Made by a program: the position numbers and the translations under genes | In this document: one piece after another, positions 1-64,000 of the stretch | Numbering within the stretch: the stretch's first letter is position 1 | Layout: each line of letters starts with the position of its first letter | The notes under the pieces: model-generated | Told to the model about the DNA's origin: nothing | The model's database searches: none | What the model saw: only the letters and a program-made list of their open reading frames with translations | Assembly (NCBI GenBank): GCA_040753795.1 | Contig: JBFMDX010000005.1 | Coordinates: 124,001 to 188,000 of the forward strand | Source of the DNA: Thermodesulfobacteriota bacterium | GTDB lineage: Bacteria > Desulfobacterota > Desulfobacteria > Desulfobacterales > Desulfosudaceae | Direction of reading: 5' to 3' | Length of the DNA stretch: 64,000 nucleotides

Positions 1-2100
1 GGCCTCGTCCAGGGGATTGAAGAGAATGATCTCGTCAATGCGGTTGACGAATTCCTTGCGAAAAAATCCCGACAGGGATTCCATCAGGTCGGCGGTCGAG
101 GGGGCCGCCGTGTCCGCCACCCGAGAAACGAAGCCCACCGCGTTGTCCCCGCCGGTGGTGACGGCCAGGTTGGAGGTCATGATAAAAATGGCGTTTTTTG
201 CGTCCACGGTCCGTCCCTTTGAATCGGTGATGCGGCCGTCGTCAAATACCTGGAGGAACAAGTCAAAGATCCGGGGATGGGCCTTTTCCACCTCGTCAAT
301 CAGAACAATGGAGAACGGTCGGGTCCGCAGCCGGCCGGTGAGCTGCCCCTCCTCTTCATAGCCGATATATCCCGGGGGAGACCCGATCAGTTTGGCCGCC
401 GAATGCTCTTCCATGAACTCCGACATGTCCAGGCGGATCATTGCGTCCGGCCGGCCGAACAGGAATTCAGCCAGGGCTCTGGCGGTCTCGGTTTTGCCCA
501 CGCCGGTGGGACCAAGGAAAAGGAAAACAGCCACCGATCCCTTCCGGCGGGTAATACCGGAATAGGCGATCTTGAGTTTTTCGCAAATCCGGCGGACGGC
601 ATCTTTCTGCCCGATGATTCGTCGTCCGAGGTGCTTTTTCAGGTCCAGTATCCTGGCACCGCCGGACCGGCCCTCATGGCCGGCGATGATCTCCAGGGGG
701 ATGCCGGTCTTGTCGGACAAGACCTGCGCCACGGCCGTCTTGTCGACGACGCCTCCCGAAGTCTCGTCGGGCAGGCCTCTCGCGGCGCCCGGGATCATGC
801 TCAAAACCGGGATCTTCGCCCTGGCGCCGGCCTTGTCGACCAGGTCGATGGCCTTGTCCGGCAGGCGGTGATCCGGGTCAAACCGGATGGCCAGGTCCAC
901 GGCGGCATCTATCGCCCGGTCGCTGACGGTGACGCCGTAATGCTTTTCCCAGCGGGGCCGGATACCTTTTAGGATGGCAACGGTCTCATTCCGGTCCGGT
1001 TCCTCGATCAGGACCATTTCAAATCTTCTGGCCAGGGCCGGATCCTGTTCAATATGCCGACGGTATTCGTCAATGGTCGTGGCGCCGATGCAGGAAAATT
1101 CGCCCCGGGCCAGTACCGGCTTTAACATATTGGCCGCGTCCATGCTCCCTTCGGCCCGGCCGGCGCCGATCATGTTGTGGATTTCGTCGATAAAGACAAT
1201 CGTGCCGGGCTGGCTTCTGACCTCGGCGATGATCTTCGTCAGCCGTTCTTCAAATTCTCCCCGGTACTTTGTCCCGGCCTGGAGCGCGCCCAGGTTGAGT
1301 TCGATGATCCGCTTGCCGGACAATACAGCCGGGTCCTTGCCCTCCACGATCCTCATTGCCAGGGCTTCGACGATGGCGGTCTTCCCTACCCCGGCTTCTC
1401 CGACAATCACCGGGTTGTTCTTTTTTGACCGGGCCAGGGTCTGGATGATATGAAGCAGTTCCTTCCTGCGACCGATAAAAGGCCCGAGCCGGCCGGCCGC
1501 GGCTTCTTCGTTCAGATTCCGGCCATACAGCGCCAGGGTCGGGGTGACAGCGGGATTTACCGGACCGCCGGGGACCTCCGGCATGGCGGCGCCGGCGGGG
1601 GCAGGACCTGCCGCGGCGGCGTTGATCAGGGATTGGAATTGCGCCGGTGATACCCCCAGGCTTTCGATGGCCGCGGTAATGACGGACCCCGGTGAATCCA
1701 GGATGGAGGCCAGCAGATCGACAGCGGTGATTTCTCCGGACCGGGAATGCGATTCGGCGGACTGGAAAACGCCTTTGCATTCCGCGCTCCGGTGGACCAC
1801 GGCGCCGGGAGGATGAACGTATTTTCCACGGCCCTGAAGCGATCGCGTCCGGCGGCGGATATCGGCCATGGACCGGCCGAGGCCGGACAGCGCGCCTGCA
1901 AGGATCTGGTACTCGCCCTTGAGTCGCGCGTAATCGACATCGGAGATATTCAGATCCCGGGGAGAGGCGGCGACCACTTTGTCCAGGCTGAAAACCGCCA
2001 TGAACAGATGCTCTTTTTCGATATATTCCGATCCGGAATAAACGGTTTCGCTGACCGCCGCGGCCCAGGCCGCGCTTGCTCCGGGAGAAAGCCGCTTCAT
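1..2100 (-). CDS. ClpC/ClpA-like AAA+ unfoldase, 3' end beyond the window
   Basis: 700 codons of a two-ring Hsp100 ATPase, open at the left edge so the C-terminus is missing. I translated it from the minus strand starting at the ATG at 2100, one base after the stop of the upstream kinase gene. Residues 1-150 resemble a Clp N-domain. The first ATPase domain has Walker A GEAGVGKT (about 232-239) and Walker B VFIDEIH; the second has GPTGVGKT (about 530-537) and VLIDEVEKAHP. The linker between the domains is short, without the long coiled-coil M domain of ClpB or ClpV. A VGF tripeptide at about 655-657 sits where ClpA has IGL and ClpC has VGF, the ClpP-docking loop. I infer a regulated unfoldase that may partner ClpP rather than a disaggregase. 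Its coupling to a kinase suggests control by phosphorylation. Confidence 0.9.
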   Translation of the reverse strand, partial: MKRLSPGASAAWAAAVSETVYSGSEYIEKEHLFMAVFSLDKVVAASPRDLNISDVDYARLKGEYQILAGALSGLGRSMADIRRRTRSLQGRGKYVHPPGAVVHRSAECKGVFQSAESHSRSGEITAVDLLASILDSPGSVITAAIESLGVSPAQFQSLINAAAAGPAPAGAAMPEVPGGPVNPAVTPTLALYGRNLNEEAAAGRLGPFIGRRKELLHIIQTLARSKKNNPVIVGEAGVGKTAIVEALAMRIVEGKDPAVLSGKRIIELNLGALQAGTKYRGEFEERLTKIIAEVRSQPGTIVFIDEIHNMIGAGRAEGSMDAANMLKPVLARGEFSCIGATTIDEYRRHIEQDPALARRFEMVLIEEPDRNETVAILKGIRPRWEKHYGVTVSDRAIDAAVDLAIRFDPDHRLPDKAIDLVDKAGARAKIPVLSMIPGAARGLPDETSGGVVDKTAVAQVLSDKTGIPLEIIAGHEGRSGGARILDLKKHLGRRIIGQKDAVRRICEKLKIAYSGITRRKGSVAVFLFLGPTGVGKTETARALAEFLFGRPDAMIRLDMSEFMEEHSAAKLIGSPPGYIGYEEEGQLTGRLRTRPFSIVLIDEVEKAHPRIFDLFLQVFDDGRITDSKGRTVDAKNAIFIMTSNLAVTTGGDNAVGFVSRVADTAAPSTADLMESLSGFFRKEFVNRIDEIILFNPLDEA

Positions 2101-2101
2101 G

Positions 2102-5100
2102 TCATATCAACCCGCGTTCAAGCTGCATCAGTCTGTATTCCGCGTCCTTGACGAATTCGACCAGAGCCCCGGACGGCGTCAGCTTCAAAAACGCCTTAAA
2201 ACACTTCATGGCTTCGATTTTCTTTTTCAGGTTGATCATGGCAAACCCCTTGAAGTAATAGGGCGTGGGGTAGTTGGGATTGATTTCCATGGCCTTGTCA
2301 AGACAAGCCGTGGCCTCGTCAAACCGCTTCAGGGCGATCAGGGCGTTGCCCTTGTTGCACCAGGCGTATTCATAGCGGGGTTCGATCGCAATGGCCTGGT
2401 CGTGGTAAGCGATTGCCTCCGGATACTTTTTCAGGTCATACATGACCAGGCCGATATTGTATAAAGAAGCGGCCCGCCGGGGATTGATCTCCAGGGCTTT
2501 CTGATAACTGGCGATGGCCTCGTTGAAATAATTGGACGAATAATAAGCGACCCCCTTGTTAATCCAGGACTCCTCCATCTTCGGGTTGTATTTGAGGGCC
2601 GTGTCCGCGCAGAGAATGGCTTTATCATAATCCCTCATGGAAAGATAGGTAAAGGACTTGTTGTTCCAGGGGATGGCAAAGGCGGGCTCGATTTCAAGGG
2701 CCTTGTCGTAACAGTCCAGGGCCTCCTTAAACCGGCCGAGGGCGTGCAGCGAAAATCCCTTGTTGGTCCAGGCCTTGTCGTTTCCGGGATTTATTTGTAT
2801 CGCCTGGTCATAACAGTTGAGCGATTCCGCAAAAGCCTTCTTCTGATGGAAGCAGTTGCCCTTGTTGGACCAGGCCAGGGAAAGCGTCGACGGCGACGGC
2901 TTCATGGCAATGACTTTCTCATAACATTCCAGGGCTTCGTCGAGCCGGCCGAGCATTTTGAGGCTCAACCCTTTGTTCAGCCATTCGCCCGCCGTCATTT
3001 CCTCCCGGTCGGGCGGGGTCACGGTCTCACCGGTCAGATTGAACAGGATCGGTTCCAGCGCCCCGCGCAACTCGGCAAAGGACGCGTATCGCCGGGCCGG
3101 ATCTTTCTCCAGGCAGCGGCTGATGACGGGGAAAAGCGGCGATTCGACGGCCGGCACCGGGGCGGCGGCATGGAGATTCTTCATCTCATCCCAGAAACGG
3201 GTAAACGCCTCCGGGGAGCCGGTTCGCGGAAGGGCGGCCAAAAACGGCAGCCCGCCCCGGGAAGCCATCTGGTAGAGAACGACGCCGAAGGAGTATATGT
3301 CGCTGCGCTCATCACAGTCCGCGGCGCTGATGAACTGCTCCGGGGGCATGTGGGTGGGAGTTCCGAAAACCGCGCCCCTGACGGTCATACCCGCCGTCTC
3401 CGGTCCGTCGGGCATGACCGCCGTGTCCGGCTCCAGGGCCGGGGCCAGCGACGTCAGAATTCCGGCCAGACCGAAGTCCGAAATCTTGATCGTCTTCTGG
3501 GGGGTGATCATGATGTTGGCCGGCTTGATGTCACGGTGGCACCTGATCCCCTGGGAAGCCATGAACTCCATGCCGTGGCAGAACTGAATCGCCCAGACAA
3601 GGCTCTGGGCGAGACCGGGGGGTTTCACCGCCAGGCAGCCTTCCAGAGTATTGAACCCGTCATCGCCCGGAGCGACATATTCCATGGCGATGTAAGTACG
3701 GCCGGAAATTTCATCGATAAAATAATCTTCCACCAGATAGGGATGAGATTCCATATCCGCCAGGATCTGGGCCTCTTTCTTGAAAAGCGCCCGGGTCCGG
3801 TCATCCTGCAGATACTCGTCCCGGAAGGTCTTCAGGGCGTAAAAACCGCCGGTGTCATGGGAATAGACATGGTAGACGACCCCGAATCCGCCCTTGCCCA
3901 GAACCTTGATCACCTCGTACTTCTGGCCCAGGAGTTCCACGTCCTTGGGAAACTTCGGCCTGGCCGGAACGGCCGGCTTTTTCGGCTCCTGCAGGGTTTT
4001 GATCTCTTCCTCGGGGACCCCTTCCTCAACCAATTTTTTCCTCGCGTTTTCTATATCCTCCGGCAAGCCGTTGAATTTTTCGCGTGAAGCGGCGACCGAC
4101 GATAGGAAATTCTTCAGGGAAACAATCATCTCGGGTTTCATACCCAGGGTCTCTTCGCACATCGCCTTCCCGTGCCAGGCATCAGCGTATCCCTTGAAAA
4201 TTTCAACGGCTTTCTGGTACGCCTCCAGGGCCGCCTCGGTCTTGCCCATATTCCGCAGGCTCTCGCCTTTTCCGTTCCACGGCGCGGCGAAGGATTTGAC
4301 GGCCAGGGCCTTGTCAAAATACGGCACGGCCAGGCCGTACCGCTTCATCTTGTTGAGTACTTCCCCGCCGTTGTGCCAGGCAAAGGCGTGTTTGGGGTCC
4401 AGGGACGTCACCCGCTCGAAGCAGGCCTGGGCGTCGTAGAGTTTGCCCAGTTCCAGCAAACAGGTACCTTTGTTGTTCAGCGCATTGATATCCTTGGGAT
4501 TGATTTTAAGTGCCCGTTCATAACTGACCACCGCCTCTTCTTTCCGTCCGAGATCGCTCAACACTTTGCCCTTGTTAAACCAGGCCAGGCCCTCTCCGGG
4601 ATTGATCTCCAGCGCCCTGTCAAAAGCCGAAACCGCCTCTTCCAGACGGCCCAGCTTGGAGCAGGCGGCGCCCAGATTCAACCACACGGCGCCGACGCCG
4701 GGATCGATGTCCGCGGCTTGCCGGTAACACTCCAGGGCCTCCTCTTCCCGGCCCAGATCGCCCAGAGCGATGCCTTTGTTAAAGAGCGCCCGGTAAGAGT
4801 CCGGTCCCAGCGCAATGGCCTTGTCAAAACAGGCGATGGCCTCGTGGATGCTTTTCTGGTTGAAAAACGCAATGCCCTTCTGATTCCAGGCCTCGGCCTG
4901 AGCGGAATCCGGTGCAGCGGCCGGTTTGGTGTCCCGAGGCGGGGGAGACGCCGGTTGGGACGGAGACGGCCCTTCTTCAGCGGTGGCCTCCAGGCCGGAG
5001 TGTTTGAACCCGCCGGAAATCTCTTGGATCCGTTTTTTGGCGTATTCGACCTGTTTGGCGTTCCGGGACGAAGCCAGCTCCAGAAACCGCATATAGGCGT

Positions 5101-5974
5101 CGGCGGCCGCCTGCGGACGGTTCAGGGCGTCCTCGTTCAGGCCCTTGTTGAACCAGGGGGTTTCGGAACCCGGCGCCAGCGCCAGCGCTTTATTGAGGCA
5201 CTCCAGGGCTTCTTCGTGACGCTTGAGCAGGCCAAGAAGATTGCCATAATTGCTCAGCGATTCCATATAGTCGGGGGTTATTTCCAGGGACTTCACATAA
5301 CACCGGGCGGCCTCGTCATATTGCTTCAGCTTGCCGTGCAGGACCGCCTTATTGTACCAGTAAACGGCATTCCGGCCGTCCAGGTCAATGGCCTTCTCAT
5401 ATGCGTCCAGAGCCTGATCCGGCATGTTCATGGCGGCCAGGCACATGGCCTTGAACTGCCATGCCCTGGATATGGAGGGGGAAAGTTCAAGGGCTTTATC
5501 CAGAAGAGAGCCGGCGGCCGGAAAATCCTTCTGATCCACGGCCAGGGAATAAGCTTCCTTGACAAGAAGAAAGGCTTTCTCCGGGGGGATCTCGGCTCCT
5601 TTTTTCCGGTAGCCTTCGAGCACGGCCAGTATTTTCTGAACCAGCGGATTACCGCGTTCGACAATAGAGGCAAGACAGAACTGGAGGGATTCAATGGCTT
5701 CCGTTTCCCATTTCAAATTTCTTTCGGTTACCGATTTGGAGAACCAGGCCTTATGGGAAAACGGCACGCAGTCAACCGCCCGGTCGCAGCTGTTTCTCGC
5801 CTCCTCAAGCTGCCCCATTTTGTAAAGGCAGTTGGCCCGGTTGAGCCAGAGGTCGCCGTCCTCTCTTTCATAACCGAGGGCCTGATCAAAAAGTTTCAAC
5901 GCTTCTTCGTGCTGATCCGCTTTATAAAGCCGCAAGGCTTCTTTGCTCAATCGGGACACTTCTGTTTTGCTCAT
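2102..5974 (-). CDS. TPR - Ser/Thr protein kinase - TPR protein
   Basis: A 1290-residue soluble protein. Residues about 10-620 are tandem TPR units with the usual W-N-K-G / A-L-x-Y-D-K-A-L pattern. A Hanks-type kinase domain at about 675-980 has a glycine loop GKGGFGVVY, the VAIK-type lysine in YALKTF, the catalytic loop CHRDIKPAN and SDFGLA for the DFG motif, so it looks active. About eight further TPRs follow to the C-terminus. No membrane segment is visible, so it is probably a cytoplasmic scaffold kinase. The start is supported by GGGAGG just upstream. Its stop codon lies one base before the Clp-like gene, so the two are probably co-translated and functionally linked. The target is unknown. 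Confidence 0.92.
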   Translation of the reverse strand: MSKTEVSRLSKEALRLYKADQHEEALKLFDQALGYEREDGDLWLNRANCLYKMGQLEEARNSCDRAVDCVPFSHKAWFSKSVTERNLKWETEAIESLQFCLASIVERGNPLVQKILAVLEGYRKKGAEIPPEKAFLLVKEAYSLAVDQKDFPAAGSLLDKALELSPSISRAWQFKAMCLAAMNMPDQALDAYEKAIDLDGRNAVYWYNKAVLHGKLKQYDEAARCYVKSLEITPDYMESLSNYGNLLGLLKRHEEALECLNKALALAPGSETPWFNKGLNEDALNRPQAAADAYMRFLELASSRNAKQVEYAKKRIQEISGGFKHSGLEATAEEGPSPSQPASPPPRDTKPAAAPDSAQAEAWNQKGIAFFNQKSIHEAIACFDKAIALGPDSYRALFNKGIALGDLGREEEALECYRQAADIDPGVGAVWLNLGAACSKLGRLEEAVSAFDRALEINPGEGLAWFNKGKVLSDLGRKEEAVVSYERALKINPKDINALNNKGTCLLELGKLYDAQACFERVTSLDPKHAFAWHNGGEVLNKMKRYGLAVPYFDKALAVKSFAAPWNGKGESLRNMGKTEAALEAYQKAVEIFKGYADAWHGKAMCEETLGMKPEMIVSLKNFLSSVAASREKFNGLPEDIENARKKLVEEGVPEEEIKTLQEPKKPAVPARPKFPKDVELLGQKYEVIKVLGKGGFGVVYHVYSHDTGGFYALKTFRDEYLQDDRTRALFKKEAQILADMESHPYLVEDYFIDEISGRTYIAMEYVAPGDDGFNTLEGCLAVKPPGLAQSLVWAIQFCHGMEFMASQGIRCHRDIKPANIMITPQKTIKISDFGLAGILTSLAPALEPDTAVMPDGPETAGMTVRGAVFGTPTHMPPEQFISAADCDERSDIYSFGVVLYQMASRGGLPFLAALPRTGSPEAFTRFWDEMKNLHAAAPVPAVESPLFPVISRCLEKDPARRYASFAELRGALEPILFNLTGETVTPPDREEMTAGEWLNKGLSLKMLGRLDEALECYEKVIAMKPSPSTLSLAWSNKGNCFHQKKAFAESLNCYDQAIQINPGNDKAWTNKGFSLHALGRFKEALDCYDKALEIEPAFAIPWNNKSFTYLSMRDYDKAILCADTALKYNPKMEESWINKGVAYYSSNYFNEAIASYQKALEINPRRAASLYNIGLVMYDLKKYPEAIAYHDQAIAIEPRYEYAWCNKGNALIALKRFDEATACLDKAMEINPNYPTPYYFKGFAMINLKKKIEAMKCFKAFLKLTPSGALVEFVKDAEYRLMQLERGLI

Positions 5975-6246
5975 CCCGGCCTCCCTTTGCGAAAACCGCG
6001 CGCGGGCGCGCGGCGGTTTCTTTCCTCCCTGCCATAAATGCTATGATTGTAAATAATTTCAAGACAAAAAAGCAAGCGGAACTGGTTTCAAACCTGCATC
6101 TTCCGCACCGCGGTTTCTGGCTTTCCGAGCCGCACCGTGTCGTCGCTTTCGGTTTCGTCTATTTATTAATGCTTGCGATTTTTGAACTGTTGTACGGACC
6201 GGTTGCCTTCTTGAAAGAGAACCCATGCCATAAAGAGCGCACCTCT
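5975..6246. other. Intergenic region with a GC-rich hairpin
   Basis: No convincing gene here. At 5993-6018 an imperfect palindrome of alternating C and G (AACCGCGCGC pairing with GCGCGCGGCGGTT, one bulge) lies in the leader of the TPR-kinase gene, just upstream of its ribosome binding site. It could modulate translation or simply be a stable leader hairpin. A 69-codon plus-strand reading frame at 6043 has no ribosome binding site and was not accepted. Confidence 0.4.
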
Positions 6247-6555
6247 TTATGAATGACGGGGATCGGGCTTCGGGAAAAGAATCTGTTGGAGTTCCAACAA
6301 GGCCGGCTGCGTGGCGACGATCCGTTCCTTACGGTCTTTCTTCAGCCGCTTGATCGCTGATTCAATTTTATAGGCAGCGCTTTTTGAATCGGCTTCGACG
6401 GAATATACCAGTTCCAGTGATCGGGATGAGCGGGTGTATTTGGCGGCTTTTCTCCCGCCTTCAAGGTGCTCATTGTAGCGAGCGATGGGATTCATGGCGA
6501 CACCCGTATAAAGGGCATTCCGTTCGTTGCGAAGCATGTAAACGTGCCATGACAT
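6247..6555 (-). CDS. GIY-YIG domain protein (UPF0213/YhbQ-like)
   Basis: About 102 residues forming a single GIY-YIG nuclease-like domain: HVYMLRN in place of the GIY strand, LYTGV for the YIG motif, then RYNEHLEGG-x-KAAKYT and a conserved glutamate in KIESAIK. Small stand-alone members of this family are common in bacterial genomes and mostly uncharacterised. I chose the internal ATG at 6555 because GAGG lies nine bases upstream and the domain starts at once; an ATG at 6585 would add ten residues. A nuclease role is family inference only. Confidence 0.8.
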   Translation of the reverse strand: MSWHVYMLRNERNALYTGVAMNPIARYNEHLEGGRKAAKYTRSSRSLELVYSVEADSKSAAYKIESAIKRLKKDRKERIVATQPALLELQQILFPKPDPRHS

Positions 6556-6597
6556 ATAGAAAACCTCAAAGACCGCCAACGCCATTCCGGTTCTTTT

Positions 6598-6930
6598 TCA
6601 TTTCAACAGCCACTGGTGAACAAAAGCCCCGGCCAGCCAGACCCCGAAACTGGCGGCCAGCACGACCGGCAGGGACAGCCGGCTTCTGAAGCAGACAAAG
6701 GCCATCAGAAAAAAAAGGATGCTGGGCAGAATACCCCACAATGCTCCCCGGGTGAATGCCGTCATGATGCGCGGATCGCCCTGATTGTCCAGGTACATCC
6801 ACACCAGGACCAGTGCGCCGGTCAGGGGCATGACCCCGATCAGGCCCGCCATGGAAGGCATTTTCTTCCCGACGGCAGTGGCGATCAGGATGACGGCAAC
6901 ACTCAACAGGGTTTTAATCAGAATCGGCAT
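6598..6930 (-). CDS. DUF3147-like small membrane protein
   Basis: About 110 residues with four predicted hydrophobic helices: an N-terminal LLSVAVILIATAVG segment, a GVMPLTGALVLVWMY segment, ILPSILFFLMAFVCF and a C-terminal PVVLAASFGVWLAGAFV. The pattern of a short loop after helix 2 and a conserved proline in helix 3 matches DUF3147 proteins of unknown function. The ATG at 6930 is preferred because GGAGG sits five bases upstream; the GTG at 6942 lies inside that site. It probably forms a small operon with the GIY-YIG gene downstream. Confidence 0.7.
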   Translation of the reverse strand: MPILIKTLLSVAVILIATAVGKKMPSMAGLIGVMPLTGALVLVWMYLDNQGDPRIMTAFTRGALWGILPSILFFLMAFVCFRSRLSLPVVLAASFGVWLAGAFVHQWLLK

Positions 6931-6959
6931 AACGTCCTCCACCGGGATGGAACCACTTC

Positions 6960-7166
6960 TTATCTTTTAATGACAAAGGGCAAAACCGACATAACCAGAC
7001 CGGACAAGACCAGAAGATACAAGTTAGAGATAAAGTAAGGGATTACCATCAAGCCGATGCCGCAGAAAAGCGTGACAAGCAGTTTCCGCTTCTTGCCGTA
7101 AACGAAAAGGCCCAGGCCGATGGAGCCGAATATCACGCCCCACATCAAGGTCGCCGTGCTGTTCAT
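6960..7166 (-). CDS. Small two-helix membrane protein
   Basis: 68 residues with two or three hydrophobic segments (TLMWGVIFGSIGLGLFVYG, then LLVTLFCGIGLMVIPYFI and LYLLVLSGLVMSVLPFVI) separated by a basic KKRK loop. Similar proteins are often annotated loosely as amino acid transport protein, without functional support. A GAGGGG site upstream supports the start. It precedes the DUF3147-like gene by 29 bases on the same strand. Function unknown. Confidence 0.65.
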   Translation of the reverse strand: MNSTATLMWGVIFGSIGLGLFVYGKKRKLLVTLFCGIGLMVIPYFISNLYLLVLSGLVMSVLPFVIKR

Positions 7167-7236
7167 CGATGCTGTCCCCTCTTTAAAACAACATTATTCA
7201 TATATTAATGCAATTCATGAAACGTGAGAGATAACG

Positions 7237-8028
7237 TCAAACGGCTTTTTCACCGCGGGCGTCGAAAATGATTCCGTCCGTCAAATTCGCAAGCAGGCTG
7301 AAAAAATATCCCTCGTAGCCGTAATACGAACTCATGCCGCCGCTTGGCCGCCTGACACATTCGACATCAAGCCGTATAATTCCTTCCGGGCACTGTGTTT
7401 TCTCGCCCAGGTGCGGAAACGGCGGCAGCGGCCCGACAGCCGCGACCGCGGCCGGCAGCCACACGGGATAGGCGTCTTCAATCCTCGTGCCGGCCGGGAC
7501 GTCGCCTTTCAGGACAACCCGGATCTCCCCGCAGACCGGCAGATAATCAACCAGCCGGGTTTCACGAACCAGGGCCTCGATTCGCGGCAGCCGTGACTTG
7601 CCGTCATCCGGGACGGCATTAATATGGATGGGCGTCCGGCGTCGGATTTCGCTTGCCGCCGCCGGCACCTGCCCCGGCCAGAAAGACAACGGCTCCGCTC
7701 CGGCCCGCATGAGTTCCATCAGCCGCGACCGGTACAGATATCGATAAGCGGGATAAGCCGCCGCCGCATGACAGGCCAGCAGATAAAAAGGGAAAAGACC
7801 GTTCGATTCCAGCAGAGACCGGGCCGGCGGCCAGGAAATCGCCAGCAGCCAGGGTGAAGCCGCCACCGGCGGCCAGATTAAAACCAGAAGCACGGCATGG
7901 ATCGCCCGGCGCAACAGACCCGCGGACGACCGTCCGGCCAGATAATTGTTCACCGTAAGTCGCATGAGCAGATAAGCGGTTACGGAGATCGCCGCGCACA
8001 AAACAAGAAGCATAATCCATGGCATCAT
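7237..8028 (-). CDS. Uncharacterised membrane protein
   Basis: 263 residues, not recognised. Residues 1-100 contain three hydrophobic stretches (MLLVLCAAISVTAYLLM, AIHAVLLVLIWPPVAASPWLLAISW, FYLLACHAAAAYPAYRYLY). The rest is a soluble domain with several prolines and a C-terminal SSYYGYEGYFFSLLAN stretch. AGGTGG five bases before the tandem ATGATG supports the start. The gene follows the envelope-modification locus on the same strand after a 187-bp gap, so it could be part of it, but nothing in the sequence ties it to a reaction. Confidence 0.7.
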   Translation of the reverse strand: MMPWIMLLVLCAAISVTAYLLMRLTVNNYLAGRSSAGLLRRAIHAVLLVLIWPPVAASPWLLAISWPPARSLLESNGLFPFYLLACHAAAAYPAYRYLYRSRLMELMRAGAEPLSFWPGQVPAAASEIRRRTPIHINAVPDDGKSRLPRIEALVRETRLVDYLPVCGEIRVVLKGDVPAGTRIEDAYPVWLPAAVAAVGPLPPFPHLGEKTQCPEGIIRLDVECVRRPSGGMSSYYGYEGYFFSLLANLTDGIIFDARGEKAV

Positions 8029-8215
8029 ACGACCACCTGAAACACTTTACCCGCGAAGCAAGGCCCTCACGTACAACCGTTCGATGACCGGCGGCCTTCC
8101 TCAGTGTTTCCGACATCTACCTGGCTGGTAATATGCCGGATAATGTGCACAGGCCTTGGAAAAAAATATATCATGCGGAAACGGGATAATAAATGACATA
8201 TTACGGGGAATGAAA

Positions 8216-10084
8216 TTACGGCCGGCCCGGATAGGGAGGCGCCCAGCGGTTCTCATGGACCAGCTCGCCCGTCACCTGGGCCGCCGACATGAGAATTTTT
8301 TCCAGGCCGTCAAAATAAGCGTCCGGCAGGTTCTCGGAAAAGCGTTGCACATTCAACCGGTTCTGCAAGTTGTGGGTCAGGCTGCCTTCCCCGGCCACGA
8401 TGCCCATCAGATCCCCCTTCTTGACCAGGGCGTATCCCTCCCGCCTTCGCAGGAGGCTTTCGCCGGCTGCCGCGTATGGCTCCTTGAAACCGAGCAGGTC
8501 GAACATCGTCGGCAGACAATCCAGATGGGAGCATACCGCGGTAACGACTCGCGGTTCCAGCAGCCGCGGGGCGTAGATGATGAACGGAATCCGGAAATCC
8601 ATTCGCGGGTCATCGCCGGGCTTGCTCCGCCAGGCATGATCGGCGGTAAGAATAAAGACCGTGCGGTCAAACCAGGGGCGCGAGCGCGCCGCCGCCATGA
8701 ACTCGCCAAGAGACCAGTCAGCATAATGAAGGGCGTTGATGAAGCCGGCCTCCTTGTCTTTAGCCTGACCGCTGAAAACAAAACGCTGACCCGCGTCGGC
8801 ATAAGGGGCGTGGGTCGTACCGGTAAAAACGAATGCCATGAAGGGCCGGCCTTTGCTGTCCATTTCCTCCAGGGAGAACATCAGCGTCTCATAATCCCAG
8901 CCCCACTTGGGATTTTTCTCGGGATAATCCAGTTTGAGCGGAATGTCCTCCTGACCGGAATAATGTTCAAACCCGAGATGCCCGGCGACCGCATCCAGCC
9001 GGTAGGACCGGCGTCTGGAACTCTGAACGAAAATCGTTGCATACCCGTGATCCTTCGCGACCTTTCCGATTTTCGTCATGTTCGACTGTTCCAGGCCCCA
9101 GCCGATCTCGGGCTGGCCGGTGACGGGCGGGATGCCCGTCAGGATTGATTGTATGCTCTGCACGCTTCGCTGGCAGGTGGCATAACAATTTTCAAATTTG
9201 ATGCTTTCCGCCGCGAGTGCATCAAAATTGGGCGTGATCCCCTGCCCGCTTCCTTCATAACTGTCCAGGAAAGCGACATCCCAGCTTTCCAGCAGCACAA
9301 AGACCAGGTTCAGGCCGCTGGGTCCGGCGCCTTCAAAACTTTTCAGCATCGGAAAATCGCCGTTCTTCAAGCCGAGGGCGTCATAAGCCGCGTTGTCCGC
9401 GAAAAAACGGTAATCCAGGGCTTTTCTTTCCAGAGAGGAGTGGACCGCGGAAAAAATGCCGTTCAAGCTCAGGGTACCGAAGGCGGTGTTGCCCGAGCGA
9501 TAGGCATCCACGATGCCGAGAGGCTTGCGGTCGACGGAACCACGGAGGCAGAGCAGACTGGCGGCAACCAGAATCAGAAAATTGACGAAGAGATGTCCGG
9601 ATCGTTTGACCTCAACGGAAAGGACGCGTTTCCAGATCCAACCCAGCAACAGCGCAAAGGTGAGGCAGGCGATCAGTCCGGGCAGGTATTCCCGGGAGGC
9701 CATCCCGACGATAAAGCCAAAGTCGTTGCCCAACAGCAGCAGTTCATCGGCGATGTGCCGGTGAACGAATGAAAAATAGATTAGATCTCCGGCCAGGACA
9801 AGAACCGACGGTATCAGTAAAGCGAACAGAGCCCAGGCCCAGGCGTCGAACCATTTTTTTCCGAACCACGACAGGGGCAGGTTCATCATGCCAAGCGGGA
9901 TAATAAAGATTGCCGTGAGGATGGAAAGGTCGAACCGGACCCCGTTGAGAAAAGCCAGGGCCGTCAGCGGAAGGTTAAGTTCGCTGAAGGTATCCGGATA
10001 GAGCAGAAGCAGCAGCAGACGGGCGCATGAAAAGATCAGCAGCGAAATGCCGGCGAAGACAATGCTTTTTCTAAACCGGGTCAA
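8216..10084 (-). CDS. LTA-synthase-like sulfatase-fold phosphoglycerol/phosphoethanolamine transferase
   Basis: 622 residues: five hydrophobic helices in the first 200, then an extracytoplasmic alkaline-phosphatase-superfamily domain from about 255. Family features visible are LVFVLLESWD at the first metal-binding strand, CQRSVQSIQSILTG containing the candidate nucleophile Ser/Thr, FTGTTHAPY and FILTADHAW with the metal-binding Asp-His. Relatives transfer polar headgroups from phospholipids to surface polymers; the acceptor here is unknown. The start is a TTG at 10084, well supported by GGAGG eight bases upstream, and the gene overlaps the preceding phosphatase by 14 bases, so the two form one operon. 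Confidence 0.85.
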   Translation of the reverse strand: MTRFRKSIVFAGISLLIFSCARLLLLLLYPDTFSELNLPLTALAFLNGVRFDLSILTAIFIIPLGMMNLPLSWFGKKWFDAWAWALFALLIPSVLVLAGDLIYFSFVHRHIADELLLLGNDFGFIVGMASREYLPGLIACLTFALLLGWIWKRVLSVEVKRSGHLFVNFLILVAASLLCLRGSVDRKPLGIVDAYRSGNTAFGTLSLNGIFSAVHSSLERKALDYRFFADNAAYDALGLKNGDFPMLKSFEGAGPSGLNLVFVLLESWDVAFLDSYEGSGQGITPNFDALAAESIKFENCYATCQRSVQSIQSILTGIPPVTGQPEIGWGLEQSNMTKIGKVAKDHGYATIFVQSSRRRSYRLDAVAGHLGFEHYSGQEDIPLKLDYPEKNPKWGWDYETLMFSLEEMDSKGRPFMAFVFTGTTHAPYADAGQRFVFSGQAKDKEAGFINALHYADWSLGEFMAAARSRPWFDRTVFILTADHAWRSKPGDDPRMDFRIPFIIYAPRLLEPRVVTAVCSHLDCLPTMFDLLGFKEPYAAAGESLLRRREGYALVKKGDLMGIVAGEGSLTHNLQNRLNVQRFSENLPDAYFDGLEKILMSAAQVTGELVHENRWAPPYPGRP

Positions 10085-10676
10085 TGGTTTTTTCCTCCAT
10101 GTTTATCCGGGCCGTGGACCGGGGTGAATAATTCAGAATGAATTCCCTGACATTATCCTCCCAGTCATGACCGAAGGTGGGAAGTCCGGCAAAGGTTTGC
10201 CGGTTATTCGTCCCCCTTAACTCCATTTCATATATGGCTGTCATCATACCCGTTCGAACGACCCCATGGGTGCAGTGGACGAGTACAGGATGATTCCCAG
10301 GGTTCTTCATCAGATCCAGCCACCGGGCAATCTGCATGTCGTCGGGCGGCGTTTCCGGCGGCAGTGAAAGAGGAATCCAGGCGACCCCCTTATTCCGGCA
10401 GATCCGCGACTCCTCCTCATGCAGGGCCTTGCGCTTGCGGTCATGCTCCGCGCTCAGGTCCACCACTGTTTTTATGCCGTAGCGATCCAGAACCTTGTTC
10501 AGGTTGTCCGGCGTGAGCAGGGCACTGCGGTACAGGACACCGTCCTCAACAACGACAAAATGCTCCGGCCTGGTTTCAAGATGATAAATTGTAGTGCCCA
10601 GGATTACCATCATGGCGGCCAGAAGCATGACGGTCCAATAAAACTTTTGTCTCCGATTGGTGATGAATTGAAGCAT
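10071..10676 (-). CDS. Membrane-anchored dual-specificity/tyrosine-type phosphatase
   Basis: 201 residues. A single N-terminal helix (YWTVMLLAAMMVILGTTIYHL) anchors a periplasm-facing domain with the Cys-phosphatase signature HCTHGVVRTG (C-x5-R-T), preceded by the strand KTVVDLSAE typical of DSP/PTPMT-like enzymes. The substrate could be a phospholipid or lipid A phosphate rather than protein, given the membrane anchor and the LTA-synthase-like neighbour it overlaps. GAGG seven bases upstream of the ATG supports the start. It is preceded by a promoter-like repeat shared with the 13535 operon. Confidence 0.85.
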   Translation of the reverse strand: MLQFITNRRQKFYWTVMLLAAMMVILGTTIYHLETRPEHFVVVEDGVLYRSALLTPDNLNKVLDRYGIKTVVDLSAEHDRKRKALHEEESRICRNKGVAWIPLSLPPETPPDDMQIARWLDLMKNPGNHPVLVHCTHGVVRTGMMTAIYEMELRGTNNRQTFAGLPTFGHDWEDNVREFILNYSPRSTARINMEEKTIDPV

Positions 10677-10708
10677 TTGGGTACCTCACTTTCAAATTTT
10701 TTCAGACA

Positions 10709-10757
10709 TCATATGGCTTGAAAATGACGGTACGATTGCCTTATGATTACCATTTGG
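10709..10757 (-). promoter_or_regulatory. Response-regulator-type promoter, copy A
   Basis: Read on the minus strand: GGTAATC-ATAA-GGCAATC (two 7-bp direct repeats, 4-bp spacer, the PhoB/OmpR box layout), then 19 bases, then TATGAT as a -10. A 39-bp core (10719-10757) is identical to the copy at 13593-13631. No good -35 hexamer is present, as expected for an activated promoter. It lies 33-81 bases upstream of the phosphatase gene and overlaps the end of the eptA-like gene. Confidence 0.6.
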
Positions 10758-12366
10758 TCATCAGGGAAAATTGCCTGTCTTTATTGACGATGTCCAGGTC
10801 ACGGTTATACGCTGCCGTTGTGATCCGCATCAGTCCCAGGACCGTATGAAACAGATAATCATGAGAAAGCGCATCGGATGACTTTTGACGTAAATCGGCT
10901 TTATTAATTTTAAAATTGTCGGAAAACCACATCAGGGACGCGACATGTTTTTGTTCGTCCGGGGCGATCGCGTAGGGCAGTCCATGAAGATAGATCCCAT
11001 TTTCTCCCAGCGATTCCCCATGATCACTGATGTATATCATGGCGGTTTCAAACTCCGGCGCATTCCGCTTCAGCAGACCAATGACGTTCGACAGAAAATA
11101 ATCCATATATAATATGCAGTTATCATAAGCGTTACCGATCTCCTCAACGGTGCATTCTTCAACCTGATTCGTCCGGCAGACCGGGGTAAATATCTCAAAG
11201 GCGTGGGGATATCGTTTATAATAGGCCGGGCCGTGGTTCCCCAGTTGGTGAAGGATGATGAGGATATCCCCTTCCTTCTGATTTTTAATGTACTCCTGCA
11301 GTCCGGAAAGCATTCCCTCGTCATGGCACCCCCTGTCATCACACGCCGGGTTTTTGTCCGGGTGCCGGAAATCCTCATAGGGCACCCGGAGTGCCACCCC
11401 TTTGGAACTGGAGTTATTGTCCCGCCATAATATATGGACACCGGCCCGGGCCAGAATATCCAGCAGATTTTCAGTGGTATCTCCTTTTCTCCGCGTGAAG
11501 TCTTTTCTTCCAAAACTTGAAAACATGCAGGGGACGGAAATCACTGTTGACGTGCCGCAGGAATACAGGTTGGTAAAGCTGACGATATCCTCTTTTTCCA
11601 GCAGAGGCGTGGTCTCCCGGGAATACCCGTTCAAGGACAGCCGGTCGGCCCGGACCGCTTCCCCCACCACCAGGATGATCAGTCTTCGGCCGGTGGCGTC
11701 GGTTGCCTTTACCGCGTCTGTTCCGACAGGCGTTATTTCCCCGGTGTGCGCGAAAGCGGTTATCGGTATCAATGCCGCCGTGGCGGCAACCCAGGCGATG
11801 GGATTGGCGTAGAACCGCAGTTCCCGGTTGCTTCTGAAAAAAGAGGTGTAAAAGCGGCTGAAGATGAGAAGCAGGCAGACGATCATCATCAGGGAGACGA
11901 CCGTGCGACCGGTTTTTTGCAACAACTCGGTTACCAGGGTGCCCCGGACAATCGAAGTCTTATAGATCAACACGGACGGCAGCAGCCCCAGAAACACGAA
12001 ATAGACAATGAGTCTGAGGCTGATAAGGTCAAGCGTTTCATTCACATCCGTGGCCATGATGTTCCGGGCCATGTCCCGATCGATGAAGATGTTGTAGGTA
12101 TCCATGAAGTAGGCCGCGATGGAGGAGACGGCCAGGAGACCGATCAGTACAGGTTTAATGGTATGTCTCGTACAGATCAGAGAAAGTGCGGCAACCGTCA
12201 AGCAGGCAAGCACCAAGGCCAGCGAGCACAAAAACGGTATATTGTTTCCGACAAGCGGATAGCTGTCCGTCGTGTTTTTAAAAAACCGGAAATTGCAAAA
12301 AAGGGTCAGAAAAACAGCGGACCCGATGATAAGCTTGCCGGAGGTTATTCGGAAGGTCCGTCTCAC
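10747..12366 (-). CDS. EptA-like phosphoethanolamine transferase
   Basis: 539 residues with four to five N-terminal membrane helices (to about residue 195) and a periplasmic sulfatase-fold domain. Diagnostic motifs of the EptA/MCR family are VVGEAVRADRLSLNGY near residue 235, SCGTSTVISVPCMFS with the nucleophile Thr, HQLGNHGPAYYKRYP and YISDHGESLGENGIYLHG with metal ligands. These enzymes move phosphoethanolamine from phosphatidylethanolamine onto lipid A or other glycans. Paired cysteines (CDDRGC and VCRTNQVEEC) match the conserved periplasmic disulfides. The start is a GTG overlapping the metallophosphoesterase stop by four bases (GTGA), so the two are coupled. Confidence 0.92.
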   Translation of the reverse strand: MRRTFRITSGKLIIGSAVFLTLFCNFRFFKNTTDSYPLVGNNIPFLCSLALVLACLTVAALSLICTRHTIKPVLIGLLAVSSIAAYFMDTYNIFIDRDMARNIMATDVNETLDLISLRLIVYFVFLGLLPSVLIYKTSIVRGTLVTELLQKTGRTVVSLMMIVCLLLIFSRFYTSFFRSNRELRFYANPIAWVAATAALIPITAFAHTGEITPVGTDAVKATDATGRRLIILVVGEAVRADRLSLNGYSRETTPLLEKEDIVSFTNLYSCGTSTVISVPCMFSSFGRKDFTRRKGDTTENLLDILARAGVHILWRDNNSSSKGVALRVPYEDFRHPDKNPACDDRGCHDEGMLSGLQEYIKNQKEGDILIILHQLGNHGPAYYKRYPHAFEIFTPVCRTNQVEECTVEEIGNAYDNCILYMDYFLSNVIGLLKRNAPEFETAMIYISDHGESLGENGIYLHGLPYAIAPDEQKHVASLMWFSDNFKINKADLRQKSSDALSHDYLFHTVLGLMRITTAAYNRDLDIVNKDRQFSLMTKW

Positions 12367-13535
12367 GCTGAAGTCTTCCGGTTCATCCGGTTTCTGATTT
12401 GTTCAGGCAACGACATCATCAGCGGGGGGCCGCCAGCGCCGGCATAACCCGGCATAAGGCCGTCAGAAGCATCACGATCAACAGCGCTGCGTTCCCCGGT
12501 TTGCCCGACATGCCGGAGAAACCACCAGATTGAGAGCACGAAAAGAATGGCGCCCAGCATGTTCAGTCCTACCGCCACGGTCGTGTTCTGTCGCAGCCAG
12601 GGCCACGCGTCAGTGATGGCAATCCGCTCGAGGTGATCTTGCGTTTCCTTGACCCCCGGCACCGACACGATCTGCGTGTCGACCGACTTCGGGGTGACAT
12701 AGACGGTTATGGCATGGTGAAGCGCTTCCCCCGGTCTCTCGACAAGGGCTGCGCCCCCTCCGCCCGTGATGATGTAAGTCGTCCGGCCCCGTTTCGATTG
12801 CAGGTAGCCGTGATAATCGCCCGCGAACACGTACTCGATGCCGAGCCGGTCAAAGAGTTCCATGAACGCTTCGGCTCCTTCAAAGGTACGGGCCTTGAAG
12901 GTGGGGGATATGGGAGGCGGAATGTGGAAAAAGACGAAGGTGTGGCGGTACCTGCTCAAATCAACGTCCCGGAACCCGGCCAGGAAGTCCAGGCTCTCGT
13001 TGTTCGTAAACGGCTCATTGAGAATACGCAGCACGATAAACAGACACTGCCGGTATTCAAAACTGAAGTTACTCGGACCGTAGACTTCCTCGAAACGTTT
13101 GATCGGAAAATCGCCGGGACTGACGTCATGATTTCCAACGACATAGAACACAGGAAACGGCAGGGCGTATTCATCATGACATTCAGCGCGGAAATACCGG
13201 TGATCATCCTCGGTGCCGCCATACGAGCAGTCCCCGAGCAGAAATGCGAAGTCCAGCGGCATTTTACGCAATTCGACAGCGATTCGCTCGAACGTGCCGA
13301 TGCTTTTGGTATCCCCGACGACCGCGAATGCAAAAGCCTCCCCTCCCTGCTCATTTTCAAGCAAGGCTCTGTTTGCCGTAAAATTGCCGAACAGCGGCGG
13401 CAGAGAAGAGTCGCCTTCTCCCTGGACGGTGATGGTGTACATTTCAAAGATATAGATCAATCCGATCAGGATGGCCGGCAATATCCGGATCACCAAGCCC
13501 ATGATGCCGGGTTGACGGCGTGCATACTTCTTCAT
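12363..13535 (-). CDS. Membrane-tethered calcineurin-like metallophosphoesterase
   Basis: 390 residues. An N-terminal helix (IMGLVIRILPAILIGLIYIFEM) and a C-terminal helix (LNMLGAILFVLSIWWFLRHV) flank a phosphoesterase domain with VVGDTK, LLGDCSYGG, VVGNHDVSPG and a late GDYHGYLQ motif, the metal-binding set of this superfamily. It therefore probably faces the periplasm. It is co-translated with the eptA-like gene; a role in hydrolysing the diacylglycerol or phospho-headgroup side products of that reaction is an inference. GAGG eight bases upstream supports the start. Confidence 0.87.
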   Translation of the reverse strand: MKKYARRQPGIMGLVIRILPAILIGLIYIFEMYTITVQGEGDSSLPPLFGNFTANRALLENEQGGEAFAFAVVGDTKSIGTFERIAVELRKMPLDFAFLLGDCSYGGTEDDHRYFRAECHDEYALPFPVFYVVGNHDVSPGDFPIKRFEEVYGPSNFSFEYRQCLFIVLRILNEPFTNNESLDFLAGFRDVDLSRYRHTFVFFHIPPPISPTFKARTFEGAEAFMELFDRLGIEYVFAGDYHGYLQSKRGRTTYIITGGGGAALVERPGEALHHAITVYVTPKSVDTQIVSVPGVKETQDHLERIAITDAWPWLRQNTTVAVGLNMLGAILFVLSIWWFLRHVGQTGERSAVDRDASDGLMPGYAGAGGPPLMMSLPEQIRNRMNRKTSA

Positions 13536-13581
13536 CTGTTTAACCTCATGGGTACGTGACAGCGCTCAAGTTTCGGCATGG

Positions 13582-13631
13582 ATCATACAACCTGAAAATG
13601 ACGGTACGATTGCCTTATGATTACCATTTGG
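13582..13631 (-). promoter_or_regulatory. Response-regulator-type promoter, copy B
   Basis: Minus-strand GGTAATC-ATAA-GGCAATC, then 20 bases, then TATGAT, the same arrangement as copy A and sharing a 39-bp identical core. A further GGCAATC-like box in opposite orientation lies just upstream (13630-13636). It precedes the phosphoesterase-eptA operon by about 47-96 bases and lies immediately downstream of the histidine kinase gene, whose regulator is the obvious candidate to bind it. Confidence 0.6.
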
Positions 13632-13671
13632 CAATCATGGGAAAAGCGGGGGACGTTGATTGATCTGAAAA

Positions 13672-15072
13672 CTACATGGGCAGACTGACGATAAACCGGC
13701 TGCCTTCATTAACGACGCTGCTGACAACGATGTCGCCGCCGGCCGCACGGGCAATGGCCTGGGCCAGGCTCAAGCCGAGGCCAAGGCCGGGTTCTGAACG
13801 GCTGGGATCACATCGATAAAAGCGATCGAAGATTCTGGGCAGATCCGCTTCTGCTATTCCCTGACCGGTATCGGCGACCTCGATACACAGCCACCCTTCT
13901 TTGGCGCCGGCCCTGATCCTGACGCTGCCGCCGGGACGGTTGTATTTAATGCCGTTTTCAATCAGATTGGTGATCAGACGCTGAAGCTGGTGACGGTCCC
14001 CCTGACAAAACAGGGGCGCGCCCGGAAGGTCGGTCGTCAGGGTAATTCCCTTTTCCCTGGCAATGGGCTCGAACAGTTCGCAGGCCGCCAGAACCAGCGC
14101 GTTAACGGCAACCGTTTCCATCTCAAAATGGCCGACGCCGGCTTCAGCCTCGGTAATGTCCAGCATGGTGTTGATCATGTCAATGAGATTGTCGCATTCT
14201 TCAACGGTGTCAGCGGCCATATCGCGATAATCCGCCGGTGACCGGTCGCCGACGATGGTCATCTCGGCCTTTCCCCGGATCCTGGCCAGGGGACTTCTTA
14301 AGTCGTGGGCGATGTTATCGGTAACTTCCTTCATGCCTTTAATCAGTGCCTGAATACGGTCCAGCATGGCATTAAATGCATCAGCCAGTATCTGTATTTC
14401 CAGATGGCTTTTTTTCAGCCGGACCCGCTGATTGTAATCTCCCGCGGCGATCTTGTCGGCGATCAGGGCGACCTCTCCCACGCCGGCCAGAGCTTGCCGG
14501 GCAAGAAACCAGCCGATCAGCGCGGACAGGACAAACAACGGAAAGACCGCCAGAAGCAGCAGGCGTTTGAAAATCGACGCGACCTGGTCATGATATAAAA
14601 AAGAATCCCCGACCTGAAGCACCAGGCCCTTCCCGATCACTCCGGAGAGCACCCGCAGTCGATGGGGATAGTCGGGAATTTCAACGGTAACGAATGCCTT
14701 ATCGATATTTTTATTTACCGGGGGGATATGGGCCTGAAGTAATTGGCCGGTCTCAAGCGAGATATTGGAGACCATTTTCAATTCACGGCCGTCGGTCGTC
14801 AGCAGTCGGAAAAAAGTATCCTCGACCTCGGAGTCGACTTCGATGACCATGTAACCTTTAACCGCCTCCACCCCTCCTTCGGCCAGAATGGAAGTGAACT
14901 CCGTCAGTTCTTCGCCCAGATCGTCATCCATATCCTCGATAATCTGGAAAGCGGTATAATAGTAAAACAGAAACAGCAGCAGCAGCGTCGAACAGACAAA
15001 TACACCGGCGTACCAGAGCGTCAGGCGGAAGGAGAGACTGCGGCCAAGATCACGGATTCTCTTTGAGAACAT
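13672..15072 (-). CDS. Sensor histidine kinase of OmpR-type two-component system
   Basis: 466 residues. Helix 1 (LTLWYAGVFVCSTLLLLFLFYYY) and helix 2 (LLLLAVFPLFVLSALIGWFLA) bracket a periplasmic sensor of about 130 residues with several acidic stretches (EDMDDDLGEELTEF), then a HAMP domain, the H-box DNIAHDLRSPLARIRG and an HATPase domain with NLIENGIKYN, DTGQGI and GLGLGLSLAQ. The ATG at 15072 is chosen because upstream codons have no family resemblance; it overlaps the response regulator by 23 bases. The acidic periplasmic loop could sense cations or cationic peptides as in PhoQ/PmrB, by analogy only. Confidence 0.9.
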   Translation of the reverse strand: MFSKRIRDLGRSLSFRLTLWYAGVFVCSTLLLLFLFYYYTAFQIIEDMDDDLGEELTEFTSILAEGGVEAVKGYMVIEVDSEVEDTFFRLLTTDGRELKMVSNISLETGQLLQAHIPPVNKNIDKAFVTVEIPDYPHRLRVLSGVIGKGLVLQVGDSFLYHDQVASIFKRLLLLAVFPLFVLSALIGWFLARQALAGVGEVALIADKIAAGDYNQRVRLKKSHLEIQILADAFNAMLDRIQALIKGMKEVTDNIAHDLRSPLARIRGKAEMTIVGDRSPADYRDMAADTVEECDNLIDMINTMLDITEAEAGVGHFEMETVAVNALVLAACELFEPIAREKGITLTTDLPGAPLFCQGDRHQLQRLITNLIENGIKYNRPGGSVRIRAGAKEGWLCIEVADTGQGIAEADLPRIFDRFYRCDPSRSEPGLGLGLSLAQAIARAAGGDIVVSSVVNEGSRFIVSLPM

Positions 15073-15727
15073 AACCGACCCCGCGGATGGTATGGATGAG
15101 TTTGTTGTCAAAACCGCTGTCGATCTTTTCCCGCAAACGGCATATCCGGGCTTCCACGACGTTGGTCCGGGGGTTGAAATTATAATCCCAGACATGTTCC
15201 ATGATCATGGTTTTGGAAATCACCTGTCCGGCGTTACGCATCAGGTATTCCAGCAGGGAAAATTCAAGCGGCTGCAACTCGATGCGAGTTCCGCCGCGTT
15301 CAACCCGGCGGGTCCGGATATCCAGGATCAGATCGGCCACCATCAGGCTGGTCGGGGAGGCCGCGCCGCTGGCCCGCCGAATCAGAGCATGGAGGCGGGC
15401 CAGCAGTTCTGAAAAAGCGAACGGCTTGATCAGATAGTCGTCGCCGCCGCTCTGCAAGCCGCGAACACGATCATCCACGGTTCTCCTGGCGCTCAAAATC
15501 AGGACCGGGGTATTAACGGCCTGAGCTCGCATGGTTTCTATCAGGGTCAGTCCGTCTAATCTCGGCAGCATCAGGTCGATGACGGCCGCGTCGTAGGTTT
15601 CGGTCAGGGCCATATGCAGCCCGTCTTCACCATTGTTCAGGCAATCAACCGCAAAACCGGCCTCTTTCAATCCCTGGCTGACGAATTCGACTATTTTGGC
15701 GTCGTCTTCAACCAGCAGCAATCGCAT
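15050..15727 (-). CDS. OmpR-family response regulator
   Basis: 225 residues: receiver domain with acidic pair EDD at 8-10, phosphoacceptor aspartate in VIDLMLPRLDG, conserved lysine in LIKPFAFSELLARL, then a winged helix with LEYLMRNAGQVISK and the recognition region YNFNPRTNVVEARICRLREKID. GAGG upstream supports the ATG at 15727, which also matches where receiver domains begin. Co-transcribed with the downstream kinase. The two 7-4-7 promoters at 10734 and 13608 are likely targets. Confidence 0.93.
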   Translation of the reverse strand: MRLLLVEDDAKIVEFVSQGLKEAGFAVDCLNNGEDGLHMALTETYDAAVIDLMLPRLDGLTLIETMRAQAVNTPVLILSARRTVDDRVRGLQSGGDDYLIKPFAFSELLARLHALIRRASGAASPTSLMVADLILDIRTRRVERGGTRIELQPLEFSLLEYLMRNAGQVISKTMIMEHVWDYNFNPRTNVVEARICRLREKIDSGFDNKLIHTIRGVGYVLKENP

Positions 15728-15944
15728 CGTTCTCGATTCCTCAATCCTTTCTTTAGCAGTATATCGCACTGGAAGGCTATGTAATGGTTTTTTCTCCAAA
15801 AAGGCAACCCCTGACCGAAACATTACCAAATGATAATGATACCATCACATTCCGGTAATACTTTTTTGATAGTAAAAACTAAAAAAATGGTTAGAGTGAC
15901 AAATTAAGACCGTACCCGTATTAGGCCAGGAAAGGACGTCAGAT
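15728..15944. promoter_or_regulatory. Divergent regulatory region between the regulator and the methyltransferase-like gene
   Basis: 217 bases between divergent genes. At 15821-15858 are CATTACC, GATAATG and CCGGTAATA, which resemble but do not exactly repeat the GATTACC/GGTAATC boxes of the two promoters at 10745 and 13619. This hints at autoregulation and at control of the divergent methyltransferase-like gene, at lower confidence than the other two sites. No clean -35/-10 pair was identified. Confidence 0.35.
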
Positions 15945-16691
15945 ATGCTGTTGAACCAGAAGATTACCCTTCAGGGAGAAGTTTTGTTCCGGAGACGGGG
16001 GACCTACCTCTCTCTCATAGCCGTTCCAATCCTGATAATAGCTTTTTATCAATATCGGCATCCTTTCGGCGGCGATCCCGCCGGTCTGATCTGGACTATC
16101 ACCTGTTTGGCCGTTTCGCTGACCGGCCTGTCGCTGCGAATTTTTACAGCCGGCTGCCGTCCCAGGCGGACGTCCGGGCGAAACAAGAAAAAAGGCCAGG
16201 TGGCCGACGCGCTGAACACATCCGGCGCCTACTCGCTGACGCGGAACCCCCTCTATCTCGCCAATTTCATCGTCATCCTGGGCGTGGTCATGTATTTTTT
16301 CCTTTGGTGGCTGGTGGTAATGTACGCCCTGGCGTTCTGGCTCTATTACGAACGCATTATCATGGCGGAAGAAAACTTTCTGAAAAACAAATTCGGAGAT
16401 GAATATATTCAGTGGGCCGAAACCACCCCTGTTTTTTTTCCGGCCTTCCGCAACTGGCGTCCACCGGTCCTGCCCTTTTCCTGGAAAACCGCCCTGAAGG
16501 CCGAGTATCAGACCCTATCGTTAACCGTCGTAGTTTTTATTGCGCTGGAAGTTGTGAGTCATTTCCGCACGGGGCAAAATTTTCTGGCTGAACCGGCCTG
16601 GATTGGCCTTATGGCCGTAACGCTGATTTTTTTCACAACCGTAAGATATATTCACAAACGCACGCGCTTTCTGCGCGTGCCCGGCCGATAA
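15945..16691 (+). CDS. Isoprenylcysteine-methyltransferase-like (ICMT/PEMT) membrane methyltransferase
   Basis: 248 residues with about six hydrophobic segments. The signature SGAYSLTRNPLYLANFIVILG and the later Y-E-x-x-I-M-AEE-x-FL-x-x-K-FG-x-E-Y motif are those of ICMT/PEMT-family integral membrane methyltransferases, which use S-adenosylmethionine. Bacteria do not make prenylated proteins of this kind, so the substrate is probably a lipid; a related family member in Leptospira (LmtA) methylates a lipid A phosphate. Divergent placement from a two-component system next to EptA-like and LTA-synthase-like genes fits a lipid role. AAAGGA upstream supports the start. Confidence 0.8.
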   Translation: MLLNQKITLQGEVLFRRRGTYLSLIAVPILIIAFYQYRHPFGGDPAGLIWTITCLAVSLTGLSLRIFTAGCRPRRTSGRNKKKGQVADALNTSGAYSLTRNPLYLANFIVILGVVMYFFLWWLVVMYALAFWLYYERIIMAEENFLKNKFGDEYIQWAETTPVFFPAFRNWRPPVLPFSWKTALKAEYQTLSLTVVVFIALEVVSHFRTGQNFLAEPAWIGLMAVTLIFFTTVRYIHKRTRFLRVPGR

Positions 16692-16918
16692 ACCGGCTTT
16701 CTTCTGAAGAACATATCCGCCACAGACCGACGCACGAATCGACCTGCGCGGCCTTCACCAACCCTTTTTGCCTGCTTTTCCCCCTGCACCCTGCACCTTA
16801 AACCTTGAACATATATCTTGAACCTTTTCGTAAACTTTTGTCTTGAATCAAAAAGCCGACGGATTTATAAATGTTGGGTCCAAAAATCCGAATCCGCCAA
16901 ACGATAAAGGAGAGAACG

Positions 16919-17674
16919 ATGCGGCAATTGAAATGGATCGGTTTATTACTGGCGTTAATGATGGTGAACCTGCCTGCTGCCGCTGCGGAAGAGGGAACCC
17001 CGCCGGCCGTACCGGTAGCGACGTTTCAGGAAATCACGCATGTCTTTCCGGCGACTCTGGAAGGAGTGGATGTCAGCCACGATTTTGTCATCCGCAACAC
17101 GGGCGGCGCGCCGTTGATGATCGATGACGTCCAGACCTATTGCGGCTGCGTCAGCGCCTCTTTTCAGGGGGGTATTCCCGCGGGTGGCGAAGGCGCCATT
17201 ACCATCAAGTTGAGCACCAGCGGATATGGCGGCCGCACCGTTGTCCAGAAAGCCGATGTCTTGACCAATGATCCGGTGAACAAGGCGATTCGCCTTACCA
17301 TTCAGTGCCCGGTGGATCGGTTCGCGGAAAGCAACCCCAACATGGTTGTCTTCAAGGGACCCCTGGGTTTTGTCATGAAGCAGCAGGTCCAGATTATTCC
17401 CGGCGAAAAATACCCCTTTAAAATCACCGGTTCAAAAGCACGGGACGGCAAATATATCCGGTTTGAACTAAAGCAAGCAACGCTGGAGGGAAGAGCCGCT
17501 TATATCATCGATGTGGAAAACACCAAAACGGATGTCGGTACCTATCAGGATTTTATCCTTCTTGAAACCGACAACAGCGTCCAGCCCCTGCTGAAGCTCA
17601 AGGTATTCGGCGATATCTACGACCCGGCGAAGATATCAACGGATGTCTCCGCCCCGACCGGCACCAAACAGTAG
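16919..17674 (+). CDS. DUF1573 exported protein
   Basis: 251 residues with a clear signal peptide (LKWIGLLLALMMVNLPAAAAEE). Residues 30-130 match DUF1573, an Ig-like domain: VPVATFQEITHVFPATLEG, FVIRNTGGAPLMIDDV and YCGCVSASF with the characteristic C-G-C. A second beta-rich half follows with VDVENTKTDVGTYQDFILLETD. It is probably periplasmic or secreted; no function is established for the family. The ATG at 16919 is preferred over one at 16871 because AAGGAG lies nine bases upstream and it begins the signal peptide. Confidence 0.85.
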   Translation: MRQLKWIGLLLALMMVNLPAAAAEEGTPPAVPVATFQEITHVFPATLEGVDVSHDFVIRNTGGAPLMIDDVQTYCGCVSASFQGGIPAGGEGAITIKLSTSGYGGRTVVQKADVLTNDPVNKAIRLTIQCPVDRFAESNPNMVVFKGPLGFVMKQQVQIIPGEKYPFKITGSKARDGKYIRFELKQATLEGRAAYIIDVENTKTDVGTYQDFILLETDNSVQPLLKLKVFGDIYDPAKISTDVSAPTGTKQ

Positions 17675-17720
17675 GGGGGCTTCAGGCCGCCTTTGGAAGT
17701 CGGATGGATATTGTCCCGGC

Positions 17721-17744
17721 AGGGGCACGGCCCGCCGTGCCCCT
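17721..17744. repeat. Palindromic hairpin, copy 1
   Basis: AGGGGCACGGC, two bases, then GCCGTGCCCCT: a perfect 11-bp stem with a 2-base loop, in the gap between convergent genes. A second, related copy is at 18803-18830. Such REP-like hairpins often act as transcript ends; no U-run follows, so it is not a classical terminator. Confidence 0.7.
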
Positions 17745-17849
17745 ATATTTCGGGGGTGGAGAGAGATACTGCCCCGCCACCCGGAAGACGGCCTTAAGGA
17801 TTCAATAAGGTCGGCCGTTCCTCCGTGTACGGTCAGTAAGGTCTTGCGG

Positions 17850-18569
17850 TTAGTCGTCTAAATCAATCGCCCCCTTGGTTTTGGTCTTGCGGGCGGCTTC
17901 CTTTTCCTTGTACTCCTGCATGCACGAATCGTCTTTGCCTTTGACCAGGGCGCACTCCACGAATTCGGAGATTTCAATGATGCAGGCGCGGATGGCCTTG
18001 CCGGTCGGGGTTTTGGAGTAGCCGCCCAGGTTGCCGGAGAAGGAATTCTTGCTCAAGCCCACGTTCAACCCGCCGGACTTGGCAGTCGCCTCCACCGTCC
18101 TGGCAATGGAGATCTCGCCGGTGTTCACGTCGATCAGCTTCAGGTCCACGGCAATGTAAGCCTTTTCCCTCTCCCCGCCCAGGGAGATGCCCTTGATATT
18201 GATTCCGCCGCCGGTACCGCTGGTGTCCGACTCAAAGGCGGAAACGGTGGCCGCGACCAGGTACTGGGCGCCTTTTAATTTGCCCATCTTGGCCTTGGTC
18301 TGGCTGTTGACCCGGCCGGATGCGCCCAGATCCTGTTCGCCCAGGACGGCATCGATCTCCTGTCTTTCCAGCACGGAAAAAGATTCCATGGCTACGAGTT
18401 CAGCCGACAGCATGTCCGCCAGCTCGGTACCCGTGGACCCGGTCCACCAGCCGGCGCTGGTGTTGTTGGTGAATCTTAAGACCCCCAAACGCGGCTTGTC
18501 AGCGGCAAAACCGGACGATACCAGCACTAAAACCATGACACACAGAGCAGCGGCAAACCATTTTTTCAT
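17850..18569 (-). CDS. CsgG-family exported protein
   Basis: 239 residues with a signal peptide (KKWFAAALCVMVLVLVSSGFAA, no lipobox cysteine) and a CsgG/HfaB-like domain: RLGVLRFTNNT, LADMLSAELVAMESFSVLERQEIDAVLGEQ, and GAQYLVAATVSAFE. In CsgG the family forms a curli export pore, but many stand-alone members lack the lipid anchor and pore-forming loops and have no known function. Two cysteines near the C-terminus (ECALVKGKDDSC) may form a disulfide. A consensus-like promoter lies 94 bases upstream. Confidence 0.85.
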   Translation of the reverse strand: MKKWFAAALCVMVLVLVSSGFAADKPRLGVLRFTNNTSAGWWTGSTGTELADMLSAELVAMESFSVLERQEIDAVLGEQDLGASGRVNSQTKAKMGKLKGAQYLVAATVSAFESDTSGTGGGINIKGISLGGEREKAYIAVDLKLIDVNTGEISIARTVEATAKSGGLNVGLSKNSFSGNLGGYSKTPTGKAIRACIIEISEFVECALVKGKDDSCMQEYKEKEAARKTKTKGAIDLDD

Positions 18570-19043
18570 TGGACTACCTCCTTAATTGATTAGATATATT
18601 ATTGAAAACAACTGTTTATATTTAAAAGGGAGCTGACGGATCAAGTCGTCAGATGATCATGCCTTATATCAGTTTACGATCGGAGTGTCAATTTTTTAGT
18701 AGAAACGGCCATGGGTAATCCGATGGTATATCTGGGGCGGCCTTCAGGCCGTTTTCCGGTGTCGGGAAAAAGGCGGCATGGGGGAGGATCAGAGTTTGAC
18801 CGGTAGGGGCCCGGCGCGCCGTGCCCCTACACCGCAGGCGGACTGAATGTTTTCCCAACAGAGGTTATTTTCCCCTTTACGAATAGTCAACCAAGCCCGT
18901 ATCCGAGACACCTCGCCAAAAACTATGGGGGTGTCTCGAATCTTCGGTGAAAAATACCATTTTGTGGTTGCTATTTTATAAAAAATGTATAAAAAAGAAA
19001 ATGATTGTGATTGCGTAATGAACCATAAAACGGGGTCGGTCTC
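18570..19043. other. Intergenic region between the divergent csgG-like gene and the kor operon
   Basis: 474 bases with no gene. It holds the csgG-like promoter, a second copy of the GC-rich palindrome (18803-18830, GTAGGGGC ... GCCCCTAC with one internal mismatch), and a 9-bp perfect hairpin at 18904-18938 (CGAGACACC ... GGTGTCTCG) about 105 bases before korD. The last 80 bases are AT-rich. No clear promoter hexamers for kor were found. Confidence 0.6.
18663..18691 (-). promoter_or_regulatory. Sigma-70-type promoter for the CsgG-like gene
   Basis: On the minus strand TTGACA, 17-base spacer, TATAAG: a near-perfect -35 and good -10 for the gene starting at 18569. Confidence 0.6.
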
Positions 19044-19331
19044 ATGAAATACTGGCGTGAGCCTCTGGATTCAAATGAAATCGTCGTGTCCAGGGGAAAA
19101 GTGATCATTATCGCGGATCGATGCAAGGGTTGCGGGTACTGCATCGAATTCTGCCCCCGGGAGGTGCTGGCGTTCTCCCCGGACTACAATATAAAAGGAT
19201 ACCATCCGCCGGTGGTCAGGAATGATGACTGCCTGAACTGCCATTACTGTGAACTGCTGTGTCCGGAATTCGCCATCTACTCGGTGGAAGACCCCCTGCC
19301 GCCGGCGGCGGACGCCCATTCTGAAACTTAA
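19044..19331 (+). CDS. korD: 2-oxoglutarate:ferredoxin oxidoreductase delta (ferredoxin) subunit
   Basis: 95 residues with two 4Fe-4S motifs: CKGCGYCIEFCPREVL and CLNCHYCELLCPEFAI. It is the electron-carrying subunit of a four-subunit 2-oxoacid:ferredoxin oxidoreductase, passing electrons from the TPP site to ferredoxin or a partner complex. It heads the operon; korA follows after 41 bases. Assignment to Kor rather than Por/Vor rests on the alpha and beta subunits and gene order. Confidence 0.88.
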   Translation: MKYWREPLDSNEIVVSRGKVIIIADRCKGCGYCIEFCPREVLAFSPDYNIKGYHPPVVRNDDCLNCHYCELLCPEFAIYSVEDPLPPAADAHSET

Positions 19332-19372
19332 GGTTTTTGTTTAAATAACAACCAAAAAATACTGATTATACT

Positions 19373-20518
19373 ATGAAACCATCCGTCCTAACCGGAGAGC
19401 ACTTTATCAACGGTGATTTTGCCTGCGCCGAAGGCGCTATTGCCGCGGGCTGCAAGTTTTTCGGGGCCTATCCCATCACCCCGGCCACGGAAGTGGCCGA
19501 GCGCATGTCCGAGCGGCTGCCGGATGTGGGCGGCACCTTTGTCCAGATGGAGGACGAAATCGCCGCCATGACCTCCATCCTGGGGGCCGCCTGGACCGGC
19601 GTCAAGACCATGACCGCCACCTCGGGCCCGGGCTTCAGCCTGATGATGGAAACCGTGGGCCTGGCCGTGGTCACCGAAACCCCCTGCGTGGTGGTCAACA
19701 TCCAGCGCGCCGGTCCTTCCACCGGTCTGCCCACCATGGGCGCCCAGGCCGACATGATGCAGGTCCGCTGGGGCTCCCACGGGGACTATGAGATCATCGC
19801 CATCGCGCCCTCTTCGCCCCAGGAGATGTTCGACCTGACCATCGAAGCCTTCAACCTGAGCGAAACCTATCGGGTGCCGGTTTTCATCATGTCCGACGAG
19901 ATCGTGGGCCACATGAGCGAAAAGGTCGTCATTCCGGCGGCCCAGACCGTGAAAACCGTGGACCGCAAGAAACCAACCGGCCGCAAAAAAGGCTACCTGC
20001 CCTATCATCCCGACGAGAACGGCGTGCCGCCCATGCCGGCCATCGGCGACGGCTACAATATCCATGTCACCGGTCTGACCCACGACGAGCGGGGCTACCC
20101 GGTCATGTCCGTGGAGGCCCAGAAGGATATGGTCACCCGCCTGGTGAACAAGATCCGCCGTAACCGGGACAAGATCATCCGCACGGAAGGCTACCTGTTA
20201 AAAGACGCCGAAATCATTATTGTCTCCTACGGCGTTTCGGCCCGGACCAGCTACACGGCCGTGGACGAGGCCCGCAGGCTGGGCATCAAGGCCGGTCTGC
20301 TGCGGCTGATCACCGTCTGGCCTTTCCCGGACGACACCATCCGCAAGCTGGCGGAAAAAGCCAGAGGCTTTGTGACCGTGGAAATCAACATGGGGCAGAT
20401 CAGCCGCGAAGTGGAGCGCTGCGCCGGCGGCAAGGCCCCCTGCCACCTGGTCGGCCACACCGGCGGAACAGTCATAACGCCTGATGAAGTCATCAACCTG
20501 ATCAAAGAGGCATTTTAA
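19373..20518 (+). CDS. korA: 2-oxoglutarate:ferredoxin oxidoreductase alpha subunit
   Basis: 381 residues. The N-terminal pyrimidine-binding domain has GDFACAEGAIAAGCKFFGAYPITPATEVAE and ATSGPGFSLMMET, both diagnostic for the alpha subunit; the C-terminal transketolase-like domain has GLLRLITVWPFPDD and FVTVEINMGQ. In anaerobes this enzyme oxidises 2-oxoglutarate to succinyl-CoA with reduction of ferredoxin, or runs reductively. The start at 19373 has no obvious ribosome binding site, but the YPITP region would be truncated by later starts. Its stop lies one base before korB. Confidence 0.92.
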   Translation: MKPSVLTGEHFINGDFACAEGAIAAGCKFFGAYPITPATEVAERMSERLPDVGGTFVQMEDEIAAMTSILGAAWTGVKTMTATSGPGFSLMMETVGLAVVTETPCVVVNIQRAGPSTGLPTMGAQADMMQVRWGSHGDYEIIAIAPSSPQEMFDLTIEAFNLSETYRVPVFIMSDEIVGHMSEKVVIPAAQTVKTVDRKKPTGRKKGYLPYHPDENGVPPMPAIGDGYNIHVTGLTHDERGYPVMSVEAQKDMVTRLVNKIRRNRDKIIRTEGYLLKDAEIIIVSYGVSARTSYTAVDEARRLGIKAGLLRLITVWPFPDDTIRKLAEKARGFVTVEINMGQISREVERCAGGKAPCHLVGHTGGTVITPDEVINLIKEAF

Positions 20519-20519
20519 T

Positions 20520-21347
20520 ATGGGCGCCAAAAAACAACCGGTGCATCCGCTGGAAGATCTTATCCGCGTGGACCGACTTCCCCACATCTGGTGTCCGGGA
20601 TGCGGGGTTGGCTCGGTTTTTTCAAGCTGCCTTGAGGCTATCAAAGCCACCGGCATCGACTATCGTAAATTCACCATGGTCTCCGGCATCGGCTGCTCCG
20701 GAAGGGGCGCGGGTTACATCAACCTGGACTCCTTCCACACCACCCACGGCCGCGCCATCCCTTTTGCCAGCGGCATCAAGATGGCCAAACCGGACTTGAA
20801 CGTCATTGTTTTCTCCGGCGACGGGGACCTGTTCGCCATCGGCGGCAACCATTTTATTCACGCCGCCCGTCGCAACACGGACATCACCGTCATCTGCATC
20901 AACAACCTGATTTACGGCATGACCGGCGGCCAGGTGGCGGCCACCACGCCCAACCGGGCCAAGACCGCCACCACGCCCTACGGCAACCCGGAGACGCCCT
21001 TCAACCTGCCGCTGCTGGCGGCCGCTTCGGGCGCGACCTACGTGGCCCGGTGGACCATGATTCACGTCCGGGACCTGATTCATTCGATCATGGAGGCGCT
21101 CAACCATCACGGCTTTGCCTTCATTGAGGTGCTCTCGCCCTGCCCCATCAACTACGGCCGGCGGAACAAGGAGCCCTCGACCCAGACGCTGAAAAATTTC
21201 CAGGACAAAACCATCATCAAAAACGGCGCCGACCCGGCCACCCTGAGCATGAGCGTTGCCGAAGGCATCACCCTGGGCAAATTCGTCCACAAGGAGATGC
21301 CGACCCAGGATGAGTGCTATGCCAAGGTTTGTTTGGGGGAGAAGTGA
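20520..21347 (+). CDS. korB: 2-oxoglutarate:ferredoxin oxidoreductase beta (TPP) subunit
   Basis: 275 residues. IWCPGCGVGSVFSS opens the domain; GIGCSGRGAGYINLDSFHTTHGRAIPFASGIK and VFSGDGDLFAIGGNHFIHAARRN with NNLIYGMTGGQ form the thiamine-pyrophosphate site (GDG ... NN). AGAGG nine bases upstream supports the start. Its stop codon runs straight into the heptamer array that separates it from korC. Confidence 0.93.
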   Translation: MGAKKQPVHPLEDLIRVDRLPHIWCPGCGVGSVFSSCLEAIKATGIDYRKFTMVSGIGCSGRGAGYINLDSFHTTHGRAIPFASGIKMAKPDLNVIVFSGDGDLFAIGGNHFIHAARRNTDITVICINNLIYGMTGGQVAATTPNRAKTATTPYGNPETPFNLPLLAAASGATYVARWTMIHVRDLIHSIMEALNHHGFAFIEVLSPCPINYGRRNKEPSTQTLKNFQDKTIIKNGADPATLSMSVAEGITLGKFVHKEMPTQDECYAKVCLGEK

Positions 21348-21550
21348 TTAAGTGGTTAAGTAATTAAGTTTTAAGTGATTAAGTTTTAAGTGTTAAGTGT
21401 TAAGTGGTTAGGTGATTAAAAGGCAAAGGGAACCTTTTTAACCCTTGAGCCCATAAAACCCTAAAACTTAACCACTTAAAACTTAACACTTAAAACTTAA
21501 TCACTTAAAACTTAATCACTTAAAACTTAAAACTTAATCACTTAAAACTT
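21345..21550. repeat. Inverted heptamer array 1 (TTAAGTG / CACTTAA)
   Basis: The left arm (21345-21420) is a run of TTAAGTG, TTAAGTT and TTAAGTA units about 7 bases apart; the right arm (21462-21550) is the same unit in reverse complement (CACTTAA, AACTTAA). They flank about 40 bases of other sequence and could fold into one long imperfect hairpin between korB and korC. A closely similar array recurs at 25545-25838. Confidence 0.85.
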
Positions 21551-21585
21551 TTATTTCTATTTTCAATAGGATACGGAAGCAAAGC

Positions 21586-22179
21586 ATGAACAAGAAAAAG
21601 GACATAATACGGAAAGAAATCGTCGTCACCGGCTTCGGCGGCCAGGGCATCGTGCTGGCCGGCAAGATCCTGGGACAGGCGGCGGCCCTGGGCGACAAGA
21701 AAGAGAGCACCCTGGTCCAGTCCTACGGCCCGGAATCCCGGGGCGGGGCCTGTTCGGCCCAGGTGATCGTCTCGGACACGGTCATCCAATACCCGTACAT
21801 CAAGACGCCCGACGTGCTGGTGTGCATGTCCCAGTCCGCCTACGACAAGCACAAGGATTCCCTCAAACCCGAAGGCCAGCTCCTGGTCGACCGCGACCTG
21901 GTCAAGCCCGACGGCAGCCGGGAGTTCTTCGCCATCCCCTCCACCCGCATGGCCGAAGAGATGGGCAAAAAGATGATGGCCAACATCATCATGGTCGGGT
22001 TCACCGTGGCCATCACCGGCGCCATTTCCGAAGCCGCGACCCGGGACGCCGTCACCGCCTCGGTGCCCAGGGGGACGGAGAAAACCAACATCCAGGCCTT
22101 TACCAAGGGCTTTGAATACGGCCAGTCCCTGCTCAAGGGGCGGGAACGCAAGGCCTCGGGCCAGACGGGGGTGATCTGA
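21586..22179 (+). CDS. korC: 2-oxoglutarate:ferredoxin oxidoreductase gamma subunit
   Basis: 197 residues matching the gamma domain: EIVVTGFGGQGIVLAGKILGQAA near the N-terminus, SYGPESRGGACSAQVIVSD, and PDVLVCMSQSAYDKH. Completes the Kor complex. GGAAG seven bases upstream supports the start. The stop overlaps the next start (TGATG), so korC and the large flavoprotein that follows are translationally coupled, strong evidence that Kor and the Hdr-like proteins form one system. Confidence 0.92.
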   Translation: MNKKKDIIRKEIVVTGFGGQGIVLAGKILGQAAALGDKKESTLVQSYGPESRGGACSAQVIVSDTVIQYPYIKTPDVLVCMSQSAYDKHKDSLKPEGQLLVDRDLVKPDGSREFFAIPSTRMAEEMGKKMMANIIMVGFTVAITGAISEAATRDAVTASVPRGTEKTNIQAFTKGFEYGQSLLKGRERKASGQTGVI

Positions 22180-25100
22180 TGAAACGGGAAAAGGAACGCC
22201 TGCAGCGGGTGCTGGTCATCGGGGCGACGCCGGCGGGGATCGCGGCGGTCAACAAGCTCGGCGAACTGGGCGTGCCCGTGACCCTGGTGGACCGGGACGG
22301 CGATCTGGACGCCCGGCTGGGCGCGGACCACTGGCGCTTGCCCTCGGGAACGCCGCTGAACCACGCCCATCGGCCGGGGCTCCTGCGGATCCTGCGCAAT
22401 CCCGGCATCCGGTCCCTGTTTCCGGCCCGGGTGGCCGCCATCAAGCACAGCCACCAGGGCTTCCGGGTCGATGTCCGGACCGAACCGACCTATGTCGACG
22501 CCGACCTCTGCGTTCTCTGCGGCCGCTGCGTGCAGGTCTGCCCGGTCAACTGCGACGGCCGCAAGGCCATCGGGTTTGCCGGCCGCCATAGCCTGCCCGG
22601 CGGGGCCGTTATCGACAAGCGGCGCCTGCCCCTGTGCCGGGAAGGCTGCCCCCTGGGCGTCAATGTCCAGGGATACGTGGCCCTGGCGGCAGCCGGGCGT
22701 TTTGCCGAAGCTCTGGACCTGGTCCGGCAGCGGAACGTGCTGCCCGGCATCTGCGGCCGCATCTGCACCCATCCCTGCGAAGAAGCCTGCCGCCGTAACG
22801 AACAGGACCAGGCCGTGGCCATCCGCGACATCAAGCGGTTTCTGGCTGATGAAGAAATCCGGCACGGCGCCGCCGGGAAAACGGATGCGCCCAGGCCGCC
22901 GGAACGCGCCGAAAAAATCGCCGTCATCGGCTCCGGCCCGGCCGGCTTGGCGGCCGCCGCCGAACTGGCCCGCCAGGGCTGCCGGGTGACGGTTTATGAA
23001 AAAGAGCAGCAGGCCGGCGGCCTGCTGCGTTACGGCATCGGCCCCCACCGCCTGCCCCGGAACATCCTGGACCTGGAACTGGCCTGGATCGAAGGGCTGG
23101 GCGTGACATTCGTCCTGGGCCGGAACATCGATTTTAAGAAAGACCTGCCCGGTCTGGCCAAAGATCATGACGCGGTCCTGGTGACGGCCGGCACCTGGGC
23201 CGACCGCAAGCTGGACGCCCCGGGCGAAGACCTGGAAGGCGTCGAGGGGTGCCTGGATTTTCTGCCGCGCCTCTACCGGGGGGAAATCAAGCGCCTCAAA
23301 GAAAAGATCGCCGTCATCGGCGACGGCAACGCCGCCTTTGACCTGGCCCGGGCCCTGGTCCGCATCGGCGCCGAGGTGACCATCGTCTCCTGGTTCGACG
23401 CCGACAGCATCCCGGCCGACCCGGCCGAATACGCCGGCGCCCTGGCCGAAGGCGTCAAGCTGCATCCCGGCGCCCGGGTGATCGCCTTTGAAGGCGAAAA
23501 AGGCCGCCTGCGCCGGCTGGTCTGCCGCCCCACCCAACCCGGTCCGGCCGACGACCGGGGCATTTGCTGGCCGGTGGTGGTCAAGGGCAGCGAGGCCTAT
23601 CCCCTCGAGTTTGACCGGGCCGTGGTGGCCATCGGCCAGACCGGACCCTGGACGGCCGGCAATGTCGGCGGGCTGAAGGTCTCCGACCGGGGGCTGATCG
23701 CGGTGGACGAAAACCGGAAGACCGGGCTGAAAAACGTCTTTGCCGCCGGCGACGCCGTCACCGGCTACTCCTCGGTGGTGCAGGCCATGGCCGAGGGCCG
23801 GGCCGCGGCCGTAAAGATCCTGGAAAGCGTCTGCGGCCTGGTCATCGATGACCCGGCTGGCGCCCGACCGGCCGACCGTGATTTTCCACCCCTTCCCCAG
23901 GGGATGCCCCCCTGCCCCCGGACCGCCATGCCGGAATTGAAACCGTCCGAGCGCAAAGGCAATTTCGAGGAAGTGGCCCGGGGACTCACGGAAGCGCAGA
24001 TCAAACTGGAAGCCGGGCGCTGCCTGCAGTGCGGCGTCTGTTCCGAGTGCATGGAGTGCGTGACCGCCTGCGGCCCCATCAACGCCCTGCGCCACGATGA
24101 AACCTGGGAAACCGTTTTCGAGCAGGTCGGCGCCATTATCATCGCCGACCCGGAGCAGGCCCCGCCGGTCCGGGGGGACGACATCATCCGCGCCTACGGG
24201 CCGAACACCTCCCGGGCCGACGTCCCGGCCATGATGACGCGCGGCTACGCCGCCGCCGCCCGGGCCATGACCATGCTCGGGGACACCTCCTCCCGCCAGC
24301 GCCGTGGAAAGGGCGTGGCCTTCACCCCGCCCGATCCCGGGCTGTCGCCGGCCATCCGCATCGGTGTTTTCTTTTGCACCTGCAACCGGTCCCTGGGATG
24401 GCTTCCGGAATTCGACGATTACGCCCGCGCCCTGGCCGACCGGCCGGACATCGTTCACGTGGAAACCATGCCCTCGGCCTGCGTGCCCGACGGCATCAGC
24501 CGCATCCTCCGGACTGTCCGCGAAAAAGGCATCACCCGCCTGGTGCTTACCTCGTGCGTCTGCTGCCCCCTGGATTTTGTCTGCAGCGCCTGCACCGACC
24601 AGCGCAGCCGGCTGAAAAAAGGGCTGTTCACCGCCACCGGCATCAGCCGGTCCATGGTGACCACCTTCAATCTCCGGGGAGAAGTGCTCAACCTGATCGC
24701 CTCCTCGCCGGAAACGGCCGTCCGCCGGTTCGAAGGCATGACCGACCGGGCCATCCGCCGTTCCCGTCATCTCAAGCCCTTCACCTCGCCGGCCCGCAAC
24801 TACAACTTCACCACCGCCGTCATCGGCGAATCCGAGGCGGCCGTGGAAAGCGCCCGGGTCCTCTCCCGGCTGGGCCTGGACGTGTTCATGTTCGGGACCA
24901 AAGACAAGCCGCTGTCCGACCGGCACGGTGACGTGGACGTGCTCCGTTTCGAAGGTTCGACGGCCATGCGCGTATCCGGCAGCCTGGGTGATTACCATAT
25001 CCTGGTGCGCCTGGGTGACGGTCAGGAACAGGAGTTCCAGGCCGGCGCCGTCATCTTCGGGGACAAAAACCCGGAGGCGGTACCGTTCCTTCGCCAGACC

Positions 25101-25544
25101 GAGCTTCCCGGCCGGGGGATTTCGGCCGCCATGCAGCGGCCCGGCGTCACCGGCATACCGTTTTATTATCCCGGCATGACCTCCATGTCCGGCCTTTTCG
25201 TGGCCGACCCGCCGGGGATCGAGGTGTCCACCCGCCAGAAAGGCGCGGCGGCGGCCATCCTGGCGGCGGCGGTCATGCCCCGGGGGCCGCGGCAGAGCAA
25301 GGGCTACAACGTGTCCATCGACGCCGGCCGCTGCCGGTTCTGCGGCCGCTGCATCCACGTCTGCCCCTACCAGGCCATCGTCGCCCGCATGAACGATTAC
25401 GGCAACTGGCACGCGGCCGTGGATGAAACCCTGTGCAAGGGGTGCGGCAACTGCATCTCCGTCTGCCCCTCCAACGCCGCCGACAGTCCCTACCGCGACC
25501 AGCAGTTTTTAGAACAGACGCTGGAGGAAATTTTACTTAAATAA
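22179..25544 (+). CDS. HdrA-like / GltD-like fused flavin iron-sulfur oxidoreductase
   Basis: 1121 residues, a mosaic. N-terminal Rossmann-like VLVIGATPAGIAAVNKLG; a ferredoxin cluster CVLCGRCVQVCPVNC at about 110; the glutamate-synthase-small-subunit type Fe-S domain (CREGCPLGVNVQGY, CGRICTHPCEEACRR) from 153; an FAD/NAD(P)H domain with IGSGPAGLAAAAELA at 251 and a second dinucleotide fold IGDGNAAFDLARAL; CLQCGVCSECMECVTACG at about 614; an HdrA-like middle with FFCTCNRS and CVCCPLDFVC from 731; and two C-terminal 4Fe-4S motifs (CRFCGRCIHVCPYQA, CKGCGNCISVCPSNA). This is the layout of a flavin-based electron-bifurcating NAD(P)H-linked module. It is coupled to korC by a 1-base overlap. Physiological direction is unknown. 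Confidence 0.88.
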   Translation: MKREKERLQRVLVIGATPAGIAAVNKLGELGVPVTLVDRDGDLDARLGADHWRLPSGTPLNHAHRPGLLRILRNPGIRSLFPARVAAIKHSHQGFRVDVRTEPTYVDADLCVLCGRCVQVCPVNCDGRKAIGFAGRHSLPGGAVIDKRRLPLCREGCPLGVNVQGYVALAAAGRFAEALDLVRQRNVLPGICGRICTHPCEEACRRNEQDQAVAIRDIKRFLADEEIRHGAAGKTDAPRPPERAEKIAVIGSGPAGLAAAAELARQGCRVTVYEKEQQAGGLLRYGIGPHRLPRNILDLELAWIEGLGVTFVLGRNIDFKKDLPGLAKDHDAVLVTAGTWADRKLDAPGEDLEGVEGCLDFLPRLYRGEIKRLKEKIAVIGDGNAAFDLARALVRIGAEVTIVSWFDADSIPADPAEYAGALAEGVKLHPGARVIAFEGEKGRLRRLVCRPTQPGPADDRGICWPVVVKGSEAYPLEFDRAVVAIGQTGPWTAGNVGGLKVSDRGLIAVDENRKTGLKNVFAAGDAVTGYSSVVQAMAEGRAAAVKILESVCGLVIDDPAGARPADRDFPPLPQGMPPCPRTAMPELKPSERKGNFEEVARGLTEAQIKLEAGRCLQCGVCSECMECVTACGPINALRHDETWETVFEQVGAIIIADPEQAPPVRGDDIIRAYGPNTSRADVPAMMTRGYAAAARAMTMLGDTSSRQRRGKGVAFTPPDPGLSPAIRIGVFFCTCNRSLGWLPEFDDYARALADRPDIVHVETMPSACVPDGISRILRTVREKGITRLVLTSCVCCPLDFVCSACTDQRSRLKKGLFTATGISRSMVTTFNLRGEVLNLIASSPETAVRRFEGMTDRAIRRSRHLKPFTSPARNYNFTTAVIGESEAAVESARVLSRLGLDVFMFGTKDKPLSDRHGDVDVLRFEGSTAMRVSGSLGDYHILVRLGDGQEQEFQAGAVIFGDKNPEAVPFLRQTELPGRGISAAMQRPGVTGIPFYYPGMTSMSGLFVADPPGIEVSTRQKGAAAAILAAAVMPRGPRQSKGYNVSIDAGRCRFCGRCIHVCPYQAIVARMNDYGNWHAAVDETLCKGCGNCISVCPSNAADSPYRDQQFLEQTLEEILLK

Positions 25545-25838
25545 AGTTTTAAAGTGTTAAGTTTTAAGTATTAAGTATTAAGTGTTAAGTATTAAGTATT
25601 AAGTTTTAAGAGTTAAGGTTTAAGTTTGAGGTTGTGGATAGCATGAACAGCAGGAAAGAATTTAGAAAGCCTGAAAAATGAACAACCATTTGAAAACAAC
25701 ACATCATTTTTTAAATATGTGCAGTCATGTCACCCCGGGCCTAACTTCTAACACTTAACACTTAAAACTTAACACTTAACACTTAACACTTAACACTTAA
25801 TACTTAACACTTAATACTTAACACTTAAAACTTAAAAC
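25545..25838. repeat. Inverted heptamer array 2 (TTAAGTR / YACTTAA)
   Basis: Left arm 25545-25628 consists of TTAAGTG/TTAAGTA/TTAAGTT units; right arm 25748-25838 of CACTTAA/TACTTAA/AACTTAA units. About 120 bases of unrelated non-coding sequence sit between. Same repeat family and same inverted layout as the array at 21345. The 316-base gap contains no gene. Confidence 0.85.
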
Positions 25839-25860
25839 TATCTGCTTATAAGGAACAACC

Positions 25861-27465
25861 GTGGCAAAGACACCGACAGACAATAAAGGAAAAGATATCA
25901 GTATAATTCTTTTTTTATGCAACTGGAGCCCTCATTCCGCCTATCACGCGCTGCTGGATCAGGGCTACGCCATGCCGGCCCAGATGCGCATGATCCGCAT
26001 TCCCTGCACCGGTCGGATCACCAAGGCCCTGCTGTTCAAGGCCTTCGAGATGGGCGCCGACGGCGTGGCCCTGCTGGGCTGCAAGTCCGGCACCTGCCGT
26101 TACGGCTCCGGTACCGACGCCGCCACCAACAACACCGAGGACACGCGAAAAATCCTCGATCTGGCCGGGATCGGGCCAGAGCGCATGAAGATGGCGACCT
26201 TCTATCCGGATGAAACCGTGGCCCTGAAAGAGTTCCTGGAGACCTTCCGCGATGAAATCATCGCCCTGGGCAAAAGCCCGGTGGTCCCGTCCGGCGGCCT
26301 GCGGCTGGAAGACCGCACCGCCCTGCCCCCGTTCGCGGAGATTCTGACCCGCTACAATGCCTACGAGTGCCAGGACTGCGGCAAGTGCACCGCCTCCTGC
26401 CCCCTGGCCTTGAGCGGACGCCCCTTTTCCCCCCGGGCCCTGGTCGGGGCCATCATCGCGGGAGAGGCCGAAAAGGTCAACAACGACATCTGGGCCTGCC
26501 TGACCTGCGGCATCTGTTATGACCGCTGCCCTTCGGGCGTCAATTTTCCGGATTTCGTGCGGGACGTCCGCTGCGAGTTGATCGGCAGCGGCGAACGCCA
26601 TGCCACCCACGGCGGCTTCTTCCAGTCCCTGATGCGGGCCATGACCTCGCCGGACCTGCGAACCCGACGATGGGGAGGTCTGCCTGAAAGCGTTAAAACC
26701 GACCCGGATTCACCGATTCTCTTCTTCGGCGGCTGCGCCCCTTTTTTTGACGCTTTTTTCCGCAAGCACACCGGCGTGGGCACTACCGGCATCCTGGAGG
26801 ACAGCCTGCGGCTGCTGAACTTTTTCGACATCCGGCCAGCCGTTCTGGAACATGAACGCTGCTGCGGCCACGACCTGCTCTGGTCCGGGGACCGCGAGAA
26901 TTTCTTAAAGCTCGCCCGGCTCAATGTCGAAGCCATCCGGACCAGGAGGACGCAGGAAGTCATCACGGCCTGCCCGGAATGCTGGCGCACCCTGGCCGTG
27001 GATTATCCCGCCCACGGGATCGACATTGGTTTCAAGGTCACCCACCTGTACGAGATTCTGGCCGAAAAGATTGAAAACGGGGCATTTTCCTTCAAGCCCC
27101 TGGAGCGGCGCTTCACCTTCCAGGACTCCTGCCGCATGAACCGGTTTGAACAATTACGGGACCTGCCCCGGCGGCTGATCCAACGGATCGCGCCGGACGC
27201 TTTTGCCGAAATGAAAGACCACGGCGCTTCGTCCATCTGCTGCGGTAACTGCGCCTGGATCGGGTGCGACGCTTTCAGCAAGGCCATGCAGGTCAACCGC
27301 CTGGGCCAGGCCCATGCCTCCGGCGCGGAGCTTCTGGTGACGGCCTGCCCCAAATGCCAGGTTCACCTGCGCTGCGCCATGGAAGACCCCCTGCGGGGCG
27401 AAGAGCTGGAAATGGAGATGATGGACCTGACCGGGGTCATCGCGCGAACGTTGAAATGGGAATAA
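25861..27465 (+). CDS. MvhD-HdrC-HdrB fusion protein
   Basis: 534 residues from a GTG start with AAGGA seven bases upstream. Residues 1-135 resemble MvhD, the small iron-sulfur subunit that passes electrons to HdrA (FLCNWSPHSAY, then GCKSGTCRYGSG); the first motif keeps only one cysteine of the usual pair. An HdrC-like part has CQDCGKCTASCPLA and CLTCGICYDRCPSG. The C-terminal HdrB-like part has two CCG domains (HERCCGHDLLWSGD with CPECWRTL, and ICCGNCAWIGC with CPKCQVHL), which in HdrB bind the noncubane clusters that reduce disulfides. The disulfide or other acceptor here is unknown. Confidence 0.9.
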   Translation: MAKTPTDNKGKDISIILFLCNWSPHSAYHALLDQGYAMPAQMRMIRIPCTGRITKALLFKAFEMGADGVALLGCKSGTCRYGSGTDAATNNTEDTRKILDLAGIGPERMKMATFYPDETVALKEFLETFRDEIIALGKSPVVPSGGLRLEDRTALPPFAEILTRYNAYECQDCGKCTASCPLALSGRPFSPRALVGAIIAGEAEKVNNDIWACLTCGICYDRCPSGVNFPDFVRDVRCELIGSGERHATHGGFFQSLMRAMTSPDLRTRRWGGLPESVKTDPDSPILFFGGCAPFFDAFFRKHTGVGTTGILEDSLRLLNFFDIRPAVLEHERCCGHDLLWSGDRENFLKLARLNVEAIRTRRTQEVITACPECWRTLAVDYPAHGIDIGFKVTHLYEILAEKIENGAFSFKPLERRFTFQDSCRMNRFEQLRDLPRRLIQRIAPDAFAEMKDHGASSICCGNCAWIGCDAFSKAMQVNRLGQAHASGAELLVTACPKCQVHLRCAMEDPLRGEELEMEMMDLTGVIARTLKWE

Positions 27466-27537
27466 TTTCAGGCCGCCTTGATGTTGTTTTGAATGCTGTA
27501 AAAACAGAATCGATAAGGTCGAAAAACCGCATATATA

Positions 27538-27617
27538 TGTCATTTCGAGCGCAGCGAGAAATCTCGAAAAAATAATATTACAGAAAAACGAGATTGCTCG
27601 CTGCGCTCAAAATGACA
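27538..27617. repeat. 80-bp inverted-repeat element
   Basis: Two 29-base arms, beginning TGTCATTTCGAGCGCAGCG and ending with CGCTGCGCTCAAAATGACA, separated by 22 AT-rich bases. This is a widespread mobile-looking intergenic palindrome in many environmental bacteria. It sits in the 197-base gap before the selenoprotein hdrA gene. Confidence 0.8.
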
Positions 27618-27689
27618 AATCGACCGACCTCGATCTTACGATTGCATCAGAATTGAAGAAGAGTGAAAACACCTGAAAAGGAACTCAAT

Positions 27690-30110
27690 ATGAAAGAAGA
27701 AAAAACAGCGCCCGTCGTCGTGTCAAAGGACCAGCCGCGGATCGGGGTTTATGTCTGCCGCTGCGGACTGAACATCGCCCAGACCGTGGACTGCGCCGGC
27801 GTGGCCAGAACAGCCGCGGGCCTTGACGGCGTCCGCGTGGCCAAGGAAATCACTTATGCCTGCTCCGAGCCCGGCCAGGCGGAGATCGTCGAGGACATCC
27901 GGGACAACAACCTGAACCGCATCGTGGTGGCCTCCTGCTCGCCGCGCCTGCACGAGCCCACCTTCCGGCAGATGTTGAAGAAAGCGGGCTTGAACCCCTA
28001 CCTGCTGGAAATGGCCAACCTGCGCGAGCAGTGCAGCTGGGTACATATGAAGCAGCCGGCCGAAGCCACGGCCAAGGCCGAAGACCTGGTCCGCATGGCC
28101 GTGGCCCGGGCGAGCCGCCTGTGGTCCCTGACCGAGGAAGTGCTGCCCATGACCAAGCGAACCCTGGTGGTCGGCGGCGGCGTGGCCGGCATCCAGGCCG
28201 CCCTGGACCTGGCCGACAACGGCTACGAGGTCTTCCTGGTGGAAAAGAACCCGTCTATCGGCGGGATGATGGCCCAGCTGGACAAGACCTTCCCCACCAT
28301 GGACTGCTCCATCTGAATACTGGGGCCGAAAATGGCGGATGTCGGTCGACATCCCAACATCACGCTGCTGACCGCAAGTGAAGTAATCGACGTCAAAGGT
28401 TACGTCGGTAATTTTGATGTGCGCATCCGGAAAAAATCCAAATTCGTCATCGAAAAGGAGTGTACCGCCTGCGGCGACTGCGCCAAGGCCTGCCCGGTGG
28501 TCTATCCCGATGAGTTCAACGCCGGTTTGGGCTCCCGCAAGGCCATTTACATCCCCTTCCCCCAGGCGGTGCCGGCCTCGTACCTGATCAACATGCAGGA
28601 GTGCCTGGGCCACGGCTGTACCCGCTGCGCCGATGCCTGCGAGAAGCACTGCATCGATTTTCACCTGTCCGACGAGGAGATCAACGTGCGCGTGGGCACC
28701 ATCGTCGTGGCCACGGGCATGGAGTCGTATGATCCGCGGGAAATGGACGAATACGGCTACACCCGCTTTAACAACATCGTCACCAGCGTCGAGTTCGAGC
28801 GCCTGGTCAACGCCGGCGGCCCGACCAAAGGAACCCTGGTGCGCCCGGGCGACCGCAAGCATCCCAGATCCGTGGGCTTTATCCAGTGCGTCGGATCACG
28901 CTCCCGGCGCAAGGGCGGCGTTTACTGTTCCAACATCTGCTGCATGAACACCATCAAGAGCACCCTGGTGTTAAAGGAGCACGATCCGGATATCGACATT
29001 ACCGTTTTTTATATCGACATCCGCGCCTTCGGCAAAGGCTTCGAGGATCTCTACAACCGGAGCCGCGCCCTGGGCGTGCGCTATGTCCGGGGGCTGCCCG
29101 GCAACGTCGAAGAGACCGCCGACGGCGGCCTGCGAGTGGCCGTGGAGAACACCGCCAGCGGCAAAATCGAATTTCATGATCTGGACATGCTGGTGCTGGC
29201 CGTGGGCATGCAGCCCACGGCGGGCGCCCGCAAGCTCCAGGAGATGCTGGGCCTGCAGCTCACGCCCGACGGTTTCTTTCTGGAGGCCCATCCCAAGCTC
29301 CAGCCGGTGGACGCCGCCACCCGGGGCATCTTCTACGCCGGGTGCGCCGAAGGTCCCAAGGATATCAAGGAGAGCGTCACCCAGGCCTCGGCGGCCGCGG
29401 GCCGGGCCATCCGGCTCATGCACCGGGGCGTAATCCTGTCCGAACCCATCACCTCGGAGGTCGTCGCCGAGCACTGCAAGTGCTGCGGCAAATGCGCCGA
29501 AGTCTGCCCCTATAATGCCATTACGGTGGACGTGAAGAAGAAGATCCCGGCCGTGGTCAACAAGGCGGCCTGCGCCGGCTGCGGCACCTGCGCCGCCGAG
29601 TGCGTTTTCGGGGCCATTGTCATGAACCACTTCACCGACGAGCAGATATTAAGCCAGAGCGACGCCCTGCTGGCCGACAACCCGGCCGACAAAATCCTGA
29701 CCTTTGCCTGCAACTGGTGCTCTTATGCCGGGGCCGACTATGCCGGCGTCTCCCGGCTCCAGTACCCGCCCAACGCCCGCCTCATCCGGACCATGTGCTC
29801 CGGCCGGGTGGACGAGAAGTTCGTCTGGCACGCCTTTGCCAAGGGCGCGCCGGTGGTGCTGATTTCCGGGTGCCACATCGGCGACTGCCATTACATCAAC
29901 GCCAACCACTGGACGGAAAAGCGGGTGGAGAAGATGCACCGCAAGATGGAGAAACTCGGCCTCCGGCCGGAACGGCTCCAGCTGGAATGGATCAGCGCCG
30001 CCGAAGGCGTGCGCTTCGCCAACGTCATGCAGAAGATGGAAGAGATCCGCCGGTCCGTGACGCCTGACGAGATCGCTGACACCATCCGCATCATCAGCGC
30101 CCGGGAGTAA
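27690..30110 (+). CDS. hdrA: Selenocysteine-containing HdrA with C-terminal MvhD domain
   Basis: 806 residues if the in-frame TGA at 28314-28316 is read as selenocysteine 209. The upstream 27690-28313 and downstream 28317-30110 parts share one frame and join without loss into a normal HdrA: YVCRCGLNIAQTVDC, FAD site VVGGGVAGIQAALDLA at 161, then TMDCSI-Sec-ILGPKMADVGRHPNI where other HdrA proteins have a cysteine. Later come CTACGDCAKACP (258), CKCCGKCAEVCPYNA (596), CAGCGTCAAECVFGA (628) and an MvhD domain with ACNWCSYAGADY and SGCHIGDCHY to the end. A SECIS-like hairpin follows the TGA. AAGGA seven bases before the ATG at 27690 decides the start. HdrA selenoproteins are known in methanogens and some deltaproteobacteria. 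Confidence 0.9.
28314..28354 (+). promoter_or_regulatory. Sec UGA codon with SECIS-like hairpin
   Basis: TGA at 28314-28316, then 20 bases, then a perfect 7-bp stem GGATGTC / GACATCC (28337-28343 with 28348-28354) closed by the loop GGTC. Bacterial SECIS elements have an apical loop carrying a G among its first bases at roughly this distance from the UGA, so both geometry and loop fit. Confidence 0.75.
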
Positions 30111-30174
30111 CGGCCGGCCGGCAGATCAAATGTTTTTAAACTGGCCGGGAATGATGCCCGAATTATCTCGTCTC

Positions 30175-30214
30175 AAAAAGGATGCCCCCCTGCCGGGAGG
30201 CGTCCTTTTCTTTT
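30175..30214 (+). terminator. Rho-independent terminator after the Hdr cluster
   Basis: AAAAAGGATGCC ... GGCGTCCTTTTC: a GC-rich stem with a short loop followed by CTTTTCTTTT, 65 bases after the hdrA stop. It ends the kor-hdr transcription unit. Confidence 0.75.
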
Positions 30215-30297
30215 CTGTCGCTCCTTACAGAAATCGGTCCAAAAGGTAACTTTAAGAGGTGGCCACCACTCATCAACATAGGGTGGCCTGGAAAATA

Positions 30298-30326
30298 TTG
30301 ACACACATGGCCGGTCTTGCTAAGAA
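30298..30326 (+). promoter_or_regulatory. TTGACACAC-type promoter 1
   Basis: TTGACA, 17-base spacer, TAAGAA. One of five sites in the window sharing TTGACACAC and a following CTTGCTA-like segment. It would start transcription about 65 bases before the DUF1254 lipoprotein gene. Confidence 0.55.
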
Positions 30327-30398
30327 TGATGGCAATAAAAGCAAGTTTTTATCCTTATCCTTTTGGCATTCAATCCGATTTCTAAGAAAGATCTAATA

Positions 30399-32504
30399 AT
30401 GAAAACTAATTTCTTCTTCCTCTTTCTTTTTCTCGTTCTCGTGCTGATCTTGGGGGCTTGCGATGGATCGCACAACCACACCAATTTTGACTCCTGCGCG
30501 GAACTCGAGCGCTGGGCCACATCTGACTTGTGCTCATCGTTCGATCCTCAAGCGCTGGCGAATCACCTCCGCACAGAAGATGCGGAGTGGCCTGACATCC
30601 CGGCGTCAATCACTTCGGATATCGACCTGACCGAGGACGACGAGGCTTTCCTCAAGCTTGCGGTGGAAGCTTACGTCTGGGGCTACTCGCCGATGACCAT
30701 CTACCGGCTGGAGCAGGAGAAGATCAATAGCCAGGCGCCCCAGAACCACTTCTACCATCCCACCCACCTGGCTTACTGGCAGCCCCCGTCGCCGGTGTCC
30801 GCGCCCAACATGGACGTGCTCTATAGCAGCGCCTTCCTCGACCTGTCCCAGGGACCGCTCGTCTTGACGATGCCGCCCGTGGAAGGCTACTACGTGGTAC
30901 AGCTCGACGATGCATACGGCAACTCCCAGGCCTCGCTGGGAAGCCGCACGCGGCCGGGCGGTGCGGCCGATTCGTACTTGATCGTCGGGCCGTCGGACCC
31001 GGCCTACACCGACCCCGGCAGCTACCTGAGTCATGGGTTCGACCAGCAGCACGTGCTCCCGGTGGATACGGAACACGCCTGGCTCATCGTCCGAATCCCC
31101 ATAAATCCATACGCAGAACCCGGCTCGCCGCGCTCCCTCACGGAAAGCGCCAGCTACAAGGCCAATACCGCTTTCGACCTGACGCCACTTCTGAACCCGC
31201 AACCGGTCACGCCCATGGACCCGGAGGTGTCGAAGAAGTTCAAGGAGCCGCCCTCCGACGCCATGACCTTTTTCACCTGGCTGGGGATGGCCGTAAAAGG
31301 CAGCCCCCTCCCCACGCAGGCGGCCTTCAGCTCCGAGACGTTCCCGCCCTACCTGATGAGTCCCAGCGCCTCGGTAAGTGAGGATCAGCTGGCGCTGTTC
31401 GATTCGTTCCAGCTCCTCGGGCTGGACGCCCTTGGCTTCCACCCGGAGCGTCTCAACTGCCGCCAGAGGGCCCTGCTGGAGGCCGGAATGGTCATCGGGG
31501 ACTGCATCCTCAAAGCGGGACAGGGTTTCATCACCGTCGGGCCGCCCGACCAGAACTACTGGCACGTCATGGGCACCTCCAACATCGGCAAGTACCCCAA
31601 CACGCCAAGCGGCTGGACGGTACGTTCCATCGCGGCCTACGAGGGCGGCATCGCCAGCCTGGCGCCGGACGGCACCTACCCCACCACGGCCCACGACGGC
31701 CAGGGCGCCCGCGTGAGGGGCGGCCGGGCTTACACCATCACCTTCGATGCGGACAACCTGCCGCCCGTGAACGCGGGCGGCTTCTGGAGCCTGACGATTT
31801 ACTCCGACAACAGCGCCAGCGGCGTGCAGACGAACCTCCCCGCGGTCTCGTCCGCGGCCGTCCTCAACACGGCCTACTCGCAGCTACCCGACGACGCTAC
31901 CTCAGTAGTGGACACGACGCATTTCTCCAATCCCGATTACCAGGAGGACGACACCGTCTATTTCGCTGTATCCGGCGGCGGGATCGACGCGGAGAGCCCG
32001 TACTTCGTTTTTAATGCAAACGACGAGGGCTTCCAGCTGAGTCGCGGCCCCTGGACGCCTGATCACAGCGGCATGACGGCGATCACCGTGGATCCGTCCC
32101 TCATCGGACAGACCCTGATGACGGGGCTCGTCATCCCCGTTCATTCCCTGGGTTCGCAGCAGTTGCCGGACGCCCCGCCGGGGCTCCGAGGCACCCAGCT
32201 GGCCTTCGAGACGGACGACAACGGAAACAGCATCCTGCGCCTCTACCTCCAGGACACGCCGCCAGCAATCCGCAGCAACTGGCTGCCCATCCCGGACAGC
32301 GGGAGCACGTTCCAGGTTATGGCCCGCCTCTATAACCCCACGGCTGCAACCGAGCAGAGCGGTGGTGCCTCCATCCTGTCCAGCACCACTATTCCTCTGA
32401 CGACAGACGACCCCGATCTGGCGAAGCAATATCCTCAGGAGCCGGTCAATGATTCGAATCGATACGGCACCTTCGTACTCCCGCCGATCGTGCCGATCGA
32501 ATAA
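30399..32504 (+). CDS. DUF1254/DUF1214 domain lipoprotein
   Basis: 701 residues from the ATG at 30399, which begins a lipoprotein signal (FFFLFLFLVLVLILGAC-D, lipobox LGAC). DUF1254 features follow: AYVWGYSPMTIYRLEQ, PNMDVLYSSAFLDLSQGP and GYYVVQLDDAYGN; the C-terminal DUF1214-like part has WSLTIYSDN and YLQDTPP. Typical DUF1254-DUF1214 proteins are shorter, so extra loops are present. The family is of unknown activity and often predicted secreted. A second copy of part of hdrA just downstream and its own promoter suggest it arrived separately from the hdr cluster. Confidence 0.85.
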   Translation: MKTNFFFLFLFLVLVLILGACDGSHNHTNFDSCAELERWATSDLCSSFDPQALANHLRTEDAEWPDIPASITSDIDLTEDDEAFLKLAVEAYVWGYSPMTIYRLEQEKINSQAPQNHFYHPTHLAYWQPPSPVSAPNMDVLYSSAFLDLSQGPLVLTMPPVEGYYVVQLDDAYGNSQASLGSRTRPGGAADSYLIVGPSDPAYTDPGSYLSHGFDQQHVLPVDTEHAWLIVRIPINPYAEPGSPRSLTESASYKANTAFDLTPLLNPQPVTPMDPEVSKKFKEPPSDAMTFFTWLGMAVKGSPLPTQAAFSSETFPPYLMSPSASVSEDQLALFDSFQLLGLDALGFHPERLNCRQRALLEAGMVIGDCILKAGQGFITVGPPDQNYWHVMGTSNIGKYPNTPSGWTVRSIAAYEGGIASLAPDGTYPTTAHDGQGARVRGGRAYTITFDADNLPPVNAGGFWSLTIYSDNSASGVQTNLPAVSSAAVLNTAYSQLPDDATSVVDTTHFSNPDYQEDDTVYFAVSGGGIDAESPYFVFNANDEGFQLSRGPWTPDHSGMTAITVDPSLIGQTLMTGLVIPVHSLGSQQLPDAPPGLRGTQLAFETDDNGNSILRLYLQDTPPAIRSNWLPIPDSGSTFQVMARLYNPTAATEQSGGASILSSTTIPLTTDDPDLAKQYPQEPVNDSNRYGTFVLPPIVPIE

Positions 32505-32571
32505 GACAGCAGGAATTCTGGTATAGTCGAAATTCCGGACACCAAGGTGCTCCGAAAAGAAATGGGGTTAC

Positions 32572-32708
32572 CTCCGGCCGGGTAGACGAAAAGTTCGTCT
32601 GGCACGCCTTTGCCAAGGGCGCGCCGGTGGTGCTGATTTCCGGGTGCCACATCGGCGACTGCCATTACACTGACGCCAACCACTGGACGGAAAAGCGGGT
32701 GGAGAAGA
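32572..32708 (+). pseudogene. Duplicated 3' fragment of hdrA (MvhD domain)
   Basis: 137 bases aligning without gaps to 29798-29934 in the selenoprotein hdrA, with five mismatches by eye. It still encodes SGRVDEKFVWHAFAKG and SGCHIGDCHY but has no start, no 5' part and runs out of frame context after KRVEKK. It is a gene remnant left by duplication or recombination around the DUF1254 gene. Confidence 0.9.
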
Positions 32709-32727
32709 AGGTTTGCCGGCGATAGCT

Positions 32728-33939
32728 TCATGCCCCTTTCCAGTTTCGCCCCTTCATGATCTCCTCTTTAATGATTTCAGCAATAATTTGAACGGCACTG
32801 CTTATCGGTTCCTCTTTATTCATTGTAAAATTCAACCGCATGGTTTCAAGGCCATCGCCCTTGTGGGAAAAAAAGAACCTGCCGGGCACAAAAGCCGCTT
32901 TCCTTGCCACCGATTTCCGGTACACGTTTTCCATGTCCAGTCCTTGGGGGCCCCGGCACCAGACAAACATGCCGCCGTCAGGCCTTGACCACTCGAATTC
33001 CTCGGGGAAACAGTCGTCAAGTGCTGCCAGCATGGCCCCCAGTCTCGGCCGGTATAAATTAATGATGTTCGGCAGATGCTTTTTCAGGAAGCCGCCGTTG
33101 AGATATTCCGCGGCCAGCGCCTGATTGAAGGTGCTGGAATGCAGATCAATCCCCTGTTTCATGATGACCAGCCATTTTCTTAAACGTTCAGGCGCCACGC
33201 AGAAACCGATGCGGAGACCCGGCGCAAAAATCTTGGAGAACGTGCCGATATAGACGACATGTTCCGGAGCCAATGTCTTTATCGGCGGGATCGAATCTCC
33301 CCGATACCGCAGGGCGCTGTATGGGTCGTCTTCAATGAGAATCCGGTTATATTTTCTGACGATGGATGCGATTTCCTTCCGCCTGGCGTTGGGGATGGTC
33401 CTCCCTGACGGGTTCTGGAACGTCGGAATCAGGTAGATAAACTTCACTTGCTCTCTCTGCAGGACCGCTTCGAGGGCGTCGGGGACAAGCCCGTCGTCAT
33501 CGGTATCCATACGGATATATTCCGGCTCATAGGGAGTGAATGCCTGGAGCGCGCCCACATAGGTCGGCGCTTCGATCGCGATTTTATCTCCCTTGGTGAT
33601 CAACGCCATGCCAATGGCGTCCAGAACGCCCTGTGATCCGGTGGAAATAAGAATCTCATCCGATGCGGCATCAATACCGTTCTCCCGGAGGTGGGTTGAA
33701 AGCGCTTCACGAAGAGGCGGAAACCCCTCCGTCGGATCATACTGAAAAGCCCGGGTGGCATACTTTTCGATGACCATCAACGTCAACTCACGGATAATCT
33801 CCATGGGGAAACTCTCCGGGGCCGGGTTTCCGCCCGCGAGGGAGATCATCCCCGGCTGCGAACCGACCTTCAACATTTCTCTTATCGCATTGGTCCCCAT
33901 CCGCTTTGTTCTGTCGGCAAGCAAACTGTCGATCATCAT
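32728..33939 (-). CDS. PLP-dependent aminotransferase, class I (2-aminoadipate/LysN-like)
   Basis: 403 residues. Fold-type I aminotransferase motifs: MISLAGGNPAPESFP, STGSQGVLDAIGMALI, YLIPTFQNPSGRTIPNARR, ILIEDDPYSALRY and the PLP lysine in YIGTFSKIFAPGLRIGF. The GG-x-P-x-x-x-P start and PEYIRMDTDDDGLVP segment are typical of the LysN / aromatic-aminotransferase MocR-related subgroup; the amino donor cannot be read from sequence. AAAGGA seven bases before the first of two ATG codons (33939) decides the start. It is preceded on its strand by a strong terminator hairpin. Confidence 0.9.
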   Translation of the reverse strand: MMIDSLLADRTKRMGTNAIREMLKVGSQPGMISLAGGNPAPESFPMEIIRELTLMVIEKYATRAFQYDPTEGFPPLREALSTHLRENGIDAASDEILISTGSQGVLDAIGMALITKGDKIAIEAPTYVGALQAFTPYEPEYIRMDTDDDGLVPDALEAVLQREQVKFIYLIPTFQNPSGRTIPNARRKEIASIVRKYNRILIEDDPYSALRYRGDSIPPIKTLAPEHVVYIGTFSKIFAPGLRIGFCVAPERLRKWLVIMKQGIDLHSSTFNQALAAEYLNGGFLKKHLPNIINLYRPRLGAMLAALDDCFPEEFEWSRPDGGMFVWCRGPQGLDMENVYRKSVARKAAFVPGRFFFSHKGDGLETMRLNFTMNKEEPISSAVQIIAEIIKEEIMKGRNWKGA

Positions 33940-34013
33940 TGGTTGGTCCTTTCTGTTTTTCCGTAATACCCGCGATCTCTCTTTTCGCGCATCCATGTTT
34001 TCCCGGCCACAAA

Positions 34014-34053
34014 ATAAAAAACCCCCTCCGGCCTTACGCCGGAGGGGGTTTTT
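34014..34053. terminator. Bidirectional terminator / attenuator-like hairpin upstream of the aminotransferase
   Basis: A perfect 13-bp stem AACCCCCTCCGGC / GCCGGAGGGGGTT with a 5-base loop, flanked by A-runs and T-runs, so it can terminate in either direction. On the minus strand it lies 75 bases before the aminotransferase start and just after a short reading frame, the layout of an attenuator. Confidence 0.8.
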
Positions 34054-34072
34054 GCTGACTGTATATGTTAGG

Positions 34073-34186
34073 TTAAGTCATTCCACTCGACGCCAGGCCA
34101 TGAAAAGGGGCCGCTGCCGCAGCCGCGGTAGCGGCGATAATGGCAACCCGTACGATTCCTTTTCTGCCCGCGTTGAATGGATTCAC
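34073..34186 (-). CDS. Possible short leader or small hydrophobic peptide
   Basis: 37 codons from a GTG at 34186 (AGGG about ten bases upstream) to TAA at 34073: basic start (NPFNAGRKG), a hydrophobic run IVRVAIIAATAAAAAPF, then a short tail. The terminator hairpin begins 20 bases after the stop. It may be a leader peptide, a small membrane protein or chance; there is no run of a single regulatory codon apart from alanine. Confidence 0.25.
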   Translation of the reverse strand: MNPFNAGRKGIVRVAIIAATAAAAAAPFHGLASSGMT

Positions 34187-34664
34187 AAAAACATTCCCTT
34201 TGCTGATTGTGTTAACAATTATTTCTTTTAGATTTAAGTAAAAATTATGGGGTTGTCAATCTTTTCTTCCAAAATAACGGGGACACCATACTTAACTCCC
34301 TGAATCAGTGCCATTGTGCTGCCCCATGTGCCACAATAATTGTCTGTTTTTCTGTAAACCCGAATGCCTGGAATGTCTCTCCGGCTGCCCTGCCCTTCTG
34401 ACCGTGTCCCCCGCATTACGCCTGAAAGCCCTGTCAACATAGGCCGGCTACAAAAACATTGACACACACGGAACCCTTACTATAGATAATGGCCGACAAT
34501 ACAAGTTCTTATTTTTATCCTTGGAAAAACGCTCACAATTGCCAGGGGCGATCTTCTTTTCGACAGGGGAATCACCACAGAAACGGCCTGGCGGAGGGTC
34601 TTGCTTCGATCTCCTTACTTCATGTGGGTTAACCGTCGGTATGGTCCTCGGAGGCGGATGGTTC
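34187..34664. other. Intergenic region upstream of the GH17 lipoprotein
   Basis: About 480 bases without a supported gene. A 77-codon minus-strand frame (34234-34467) has no ribosome binding site and overlaps a promoter, so it was not accepted. The promoter at 34459 gives a leader of about 170 bases before the lipoprotein gene; the leader has no motif I recognise. Confidence 0.5.
34459..34486 (+). promoter_or_regulatory. TTGACACAC-type promoter 2
   Basis: TTGACA, 16-base spacer, TATAGA followed by TAAT. Shares TTGACACAC, a CTTACTATAGATAATG block and a downstream CCGA with the site at 46042. Confidence 0.6.
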
Positions 34665-35897
34665 ATGAGTAAAAAATGGTTTATTGCGATGATGATCATC
34701 CCGGCACTTTTGGCGATGATGGGTTGCGGTGACAGTGGCGGCGGCGGGAATGGAGACGACGAGAGGAATGAAGCGCCAGTCATTTCTTCCATCCCCGACC
34801 AGGATCTTCTCATCGGCGAAGCCCTGTCAATCGACTTACGCCTGTATATTACCGATGATCAAAGCGGGCTGGAAGATCTTTCCGTAACAGTGGACAGCCA
34901 GACCAACACCGACGCCGTCGCTGTTTTCGTGGAAGACGATTTTTTGAGAAGCGGCCCTGGCGCGACCAACGGGACTTCACTTATCTCTTTTTCGGTCAGC
35001 GACCCGGACGGCTTGAGCCAAACGTCATCATTCCTGGTTTCTGTCGCGCCCGCGCCTGTCGCCTGCAACATCCACGGGGTGAATTTCAGCCCTTATATGG
35101 ACGGACAAAGCCCCAATTTCGGCACGGTCCTGGAGGCGCCGCAAATCAGAAACCGGCTTGAGATCATCGCTCCTTATACCAATTGGGTCAAGACGTTCGG
35201 TTTCGATGGCGGCCTGGAGCTGATTCCGGATATCGCTCATGAATACGGCATCGGCATTGCGGCCGGCGCCTGGCTCAGCCGGGACCTGGGCAGCAATGAA
35301 ATACAACTGTCCAACCTGATGGCCGCCGCCAAAACAGGCAGCATCGATATCGCCATTATCGGCAGCGAAGTGTTGCAGCGGGGCGATCTGACGGCGGAGC
35401 AGCTGATTGCCTATATTGACCGGTTCAAAGATGAGGTGCCGGATGTCCCGGTAACCACCAGCGACACATGGCCGGCACTGCTGAACCATCCTGAAGTAAT
35501 GGCGGCGTGCGATGTTGTTTTCGCCAACTTCTACCCTTATTGGGAAGGCGTGAATATTGATTCGGCTGTCGCCACACTTTATGATGACTATCTGGCGGTT
35601 GAAGCGGCCGCCGGAGAAAAACAGGTTATTGTGGGTGAAACCGGCTGGCCGAGCGCCGGCAATCAGATCGGGCAAGCGGTCCCATCAGCCGCCAATGCCG
35701 CCGCCTTCTTCCTGGACTTCGTATCCCTGATGAGAGAGAAGGGGCTGGATTATTTTTACTTTGAAGCATTTGATGAAACGTGGAAAATAACCGCGGCAAA
35801 TCCTCAGGAGGGGTATTGGGGAATATGGGATAAAGATGGTGTTCTCAAAGAGGGGATGCAGCCTGTTTTTGATTGCGAAACCACAGCAGGCAGATAG
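34665..35897 (+). CDS. GH17-family glucan hydrolase-like lipoprotein
   Basis: 410 residues. Lipoprotein signal (WFIAMMIIPALLAMMGC, lipobox MMGC) then a glycine-rich linker, an Ig/cadherin-like domain (APVISSIPDQDLLIGEALSI to FLVSVAPAP) and a TIM-barrel resembling family 17 glycosidases: GVNFSPYMDGQ, a proton-donor candidate in IIGSEVL, ANFYPYWEGV and the nucleophile motif GETGWPS, ending YFEAFDETWK. Family 17 cleaves beta-1,3- or related glucans, or remodels them. The ATG at 34665 has GGAGG upstream and starts the signal peptide. Confidence 0.83.
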   Translation: MSKKWFIAMMIIPALLAMMGCGDSGGGGNGDDERNEAPVISSIPDQDLLIGEALSIDLRLYITDDQSGLEDLSVTVDSQTNTDAVAVFVEDDFLRSGPGATNGTSLISFSVSDPDGLSQTSSFLVSVAPAPVACNIHGVNFSPYMDGQSPNFGTVLEAPQIRNRLEIIAPYTNWVKTFGFDGGLELIPDIAHEYGIGIAAGAWLSRDLGSNEIQLSNLMAAAKTGSIDIAIIGSEVLQRGDLTAEQLIAYIDRFKDEVPDVPVTTSDTWPALLNHPEVMAACDVVFANFYPYWEGVNIDSAVATLYDDYLAVEAAAGEKQVIVGETGWPSAGNQIGQAVPSAANAAAFFLDFVSLMREKGLDYFYFEAFDETWKITAANPQEGYWGIWDKDGVLKEGMQPVFDCETTAGR

Positions 35898-35921
35898 TTT
35901 GTTTCCATCCACCCCCTTTTT

Positions 35922-36725
35922 TCATGCTTTGCCCATGGCTTTGAAGAAGGTGTAGCAAAAGGTGCCGTCCGGCCGGGTCGTTCGATACAGGTCCTCAATG
36001 CCTTTATCGAACGTAGCGGGATCGATGATGCCCTTTTCGATCGCCGCTTGACGGACCCCCTCGATCATCGCCGTGAATGTCTTTTTCGTGAATCCATCGA
36101 CCAGTTCCGGCTTGCCGGCATCGACATACACCATCCGGGGCGATACCCGGACGTCGCCATAGCCCGCGGAAACCAGTAACGGATAAAGCGACCTTCCGAT
36201 CAGCGCGTTCCCGCCCGCGCGAGCCTGCAATTCGACCTGGCATAAAATCGCGGCACGCGCCGCCTCGCTATCGGGGTAAAAATAGGCGGAACCATGGTCG
36301 CCTTCAATGACCGTCATGGTTCCGCCCGGCCGCAAACAGGCTTTCAGTTTCCGCAAGGCCGCGACCGGCTCTTTCATATGCTCCAGAACAAAACAGACAA
36401 AGACATGGTCAAACGATTGCGGGGCAAAGGGCAAATGGAAAATGTCGGCCTGCTGGAACCGGACATTGGTCAACCCCGCCGCCCTCACCTTCTGTTCAGC
36501 CTGCGCGACCGAATTTTCCGAGATGTCAACGGATACAATCGAAGCGCCGGGGCTGTTTTTGGCCAGGGTCACCGTTTGCGCGCCCACTCCGCAACCGGCT
36601 TCCAACACGCGGCTTCCCGCCGGATAGGCCGTATCGGAATGCAGCAAGGCAACCAGGGTTGTCGCCTGATCCTGCAAGCGAATGCTCTCCCGCGGATCAT
36701 ACCCGTGAACGTATGGTTTTATCAT
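35922..36725 (-). CDS. Class I SAM-dependent methyltransferase
   Basis: 267 residues. Motif I VLEAGCGVGAQTVTLA, post-I IVSVDIS, motif II DHVFVCFVLEHM and motif III LRPGGTMTVIEGDHGSAYFYP are those of UbiE/Coq5-like small-molecule methyltransferases. The start at 36725 (MIKPYVHGYDPRE) has AGGG upstream and fits the family better than the longer reading from 36803, which overlaps the toxin gene. Substrate unknown. Confidence 0.85.
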   Translation of the reverse strand: MIKPYVHGYDPRESIRLQDQATTLVALLHSDTAYPAGSRVLEAGCGVGAQTVTLAKNSPGASIVSVDISENSVAQAEQKVRAAGLTNVRFQQADIFHLPFAPQSFDHVFVCFVLEHMKEPVAALRKLKACLRPGGTMTVIEGDHGSAYFYPDSEAARAAILCQVELQARAGGNALIGRSLYPLLVSAGYGDVRVSPRMVYVDAGKPELVDGFTKKTFTAMIEGVRQAAIEKGIIDPATFDKGIEDLYRTTRPDGTFCYTFFKAMGKA

Positions 36726-36792
36726 GGGTTTATTTTCCCTGCCGGACGCTGGAACTTTACGTCTACTGAAGCGAGTCCGCAACAGTGACTGG

Positions 36793-37131
36793 TTAGCCGC
36801 CAATTATCTCATTTAAACCATCTATTATCAGATTCAACTCTTCCTCGGATGCTTTGGATATCTTCTTTCCGATCCGCTTTGTTGAAAGAACTCGAATCTG
36901 ACTGATCTTTACCCAGGATTTCTTTGGAAGACCCGGACCCGCCAGTTCCAGAGTCAAAGGGTAACCTGCCTTCTGCGGCTGACTGGTAATCGCTGCGGCA
37001 ATGACCGTGCCGGACCTCTCATTAAACACATTGTGGCTTAAAACAAGAACAGGGCGTAAGCCGCCCTGTTCGCTGCCAATAACCGGGTTTAAATCTGCCC
37101 AGTATATTTCACCCCTTAATATTCCGGCCAT
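36793..37131 (-). CDS. mazF: MazF/PemK-type toxin
   Basis: 112 residues of the MazF endoribonuclease family: [29 protein letters not shown] at the N-terminus, then [10 protein letters not shown] and [20 protein letters not shown]. The arginine in GGLRPV and the Ser/Thr in AITSQ are the usual catalytic-site residues, so it looks intact. It overlaps its antitoxin gene by 16 bases. Confidence 0.93.
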
Positions 37132-37358
37132 TCTTCCAGCTCCATTGAGAAGCCCTCTTCAGCTAAGGATTGTTCAAATTCCGGATCAAGTTTGGCGCAC
37201 TCCTGGGCCAGACGGCTTTTGTCGATGCGATTCAGTTTTTCTGTAACAGCTTGCTGGATAGCATTGCTACGGTTTGGGAAAAACTTCGATTTAACGAGCA
37301 GATCGAGCCGCTTAAGTGTTCGGTCGTCAATTGTGATTGCGATCTTTGAAGCTGCCAT
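37116..37358 (-). CDS. Ribbon-helix-helix antitoxin partner of MazF
   Basis: 80 residues from the ATG at 37358 (GGAGG eight bases upstream). A ribbon-helix-helix N-terminus ([34 protein letters not shown]) is followed by an acidic tail ([16 protein letters not shown]) of the kind that wraps the toxin. Overlap with mazF and order antitoxin-toxin are as usual. Confidence 0.88.
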
Positions 37359-37556
37359 ATCGATTACCTCCGAGTATGATAATAAATCATACCCCAAGCA
37401 TTTGCAATTTTTTTTTAGCGGATAACGGCGGCCGCCAATGGGAGCCAGGGCTTCCACTGACTTGCCTAAAAGACGGTTAATATTCAATTCCCCCACGAAT
37501 GCTCAAAAGCCGTATGCCCTGGCGATCCTTTGGGCGGCATGGTTATGCGATTTTTT

Positions 37557-37871
37557 TTATTCACCATTTTCAATTGCCTGGTTAATAATTGGAGCGACTG
37601 TGTCAGGATTTATGCCTCGGTCTTTGCAATATTTAGACTGCAACCAGACTGACAGTCGTTTCTGCCCTTTACTTGCATTACAACCTCGACAGCAAAGAAC
37701 AATGTTCTCTCTTGTGATAATTTTCGCATCGTTGATTATATGCTCCCAACTTGCAGCAGATTTCGCAGATATCTTTGCTGGGGTAAATTCAACGCCGCAG
37801 TAAACACACCTTTTATCCCTTTCCCGCACTTCCTTTTCAAGCCACTCTGGAATATTCCAATTATTTGCCAT
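37557..37871 (-). CDS. HNH endonuclease domain protein
   Basis: 104 residues. CVYCG and CCRGCNASKG give the two zinc-binding CxxC pairs and ASWEHI supplies the HNH histidine, with an N at NIVL. Such short HNH proteins often sit with mobile or defence genes; here the toxin-antitoxin pair is the neighbour. The start at 37871 is uncertain; an ATG at 37901 would add ten residues. Repeats lie upstream. Confidence 0.8.
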   Translation of the reverse strand: MANNWNIPEWLEKEVRERDKRCVYCGVEFTPAKISAKSAASWEHIINDAKIITRENIVLCCRGCNASKGQKRLSVWLQSKYCKDRGINPDTVAPIINQAIENGE

Positions 37872-37902
37872 GAGTGATGGATATCTTGTTACGCATAACA
37901 TT

Positions 37903-38081
37903 GTAATAAATGGAAAATTTTCTATGTTATTGAATCATATAGGTGGAAATTTTTCCATTTATTACCATTATTAAAGACCCAAACGTGGAAAATATGACGG
38001 ATTGATTCCCACGTTCTCTTTTTCCGATATCCTTTTCTTGTCTTTTTCCACTTATTACCGCATTAAGGCCCCGAACATGGA
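37903..38081. repeat. Inverted and direct repeats upstream of the HNH gene
   Basis: An inverted repeat of 20 bases with one mismatch: GTAATAAATGGAAAATTTTC (37903-37922) and its complement at 37946-37965. The right arm is also the start of an imperfect direct repeat of about 39 bases (TTTTTCCATTTATTACC near 37950 and TTTTTCCACTTATTACC near 38042, each followed by an ATTAA ... CCNAAC block). It may be a regulatory site or the edge of a lost element. Confidence 0.6.
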
Positions 38082-38156
38082 ACTCGGTACCGTCATCCCG
38101 TCCATAGCGCAGAGCGCACTTATGGCCTTGGGATTAAACGGATCATTTTGTTTCAT
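38055..38156 (-). CDS. Possible 33-residue peptide gene
   Basis: An ATG at 38156 with GGGAGG seven bases upstream opens 33 codons (KQNDPFNPKAISALCAMDG, ending FGALMR) to a TAA at 38055. No homology recognised. The good ribosome binding site is the only support; it may be a gene remnant. The rest of the 435-base gap 37872-38306 holds only the repeats described. Confidence 0.22.
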   Translation of the reverse strand: MKQNDPFNPKAISALCAMDGMTVPSSMFGALMR

Positions 38157-38306
38157 GGACGGCCTCCCCCCCAAATAATACAAAAGACGTATTGCAAGAT
38201 TTTTAGCGTTTATGGCTGGTGATGTCAACATCACGGCCGCCATCCTGGTTCGGGCGTCAGGCGAAACCGCCGTCAACGGTGGGATGCGGCGAACGGGAAC
38301 GAGATC

Positions 38307-39125
38307 TTATTTTCGGAGTTTTTTCCTGAAATACCATACCGGCGCCTGCATGAATTTGACCAGGGCCAGCGGCATCAGGCGATACGCCAGCCAGAGCATC
38401 CGGGCGTGAAGGGGAAACAGGATCAGGGCCTTGTTTTTCGTTACGCCGGCAAGAATATGATCGGCGGCTTTTTCGGCCGGGCAGGCCCGGACCGGGAGGA
38501 TGCCCATGACATCCGGAATGCTCGCGCGTTCGGACGGGCTGTGATCGTACAGCGGGGTTTTGACCACTCCGGGGCACACGGCCGAAACCCTGACGCCCAG
38601 GCCGGCGGCCTCGATGCGCAGGGACAGGGAAAGGCCGACCACCGCCTGCTTGGTCATGACATAGGCCACGGTGATGGGCTGGTAGATCAGCCCAGCCATG
38701 GAAGCGGTGTTGACGATGTGGCCCGATCCCTGGCGGATCATGACGTTATAGGCGGCCAGGGTGCCGTGCAGGACGCCCATGGTGTTGATGCGGACGATCT
38801 TCTCCCACTGGGCCGGCGCCATGTCCCTGACCTCGCCCACGAACAGCATGCCGGCATTGTTGAACATGTAATCCAGGCGGCCGGATTCCCTGGCCGTGTT
38901 CTCCACCAGGGCGAACACGGCCTCCCGGTCGGACACGTCCAGAGCGGCGGCGCGGGCCATTCCGCCGGCGGCGCGGATTTCCGCGGCAACTTTTTCAGCT
39001 TTTTCCGACTGAATGTCGGCCACGATGACGCTGGCCCCCCGGGCGGCCAGCTGGCGGCAGACCGCCTCGCCCATGCCGGATGCGCCGCCGGTGACAATCG
39101 CTGTCTTGTCTTTAAAAACGCTCAT
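38307..39125 (-). CDS. Short-chain dehydrogenase/reductase
   Basis: 272 residues of a classical SDR: cofactor motif TGGASGMGEAVC, NNAGMLF, catalytic Ser in NTASMAG and Y-x3-K in YVMTKQAV, all present. The aspartate after strand 2 (IVADIQ) points to NAD(H) preference. It follows the 39159-39710 gene by 33 bases and has AAGGA eight bases upstream. Probably acts on a lipid or hydroxy-acid substrate, not determinable here. Confidence 0.9.
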   Translation of the reverse strand: MSVFKDKTAIVTGGASGMGEAVCRQLAARGASVIVADIQSEKAEKVAAEIRAAGGMARAAALDVSDREAVFALVENTARESGRLDYMFNNAGMLFVGEVRDMAPAQWEKIVRINTMGVLHGTLAAYNVMIRQGSGHIVNTASMAGLIYQPITVAYVMTKQAVVGLSLSLRIEAAGLGVRVSAVCPGVVKTPLYDHSPSERASIPDVMGILPVRACPAEKAADHILAGVTKNKALILFPLHARMLWLAYRLMPLALVKFMQAPVWYFRKKLRK

Positions 39126-39158
39126 GAAAGGTTCCTTAAATGATCGCGGAAAAAATTT

Positions 39159-39710
39159 TCAGCCCAGTCCCTTTGAAAACCGCCGCAACAGCGCCACCCC
39201 GGATATGACGGCCAGGGCAAGTCCGACGGTCAGGGCCGTGGCCAGGGGCGTAAAGGTAAATCCCGGGCCGATCATGGGCACGCAGGCGCCCGCGTCCCAC
39301 TGGGCGATCGTGCCCACGTTCCACAACCGGTCAAAGGTCAGGACAATAAACAGGACCAGGAATATAGCCAGGGCGGCCAGCATTGACAGGCTGCCGCCCC
39401 GGCGGAGCTTCTCGGCCTGGTCGGCCATCAGAAAGCCGAAGGTATACATGGCCGGATACATGAGAAAAACATAGATCGTAAAACCCGCTGACAGGCGCGA
39501 GGCGTCCAGCCAGTACATCCACATCCAGTCCGGATTCAACAGATAGGCCGCGATGGCGATACCCATGCCCACGACCACATTGTAGGCCATGCCCCAGCGG
39601 TAATAGGGGCTGGTCAGCAACGGTTGGCCGGACGGGATATGATTTTTGGCCGCCGCGTAGAAAGCGGTCCCGAGGGTAGTGGTCAAGGCGGCGTCAATGG
39701 GTACGGTCAT
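39159..39710 (-). CDS. Uncharacterised membrane protein in the SDR operon
   Basis: 183 residues with about four hydrophobic helices (MAYNVVVGMGIAIAAYLL, FTIYVFLMYPAMYTFGFLM, LAALAIFLVLFIVLTF, LATALTVGLALAVISGVALL) and no recognised family. AAAGGAGG upstream supports the start. Promoter and operator-like repeats lie just upstream, and the SDR gene follows. Confidence 0.75.
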   Translation of the reverse strand: MTVPIDAALTTTLGTAFYAAAKNHIPSGQPLLTSPYYRWGMAYNVVVGMGIAIAAYLLNPDWMWMYWLDASRLSAGFTIYVFLMYPAMYTFGFLMADQAEKLRRGGSLSMLAALAIFLVLFIVLTFDRLWNVGTIAQWDAGACVPMIGPGFTFTPLATALTVGLALAVISGVALLRRFSKGLG

Positions 39711-39790
39711 GGTGTCCTCCTTTATGCTTAACGGGTTTTATGCCGCGCCTTTCCGTGTACACCATTCTGATCGGCTATGGCAGTCCACAT

Positions 39791-39850
39791 AGTTCGAACT
39801 AAGAGTACGAACTAATTTAATTGATACTACGAGTCCGAATTATATGTCAA
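39791..39850 (-). promoter_or_regulatory. Promoter with repeated operator-like sites
   Basis: Minus strand TTGACA (39845-39850), 18-base spacer, TATCAA (39821-39826). Three related sites overlap or flank it: AGTTCGAACT (39791-39800, a perfect palindrome), AGTACGAACT (39804-39813) and GAGTCCGAAT (39831-39840). They are probable binding sites for the TetR-like protein encoded just upstream. Confidence 0.6.
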
Positions 39851-39941
39851 GAAAAAACATCAGCCTGAATTTCTCAGGAAACGATGGTGGGTGGCACAAA
39901 GACCGGAATGGGAACCAATCCGGTCGAAGGCGCTTTGACCG

Positions 39942-40565
39942 TTATTGACCTGTGACCATACCTTTAAAATAAAGATCAACAATCGAGGAAAAGGCTTTTT
40001 CAACATCACGGACATCGTTTTTGACCAGCCAGCGGTAGAGGACCTCTTTTAAGCCGCCGATGACACAAAGAGCGGTAATAAAAGGATCGATCTTTCCGGA
40101 TACCGTGCCGTCTTTCTGAGCCCGGGAAATATATTTCACGCCAAGATTGACCAGGTCATTGAAAAAGGTATCCACCTTGTCCAGAAAAGGATCATGAGAT
40201 CCGATGATTTCTGAAAGCAAAATTTTTAATAATTTGCGGAATTCAGGCGTGTCGGCCAGGGAACGGGCCACAGCCAGGAAGATTGCCCTGACGTCGGTAA
40301 CGGGCTTTTTTATGGATATGTCGAGTTGTTTAATCGCATCATAAAGGAGCGGAAAATAAATATCGATGATCCTGGACAGAATTTCCTTCTTGTTTTTAAA
40401 ATGGAAATAAAAGGTGCTCTTGGCGATATGGCTTGCTTTTATGATGTCATCCACGCGTGTGGCGTGATAACCCTTTTCGGAAAAAATATCCAGGGATACC
40501 GCCAGGATCTGGGCCTGCCTTTCAAGCCCATCGCTCCTTCGCACCTGCTCTGACTTTTTTTTCAT
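39942..40565 (-). CDS. TetR-family transcriptional regulator
   Basis: 207 residues. The N-terminal helix-turn-helix reads ILAVSLDIFSEKGYHATRVDDIIKASHIAKSTFYFHFKNKKEIL, textbook TetR; the rest is an all-helical ligand domain with RAIFLAVARSLADTPEFRKLLKILLSE as in FadR/AcrR-like fatty-acid regulators. The ATG at 40565 is preferred to a TTG 48 bases upstream. It likely represses the adjacent membrane-protein/SDR operon. Confidence 0.92.
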   Translation of the reverse strand: MKKKSEQVRRSDGLERQAQILAVSLDIFSEKGYHATRVDDIIKASHIAKSTFYFHFKNKKEILSRIIDIYFPLLYDAIKQLDISIKKPVTDVRAIFLAVARSLADTPEFRKLLKILLSEIIGSHDPFLDKVDTFFNDLVNLGVKYISRAQKDGTVSGKIDPFITALCVIGGLKEVLYRWLVKNDVRDVEKAFSSIVDLYFKGMVTGQ

Positions 40566-40793
40566 TGGAATCGTACCATGATAACGTTTGATTAGATAAA
40601 AATAAGTATTCAAAAACCGCCGCCAGCCGGAAACGGGTAACGTCTTTTATGTTTTAACTTTTGAGGGCATGCCTGAATGTAGAGCCGGTGAGGTTTTTTT
40701 TCAACGCTTTTAAGGGGCGACAGGGGACATCCATGATTTAATGCGTTTCAACAATACTGCGATGAATAACGCACAAAAGCATAGACGTCCCCA

Positions 40794-42959
40794 TCATAAC
40801 CTCGAAACAGCCGTGTCGATGAAACAGCCGCCGCCTCCGCCGCCGCCGAATTTAGATGGCGTCGTATCCGTACCTTCCGTATCCACGGATATGTCCTTGG
40901 CGGTTGTGTTGGCGCCGAAACTGTTTTCCACCGTCAACGCCACGGTGTAATCGCCGGGGACTGAATAGGTGTGCCGGGGATTCTGCTCCGTGCTGGTGAC
41001 GCCGTCGCCGAAGGCCCATTCCCAGGAAGCGGCGCTGAGCCCGGAGGCATTCTGGAAGGTGACCGTCAGGCCATCGGCGGCAGAAGAGAAGTCGGCCACG
41101 GGGGCAGTCCGGCTGTAGTTCAGATTCAGCGATGCGGAACCCAACGTGAGAGAAGCGATCGCCCCTGCCAGGACATCGCCGGTGATCTCAGCGGGGTCAC
41201 CGGGCAGGTCCGGCGAGCCGGACAGGGCGTAAAGCGTGAAGGTATAAAGTTTTTCACCGGGCCCCTGGGATTGCGGCGGCGCATAGCCCGCTGCCTCATG
41301 ACTGCTTATTCCGGACAGGCCGACCCCGGAAGTGTTCTTAGCCAGATTCGTCACTCCGGCCGGAATGCCGTAGAGCACCCAATTGTAGAGGATAGAACCG
41401 TCACCCGGCAACGTACTCATGAGCAGCGCGAACTCCTTTGTGCCTAACGGCACGTTCGTCCAGGACAGGTCCGGAGAGACGCCGCTGCCGTCATAAGTAT
41501 AGTCAACGGGAAGCGTACCGCCGTCGGTTCCGACGCTGCTGGTGAGTTTAAAGGCCTGACTGCCGGTGGAGCCGCTTCCGTTGAACAGAAAGTCCGTGTT
41601 CTGGATTTCAGGCATGGCGATTTTATCGGAATAGAGCCATGCCCCCTGGCAGTCGTATGCATGGGAATCGGCCTGATATTCCGGGAACCGCTGATAATAC
41701 TCCAGACGAAGCCCCATGAGCGTATCGGCCTGATCGGTGGTTAACGTATTATGAACATCGGTAAAACTGGTCGCATAATGATAAGAGAGCTCACCATCAC
41801 AGGAACCATAGGATCTGGCCAGGGCCAGGACTTCATCCTGGCTGACCGATGCGCCGGTCATGAACTGCCTGAACTTTTCAGATATCGCTTCCCGCGTGGA
41901 AACGATATTGTTCAGATCGGTTTTCTGGGTGGTGACCAGATCCGTGATCATGGCTTTCTGGCTGGCGTTCAACGCATTCAGAAAGGCCGTGCCCATATCC
42001 GCGGTCAGGTTGGTGTCGATGGTCACCCCTTCCGCGGCTGTCATGGGCGGAATGTCTTTCATGTAAAATGAGCCGAAATACGTGCCATGCCGCTCCGGAC
42101 AGAAATAGGTATCGCCGTCGACCGACCCGAAATACCAGGAAAAGATGTCGTCCGCATAAGTGGAAACGAGCACTCCCCGGTTGGTTCCCTGTAATCCGGA
42201 AAGATCCACCGGGGTAGCCGCCGGCCAGTCACTATTGGCAATGGTGCCGCCTTCCCCGGCGTTCTGGAATAATGTCGTGAAGGCATCCCTCAAATCCGCA
42301 AGCTGCGCCTTCTGGGAATCGGTCAGGGCGGAAATGATGCCGCCATAGGTCCTGGCCCGGTCATAGCTGATCTGGCCGTCAATGGCATATAAATCCGCGG
42401 CAAACGACATGACCGCATCTTTATCCAGGCCGCTGGCGCCGGCAGGGACATCTCCGTTCAAAAGGCGCTGAAAAGCTTTGATCAGGACAAATCGTTTGTA
42501 AGCATAGGCATCCACCTGCTCGGCCTGGTTGTTGGCGAGGGTGACCAGCGCCTGGACCTGGGCATTGGTCAGAATCGACAGAACGCTGTCGGACACCCGG
42601 CCGGCGAATTCCGTGTTATGCCCGAATCCGTTGGGAGTGACATCCCGCAGATATTGGAATCCGAAAAAGTCAGACACTTTTCCCGGCGGGTAAAAGGTGC
42701 TGGAGCACATATCTCCGGTCAAAAAGGCCAGGCCGTCAAAAGACAGGGTGTTCAATTGCGCTTCATCGGAAACAGCCTGATCGATTGATATATTGCTGTC
42801 TCCCGAAGAACTCCCGGGTGGTTCAGCCTGTTCCGCTCGGACCATGGAAACGGGTGCAAACCCGCCCCATCCCAGAAGGAAACAAATGATTAATGATAAG
42901 CAGAAGGCGCGATTGATTTCTGCGGCGGTTATCTTCAGGTGATGATAGATGCTGTTCAT
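40794..42959 (-). CDS. Exported PEBP (YbhB/YbcL) plus PKD-domain protein with CFI-box-like tail
   Basis: 721 residues with a signal peptide (FCLSLIICFLLGWGGFAPVSMVRA). Residues 60-460 contain two similar helical repeats (QVQALVTLANNQAEQVDAY and QKAMITDLVTTQKTDLNNI) I cannot assign. About 468-616 is a PEBP domain (PDLSWTNVPLGTKEFALLM, GPGEKLYTFTLYALS). About 620-690 is a PKD domain (SWEWAFGDGVTSTEQNPRHTY). The protein ends GGGGGGGCFIDTAVSRL, resembling the glycine-rich CFI-box C-terminal signal but cut short of its usual hydrophobic helix. AAGGAGG upstream decides the ATG at 42959. Confidence 0.82.
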   Translation of the reverse strand: MNSIYHHLKITAAEINRAFCLSLIICFLLGWGGFAPVSMVRAEQAEPPGSSSGDSNISIDQAVSDEAQLNTLSFDGLAFLTGDMCSSTFYPPGKVSDFFGFQYLRDVTPNGFGHNTEFAGRVSDSVLSILTNAQVQALVTLANNQAEQVDAYAYKRFVLIKAFQRLLNGDVPAGASGLDKDAVMSFAADLYAIDGQISYDRARTYGGIISALTDSQKAQLADLRDAFTTLFQNAGEGGTIANSDWPAATPVDLSGLQGTNRGVLVSTYADDIFSWYFGSVDGDTYFCPERHGTYFGSFYMKDIPPMTAAEGVTIDTNLTADMGTAFLNALNASQKAMITDLVTTQKTDLNNIVSTREAISEKFRQFMTGASVSQDEVLALARSYGSCDGELSYHYATSFTDVHNTLTTDQADTLMGLRLEYYQRFPEYQADSHAYDCQGAWLYSDKIAMPEIQNTDFLFNGSGSTGSQAFKLTSSVGTDGGTLPVDYTYDGSGVSPDLSWTNVPLGTKEFALLMSTLPGDGSILYNWVLYGIPAGVTNLAKNTSGVGLSGISSHEAAGYAPPQSQGPGEKLYTFTLYALSGSPDLPGDPAEITGDVLAGAIASLTLGSASLNLNYSRTAPVADFSSAADGLTVTFQNASGLSAASWEWAFGDGVTSTEQNPRHTYSVPGDYTVALTVENSFGANTTAKDISVDTEGTDTTPSKFGGGGGGGCFIDTAVSRL

Positions 42960-43031
42960 AGGACCTCCTTTATCAGTTCCTGGTGCGGTTGTCCAAAGGG
43001 CACCTCTAAAATCGGACAAAAATTCAAATTT

Positions 43032-43571
43032 TCAGTGATCTCCTGAAGGCATCCGGGGACGGCCGGCCGACAGGCATTCTCCGGCACTGAGCTGACCGTC
43101 TCCATCCAGGTCGAGCTTCTGAAGGGCAACCGGCGCCTGGGCGATCTCCCCGGCGCTGATGACGTCGTCACGGTCGGCATCCAGGGCCAGGTCGATGGGT
43201 GGTTTGGGCGGTCGCCGGTCGTCATCAGCCGGACCGGAAGATAAATCCTGCTTCGGCGGAGCGCCGGCACGGTTACCGCCGGGAGGGCCGAAAGGGCCGT
43301 CCGGCCTCGGAGGGATATATTCGTCCGGAGTGAGCCGACCGTCTCCGTTTTTGTCGAGTTTCTGCAGGGCGGCCGGGGCCTGGGCGATCTCCTCCGTGCT
43401 GATGACGCTGTTATGATCGGCATCCAGAACCGCGAAGATGGGCGGGGATGGCGGGCTGCCCCCTCCCGTGCCGGGGCCGGGAAGGTTCGCGGCGTCCTGG
43501 GCGGCGGCCGGCAGGGACAGCGGGCCGAAAAGCAGCGCGCCGATGATGATCATTTTTTTCATGCGTTTCAT
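43032..43571 (-). CDS. Exported EF-hand protein
   Basis: 179 residues with a signal peptide (MIIIGALLFGPLSLPAAAQ) and two pairs of EF-hand-like loops: DADHNSVISTEE, DKNGDGRLTPDE, DADRDDVISAGE and DLDGDGQLSAGE, all with Asp/Asn at the calcium positions. A proline/glycine-rich linker separates the pairs. It directly precedes the PEBP-PKD gene (73 bases) and is divergent from a two-component system, so it may be a periplasmic calcium-dependent partner. Confidence 0.87.
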   Translation of the reverse strand: MKRMKKMIIIGALLFGPLSLPAAAQDAANLPGPGTGGGSPPSPPIFAVLDADHNSVISTEEIAQAPAALQKLDKNGDGRLTPDEYIPPRPDGPFGPPGGNRAGAPPKQDLSSGPADDDRRPPKPPIDLALDADRDDVISAGEIAQAPVALQKLDLDGDGQLSAGECLSAGRPRMPSGDH

Positions 43572-43797
43572 GGCAGTCGCCTTTCATTAAATGTTGTTTC
43601 TTCTCTTTCCCTTTCGTTGATTCCTTTATCTCAGACAATTGTGGAGATTTTATGAAGGTCCCGTGTTGTTGCCGTGGACTTTACGCAATAGACTGGATTG
43701 CGCGGGAATAATGTCATATTCTAGAGACAACCGGGATGACGACGGCGATCCCGGTGATTGACGTTCCGCCCTTTTCGGGCATACCGGGAGCGGGTTT

Positions 43798-45357
43798 GTG
43801 AAATACACCTACAAGCTTTTTGCTTCGTTTCTGGCCACCAGCCTGATGATCGTCATCCTCATGGTGACGGTCCTGCAGTACTATGCCTCACGGAATTTCT
43901 CCGCCTATGTCGGCTGGGTGGAAATGGAGCAGCTCGGCGATATCATGCCCCGGCTGGAGCAGGAATACCGCGATCACAACGGCTGGGAGCATTTGCGGGA
44001 CAACCCCGAGACATGGTCCGAAATCCTGCGGCAAAGCCCGGGGAAGGAAAGCCCTGTCGGCCAGCCGCCCCCCCGGCGGGAGCGCCCCGCCGGCTGTAAC
44101 GACAACCCGCCGCCACCGCCACGGGGCGACAACCAGCAACTCCCGCCACGAAACGGCAACCCGCCGCCCCCGCCACGGGACAGCACCGGCGGCCGGGACG
44201 ATAACCCGCCCGCCCCCGCTCAAGACCACCTGAGTCCGCCTCCCCATGACATCCGCCCGCGGCTGACGCTTTTCGACCGCGATAAAAAAATGGTCGTCGG
44301 CCAGGGCTCGGCCGACAAGGACCATGTCCTCATGGAGATCCCCGTCGACGGACAGGTGGCCGGATGGCTGGGGCTCAAAATCCCGGAGCGCCTCTCCGAC
44401 CCGCTGCAGATGGACTTCCTGTATCGCCAGACCCGGGCCATCTACCTCATCGGCGGCGTCATTCTGGTCCTGTCCTCCCTGCTGACCTTCCTCCTGGCCC
44501 GCGGCCTGATGCAGCCGATCCGGCGGCTGACGGAAGGAGCGCGCGCCCTCGCCTCCCGGCGCTTTGACACCCGCATCAAAGCTGGCTCCGGCGACGAAAT
44601 GGGGCAGCTCGCCTCCGATTTCAACCACATGGCCGACACCCTGGAACGTTATGATCGCCTGCGGCGACAGTGGCTGTCGGATATTTCTCACGAGCTGCGG
44701 ACGCCGCTGTCGGTGCTGCTGGCCGAAATCGACGCCGTGCTGGACGGGGTTCGCGATATGAGCCGGCAGACGCTGGAGTCCATCCATGCCGAAGTGCTGC
44801 TGCTGGCGAAACTGGTGGAAGACCTGCACGCGCTCTCCCTGCTGGAGAGCGACGCCCTGACCCTGGCCAGGGGCAGGGTGGACGTACTCAAGGTGGCGAG
44901 GGATGTACTCCAGGCCTTTGAACTCAGATGCTCGCAGGCCGGCATCACCGTGGAGAGCCGGCTGACCGCCAAAACGGACATGGTAATCACTGGCGACGCC
45001 GCGCGCCTGGCTCAGGTATTCGGCAACCTTCTGGAAAACACCCTCAAGTACACCGACAGCCCCGGCCGGCTGCGCGTCTCTCATGTTGTGAAAGACGGTC
45101 AGGTGCACCTGCTTTTCGAAGACTCCCCGCCGGCCGTCAGCCCCGGCGAATTGCCTTATATCTTCGAGCGACTGTACCGGACAGACCGCTCCCGGTCCAC
45201 CGGCGGCAGCGGCCTGGGGCTGGCCATCTGCAAAACCATCATCGAAGCCGGCGGCGGTTCCATCCGGTCCGGCGCCTCCGCCCTGGGCGGGCTGAAGATC
45301 GAAATCGCGCTGCCGCTGACGCGGCGAAGCATGCCCCATACGGAGAAACGTTCATGA
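43798..45357 (+). CDS. BaeS-like sensor histidine kinase with proline-rich periplasmic insert
   Basis: 519 residues from a GTG. Helix 1 (FASFLATSLMIVILMVTVLQYY); a periplasmic part whose residues about 83-145 are nearly all P, R, N, D and G (repeats such as NDNPPPPPRGDNQ and NGNPPPPPRD); helix 2 at about 213-233; HAMP; H-box SDISHELRTPLSV (His about 297); HATPase with NLLENTLKYT and GGSGLGLAICKTIIEAGGG. The pattern matches BaeS. Its stop overlaps the regulator start by four bases. Confidence 0.9.
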   Translation: MKYTYKLFASFLATSLMIVILMVTVLQYYASRNFSAYVGWVEMEQLGDIMPRLEQEYRDHNGWEHLRDNPETWSEILRQSPGKESPVGQPPPRRERPAGCNDNPPPPPRGDNQQLPPRNGNPPPPPRDSTGGRDDNPPAPAQDHLSPPPHDIRPRLTLFDRDKKMVVGQGSADKDHVLMEIPVDGQVAGWLGLKIPERLSDPLQMDFLYRQTRAIYLIGGVILVLSSLLTFLLARGLMQPIRRLTEGARALASRRFDTRIKAGSGDEMGQLASDFNHMADTLERYDRLRRQWLSDISHELRTPLSVLLAEIDAVLDGVRDMSRQTLESIHAEVLLLAKLVEDLHALSLLESDALTLARGRVDVLKVARDVLQAFELRCSQAGITVESRLTAKTDMVITGDAARLAQVFGNLLENTLKYTDSPGRLRVSHVVKDGQVHLLFEDSPPAVSPGELPYIFERLYRTDRSRSTGGSGLGLAICKTIIEAGGGSIRSGASALGGLKIEIALPLTRRSMPHTEKRS

Positions 45358-46037
45358 GCCATATCCTGGTCGTGGAAGATGAAGCCAAAATCAGGGAAGT
45401 CCTGCGCGACTACCTGAAAAAAGAGGGCCACCAGGTCTCCTGCCTGGAGCGGGGGGACACGGTCATACCAACGGTAAAGAAATCACCTCCCGACCTGATC
45501 CTCCTGGACGTGATGCTGCCGGGCATGGATGGGCTGGAGGTATGCCGGGGAATAAGGAAGTTCTCACGGATCCCCATCCTCATGCTCACCGCCCGCGTGG
45601 AAGAGGTCGACTGCGTGCTGGGGCTGGAACTGGGCGCGGACGACTATATCTGCAAACCCTTCCGGCCGCGGGAAGTGATGGCCAGGATCAAGGCGGTGCT
45701 GAGACGGACCCGGCCGCCGGAAGCCGATGAAAGCATTCTCCGGGCCGGCCCCATTGAACTCAATGTCCCGGCCCATGACGTCACGATCGATGCCCGTCCG
45801 GTGAAATTGACCCCCATCGAATTCAACCTGCTCCGGCTCCTGATGGAGAACCCCGGCCGGGCCTTCTCCCGTTCGGAACTGGTCAGCAGGACCCAGGGCT
45901 ATGATTTCGACGGCTACGACCGCACCATCGACACCCACATCAAGAACCTCCGCCGCAAAATCGCGGCGACCCTGCCTGGTCAGGAGGTCATCGCCTCGGT
46001 TCACGGGGTCGGGTATAAACTGGCGGCCGGCCGTTAA
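45354..46037 (+). CDS. BaeR-like OmpR-family response regulator
   Basis: 227 residues. Receiver domain with VVEDEAKIREVLRDYLKKEGH, phosphoacceptor in LILLDVMLPGMDGLEVC and lysine in YICKPFRPREVMARI; winged helix with LTPIEFNLLRLLMENPGRAFSRSEL and YDFDGYDRTIDTHIKNLRRKI, the BaeR-type ending. Start fixed by the ATGA overlap with the kinase. Confidence 0.93.
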   Translation: MSHILVVEDEAKIREVLRDYLKKEGHQVSCLERGDTVIPTVKKSPPDLILLDVMLPGMDGLEVCRGIRKFSRIPILMLTARVEEVDCVLGLELGADDYICKPFRPREVMARIKAVLRRTRPPEADESILRAGPIELNVPAHDVTIDARPVKLTPIEFNLLRLLMENPGRAFSRSELVSRTQGYDFDGYDRTIDTHIKNLRRKIAATLPGQEVIASVHGVGYKLAAGR

Positions 46038-46041
46038 GACG

Positions 46042-46070
46042 TTGACGCACAACACCCGCCCTGTTATAGA
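46042..46070 (+). promoter_or_regulatory. TTGACACAC-type promoter 3
   Basis: TTGACG, 17-base spacer, TATAGA followed by TAATGACCGA, closely matching the block at 34459. It separates the metallo-beta-lactamase-fold gene from the two-component system and gives a leader of about 50 bases. Confidence 0.6.
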
Positions 46071-46129
46071 TAATGACCGAATATTCACATTCCTATCCTT
46101 TTTATCATTTTAAACGAGGGAAGGTGTCA

Positions 46130-47470
46130 ATGGATCTGATCAGCCAAGCCATCAGGCGTCACATTTCACGGCGGCGGTTTCTCAAAGGCGGCGGCTCTCT
46201 GCTGGCGCTGCCCTTTTTGTCGGGGATCAGCGGAACAATGCTGGCAGGGTGCTCGTCGAGCTCGTCGGCTTCCAACCGGACGGATACGGACAAGTACAAC
46301 ACCCAGCTGGTTGTTCTGGGATCATCCGGCGGCGTGGGATACTGGCCGGGCTCAAACCGCGCCAGTTCCTCGTCGGCCCTGGTCGTTAACGACACCATTT
46401 ATCTGGTCGACCTCGGGCAGGGGTCCATGGCCCGGCTGAACGAGGCGTTCAATACCCAGAGTGTCCTGAATGCCGACGATTCATACATGGACAACCCTTC
46501 TTCCACTTTTCTCAACAAAATTAAGGCGCTTTTCTTTACCCACATCCATCCGGATCATATCGCTGATTATGCCAACCTGCTGCTGATAGGCGCCGGCAGC
46601 CAGCTTGGCAGCCCTGCCCTGGGCTGGGGAGAAAAACCGCTGAAAGTGATCGGGCCCTGTGACCGCGGACAGCCGGACTTCAACAAAAACCCTTTTATTC
46701 AGGAAGACGCCCTGGCGGACTGGATCTTCCAGACGGACAGCGCCGATCCCGACCGGATTACGTCGACGCCGGGCACCATCCAGATGACCGATCTGATCTT
46801 TCAGGGCGTTGCCCAGGCCGTCAATGACCTGATGCTGGATGACGGATACCCGAATTACCGGAGCCTGATCGATGTTTCCGAGATCGGCAATCCGCTTGAA
46901 GCCCAGGGCAGCCCCACCTGCCCGTTGACGGCACCGTTTCAGATATATCCGGCGGGCGGCGGCCAGGATGAAAACGGCGTCAGCGTGACGGCGACCCTGG
47001 TCGACCATCATCAGGTGTATCCGGCCTTCGCCTTCAGATTCGATACGCCCGATGGCTCGGTCGTCTTCTCGGGCGATACCGGGGCCAACACGACCGCGGA
47101 CCGCTATCTTGTCGAAAGAGATCCGGACCTGGCCAATGGCAATTTGCAGATGCTGGCCGACGGTGCCGATATCCTGGTGCATGAGGTGATCGACACGGCC
47201 TGGGTCAACCAGATGTTTGGCGACCCGGATCCGGCCTCGCCGTATTATGTTTTGAAAGAGCACATGTTAAACGCGCACACACCCATTGAACGGGTCGGTC
47301 AGGTGGCCGCTTATTGCAACGTCAAGACGCTGGTGCTCAACCATATCGTACCGGGAATGGCGCCGATATCGCATCTGGAGCAGGCCCAGCAGAACTTTCC
47401 CGGAAACCTGATTATCAGCCAGGACCTGATGCGTATCGGTGTCAGCACCCAGGGCGGTGTTGTGCTGTAG
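46130..47470 (+). CDS. Tat-exported metallo-beta-lactamase-fold hydrolase
   Basis: 446 residues. The N-terminus RRHISRRRFLKGGGSLLALPF is a twin-arginine signal, followed by LAGCSSSSSAS, a possible lipobox. The hydrolase domain has FFTHIHPDHIADYANLL (HxHxDH metal site), VFSGDTGANT and late LVLNHIVPG. The family includes ribonuclease Z-like and phosphodiesterase-like enzymes; the substrate is not clear. AGGGAAGG nine bases upstream decides the start. Confidence 0.87.
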   Translation: MDLISQAIRRHISRRRFLKGGGSLLALPFLSGISGTMLAGCSSSSSASNRTDTDKYNTQLVVLGSSGGVGYWPGSNRASSSSALVVNDTIYLVDLGQGSMARLNEAFNTQSVLNADDSYMDNPSSTFLNKIKALFFTHIHPDHIADYANLLLIGAGSQLGSPALGWGEKPLKVIGPCDRGQPDFNKNPFIQEDALADWIFQTDSADPDRITSTPGTIQMTDLIFQGVAQAVNDLMLDDGYPNYRSLIDVSEIGNPLEAQGSPTCPLTAPFQIYPAGGGQDENGVSVTATLVDHHQVYPAFAFRFDTPDGSVVFSGDTGANTTADRYLVERDPDLANGNLQMLADGADILVHEVIDTAWVNQMFGDPDPASPYYVLKEHMLNAHTPIERVGQVAAYCNVKTLVLNHIVPGMAPISHLEQAQQNFPGNLIISQDLMRIGVSTQGGVVL

Positions 47471-47485
47471 GGCTTGTCCCGGCCC

Positions 47486-48202
47486 TTACATCATCAGGTT
47501 CAGGGGTTCGATATATTCCGGGTCTTCCTTGTCCATGATGTCAATGATATGCCGGTGCAGCCGGCGCTTGTGCTCACCGAAGATCCCTCTTTTTTTATTG
47601 AAGGTTTTCGCGAAGGCCAGGGCTTCGGCCATGAGGTTGTCTTTATCGGCACAGGCTTTTTCAATAATATGATGCGCCTCCAGTTCCGGCGCGGAGACCC
47701 TTCTGCCGGTCAGTTTCATTTCGTTGAACTTGTAATAAGGAAGGGCTTTTTTGACAAAGGCCACCATCCCGGGCAGAAAAGGAATACTGACGTCCACTTC
47801 CGGAAAACAGAAATAGCCCCGGTCCGACTTCATGAACCGGAAATCACAGGCGCAGGACAGGATGGCCCCGTTGCCGAAGGCATGGCCGTTGATGGCCGCG
47901 ATCACGGGAACGGGTGCCAGCAGGCATTTTTTAAACACTTCGTTCATGCCGTACATAAAGGCCCGCATATCGTCCGGCGCGCTGTTTGAAAACCGGTCCA
48001 TCATCCATTCCAGGTCAACGCCGGCGGAAAAATATTTGTCGCCCGCGGACGTAATGACAATGGCGGTGACGGATTCATTGGCCAGGGCGTCGTCAATGGC
48101 CTTGCCCATGGCCCGGGCAAAGGCCAGGTTCTGCCGGTTCTCACCATTGTTCATGGTAATGACGGCGACCGTGCCCTCCAGGGTCAGATCAACGATACTC
48201 AT
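47486..48202 (-). CDS. Enoyl-CoA hydratase/isomerase family protein
   Basis: 238 residues of the crotonase superfamily: ITSAGDKYFSAGVDLEWMM in the CoA-binding oxyanion region, INGHAFGNGAILSCACDFRFM for the second oxyanion glycine, and EVDVSIPFLPGMVAFV. The hydratase glutamate positions are partly replaced, so isomerase or other crotonase chemistry is possible. AGGAG six bases upstream supports the start. Convergent with the preceding hydrolase, 16 bases apart. Confidence 0.88.
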   Translation of the reverse strand: MSIVDLTLEGTVAVITMNNGENRQNLAFARAMGKAIDDALANESVTAIVITSAGDKYFSAGVDLEWMMDRFSNSAPDDMRAFMYGMNEVFKKCLLAPVPVIAAINGHAFGNGAILSCACDFRFMKSDRGYFCFPEVDVSIPFLPGMVAFVKKALPYYKFNEMKLTGRRVSAPELEAHHIIEKACADKDNLMAEALAFAKTFNKKRGIFGEHKRRLHRHIIDIMDKEDPEYIEPLNLMM

Positions 48203-48245
48203 GTTTTACTCCTGTGTATTAGATTCTTAAAAAAATTAAACTTCT

Positions 48246-48731
48246 TCAGCCTTTTTGAGCTACTCGTTCGAGAGCAAAGAAGAACAGATCCCCTCTGTTT
48301 TTGGGGACATTGACGCCGCCCATTCCCAGGCAAAGCGTTTCAGTGATCGGTTTAACCTCATCATAAAGATGCCTTTTGACAAAACCCGGGAGACGGGAGC
48401 AACCGTAGTGAAGCTGGTAAGTTTGGGTTTCTCTCCACCGGGACGGACCAGGGGTGGCTTTAAATTTTCCGAGGGCGACTTTCGGATGCCAGAAGCACCA
48501 GAGGCTTTTGGAAAAATCGATCCAGAAGGGTGTCCATTTAAAGCCCCCATTGCTTATCAGCCACAGCCAGGGTTTTCCGGCATCCACCGAATCCAGCATT
48601 CCCAGGAAATGGCCTTTGTACAGGCCGTCACCTAATTTGGCCGGCTCACTTTCCCGATAAATTTGTTCCAACCGGTCAAGGCCGCTGCCCTTCAGGCCGG
48701 CAAGCGTGATTTCAGTTTTGGCTGATTTCAT
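48246..48731 (-). CDS. Uncharacterised protein coupled to a radical SAM gene
   Basis: 161 residues, not recognised. It is tryptophan-rich (KPWLWLISNGGFKWTPFWI, SLWCFWHP) with a basic middle and no clear membrane helix or motif. The ATG at 48731 overlaps the stop of the upstream radical SAM gene (ATGA), which both fixes the start and implies co-expression. Confidence 0.7.
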   Translation of the reverse strand: MKSAKTEITLAGLKGSGLDRLEQIYRESEPAKLGDGLYKGHFLGMLDSVDAGKPWLWLISNGGFKWTPFWIDFSKSLWCFWHPKVALGKFKATPGPSRWRETQTYQLHYGCSRLPGFVKRHLYDEVKPITETLCLGMGGVNVPKNRGDLFFFALERVAQKG

Positions 48732-49768
48732 TTCGTTCTCCCCAACAGGAACCGCAATCCGGTAGTAATGGATTCCCGGTGCAACTCCCATGTGTTGGAG
48801 GCGTCAATCCGGTCCGCATTGTTATGAACACAACACCATTTTTCTCCATCATCGATCATGCCCTGAATTCTTGGATGATGTAATATAGATCGGAGCGACT
48901 GGTCTTTGACATTACCAATCGGTTTATCAACATTGACACAGTCCAGTACCGAACCATCGGCGTAAACCTCTAAAAACATTTTTGGAAAATGACACCGGTA
49001 CGGTTTCTTCCCCGCAACAAATTTATTGAAGTAATTATACGTGTTGAGAATCGGAGCCTTGTTTTTCTTCCTTGAGATCAGCCTCCTGGCAAGTTCTCTG
49101 CGGGTTGCTTCCGATGCATCGAAGGCCGCATTCTGAGAGCCCAACCCGCTTGATTTCAGGAGATCCATCTCGATGAAATTGACATATCCGGGAACTCCCA
49201 TCTTTTCCCACAAATCAATTATGTTATCGATATCATGATGGTTATGCTTCAAAATCAGCGTATTAAAAATGATCGATATTTTAGGATATTGCGTTTTGAG
49301 AATGTTGATCGCTTCAAGAATTCTGTCAAAAGACCCGTTAACGCCGCAGGTTTTATCATGAATTTCGGCTGTGGCGCCATTGAGTGAAATAATGATAACG
49401 TCAACATAAGGGGCGATAGAGGGTATTTTTTCTTTTAAGAACCAGGCGTTGGTGTTGATAAAATTGATCAGGCCCTTTTCCCTGGAATACCTTACAATCT
49501 CTTCAATGTCCTTTCTGATAAGCGGCTCCCCGCCCCAGAGATAGTTGGCGACAAATCCACACGCTCTGGCCTGATCATACAGGGAACGGATTTCACCAAT
49601 CGTTAAGTCTCCGGTTGATGATTCATTCCAAAGGCACTGTTCACACTTGAAATTACATTTGGATGTTATCAGGTGGGAAAGAAAAAAGGGTTTATAGCCG
49701 GATATCCTGCCTTTCAGCAGATTGGCTGATAGCTGCGTAATGATTCGTAATTTATTTATGGCAGTCAT
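48728..49768 (-). CDS. Radical SAM protein with SPASM-like C-terminus
   Basis: About 346 residues. Radical SAM motif SKCNFKCEQCLW (C-x3-C-x2-C), the glycine strand WGGEPL, and a C-terminal segment with CHFPKM, VLDCVNV and EKWCCVHN cysteines resembling a SPASM-type auxiliary cluster site. Related enzymes modify peptides or lipids (HpnH-like); the coupled unknown protein could be substrate or partner. The ATG at 49768 is preferred over one at 49822 because the extra residues come from the adjacent repeat element. Confidence 0.82.
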   Translation of the reverse strand: MTAINKLRIITQLSANLLKGRISGYKPFFLSHLITSKCNFKCEQCLWNESSTGDLTIGEIRSLYDQARACGFVANYLWGGEPLIRKDIEEIVRYSREKGLINFINTNAWFLKEKIPSIAPYVDVIIISLNGATAEIHDKTCGVNGSFDRILEAINILKTQYPKISIIFNTLILKHNHHDIDNIIDLWEKMGVPGYVNFIEMDLLKSSGLGSQNAAFDASEATRRELARRLISRKKNKAPILNTYNYFNKFVAGKKPYRCHFPKMFLEVYADGSVLDCVNVDKPIGNVKDQSLRSILHHPRIQGMIDDGEKWCCVHNNADRIDASNTWELHRESITTGLRFLLGRTK

Positions 49769-49778
49769 ATTCAAGGAT

Positions 49779-50015
49779 TGGGGTCGGACCAAGCTAAAAT
49801 ATTGATTATTAAAGATAGTCAATCAAAAACAAGCTGTTTTCATCCATTAAAACGGGCCTTTTGAGGGGCAAAAAAATCACTTTAACCAGTTAGCCCTACT
49901 TAGAAAAAGCTTAAAATGCGTTTTGGGGGTCAAAAAGGGCCTTTTAAGCCTTATCCTGGGGGTTGTTTTGCAGTTTTATGTTTATATATAAGCATGTTGT
50001 TATGGTCCGACCCCA
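49779..50015. mobile_element. MITE-like element with 13-bp perfect inverted ends
   Basis: TGGGGTCGGACCA at 49779-49791 and its exact complement at 50003-50015 bound 237 AT-rich bases with no gene. Inside, GGGCCTTTTGAGGGG and GGGGGTCAAAAAGGGCC form a second imperfect inverted repeat. The GGGGTCGGACC ends recall palindromes found near IS200/RAYT-type transposases; none is in the window. It touches the genes on both sides. Confidence 0.75.
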
Positions 50016-51106
50016 GAAACACCCTGGCCGAGGGCGGAGAGAACCGTTTCAGCATAGAGTCTGCCGTGCGTGGCCGGCGCCGTATGCGTTCCCGGCAGAA
50101 TCCTGAAGGCCAGAGTTGTCTTGTCAGCCGTATTGGAAGGATAATACCGCTGCCAGAACGATTCGATTTCTATGTCGGAAGGATGGTCGAGATTTCCGAT
50201 TCCATATTCGTCCACCGCTATGCAGGTATCATCGCGCGCGAAAATGACCGCGATATTTTTGAGGCCGCCGACCGGCGCGTTGCTTTCGTCAATCAATCGG
50301 GCGCAGTCGCTGATATCTTTATATATCCTGGCCAGTTTGGATGGTTTGCCGGATAAAACACTGTCGGCCACCGACCGGGAAAGGTCGCCGGCCAGCCCGC
50401 AGCTAAGCCCCCAGGCGGAACCGATGGCGCTGGGGGATTTGCCGGTAAGGGTCTGGACTCCCGAATTGATCGCTTCCAGCGTGAATCTTACCAGCAGATG
50501 GCCGGGATTTTTCCACTTTTTGTAACCGGCCGCGCAGACAGTGGCCAGCCCGATGACGGCGCCGGGATAATTTGAGGCGAATTCCCTGGCCAGTATCCCG
50601 CCGTGAGACCAGCCTATCGAACAGAGTTTCCCGGAGATGTTGTCCGGCTTCGGGACGACGGCATGGCCGTTGATCAGCGCCGGCATGGCGGCTATCGGGC
50701 TGAATCCCTCGACCGAAACGCCGCCTTCATCGAGCAGGCGCCTGATCGTCTCCATCAGGATGACCATCTTCCCCCTGTCGCCCCGCCAGCCCGGATCGTC
50801 GCCAAAAGGGGTGTCACATGTCGGTACGATGCATATTCCCGACAAACTGTTAAGCGCCAGCGTTCGGGTGAATTCATAGCTGTCCTTCGGCCGCTGATCA
50901 TGGCCCTGGAAAAAGACCATGGCCGGGCCTTTCAGGCTTCCCCTGGCCCTGTCGGCCGCCTTTTCTTCGGGCGATCTGGCGTCGAGACAAACATAATTAA
51001 CCGTTATCGTCTCGTTGTTGAATGTCGCCTTGAATTTTTTCATATCCGGTTTAGAAGGGATATATCTTCCATTGGATGAGCTGGATGAATTTGATTTTAA
51101 CGCCAT
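50000..51106 (-). CDS. Alpha/beta hydrolase-like protein
   Basis: 368 residues. MVFFQGHDQR near an oxyanion loop, nucleophile elbow CSIGWSHGGILAREFA, candidate Asp in VIFARDDTCIAVDEYG and His in ILPGTHTAPATHG make a complete catalytic triad. The last residues (GVSGVGP) are read from the inverted end of the adjacent MITE-like element, so the original C-terminus has been altered. GGGAG just upstream supports the start. Confidence 0.82.
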   Translation of the reverse strand: MALKSNSSSSSNGRYIPSKPDMKKFKATFNNETITVNYVCLDARSPEEKAADRARGSLKGPAMVFFQGHDQRPKDSYEFTRTLALNSLSGICIVPTCDTPFGDDPGWRGDRGKMVILMETIRRLLDEGGVSVEGFSPIAAMPALINGHAVVPKPDNISGKLCSIGWSHGGILAREFASNYPGAVIGLATVCAAGYKKWKNPGHLLVRFTLEAINSGVQTLTGKSPSAIGSAWGLSCGLAGDLSRSVADSVLSGKPSKLARIYKDISDCARLIDESNAPVGGLKNIAVIFARDDTCIAVDEYGIGNLDHPSDIEIESFWQRYYPSNTADKTTLAFRILPGTHTAPATHGRLYAETVLSALGQGVSGVGP

Positions 51107-51340
51107 TTTCTCTCCCGCGGTAATGGTAATAATATTCTAATTCCACTGCTTGCGGTATCAGCATAATCATAATAGCGGTTCTTGGCAATGTTTCAAAACA
51201 ACTTCTCGGCCAATTCTTTGCACATTGGATGACCTCTTTGCATACCCGGACCGCCTACACCGCCGCCATAAAAATGGTTTGACATTTCAAAACGGCTGAC
51301 ACAAAGTAAATAGTATCACCTATCACTTTACGAGAAAGCC

Positions 51341-52081
51341 ATGAACATATTAGCCGACAACAAGTTGAAAATCGGTGAGCTGGCCAAAGCCAGCGGCCTG
51401 CCCCTTTCCACCATAAGGCACTATATTAACGAAGGGCTTCTGGGAAAACCCCAGAAGACCGCTCGAAACATGGCCTATTACGATCAGGAATCCATCCGTA
51501 AAGTGTCCTTCATCAAGCGCCTTCAGGACGAACTGCGATTGTCGATAAAAACCATTAAAAAAATATTTTTTACCGGCGATGATCTAACCATGGAGGATTA
51601 TAAAATCCTCCTGGAGGTCAAATCCCGTCTGTCCGAGGATCACGACCTTCTTCCTGAGATTTACGACATTCCCCACGCCGAAGTCATGAAACATGTCCTC
51701 CTGACCGAAACGGAAATGGCGGCCATCGAAAAGCGGGGCGCCATTACGCCCGAATACAAAAAAGGGAAAAAATATTACGACGAGGTCGACTATCGCCTGA
51801 TTAAAGCGCTCAGCGATTTCCGGGCCCTGGGATTTTCCGCCGACATGGGAATCAATGTCGAGGCGCTGGACGTCTACCTCCGTCTCATCCGCGAATTGAC
51901 CAGGTCCGAACTGACCATTTTTGTCGATCGTATTGCCCGCAGCCGGTCAGCGGATGAAATAGCAGACCTGCTTAAAAAAGGGATCCCGGCCATTAACGAA
52001 GTCATCAGCGCCCTGCATCAGAAATTTATCCAGGATGAATTGAAGCGGCTGCGCGCGCTGGCCAGGAAAAAAACAAAATAG
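51341..52081 (+). CDS. MerR-family regulator
   Basis: 246 residues. The N-terminal 75 residues are a MerR DNA-binding domain (KIGELAKASGLPLSTIRHYINEGLLGKP, then YYDQESIRKVSFIKRLQDELRLSIKTI); the remaining 170 are an unrecognised helical effector domain lacking the metal cysteines of metal sensors. A TTGACA at 51279 and a CTGACA / TATCAC pair with a 19-base spacer precede it, the latter spacing being typical of MerR-activated promoters. It lies 10 bases before a radical SAM gene. Confidence 0.88.
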   Translation: MNILADNKLKIGELAKASGLPLSTIRHYINEGLLGKPQKTARNMAYYDQESIRKVSFIKRLQDELRLSIKTIKKIFFTGDDLTMEDYKILLEVKSRLSEDHDLLPEIYDIPHAEVMKHVLLTETEMAAIEKRGAITPEYKKGKKYYDEVDYRLIKALSDFRALGFSADMGINVEALDVYLRLIRELTRSELTIFVDRIARSRSADEIADLLKKGIPAINEVISALHQKFIQDELKRLRALARKKTK

Positions 52082-52091
52082 GGAGACGGCA

Positions 52092-53912
52092 ATGACCAAC
52101 ATTCTTTTTACCACCACCTGGGGCCCTTACATCGAACAGTTTTTCAACACTTCTCCCACCGACATAATGAACCAGCGGTTCAGCCGCGGATGCGACATAT
52201 TTACTCTCAGCGGTCATCTGCACATGAACTCCTTCCACCTCATCGCGCAGAACATCGATTCGCCGTCGGTTTTGCTGGAATTTCCGAAAAAAGAGGATTT
52301 CCTGACGGAGATTGAAAAAGGCTACGACTACATCGGCATCAGCTTCTTTCATAACCAGATGGACGACGCGGTGGAAATGTGCCGGGCCATCCGCCGGAAA
52401 GCCCCAAAGTCACGAATCGTTCTGGGCGGTTTCGGCGCCGCGGGTCTGGAGGCCACCTCGACACCGGAAAAAATCAAGGAATTTTGCGATCACCTCTGCC
52501 ACGAGGAAGGTGTTTCCTACTTTCGGAAACTGCTCGGCGAACAAGTCGACCAGCCCATGTTCCACTCCCACCTCCCCAAATGGGGGACGACTTTACCGAT
52601 GATCAGCCGGCGTTCAAAAGGCCAGACCCCCGTCATCGTCGGGTCGGTAGGATGCCCGAACAAGTGCGACTTCTGCGGTACGACGGAATATTTCCAGCAC
52701 CGCCGCATCCAGTTGATGACCCCGGAACAGGTGCACCGGGAATTCAAGCGCCTCTATCGAGAAAACCCCTACATCCCACAGGTGACGCTGCTCGAGGAGG
52801 ATTCCTTCGCGGATATGGAATACATGCGGGAACTGGGCAGGCTGCTGCGGGAAGACAGCGAATTCGGGCTGGCCTATTACAGTTTTTACTGCCTGGCCTC
52901 CATGCGGTCGATGAGCAAATGGTCTTTCGAGGACATGATGCTCACCGGCGCCAGCACCGTGTTTGTCGGTGTCGAGTCGAAATACGCCCAGGACCACGGC
53001 TATTGCAAGACCGCGGGATTGAGTTACCAAGAGATGTTCAAGGGGCTGCACAATGTCGGCATCACCACCAGCGGGGCGTGGATGGTGGGGTTTGACTTTC
53101 AGGACCGCCAGAACATAGAAGAAGATCTGCAGGATTTCATCGCCCTCGAGCCGACCACCCAGCAATTGACCCGGGTCTGCCCCTTCCCGGCCACCCCGAT
53201 GTGGCGCGACATGAAAAGCCAGGGACGCATCAAGGAAAATGTCGACTGGAATTCGATCAGTTTTTTCGGCGGCGGCGGCATGGACCCGAAAAACTTCAAC
53301 GAACATGAAGTGATGGGACTGATCGAACGGGGATACCGGGAGCTTTACCAGACCCACGGCGCCACTGTCGCCCGCTATCTTGACGTCAACCTGCGCGGTT
53401 ATGCGTACTGCATGGAAAACAGGCACAGAAACGAGCACATCGGAGAACGCGGCCAATACCACAAACGCATGGCCTTCACCGTCTTCCCCCTGCTCAAGGC
53501 CATGGAGATTTACGCCCCCAACAACATTGTGCGGAAAAAGATGAAGGACCACCGACGAAACTATCTGCGCCTCATCGGCGAACCGACCACCTTCCAGAAA
53601 TGGCAGGAAAAATGGCTCATCGGACTTTCCGGGCTCAACAAAGCTCTGGACGTTATCTCACCGCGCGAAAATCTGATCAGCGAAGAGTCCTTTAAAAAAT
53701 ACATCTACTCCAAACCCGCTCCCGGGTGGCCTGAGCGGCCCTATCGGGTTGAACGTCCCGGCGGAGAAAAATCGTATAAGCGGTTTCAGAAATCCCAGGG
53801 GCGACTCAGAAATATAATGGTAGGGCTCCAGGCTTTCACTCAATACCTGGACAAGAGAAAAGGCGTCGAGACGGAGAAGGAACTTCTGGAAGCTTCATTG
53901 AGCCTGATGTAA
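52092..53912 (+). CDS. B12-binding-like radical SAM protein
   Basis: 606 residues. The first 170 resemble the Rossmann-like cobalamin-binding domain (YDYIGISFFHNQMDDAVEMC, RIVLGGFGAAG) but without a histidine ligand motif. The radical SAM core has SVGCPNKCDFCGT at about 188-195, then EEDSFADMEYM and ASTVFVGVES. The C-terminal 200 residues are unique. GGGAG upstream supports the start. Probably one operon with the MerR regulator; substrate unknown. Confidence 0.85.
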   Translation: MTNILFTTTWGPYIEQFFNTSPTDIMNQRFSRGCDIFTLSGHLHMNSFHLIAQNIDSPSVLLEFPKKEDFLTEIEKGYDYIGISFFHNQMDDAVEMCRAIRRKAPKSRIVLGGFGAAGLEATSTPEKIKEFCDHLCHEEGVSYFRKLLGEQVDQPMFHSHLPKWGTTLPMISRRSKGQTPVIVGSVGCPNKCDFCGTTEYFQHRRIQLMTPEQVHREFKRLYRENPYIPQVTLLEEDSFADMEYMRELGRLLREDSEFGLAYYSFYCLASMRSMSKWSFEDMMLTGASTVFVGVESKYAQDHGYCKTAGLSYQEMFKGLHNVGITTSGAWMVGFDFQDRQNIEEDLQDFIALEPTTQQLTRVCPFPATPMWRDMKSQGRIKENVDWNSISFFGGGGMDPKNFNEHEVMGLIERGYRELYQTHGATVARYLDVNLRGYAYCMENRHRNEHIGERGQYHKRMAFTVFPLLKAMEIYAPNNIVRKKMKDHRRNYLRLIGEPTTFQKWQEKWLIGLSGLNKALDVISPRENLISEESFKKYIYSKPAPGWPERPYRVERPGGEKSYKRFQKSQGRLRNIMVGLQAFTQYLDKRKGVETEKELLEASLSLM

Positions 53913-53938
53913 ACTCCGGGCGGAGTCCATCCGGATTA

Positions 53939-56017
53939 TTATTTCGGTTTGCCTCCGGTTGCTGGTTTTGAAATCGGCGGTTTTTTTACGGGAAGGCCGT
54001 CCTTGAATTCCCCCTCGTGTTTTGTGCCATCAGGGGAAGTCATCGTACCCTTCCCATGGGGGCGGTAATCCTTGAATTCTCCCTCGTATCTCGACCCGTT
54101 CGGATAAGTCACCGCCCCGCTGATCAGACGGCCCTCCATGAATTCTCCCGCGAATTCCGATCCGTCAGGGAGCGTCATCAACCCTTTCCCATCGGGACGG
54201 CCATCCGTCCATACCCCCTCGTATTTTCTGCCGGACGGAAATATAATCATCCCCTTCCCGCTGCGAAAATCGTCCCGGAACTCTCCCTCGTATTTTGCCC
54301 CATCCGGAGAAGTCATCGTCACTTTCCCTTCGGGTCGGCCATCCGTCCACTCCCCCTCGATTTTTCTTCCGTCCGGAAGGATCTTCGCTCCTTTGACCAG
54401 ATGGCCTTTACTGAATTCTCCCTCAGATATCGATCCGTCCGGGAACGTCATCGACCCTTTAACAAGAGCGCCTTCGCTGAATTCTCCCTCGGATATTGAT
54501 CCGTCCGGAAATGTGATTGCTCCGTTTACCAGAACGTCGTAGTTCCATTGTCCCTCGTATCGTTTCCCGTCCGGGAGCGTCAATGCCCCTTTCCCATGGT
54601 AAACGTCATCCTTTAATTCACCGGCGTATATCGTGCCGTCCGGTGAAGTCACCGTCCCCTCTACAATGGCACCATCCTCCCATTCTCCCTGGTATGTTGA
54701 TCCGTCACGGAGCGTCAGGACCCCTTTGCCACTGTAAGCATCATCCTTTAATGCTCCCTCGTATTTGGTGCCGTCCGGAAACGTCACAGTCCCGGTGACG
54801 AAGGCATCGTTTCTGAACTCTCCAACATATACTGTCCCTTCCGGGAGCGTCATCACCCCTCTGCCTTCAGCATGGCCATCCTTGCATTCTCCCTCGTACG
54901 TCGCCCCGTTCGGAAGCGCCAGTTTCCCGTTTCCAGTAAAGTGGTCATCCTTTCGCTCTACCGCGTATTTTTGTCCGTCCGGGAGCGTCATCATCCCTTT
55001 TACCAGAACACCATCCCTGAATTCCCCTTCGTATTTCTGCCCACTGGGAAGAAGCATCACCCCTTTGCCTTCGGCACGGCCATCCTTGCATTCCCCCTCG
55101 TACTTGGCTCCGTCCGGGAGGGTCAGCAACCCTTTCGCCAGGACCCCGTCCTGCCATTCTCCTTCCTGTTTTTGTCCGTCCGGGAGGGTCATCGTGCCTT
55201 TCACAAAACTGCCGGCCTGAAAATCCCCCTCGTATTTTGTCCCGTCCGGAAGTGTCAGTGTCCCATTTATCAGGGTACCGTCTTTAAATTCTCCCGCGTA
55301 CTTTTGCCCGTCCGGAAGGGTCATGACCCCGTTCCCTTCGGGACGGCCATGCTTGCAGTCCCCTTCGTATTGCGATCCGTCCGGGAGGGTCATCAACCCG
55401 TTCACGAAACGGCCGCCCTGGAAATTCCCCTCGAATTTTGTCCCGTCCGAAAGAGTGAGGGCCCCTTTCCCGTGGTAAGCGTAATCCTTGAATTGCCCCT
55501 CGTAAATGGCACCTTCCGGGGAAATCAGCGCCCCTTCGACAAAACTGCCGCCCTGGAAATTTCCCTCGAATCTTTTCCCGTCCGGGAGCGTCAGCACGCC
55601 TTTTCCCGCCGGGCGGCCATCCTTGCATTCCCCCTCGTATTTTTTGCCGTCCGGGAAGGTCAGCACCCCTTTTCCGGTGGGGCGACCGTTCTGGAATTCA
55701 CCTTCATATGTTTTCCCGTCAGGCAGCCTCAACACCCCAATTCCCATGGGGCGTCCATCCCGGCATTCCCCTTCGTATTTTGATCCGTCCGGGGAAACCA
55801 CCTGTCCTTTTACAAAACTGTCGGCCTTCCATTCCCCCTCGAATCTTTTCCCGTCCGGAAGAATCAGCGTCCCGTTCCCGTCGTAGGCATCATCCTTGAA
55901 TTCTCCCTCGTATGTTGATCCGTCCGAGAATGTCTGTGTCCCCTGCCCATGTTTAACTTTTTTAAACAGGCTGACCTTCTTTATTTCACCCTCATATACA
56001 TAACCATCTTTTTGCAT
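53939..56017 (-). CDS. MORN-repeat protein
   Basis: About 692 residues built almost entirely of roughly 28 MORN units of about 23 residues (consensus YEGEFKDG-x-G-x-G-x-LTLPDG). The C-terminus ends in a proline/lysine tail. Some units are so similar at the DNA level (TACGAGGG ... GTCCGGGAGCGTCA in complement) that recombination between them is likely. MORN proteins bind membranes or act as scaffolds. AAGGAG nine bases before the ATG at 56017 decides the start. No signal peptide, so cytoplasmic. Confidence 0.93.
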   Translation of the reverse strand: MQKDGYVYEGEIKKVSLFKKVKHGQGTQTFSDGSTYEGEFKDDAYDGNGTLILPDGKRFEGEWKADSFVKGQVVSPDGSKYEGECRDGRPMGIGVLRLPDGKTYEGEFQNGRPTGKGVLTFPDGKKYEGECKDGRPAGKGVLTLPDGKRFEGNFQGGSFVEGALISPEGAIYEGQFKDYAYHGKGALTLSDGTKFEGNFQGGRFVNGLMTLPDGSQYEGDCKHGRPEGNGVMTLPDGQKYAGEFKDGTLINGTLTLPDGTKYEGDFQAGSFVKGTMTLPDGQKQEGEWQDGVLAKGLLTLPDGAKYEGECKDGRAEGKGVMLLPSGQKYEGEFRDGVLVKGMMTLPDGQKYAVERKDDHFTGNGKLALPNGATYEGECKDGHAEGRGVMTLPEGTVYVGEFRNDAFVTGTVTFPDGTKYEGALKDDAYSGKGVLTLRDGSTYQGEWEDGAIVEGTVTSPDGTIYAGELKDDVYHGKGALTLPDGKRYEGQWNYDVLVNGAITFPDGSISEGEFSEGALVKGSMTFPDGSISEGEFSKGHLVKGAKILPDGRKIEGEWTDGRPEGKVTMTSPDGAKYEGEFRDDFRSGKGMIIFPSGRKYEGVWTDGRPDGKGLMTLPDGSEFAGEFMEGRLISGAVTYPNGSRYEGEFKDYRPHGKGTMTSPDGTKHEGEFKDGLPVKKPPISKPATGGKPK

Positions 56018-56125
56018 TCTCCCGGGCTCCTTTCCATGTAATCCGTGACGACCTGTTTGACCCATTAATGTTACCACTATTTAAATTAAATTTCCATTCA
56101 GGACGGGAATCGGGTATGCAAAACC

Positions 56126-56155
56126 TTGACACACAAGTCCGGCCCTTGTTATGAA
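56126..56155 (+). promoter_or_regulatory. TTGACACAC-type promoter 4
   Basis: TTGACA, 18-base spacer, TATGAA. Shares TTGACACAC and a GCCCTTGTTATG block with the other sites. Transcription would start about 20 bases before the phosphoesterase ATG. Confidence 0.58.
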
Positions 56156-56184
56156 CAATAAACAAGTTATGGTTGAAATCGACG

Positions 56185-56919
56185 ATGAAAACCGCGATCA
56201 TCTCGGATATTCATGGAAATCTTGAGGCGTTCACCAGCGTCCTGGCCGATATTCAAACGCAGCAGACCGACGGCATCGTTTCCCTGGGTGACAATATCGG
56301 TTACGGGGCGGATTCCGAAGAAGTCTTACAATTACTGATTGCCGGCCATATTCCCACCGTGCTGGGCAATCATGAGATGGCCGTTCTTGATGATACCGTT
56401 CTCGGCTGGCATAGAGGAGACGTCAGAAGGGCTATTGACATTGCCGCGGCAAGCCTTTCGGAACACTCCCTGAGATACTTGAGGGAATCCCGCACCAGCC
56501 TGTCGGATTCAGGGTGTCGCTTTGTTCATGGTTTTCCGCCGGATTCCTTCAGTCTCTACCTGCACCAGGCGGGTGATGACCAGTTGCGGCAGGCGTTTAC
56601 GGAAATAAAGGATGATCTGTGTTTTGTGGGTCACACCCATAAGCTTAAGCTGCTGTATTACGAGAATGATCAGATCATGCTTCACCCCCTGGATAAAGGG
56701 CCCGTGCAAATCCGGCAAAACAGAAAATATTTAATCAACGTCGGCAGTGTCGGACAGCCCAGGGACGGTGACGTCCGGGCCCGGTATGTTATCTGGGATT
56801 CAGGAACCGGCCGGATAGAGGTCAGGGCGGTTGAATATGATGCCGCCGCCGCCGCCCGGAAAATAATCGCCGCCGGCATTCCTTCCAGGTTCGCCGCCCT
56901 GCTCCAGAGCAGGGGTTGA
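56185..56919 (+). CDS. Calcineurin-like metallophosphoesterase (YfcE/ApaH-like)
   Basis: 244 residues with the full metal-binding set: ISDIHGNLEAF, SLGDNIGYGAD, VLGNHEMAV, VHGFPP and GHTHKLKLLY, ending in a beta-strand block with NVGSVGQPRDGD. This matches the YfcE/MJ0936-type phosphodiesterase subfamily. The ATG at 56185 begins directly at the first motif; a TTG at 56173 is the only alternative. Confidence 0.88.
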   Translation: MKTAIISDIHGNLEAFTSVLADIQTQQTDGIVSLGDNIGYGADSEEVLQLLIAGHIPTVLGNHEMAVLDDTVLGWHRGDVRRAIDIAAASLSEHSLRYLRESRTSLSDSGCRFVHGFPPDSFSLYLHQAGDDQLRQAFTEIKDDLCFVGHTHKLKLLYYENDQIMLHPLDKGPVQIRQNRKYLINVGSVGQPRDGDVRARYVIWDSGTGRIEVRAVEYDAAAAARKIIAAGIPSRFAALLQSRG

Positions 56920-56920
56920 A

Positions 56921-58282
56921 TCAGACGGAACAAACCGCTTTGACATGGAAACCGTCCAGAATATCGCCGGACGCGACAAACCCCATTTCCCCATCCATGA
57001 ACCAGGCCGCCCTTTTTGATCGGGTATCCCCGCTCCAGATCCATTTCTGTACGGAAGACATGGCGGATTGGAAACAGAAGTCCTCTCCCGGCGGCGGGGG
57101 GTTCAACAGGGACAGGAGTTCATTGACGGTCGGCAGACGCCAGTTTTCATATCCGCCGAATTTCCGCCGGTTTAACGTGAATATGTAGGCGTGGGCCTGA
57201 TCCCATGGCAACACGGACTCGGACCCGGCCTGCTGCCACGCCAGGTTCGTCGTGGCGTCAACCATCACACCGTCTGTTACGGCTCCAAAGCTGTTTTTAA
57301 GGTATTGCCGCGGTCGATGGTATTCATCGATTTGAAAAACCGATGCCGCGCGATTGGCCGGAACCCTTTCCGCCACGGATCGTAAAAGAACAGGACCGGA
57401 TTCTTCCTTTGTTATCCGTCTGCCGGAATCGTCCGCAAGATTGCAGGCCGCCTGCTTCTGACGGCTGAAATCCCGGTAGCGGGTCCGGATCTCGTGACTC
57501 ATTGATTCCGCGTCCTGAAACCGTTTATCCGGATCAGGGTGAATGGATTTTAAGATGAGCTCATCCCAGCCGTCATCCAACTCGGGGTTCAGGGCGCCCG
57601 GCCGTTTCAACGGTTGTTGGGGCAGTATTCCGGTCAGCATGCGATACAGCATCACCCCCATCGAATACAGATCCGCCCGGTGATCCGCTTTTTCCGGTGC
57701 CGCCACCTGCTCCGGCGCGGCATAATAGGGCGTGCCGATCATCACGTTTCCGGGGCCGGCCGGCCTTTCTCCCCGCCTTCTGGACAAGCCCAGATCCGTT
57801 ATCTTGATAGCGTCCGCTTCGGTCAGCATCAGATTGAACGGTTTGATATCCCGGTGAACGATACCGGCCCGGTGAAGCCAGCCTAAGCCATCAAGCGTTT
57901 CCAGTATGTAACCGACGGCCTTTTCAACGCGCAGAACCCGCGACGGCCTGTCCGCCCAATAGGATTCGCCCATGATGAGGCCCAGGTTGCGGTAAAAGTA
58001 TTCCATTACATAATAGACAAGCGTGTCATCCTGCTCCAGGCCCCAGACGCTTACCAGGCCGGGGTGGCGCAAATCCGACAGCATTTTGAATTCCTGAATA
58101 AACTGCTCGTAAATCCATTCCATTCCCATTTTATTGATCAGGTCCGGTCCCGGTTTTAATACTTTCAAGGCGGCAAACCGGTTTTCCCCGGGGAGGATAA
58201 CCTTGTATACCTGTCCCATGGCCCCCTGCCCCAGACGCGACCTGATCGGATATTTACCGATGGATTTTATCTCTGTATTCAT
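56921..58282 (-). CDS. Ser/Thr protein kinase fused to a DUF1566 domain
   Basis: 453 residues. The kinase at about 10-275 has LGQGAMGQVYKV, the lysine in AALKVLK, VHRDIKPFNLML and TDLGLS, where DLG replaces DFG as in many bacterial kinases. About 330-453 is a DUF1566/Lcl domain (MVDATTNLAWQQAG, YENWRLPTVNELLSLL, WSGDTRSKRAAWFMDGE), a carbohydrate-adhesion-like fold usually found in secreted proteins. There is no membrane helix between them, so the DUF1566 part appears cytoplasmic here. It follows the SRPBCC gene by 21 bases. Confidence 0.9.
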   Translation of the reverse strand: MNTEIKSIGKYPIRSRLGQGAMGQVYKVILPGENRFAALKVLKPGPDLINKMGMEWIYEQFIQEFKMLSDLRHPGLVSVWGLEQDDTLVYYVMEYFYRNLGLIMGESYWADRPSRVLRVEKAVGYILETLDGLGWLHRAGIVHRDIKPFNLMLTEADAIKITDLGLSRRRGERPAGPGNVMIGTPYYAAPEQVAAPEKADHRADLYSMGVMLYRMLTGILPQQPLKRPGALNPELDDGWDELILKSIHPDPDKRFQDAESMSHEIRTRYRDFSRQKQAACNLADDSGRRITKEESGPVLLRSVAERVPANRAASVFQIDEYHRPRQYLKNSFGAVTDGVMVDATTNLAWQQAGSESVLPWDQAHAYIFTLNRRKFGGYENWRLPTVNELLSLLNPPPPGEDFCFQSAMSSVQKWIWSGDTRSKRAAWFMDGEMGFVASGDILDGFHVKAVCSV

Positions 58283-58303
58283 TTTTGAGATGGCCTCATA
58301 TGC

Positions 58304-58741
58304 TCAAGCGCCCGATGATTCAGCCGCCTGCCGGATGGCTTCCAGAAGCCGGATCGTGAGCGCATGGAGCCTTGACGGCATACCGATCATCCTGGCGAAC
58401 ATCAGCAGGGGACCGCTGAAATGTTCGATGCTCGTCAGGTCCACGCCATTGCTCGTTTCCTTAAAATAAAATTCATGGACCGCGTGGATGCCCAGGCGGG
58501 AGCCCTGCCAGACCACTTTTTCCCCGGGACTGCAGTGCGTCACTTCCGGCGCGATGCGCAGGGGAAGAATCAGGGGGTTTAGCTCAAAGGAAATACAGGC
58601 GCCTTTGACCAGGGCGCTGCCCGTTTCAAACCGGCATTCCCGGCAGACCGGATTCCACTCTTTCCAGTGTTGAATGTCCGCGAACACGTCCCACACCCGT
58701 TGCAGAGGGGCGTTGATCTGAACAACGGCTTTGATGATCAT
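58304..58741 (-). CDS. SRPBCC-family protein (polyketide cyclase/START-like)
   Basis: 145 residues of the START/SRPBCC fold: VVQINAPLQRVWDVFADIQHWKEWNPVC at the N-terminus, a strand with KGACISFELNPL and an amphipathic C-terminal helix. These form a lipid or small hydrophobic ligand cavity. Its ATG overlaps the stop of the upstream NAD-binding gene by four bases, so the two are coupled. Confidence 0.85.
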   Translation of the reverse strand: MIIKAVVQINAPLQRVWDVFADIQHWKEWNPVCRECRFETGSALVKGACISFELNPLILPLRIAPEVTHCSPGEKVVWQGSRLGIHAVHEFYFKETSNGVDLTSIEHFSGPLLMFARMIGMPSRLHALTIRLLEAIRQAAESSGA

Positions 58742-59718
58742 GCCGGATCCTCAGGCAGAAAACAGGCCTGTCGGGAGAGCAGTTTCCCCGGGCCTCCGGC
58801 TTCTTCGGCCAGGGCGTTGCAGATGGCGGTTTCCATGGGGGTCAGATGAATGGGGATCAGGTCCCGGATGGTGTTTTCCCGGCAGACGGCCTTGTTTCTG
58901 AGCCCTTGGGCCAGGGGCAGGACCACGCCGGCGGGAACGGGGGTGATGAGGTGGACCCAGTAGGCGGAAAGCTTGATGGGCACCAGGGGCACCCCGATGA
59001 TGGCGCGCGGAAGTTTCCTGACCCGGGCATACATCAGCATGAGATCCGCGTAGCTGAGGATCTGTTGACCGCCGATGTCAAAGGACCGGCCGGCGGTTTC
59101 CGGCGCTTCCAGACATCCGCAGAGATAGGCCAGGACATTGTCGATAGCGATGGGCTGGGACTGGGTGTAAACCCAGCGGGGGCAGAGGAGGACCGGCAGC
59201 CGTTCCACCAGATAGCGGATAATTTCAAAGGAGGCCCCGCCGGCCCCGATGATGACCGCGGCCCGCAGCACGGTGGTTTTCACCGTTCCGGCCTGAAGAA
59301 TCCGGGCCACCTCATGGCGGCTGGCCAGATGATGGGACAATCGGTCCCCGGCATCCCCCAGGCCTCCCAGGTAAATAATCCGGGAAAGCCCGGCCCGTTC
59401 GGCGGCCTGCCTGAAATTGAGCGCGGCCCGGCGGTCTTTTTCCGCAAAGGCCAGGGTCTGGCGGATGCTCCGGCCGCCCATGGAATGCACCAGATAATAG
59501 GCGGCGTCCATGCCGTGAAGGGCCTGCGGCAGGGAGTCCGGGTCGAGAAGGTCGGCGTAAACGATTTCCGGTTCCCGCCGCAGCGGAATGTTCAGGTCCA
59601 GGGTTTCGCCGGCCCTGACCAGGCACCGGACCTGATATCCCCGCTCATCCAACTGGTAGAGCAGCCGCTTACCGATAAACCCGGTGGGGCCGGTGAGAAG
59701 AATTTTTTGATTCGCCAT
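58738..59718 (-). CDS. NAD(P)-binding atypical SDR (NmrA/YbjT-like)
   Basis: 326 residues. ILLTGPTGFIGKRLLYQL is the glycine-rich cofactor motif; VYADLLDPDSLPQAL, AYYLVHSMGG and IIYLGGLGD follow the YbjT/NAD-epimerase-like pattern, and GRSFDIGGQQILSYADLM lies near the C-terminus. The usual Y-x3-K pair is not evident, so it may be a sensor or non-classical reductase. First gene of an operon with the SRPBCC and kinase-DUF1566 genes. Confidence 0.86.
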   Translation of the reverse strand: MANQKILLTGPTGFIGKRLLYQLDERGYQVRCLVRAGETLDLNIPLRREPEIVYADLLDPDSLPQALHGMDAAYYLVHSMGGRSIRQTLAFAEKDRRAALNFRQAAERAGLSRIIYLGGLGDAGDRLSHHLASRHEVARILQAGTVKTTVLRAAVIIGAGGASFEIIRYLVERLPVLLCPRWVYTQSQPIAIDNVLAYLCGCLEAPETAGRSFDIGGQQILSYADLMLMYARVRKLPRAIIGVPLVPIKLSAYWVHLITPVPAGVVLPLAQGLRNKAVCRENTIRDLIPIHLTPMETAICNALAEEAGGPGKLLSRQACFLPEDPA

Positions 59719-60018
59719 GGCGTTAATCCATTTCTTGCCGCCGGGGGCATTATATTTGTTTCTATTTAAATTCCGGCCAGATACCTGTATTCAGATTATC
59801 AACAACTCCGAAACGAATCAACTGGTTTGTCTTGTCTGCTGGTTCAGGCCGGGCACGACGAAAGCCCCTTCTTCCGGCGGGCGGAGTCCGGGGGGCTAAC
59901 GTACGCTTCAAACATGAAGCCGACTTTTGTAGTATTCCGAGTCTTTTTCTGATAAATATTGAGCGATAGGCAATGAAAATCGAAGTGACCATATTCCACC
60001 TTAAGGAGAGCAGACAAT
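59719..60018. other. Intergenic region, divergent promoters expected
   Basis: 300 bases between divergent genes with no supported gene. It has a GC-rich block (CCGGCGGGCGG near 59875) but no hexamer pair I would defend. Confidence 0.5.
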
Positions 60019-62202
60019 ATGAAGTCTGGAATATTTAAAAGCATCTGCTGTCTCGCGTTGACGACGTGGCTCTGCCTCCTGCCGGTGCTTCCGGTATCGG
60101 CCCAGGATCAATCCGCGCAACCGGTGGTGGTCGGCCGTATTTCCTATATAGCCGGGGAACTGCTGCGATATGTCCCGGAACAGAACGACTGGGTGGCCAC
60201 GGTTGAGGACGCCCCTTTCGGCTTGAGCGACATTCTTTATTCCGGCGATAATACCCGGGCCGAATCCATATTTCCCAACGGCGCCTGGATACGCATGGGA
60301 GACGGTACCCAGGTCCAGCTCATCGCCGTCGGAGAAGAGTTTACCCGGGTCGACTTGGTTCAGGGCATGGCCCGTTTCTATAACCAGAGCGCCGATGGCG
60401 TGATCGAGGTTACGTCCGCCTTCGGCCGTGTCACCGCCCCCGGCCAGACGATTTTCGATTTTTACGCAGGCGATAAATCAGTGGAGGTAATCGCGCTGAA
60501 AGGAACCGTGACGTATACCCCGGTTTCCGGAACCGGCGGTTATGACGTCACCGCCAACGGCCCATCCATCATCGCCGACGGCAGCCAGGTCACTTCCGGG
60601 GACGGAAAAGCCGATGAAGACTGGGACGCTTTCAATTCCCAGCGGGACCGGGTATGGGCGGACCGGATCAGTCAGAGCGATACGTCCATGAGGTATCTGC
60701 CGCCGCGCCTGCATGAGGAGGCCTACGTCCTGGAGGAATATGGTCAATGGGATCGGGTCTATTATGAAGGCGCCTACCACCACTTCTGGCGGCCTGTTCG
60801 GGTCACCAGCGGGTGGGCGCCATTCACCCACGGCCACTGGACCGTCTGGTACGACGACAACTGCTGGATTCCCCATGAACCGTTCGGCTATATCACGCAC
60901 CACTATGGCAGCTGGGTCCATCTCGGTCATCACTGGTACTGGGTACCGCCCAAGTCGGGCCGTCACATGGGTACCGGACCGGGCTTTGCCATGGAATACG
61001 CCTGGTATCCGGGCCGCGTGGCCTGGATTTACTCCGGGACAACCGTAGGCTGGATTCCGCTGACGCCTTTGGAACCTTATTACTGTCATCGGTACTGGGG
61101 GCCGCGGTGTAATGCCGGCGCTCACCGCTGGAGGTACTACACCGGCAGCCATGCTTATCGATACCGTCATCATGCCGTCATTATTAATCGCAACAGTTTT
61201 TACCGGACCGCTGATTACAGCAAACTGCGGCTCACCCAGGGCCCCGGCATTGACGAATTTAAAACAGCGCCGGTGCTGAACAACAGGGTCATTCCCAATT
61301 ACAGCACCATTGCCAGTAAATATAATTTCACCAAAACCGTCGTGAATCAAAAACCGCATGAATCGGTGACACGAAAAATCCGGCCTGCGACTCAGGGCGT
61401 GCCGCCGTCCGTCCAGCAGATCGATAACAGCAAACGGCCAGGCACCATGCCGGCGATTAAAAAAACACCGGTGCCGGCGCCCCGGGTCACGGAACAGCCG
61501 GCGGCGACACCGGGACCCTCGCCGTCGCCCCGTCAGCCGCGCTGGGATCATAACAGGCAGATTCAGGCGCCTGCCGGTCAGAACCATTTACAACCGGGAG
61601 TGACTACACCGACGCCGCAACAGCCCCAATCCCTGCCGACATCTCCCCGGCATTACCGGAAGAAGGCGGAAACGCCGGCGCCGGCGCCGCGGATCACGGA
61701 ACAGCCGGCGGTGACAACGGGCACCCCGCCGTCAAATCAACCGCCTCGGAACCGGAAAAATCAGATTCAAAAATCCAGCAGCCAGGGCAGCCCCCAACCG
61801 GGTGTGGATGCATCGATTCAACCACAGACCCAATCCCAGCCATCATCTCCCAAGCATTACCGGAAGACGTCTGAAACGCCGGCGACCACGCCACCGGTGG
61901 CGGAACAACCGGCGGTGACATCGGGCACGCCGCCGCAGCCGTCAAATCAACAACGCCGGAAACAAACGAAACCGGTTCAGGCACCTGCCGAACAAAAAAT
62001 TATGCCGCCGGTTCAGACACCTGCCGGAAAGGCGATGTCACCGCCGGAGGCGCAGGTAACGACTCCACCCGACCCCCCACCCCAGACGAACACTTCCGGG
62101 CAGCAGCGGAAAAAAGGCAAGCATAAGCAGAATCAGCAGCCGCAGGTTCAGCCAAGCAGCGACCAGGGTCAGGTCCAGGACACGGAAGAAGAGGCACCGT
62201 AA
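60019..62202 (+). CDS. Exported FecR-domain / DUF6600 protein with proline-rich repeats
   Basis: 727 residues with a signal peptide (LALTTWLCLLPVLPVSA). About 35-180 is a FecR-like domain (VVGRISYIAGELLRY, GMARFYNQSADGVIEVTSAFGRVTAPGQT). About 235-330 is a tryptophan-rich DUF6600 region (GAYHHFWRPV, GWAPFTHGHWTVW, HYGSWVHLGHHWYWVPP). About 460-727 is low-complexity P/Q/T with three recognisable repeats of a PRITEQPAVTTGTPP type. AAGGAG upstream supports the start. Probably periplasmic or surface-exposed. Confidence 0.87.
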   Translation: MKSGIFKSICCLALTTWLCLLPVLPVSAQDQSAQPVVVGRISYIAGELLRYVPEQNDWVATVEDAPFGLSDILYSGDNTRAESIFPNGAWIRMGDGTQVQLIAVGEEFTRVDLVQGMARFYNQSADGVIEVTSAFGRVTAPGQTIFDFYAGDKSVEVIALKGTVTYTPVSGTGGYDVTANGPSIIADGSQVTSGDGKADEDWDAFNSQRDRVWADRISQSDTSMRYLPPRLHEEAYVLEEYGQWDRVYYEGAYHHFWRPVRVTSGWAPFTHGHWTVWYDDNCWIPHEPFGYITHHYGSWVHLGHHWYWVPPKSGRHMGTGPGFAMEYAWYPGRVAWIYSGTTVGWIPLTPLEPYYCHRYWGPRCNAGAHRWRYYTGSHAYRYRHHAVIINRNSFYRTADYSKLRLTQGPGIDEFKTAPVLNNRVIPNYSTIASKYNFTKTVVNQKPHESVTRKIRPATQGVPPSVQQIDNSKRPGTMPAIKKTPVPAPRVTEQPAATPGPSPSPRQPRWDHNRQIQAPAGQNHLQPGVTTPTPQQPQSLPTSPRHYRKKAETPAPAPRITEQPAVTTGTPPSNQPPRNRKNQIQKSSSQGSPQPGVDASIQPQTQSQPSSPKHYRKTSETPATTPPVAEQPAVTSGTPPQPSNQQRRKQTKPVQAPAEQKIMPPVQTPAGKAMSPPEAQVTTPPDPPPQTNTSGQQRKKGKHKQNQQPQVQPSSDQGQVQDTEEEAP

Positions 62203-62275
62203 CCGGCAAGACAGCATAAAAGACAAAACCGGGCACTATTGTATGATGGGTATCTCTAAAAAATAAAAAACGCCC

Positions 62276-62704
62276 TTACAATGTCTGGTAGTTGATAATC
62301 TCCGTATACTCCCGGGTGTCCGGGTCTATAGTGATGAGCACGAACCAGTCGATGTCATCCTGATGATCGGGATAATCGGGGTAAATCCAGATGGCAATAA
62401 GCTCAAAGCGATCTTTACCCGGGTCGGAAACCCATTTGCTGAATTTGCCTTTGTCCGGTTCGCACCCTTCCGCATCGGGGTAACAGGAAACATCATACAT
62501 CAGAATCTCCTCACCGCATTCCGAACAGGCGCACTTTACCTCCGGGTAATCGGACAGAAAAACCGTAAACAGATTATTGCCGCAATTGCAGATGATATGG
62601 GAGAAGGTGCTGTCCAGCCGGTAAGGGCTGTATTTACCATAGATGGTGATCGATTCCCTGACCGGCCTGGTTCTGCCGGTGTAGTGACTTGGAATTTTTT
62701 TCAT
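62276..62704 (-). CDS. Uncharacterised protein with a zinc-ribbon-like cysteine set
   Basis: 142 residues, not recognised. ICNCGNN and CACSECGEE carry two CxC/CxxC pairs that could bind zinc, followed by an acidic, aromatic C-terminal half (WIYPDYPDHQDDIDWFVLI). The ATG at 62704 follows a TTG; no good ribosome binding site is seen for either. Confidence 0.6.
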   Translation of the reverse strand: MKKIPSHYTGRTRPVRESITIYGKYSPYRLDSTFSHIICNCGNNLFTVFLSDYPEVKCACSECGEEILMYDVSCYPDAEGCEPDKGKFSKWVSDPGKDRFELIAIWIYPDYPDHQDDIDWFVLITIDPDTREYTEIINYQTL

Positions 62705-63172
62705 CAACGTAAGCCGGTAGTATGGGGGTGTTTTTGAAAGGGCCAGGATTCAAGGGGTCAAGGCACGCGAACAATTAATCATTGTACCGCCCCGCAATCG
62801 GCGTAATCAATAACAGTCAAAATCTTTACAATAAACCGCTTTGAAAGGCAATCGGATAAATCCGCTAACCGCATCCTGTGGCCTCACATTTCATCATATT
62901 CGGCAAGACCGGCTCGCCGGGGGAAACAAAAAAACCGGTGCGGGCGGGACATCCGAGAAAATATTGACACACGAGGGCCTTCCTTGCTATGGGTGGACGA
63001 CAGACATTAACGCAACTTCTTATCCTGACTGACCTTTTTAACAATAAGGGAAACTGGAATTAAAGAATCGTAAAGCCTGAACTCAATTCGCTGTGGACGG
63101 ATGACGAGAAATACGGCGCCTGTTGCGGATGAGCCCGGCGCCGACTGAATAACCGCGAGAGGAGAAGTTTGC
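62705..63172. other. Intergenic region before the receiver-domain genes
   Basis: 468 bases without a gene. The promoter at 62964-62993 lies inside it and would give a leader of about 170 bases. Upstream of that are a GC-rich imperfect palindrome around 62905-62950 and an AT-rich part; I assign neither. Confidence 0.5.
62964..62993 (+). promoter_or_regulatory. TTGACACAC-type promoter 5
   Basis: TTGACA, 18-base spacer, TATGGG. Shares TTGACACAC and CCTTGCTATG with the other four; the -10 is the weakest of the set. Confidence 0.5.
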
Positions 63173-63610
63173 ATGGATAACGAAACAGGCAACATCATGC
63201 TGGTTGATGATGAAGAGGATTTCTTGGAAATGCTGAGCCTGCGGCTCAGGGAAACAGGCGAAAATGTCGTGACGGCCTTGAGCGGTCGCGCCTGTCTGGA
63301 AATGTTGGGAAAGCAGGAGATCGACGTCATTGTTCTCGATATCAAAATGCCGGGCATGGACGGCCTTGAAACCCTGCGGGAGATAAAAAACCGGTATCCC
63401 CTGACGGAAGTGATCATGCTGACCGGTCACGGTACGATCCAGACGGCCGTTGAAGGCATGAAGAGAGGGGCTTTTGATTTTCTGCTCAAACCAGCGGATT
63501 TTGAGGAGTTGACCGCCAAGTTGAACCGTGCCAGGCAGCGGCGGCAGGAGCAACTGGAGCGGATTCGCAAAGCCGAGACCTCCGCCCTGCTGAGACAGAG
63601 CAAAATATGA
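63173..63610 (+). CDS. Stand-alone response regulator receiver protein
   Basis: 145 residues: one receiver domain with MLVDDEEDFLEML, phosphoacceptor in VIVLDIKMPGMDGLETL and lysine in FLLKPADFEELTAKL, then a short basic coiled-coil-like tail (RARQRRQEQLERIRKAE). No output domain, so it probably works in a phosphorelay or by protein contact. GAGGAG upstream supports the start. Confidence 0.92.
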   Translation: MDNETGNIMLVDDEEDFLEMLSLRLRETGENVVTALSGRACLEMLGKQEIDVIVLDIKMPGMDGLETLREIKNRYPLTEVIMLTGHGTIQTAVEGMKRGAFDFLLKPADFEELTAKLNRARQRRQEQLERIRKAETSALLRQSKI

Positions 63611-63632
63611 TGGCTGTCGGAAACGGTCCGGA

Positions 63633-64000
63633 ATGAGCGGCGGCAAAAACACAAATGCAATCCACATCCTGCTGGTCGACGATGAAAAGGATTTCCGGGA
63701 AGTTTTGACCAAGCGACTGGGCCGCAGAGGCATAGGCGTCCGGGCGGCCGCAAATGGCGCGGAAGCCCTGCGCCTGATGGCGGAAAGTCGCGTCGACGTT
63801 ATCGTCATGGACGTCAAAATGCCCGGAATGGACGGTATTGAAACCCTGCACGGTGTCAAAGCGGATTACCCCGAGACGGAGGTGATCCTGCTGACCGGCC
63901 ACGCCAACACGAGGGACGGCGTCGACGGCATAAAAGCCGGCGCCTATGACTATCTCACCAAGCCCGTCGAACTGGAACACCTGATCCTCAAAATCACCCA
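63633..64000 (+). CDS. Second receiver-domain response regulator, 3' end beyond the window
   Basis: 122 codons to the right edge. Receiver motifs ILLVDDEKDFREVL, VIVMDVKMPGMDGIETL and YLTKPVELEHL are all present and close to the preceding protein, so the pair arose by duplication. It starts 22 bases after the first regulator. Whether an output domain follows cannot be seen. Confidence 0.9.
   Translation, partial: MSGGKNTNAIHILLVDDEKDFREVLTKRLGRRGIGVRAAANGAEALRLMAESRVDVIVMDVKMPGMDGIETLHGVKADYPETEVILLTGHANTRDGVDGIKAGAYDYLTKPVELEHLILKIT

Follow-up and report, generated by a model that had tools for sequence, protein, structure and literature searches.

The locus considered here raises the question of whether an hdrA gene interrupted by an in-frame TGA codon is a broken gene, a misread gene, or a gene in which this codon is translated as selenocysteine (Sec), the rare 21st amino acid. 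The gene lies in a stretch of 64,000 nucleotides (hereafter the window, meaning the whole stretch of DNA that was analysed), and the two features at issue are the following.

27690..30110, plus strand: hdrA (HdrA2 with a C-terminal FlpD/MvhD domain), 806 amino acids, predicted selenocysteine as residue 209
28314..28316, plus strand: in-frame TGA, the putative selenocysteine codon 209, motif CxxU (C206-S-I-U209)

Sequence comparison indicates that hdrA is almost certainly a working selenoprotein gene with UGA codon 209 recoded as selenocysteine. The frame and family match, the Sec machinery of the genome, the recurrence of the TGA in relatives, and the conservation and covariation of the stem behind it together argue for a selenoprotein gene and against both a pseudogene and a read error; the earlier note on this DNA likewise preferred selenocysteine to a pseudogene.

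The single TGA at 28314-28316 stands in one frame that runs from the ATG at 27690 to the stop ending at 30110, and counting it as one residue gives a protein of 806 amino acids with a computed mass of about 88 kDa that contains TMDCSI-U-ILGPKM. When scored with C written at residue 209, this protein reaches 1191.5 bits with the NCBIfam model HdrA2 (NF040770; cut-off 1100), and the alignment covers residues 17-794 of 806 and positions 1-775 of the 777 in the model, in agreement with the earlier claim that family sequence is intact on either side of the TGA. The methanogen HdrA equivalogs NF041778 and NF041891 gave 637.8 and 634.8 bits, under their curated cut-offs of 1400 and 1300, respectively. 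Within the protein a Pyr_redox_2 match is found at residues 157-349 and PF02662, the FlpD/MvhD part, at residues 669-785. Ordinary ORF calling yields two pieces (27663-28316 and 28332-30110), which is the split that had been foreseen for automated annotation.

The UGA stands in frame at the conserved Cys position of the family. In the alignment to HdrA proteins that the earlier note had suggested, residue 209 pairs with Cys197 of the methanogen protein 5odc_A in an ungapped block, and Cys codons occupy the site in 11 of 150 homologous loci, so that the placing of the TGA at an HdrA cysteine was borne out. Methanogen HdrA (5odc_A and others; E 1e-228) shares the same domains over residues 14-663 and has Cys at 197 in two aligned chains, while 5odc_A (654 amino acids) differs in having no fused FlpD domain.

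In selenocysteine synthesis serine on tRNA-Sec is converted to selenocysteine by SelA with selenophosphate from SelD. The genome (4.75 Mb, 41 contigs, 99.76% complete) was searched for this machinery, whose absence would have spoken against recoding, and all four sel genes are present above their cut-offs: selA with 602.6 bits, selB with 372.1, selD with 360.3, and selC as one tRNA-Sec match of 75.1 bits against a cut-off of 47, on which ARAGORN concurs (tRNA-SeC). The selD gene carries an in-frame TGA of its own, which on by-eye reading stands in the context GAG-U-ASK near the protein start, and two more HdrA-type stretches of the same genome, on contigs C24 and C6, have a TGA in the motif NDCAM-U-VISPK. 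In the proposed mechanism the UGA at codon 209 would be decoded as selenocysteine via the selC-encoded tRNA-Sec, and SelB would deliver the selenocysteyl tRNA while binding the predicted GGUC-loop hairpin that begins 20 bases past the UGA.

In the same genome an HdrA-type fusion gene that carries the Sec motif (L202; contig C6, 95500-106000) spans two frames, a layout that possibly reflects a frameshift, an assembly error, or two genes. In the window itself a crude scan for other genes with an internal TGA gave no convincing second case among the 30 longest candidates, hdrA included, the other 29 being judged only from their coordinates and the bases following the TGA.

The behaviour of codon 209 in relatives was followed in a set of 150 loci. 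Counting the own genome, 194 genomes of the order were searched, 76 of which had a match to the protein at E <= 1e-150, and the set consists of the own locus, 29 and 40 loci from this order search, and the best 80 of 582 named relatives; the 40 were hand-picked from the order-search matches, with those cut by a contig end mostly left out. Codon 209 is TGA in 139 of these loci, TGC in 6, and TGT in 5, where 139 of 150 is not a population frequency, since the sets overlap and were chosen by similarity. The 139 TGA genes represent 118 distinct sequences around the codon, and 149 of the 150 loci have no other stop at aligned positions. In the remaining one, a distant relative (L088), a TAG at position 663 falls at the end of the HdrA part. 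Stops counted in the distant Cys-type relatives L088-L092 were rejected as interruptions, being the usual end of the HdrA part followed by a further stretch in the same frame.

A pattern search for the TGA motif across the phylum found it in 47 of 395 genomes, of which 9 belong to the same order (own included) and 38 to other orders, and the backward-read control of the pattern gave no match among the matches listed. The same TGA codon is also found in the named strains Desulfobulbus elongatus DSM 2908 (L160), Desulfatibacillum alkenivorans DSM 16219 (L181), and Desulfocicer vacuolatum DSM 3385 (L191), and in the latter two the hdrA gene likewise comes after FlpD-HdrCB and GltD-like genes.

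Behind the TGA lies the element that SelB is expected to bind.

28337..28354, plus strand: SECIS-type mRNA hairpin with a 7-bp stem and loop GGUC, conserved in TGA genes, with a covarying pair at 28342/28349

The stem arms are 28337-28343 and 28348-28354, the loop GGTC is 28344-28347, and 20 bases separate the TGA from the stem, exactly as had been read from the letters before; a hairpin of the kind expected in a bacterial selenoprotein HdrA is thus in place. Single-sequence folding was rejected as proof of a SECIS element, because it is unremarkable (z -1.77, with 12 of 200 shuffles equally stable) and too weak. Rfam, run at E up to 10 on 28200-28500, returned no SECIS family and one chance match (10.5 bits, cut-off 42), and at gathering level gave no match over the whole window. 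What places the hairpin beyond chance is not folding energy but the occurrence of the TGA in 139 of 150 loci together with stem conservation and covariation.

All seven pairs are kept in 127 of the 139 TGA genes and six in the other 12, while no Cys gene keeps seven and one of 11 keeps six; the median folding energy of the 22-nt piece is -10.8 kcal/mol in TGA genes and -3.0 kcal/mol in Cys genes. Over the 118 distinct TGA sequences the stem is paired at 98.8%, against 22-58% when the 3' arm is slid by 1-3 bases and 12-71% at 27 other nearby offsets, and the loop is GGUC in 116 and GGGC in 2.

The sixth stem pair (28342/28349) joins the middle base of codon 218, which decides between Val and Ala, with the third base of codon 220 (Arg). 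In the 118 distinct sequences this pair is T-A in 59, C-G in 47, T-G in 12, and C-A in none (Fisher p 1e-21), and the covariation of codons 218 and 220 is the strongest among the 488 codons that had enough data for the test, with the runner-up at p 0.0025. A tree-based test used a FastTree tree of 130 rows built with codons 218 and 220 left out. On its supported branches codon 218 differs in 14 independent pairs, and over 200 random pairings codon 220 follows it in 10-13 of the 14 and opposes it in none (sign test, median p 0.0005, range 0.0002-0.002). That the silent third base of an Arg codon should track a Val/Ala change is expected from an RNA stem and not from protein function.

Among the 11 Cys genes 9 are distant paralogues with 37-54% identity, and two are close (74% and 65%). 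The close ones occur in genomes that hold both types: G049 has a TGA copy (L065) and a close Cys copy (L080), and G164 has likewise L066 and L081. The Cys copy of G049 retains 5 of 7 stem pairs with the loop AACA and is nested among three TGA genes with a branch support of 97, and that of G164 retains 6 of 7 pairs, as 12 TGA genes do, with the loop GGAC. The tree requires at least 4 changes between Sec and Cys, 3 of them forced by supported branches, while the placement of L090 and L081 is unsure because of their long branches.

Several other explanations of the TGA were weighed against these results. The two fragments from standard ORF calling, together with a 137-nt partial hdrA copy downstream (32572-32708) indicating that the region has undergone rearrangement, would suit a pseudogene broken by a nonsense mutation; such a history is extremely unlikely, given that the TGA recurs in 139 of 150 loci, that the family match continues unbroken on either side of it (residues 17-794), and that the hairpin covaries. 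A sequencing or assembly error could be suspected in a draft genome of 41 contigs, and a corrected read without the TGA would indeed have removed the question, but the codon recurs in independent genomes, including the three named strains, which leaves an error as a vanishingly unlikely source of the TGA.

It is also very unlikely that the UGA is a true stop and the gene encodes two separate proteins, the second of 592 amino acids starting at ATG 28332: this start, five codons past the TGA, is conveniently placed, but Cys relatives run through the site in one frame, the break would fall inside the flavoprotein domain (Pyr_redox_2) just ahead of ILGPKM, and the TGA-linked hairpin would be purposeless. 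If near-cognate reading or a changed code let the UGA stand for another amino acid such as Cys or Trp, this would agree with the equivalence of the site to Cys; such decoding is made exceedingly unlikely by the full Sec machinery in the genome and by a SECIS-type hairpin that accompanies TGA and is mostly degenerate with Cys codons. Recoding as selenocysteine is therefore retained in what follows.

The hdrA gene is the last of seven genes in the order 4Fe-4S/korA/korB/korC/GltD-like/FlpD-HdrCB/hdrA(Sec) between 19044 and 30110, and the six upstream of it are listed here.

19044..19331, plus strand: small 4Fe-4S protein beside the 2-oxoacid:ferredoxin oxidoreductase genes
19373..20518, plus strand: 2-oxoacid:ferredoxin oxidoreductase alpha subunit (korA-like; NF006412, 577.7 bits, cut-off 411)
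20520..21347, plus strand: 2-oxoacid:ferredoxin oxidoreductase beta subunit (korB-like; PF02775; best NCBIfam match under its cut-off)
21586..22179, plus strand: 2-oxoacid:ferredoxin oxidoreductase gamma subunit (korC-like; PF01558, 117.2 bits)
22179..25544, plus strand: 1121-aa flavoprotein, GltD/NAD(P)H-oxidoreductase-like, with an HdrA-like ferredoxin end
25861..27465, plus strand: fused FlpD-HdrC-HdrB-like protein of 534 amino acids (FlpD, CCG, and Fer4 domains)

A partner of HdrB/HdrC type is thus encoded next to hdrA, with Pfam domains above their curated cut-offs and HdrC and other family scores under theirs. The fusion protein is a likely partner of HdrA, and so is the 1121-aa flavoprotein: at half length or more, the former is found in 75 of the 80 named loci (flanks up to 4 kb) and the latter in 57 of 80, where the flanks often cut its gene. 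In 13 relatives, hand-picked for long contigs from the 75 other matched genomes and inspected over 12 kb upstream of a TGA hdrA, the six upstream genes occur in the same order in all 13. The product would belong to a soluble Hdr complex as its HdrA2-type flavoprotein. By flavin-based bifurcation or confurcation this complex probably links ferredoxin with NAD(P)H and an acceptor of disulfide type, and the likely role of the operon as a whole is to exchange electrons among the ferredoxin supplied by 2-oxoacid oxidation, NAD(P)H, and such an acceptor.

Several repeats were noticed around these genes. The 137-nt copy matches hdrA 29798-29934 at 96% identity; it is separated from hdrA by a DUF1254/DUF1214 gene (30363-32504) and is perhaps a leftover of duplication or recombination; the DUF1254/DUF1214 gene had no match in the flanks (up to 4 kb) of the 80 named loci. 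An 85-nt inverted repeat with 85% complementarity is found at 25538-25853, where the GltD-like gene ends and ahead of the FlpD-HdrCB gene; one side has tandem 7-nt units of the TTAAGTG/TTAAGTA type and the other their reverse complements. Directly upstream of hdrA, at 27535-27620, an inverted repeat with 32-nt arms, 91% complementary and 22 nt apart, looks like a small repeat element.

The family precedent to which the earlier note appealed is in print (PMC1794560, PMC2702500, PMC5109826, in the parts cited here). In the study of Zhang et al. (2006; PMC1794560) a bacterial SECIS search showed that HdrA can contain Sec in Deltaproteobacteria as well as in other bacteria, and the part cited here tabulates 16 HdrA selenoproteins, 7 of them in Syntrophobacter fumaroxidans. 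The entry in a 2026 review (PMC13188914) gives the model NF040770 with the motif CxxU, that is, the same family model and motif as in the window hdrA, and heterodisulfide reductase or HdrA is named among selenoproteins in the cited portions of PMC8318568, PMC11227280, and PMC9312934. The window hdrA is one more case of a selenocysteine-containing HdrA, known in print since 2006 (PMC1794560), and is ordinary for its group; because such proteins are already documented in sulfate reducers and their kin, the finding is real and not new.

The gene surroundings differ from the described ones. Bacterial Sec-HdrA operons in the cited parts of PMC1794560 and PMC13188914 have the order hdrA-frhD-frhG-frhA (with glpC), whereas in the window hdrA is preceded by an FlpD-HdrCB fusion, a GltD-like gene, and kor genes, and the seven-gene order is not described in the cited parts of the Sec-HdrA literature. 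By description, HdrA1, HdrA2, HdrL1, and HdrL3 of the sulfate reducer Desulfobacterium autotrophicum HRM2 (PMC2702500, 2009) are comparable, being Sec HdrA-type proteins; as excerpted from that paper, HRM2 has several Hdr paralogues, part with Sec and part without, as does the own genome, but mvhD, formate dehydrogenase, or hydrogenase genes accompany them in that description, unlike at the window locus. Likewise by description, hdrA of Desulfococcus multivorans (dmul_C02770/80) appears in the cited section of PMC5109826 (2016) as two pieces, so annotated because of a UGA that stands upstream of a SECIS element. From the locus tag we infer that this is the hdrA1 of D. multivorans, which the same section places next to mvhD1 and a gene for a pyridine nucleotide-disulphide oxidoreductase and reports as detected by proteomics.

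The position of the residue suggests what selenium may do there. According to the cited part of PMC9012536, one HdrA contributes Cys197 as a ligand to the Fe-S cluster in the N-terminal part of its partner HdrA, and in ANME archaea fused or tandem HdrAs divide Cys197 and the N-terminal domain between copies; the structure is ascribed to M. wolfeii there and, for the published complex, to Methanothermococcus thermolithotrophicus in the cited part of PMC5861303, and the Cys197 numbering is taken here as that of 5odc.

The window HdrA holds both sets of residues, C23, C25, C58, and C83 as well as U209, as a homodimer would need. In 4 of the 6 other Hdr regions of the own genome (L200-L203; fused or tandem HdrAs) the two sets are split between halves: the CxxU/CxxC half has no N-terminal domain, and the other half has the equivalents of 23, 25, 58, and 83, with neither Cys nor Sec at 209, as is expected of a ligand in trans. 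The fifth (L204) fits the split partly: one of its proteins has Cys at 209 and lacks the N-terminal domain, while the other carries three of the four N-terminal cysteines but has no Cys at that position. In the sixth (L205) only the CxxC half is visible. At sequence level, then, a Cys or Sec at the position of Cys197 was found with the N-terminal cysteines, together or split, as a ligand in trans at that position implies.

A single alignment of Sec209 with Cys197, read with a second-hand account of the published structure, and the split pattern make it probable that Sec209 acts in trans, its selenolate binding the Fe-S cluster in the N-terminal domain of the partner HdrA. It is tentatively proposed, with a chance put somewhat below even, that Sec209 is a natural selenolate ligand of the partner's N-terminal [4Fe-4S] cluster on the path between FAD and ferredoxin, that selenium would tune this cluster and not serve as a catalytic nucleophile, and that the kor-Hdr operon of seven genes would depend on selenium for exchange between ferredoxin, NAD(P)H, and a disulfide. 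No description of selenium ligation of an HdrA Fe-S cluster was found among the papers listed from the open-access literature, a result that does not by itself show absence from print.

For annotation, the window gene is a reminder that ORF callers cut selenocysteine-containing hdrA genes in two. For the family, the close Cys copies with altered hairpins that stand beside TGA copies in G049 and G164 offer a natural comparison of Sec and Cys enzymes. The wider interest may lie in the chemistry, namely Sec in the place of an Fe-S ligand that, by description, the two HdrAs of a dimer share. The usual role of selenium is in active-site thiol chemistry, and a Sec-ligated cluster, if true, would be a role of selenium outside it.
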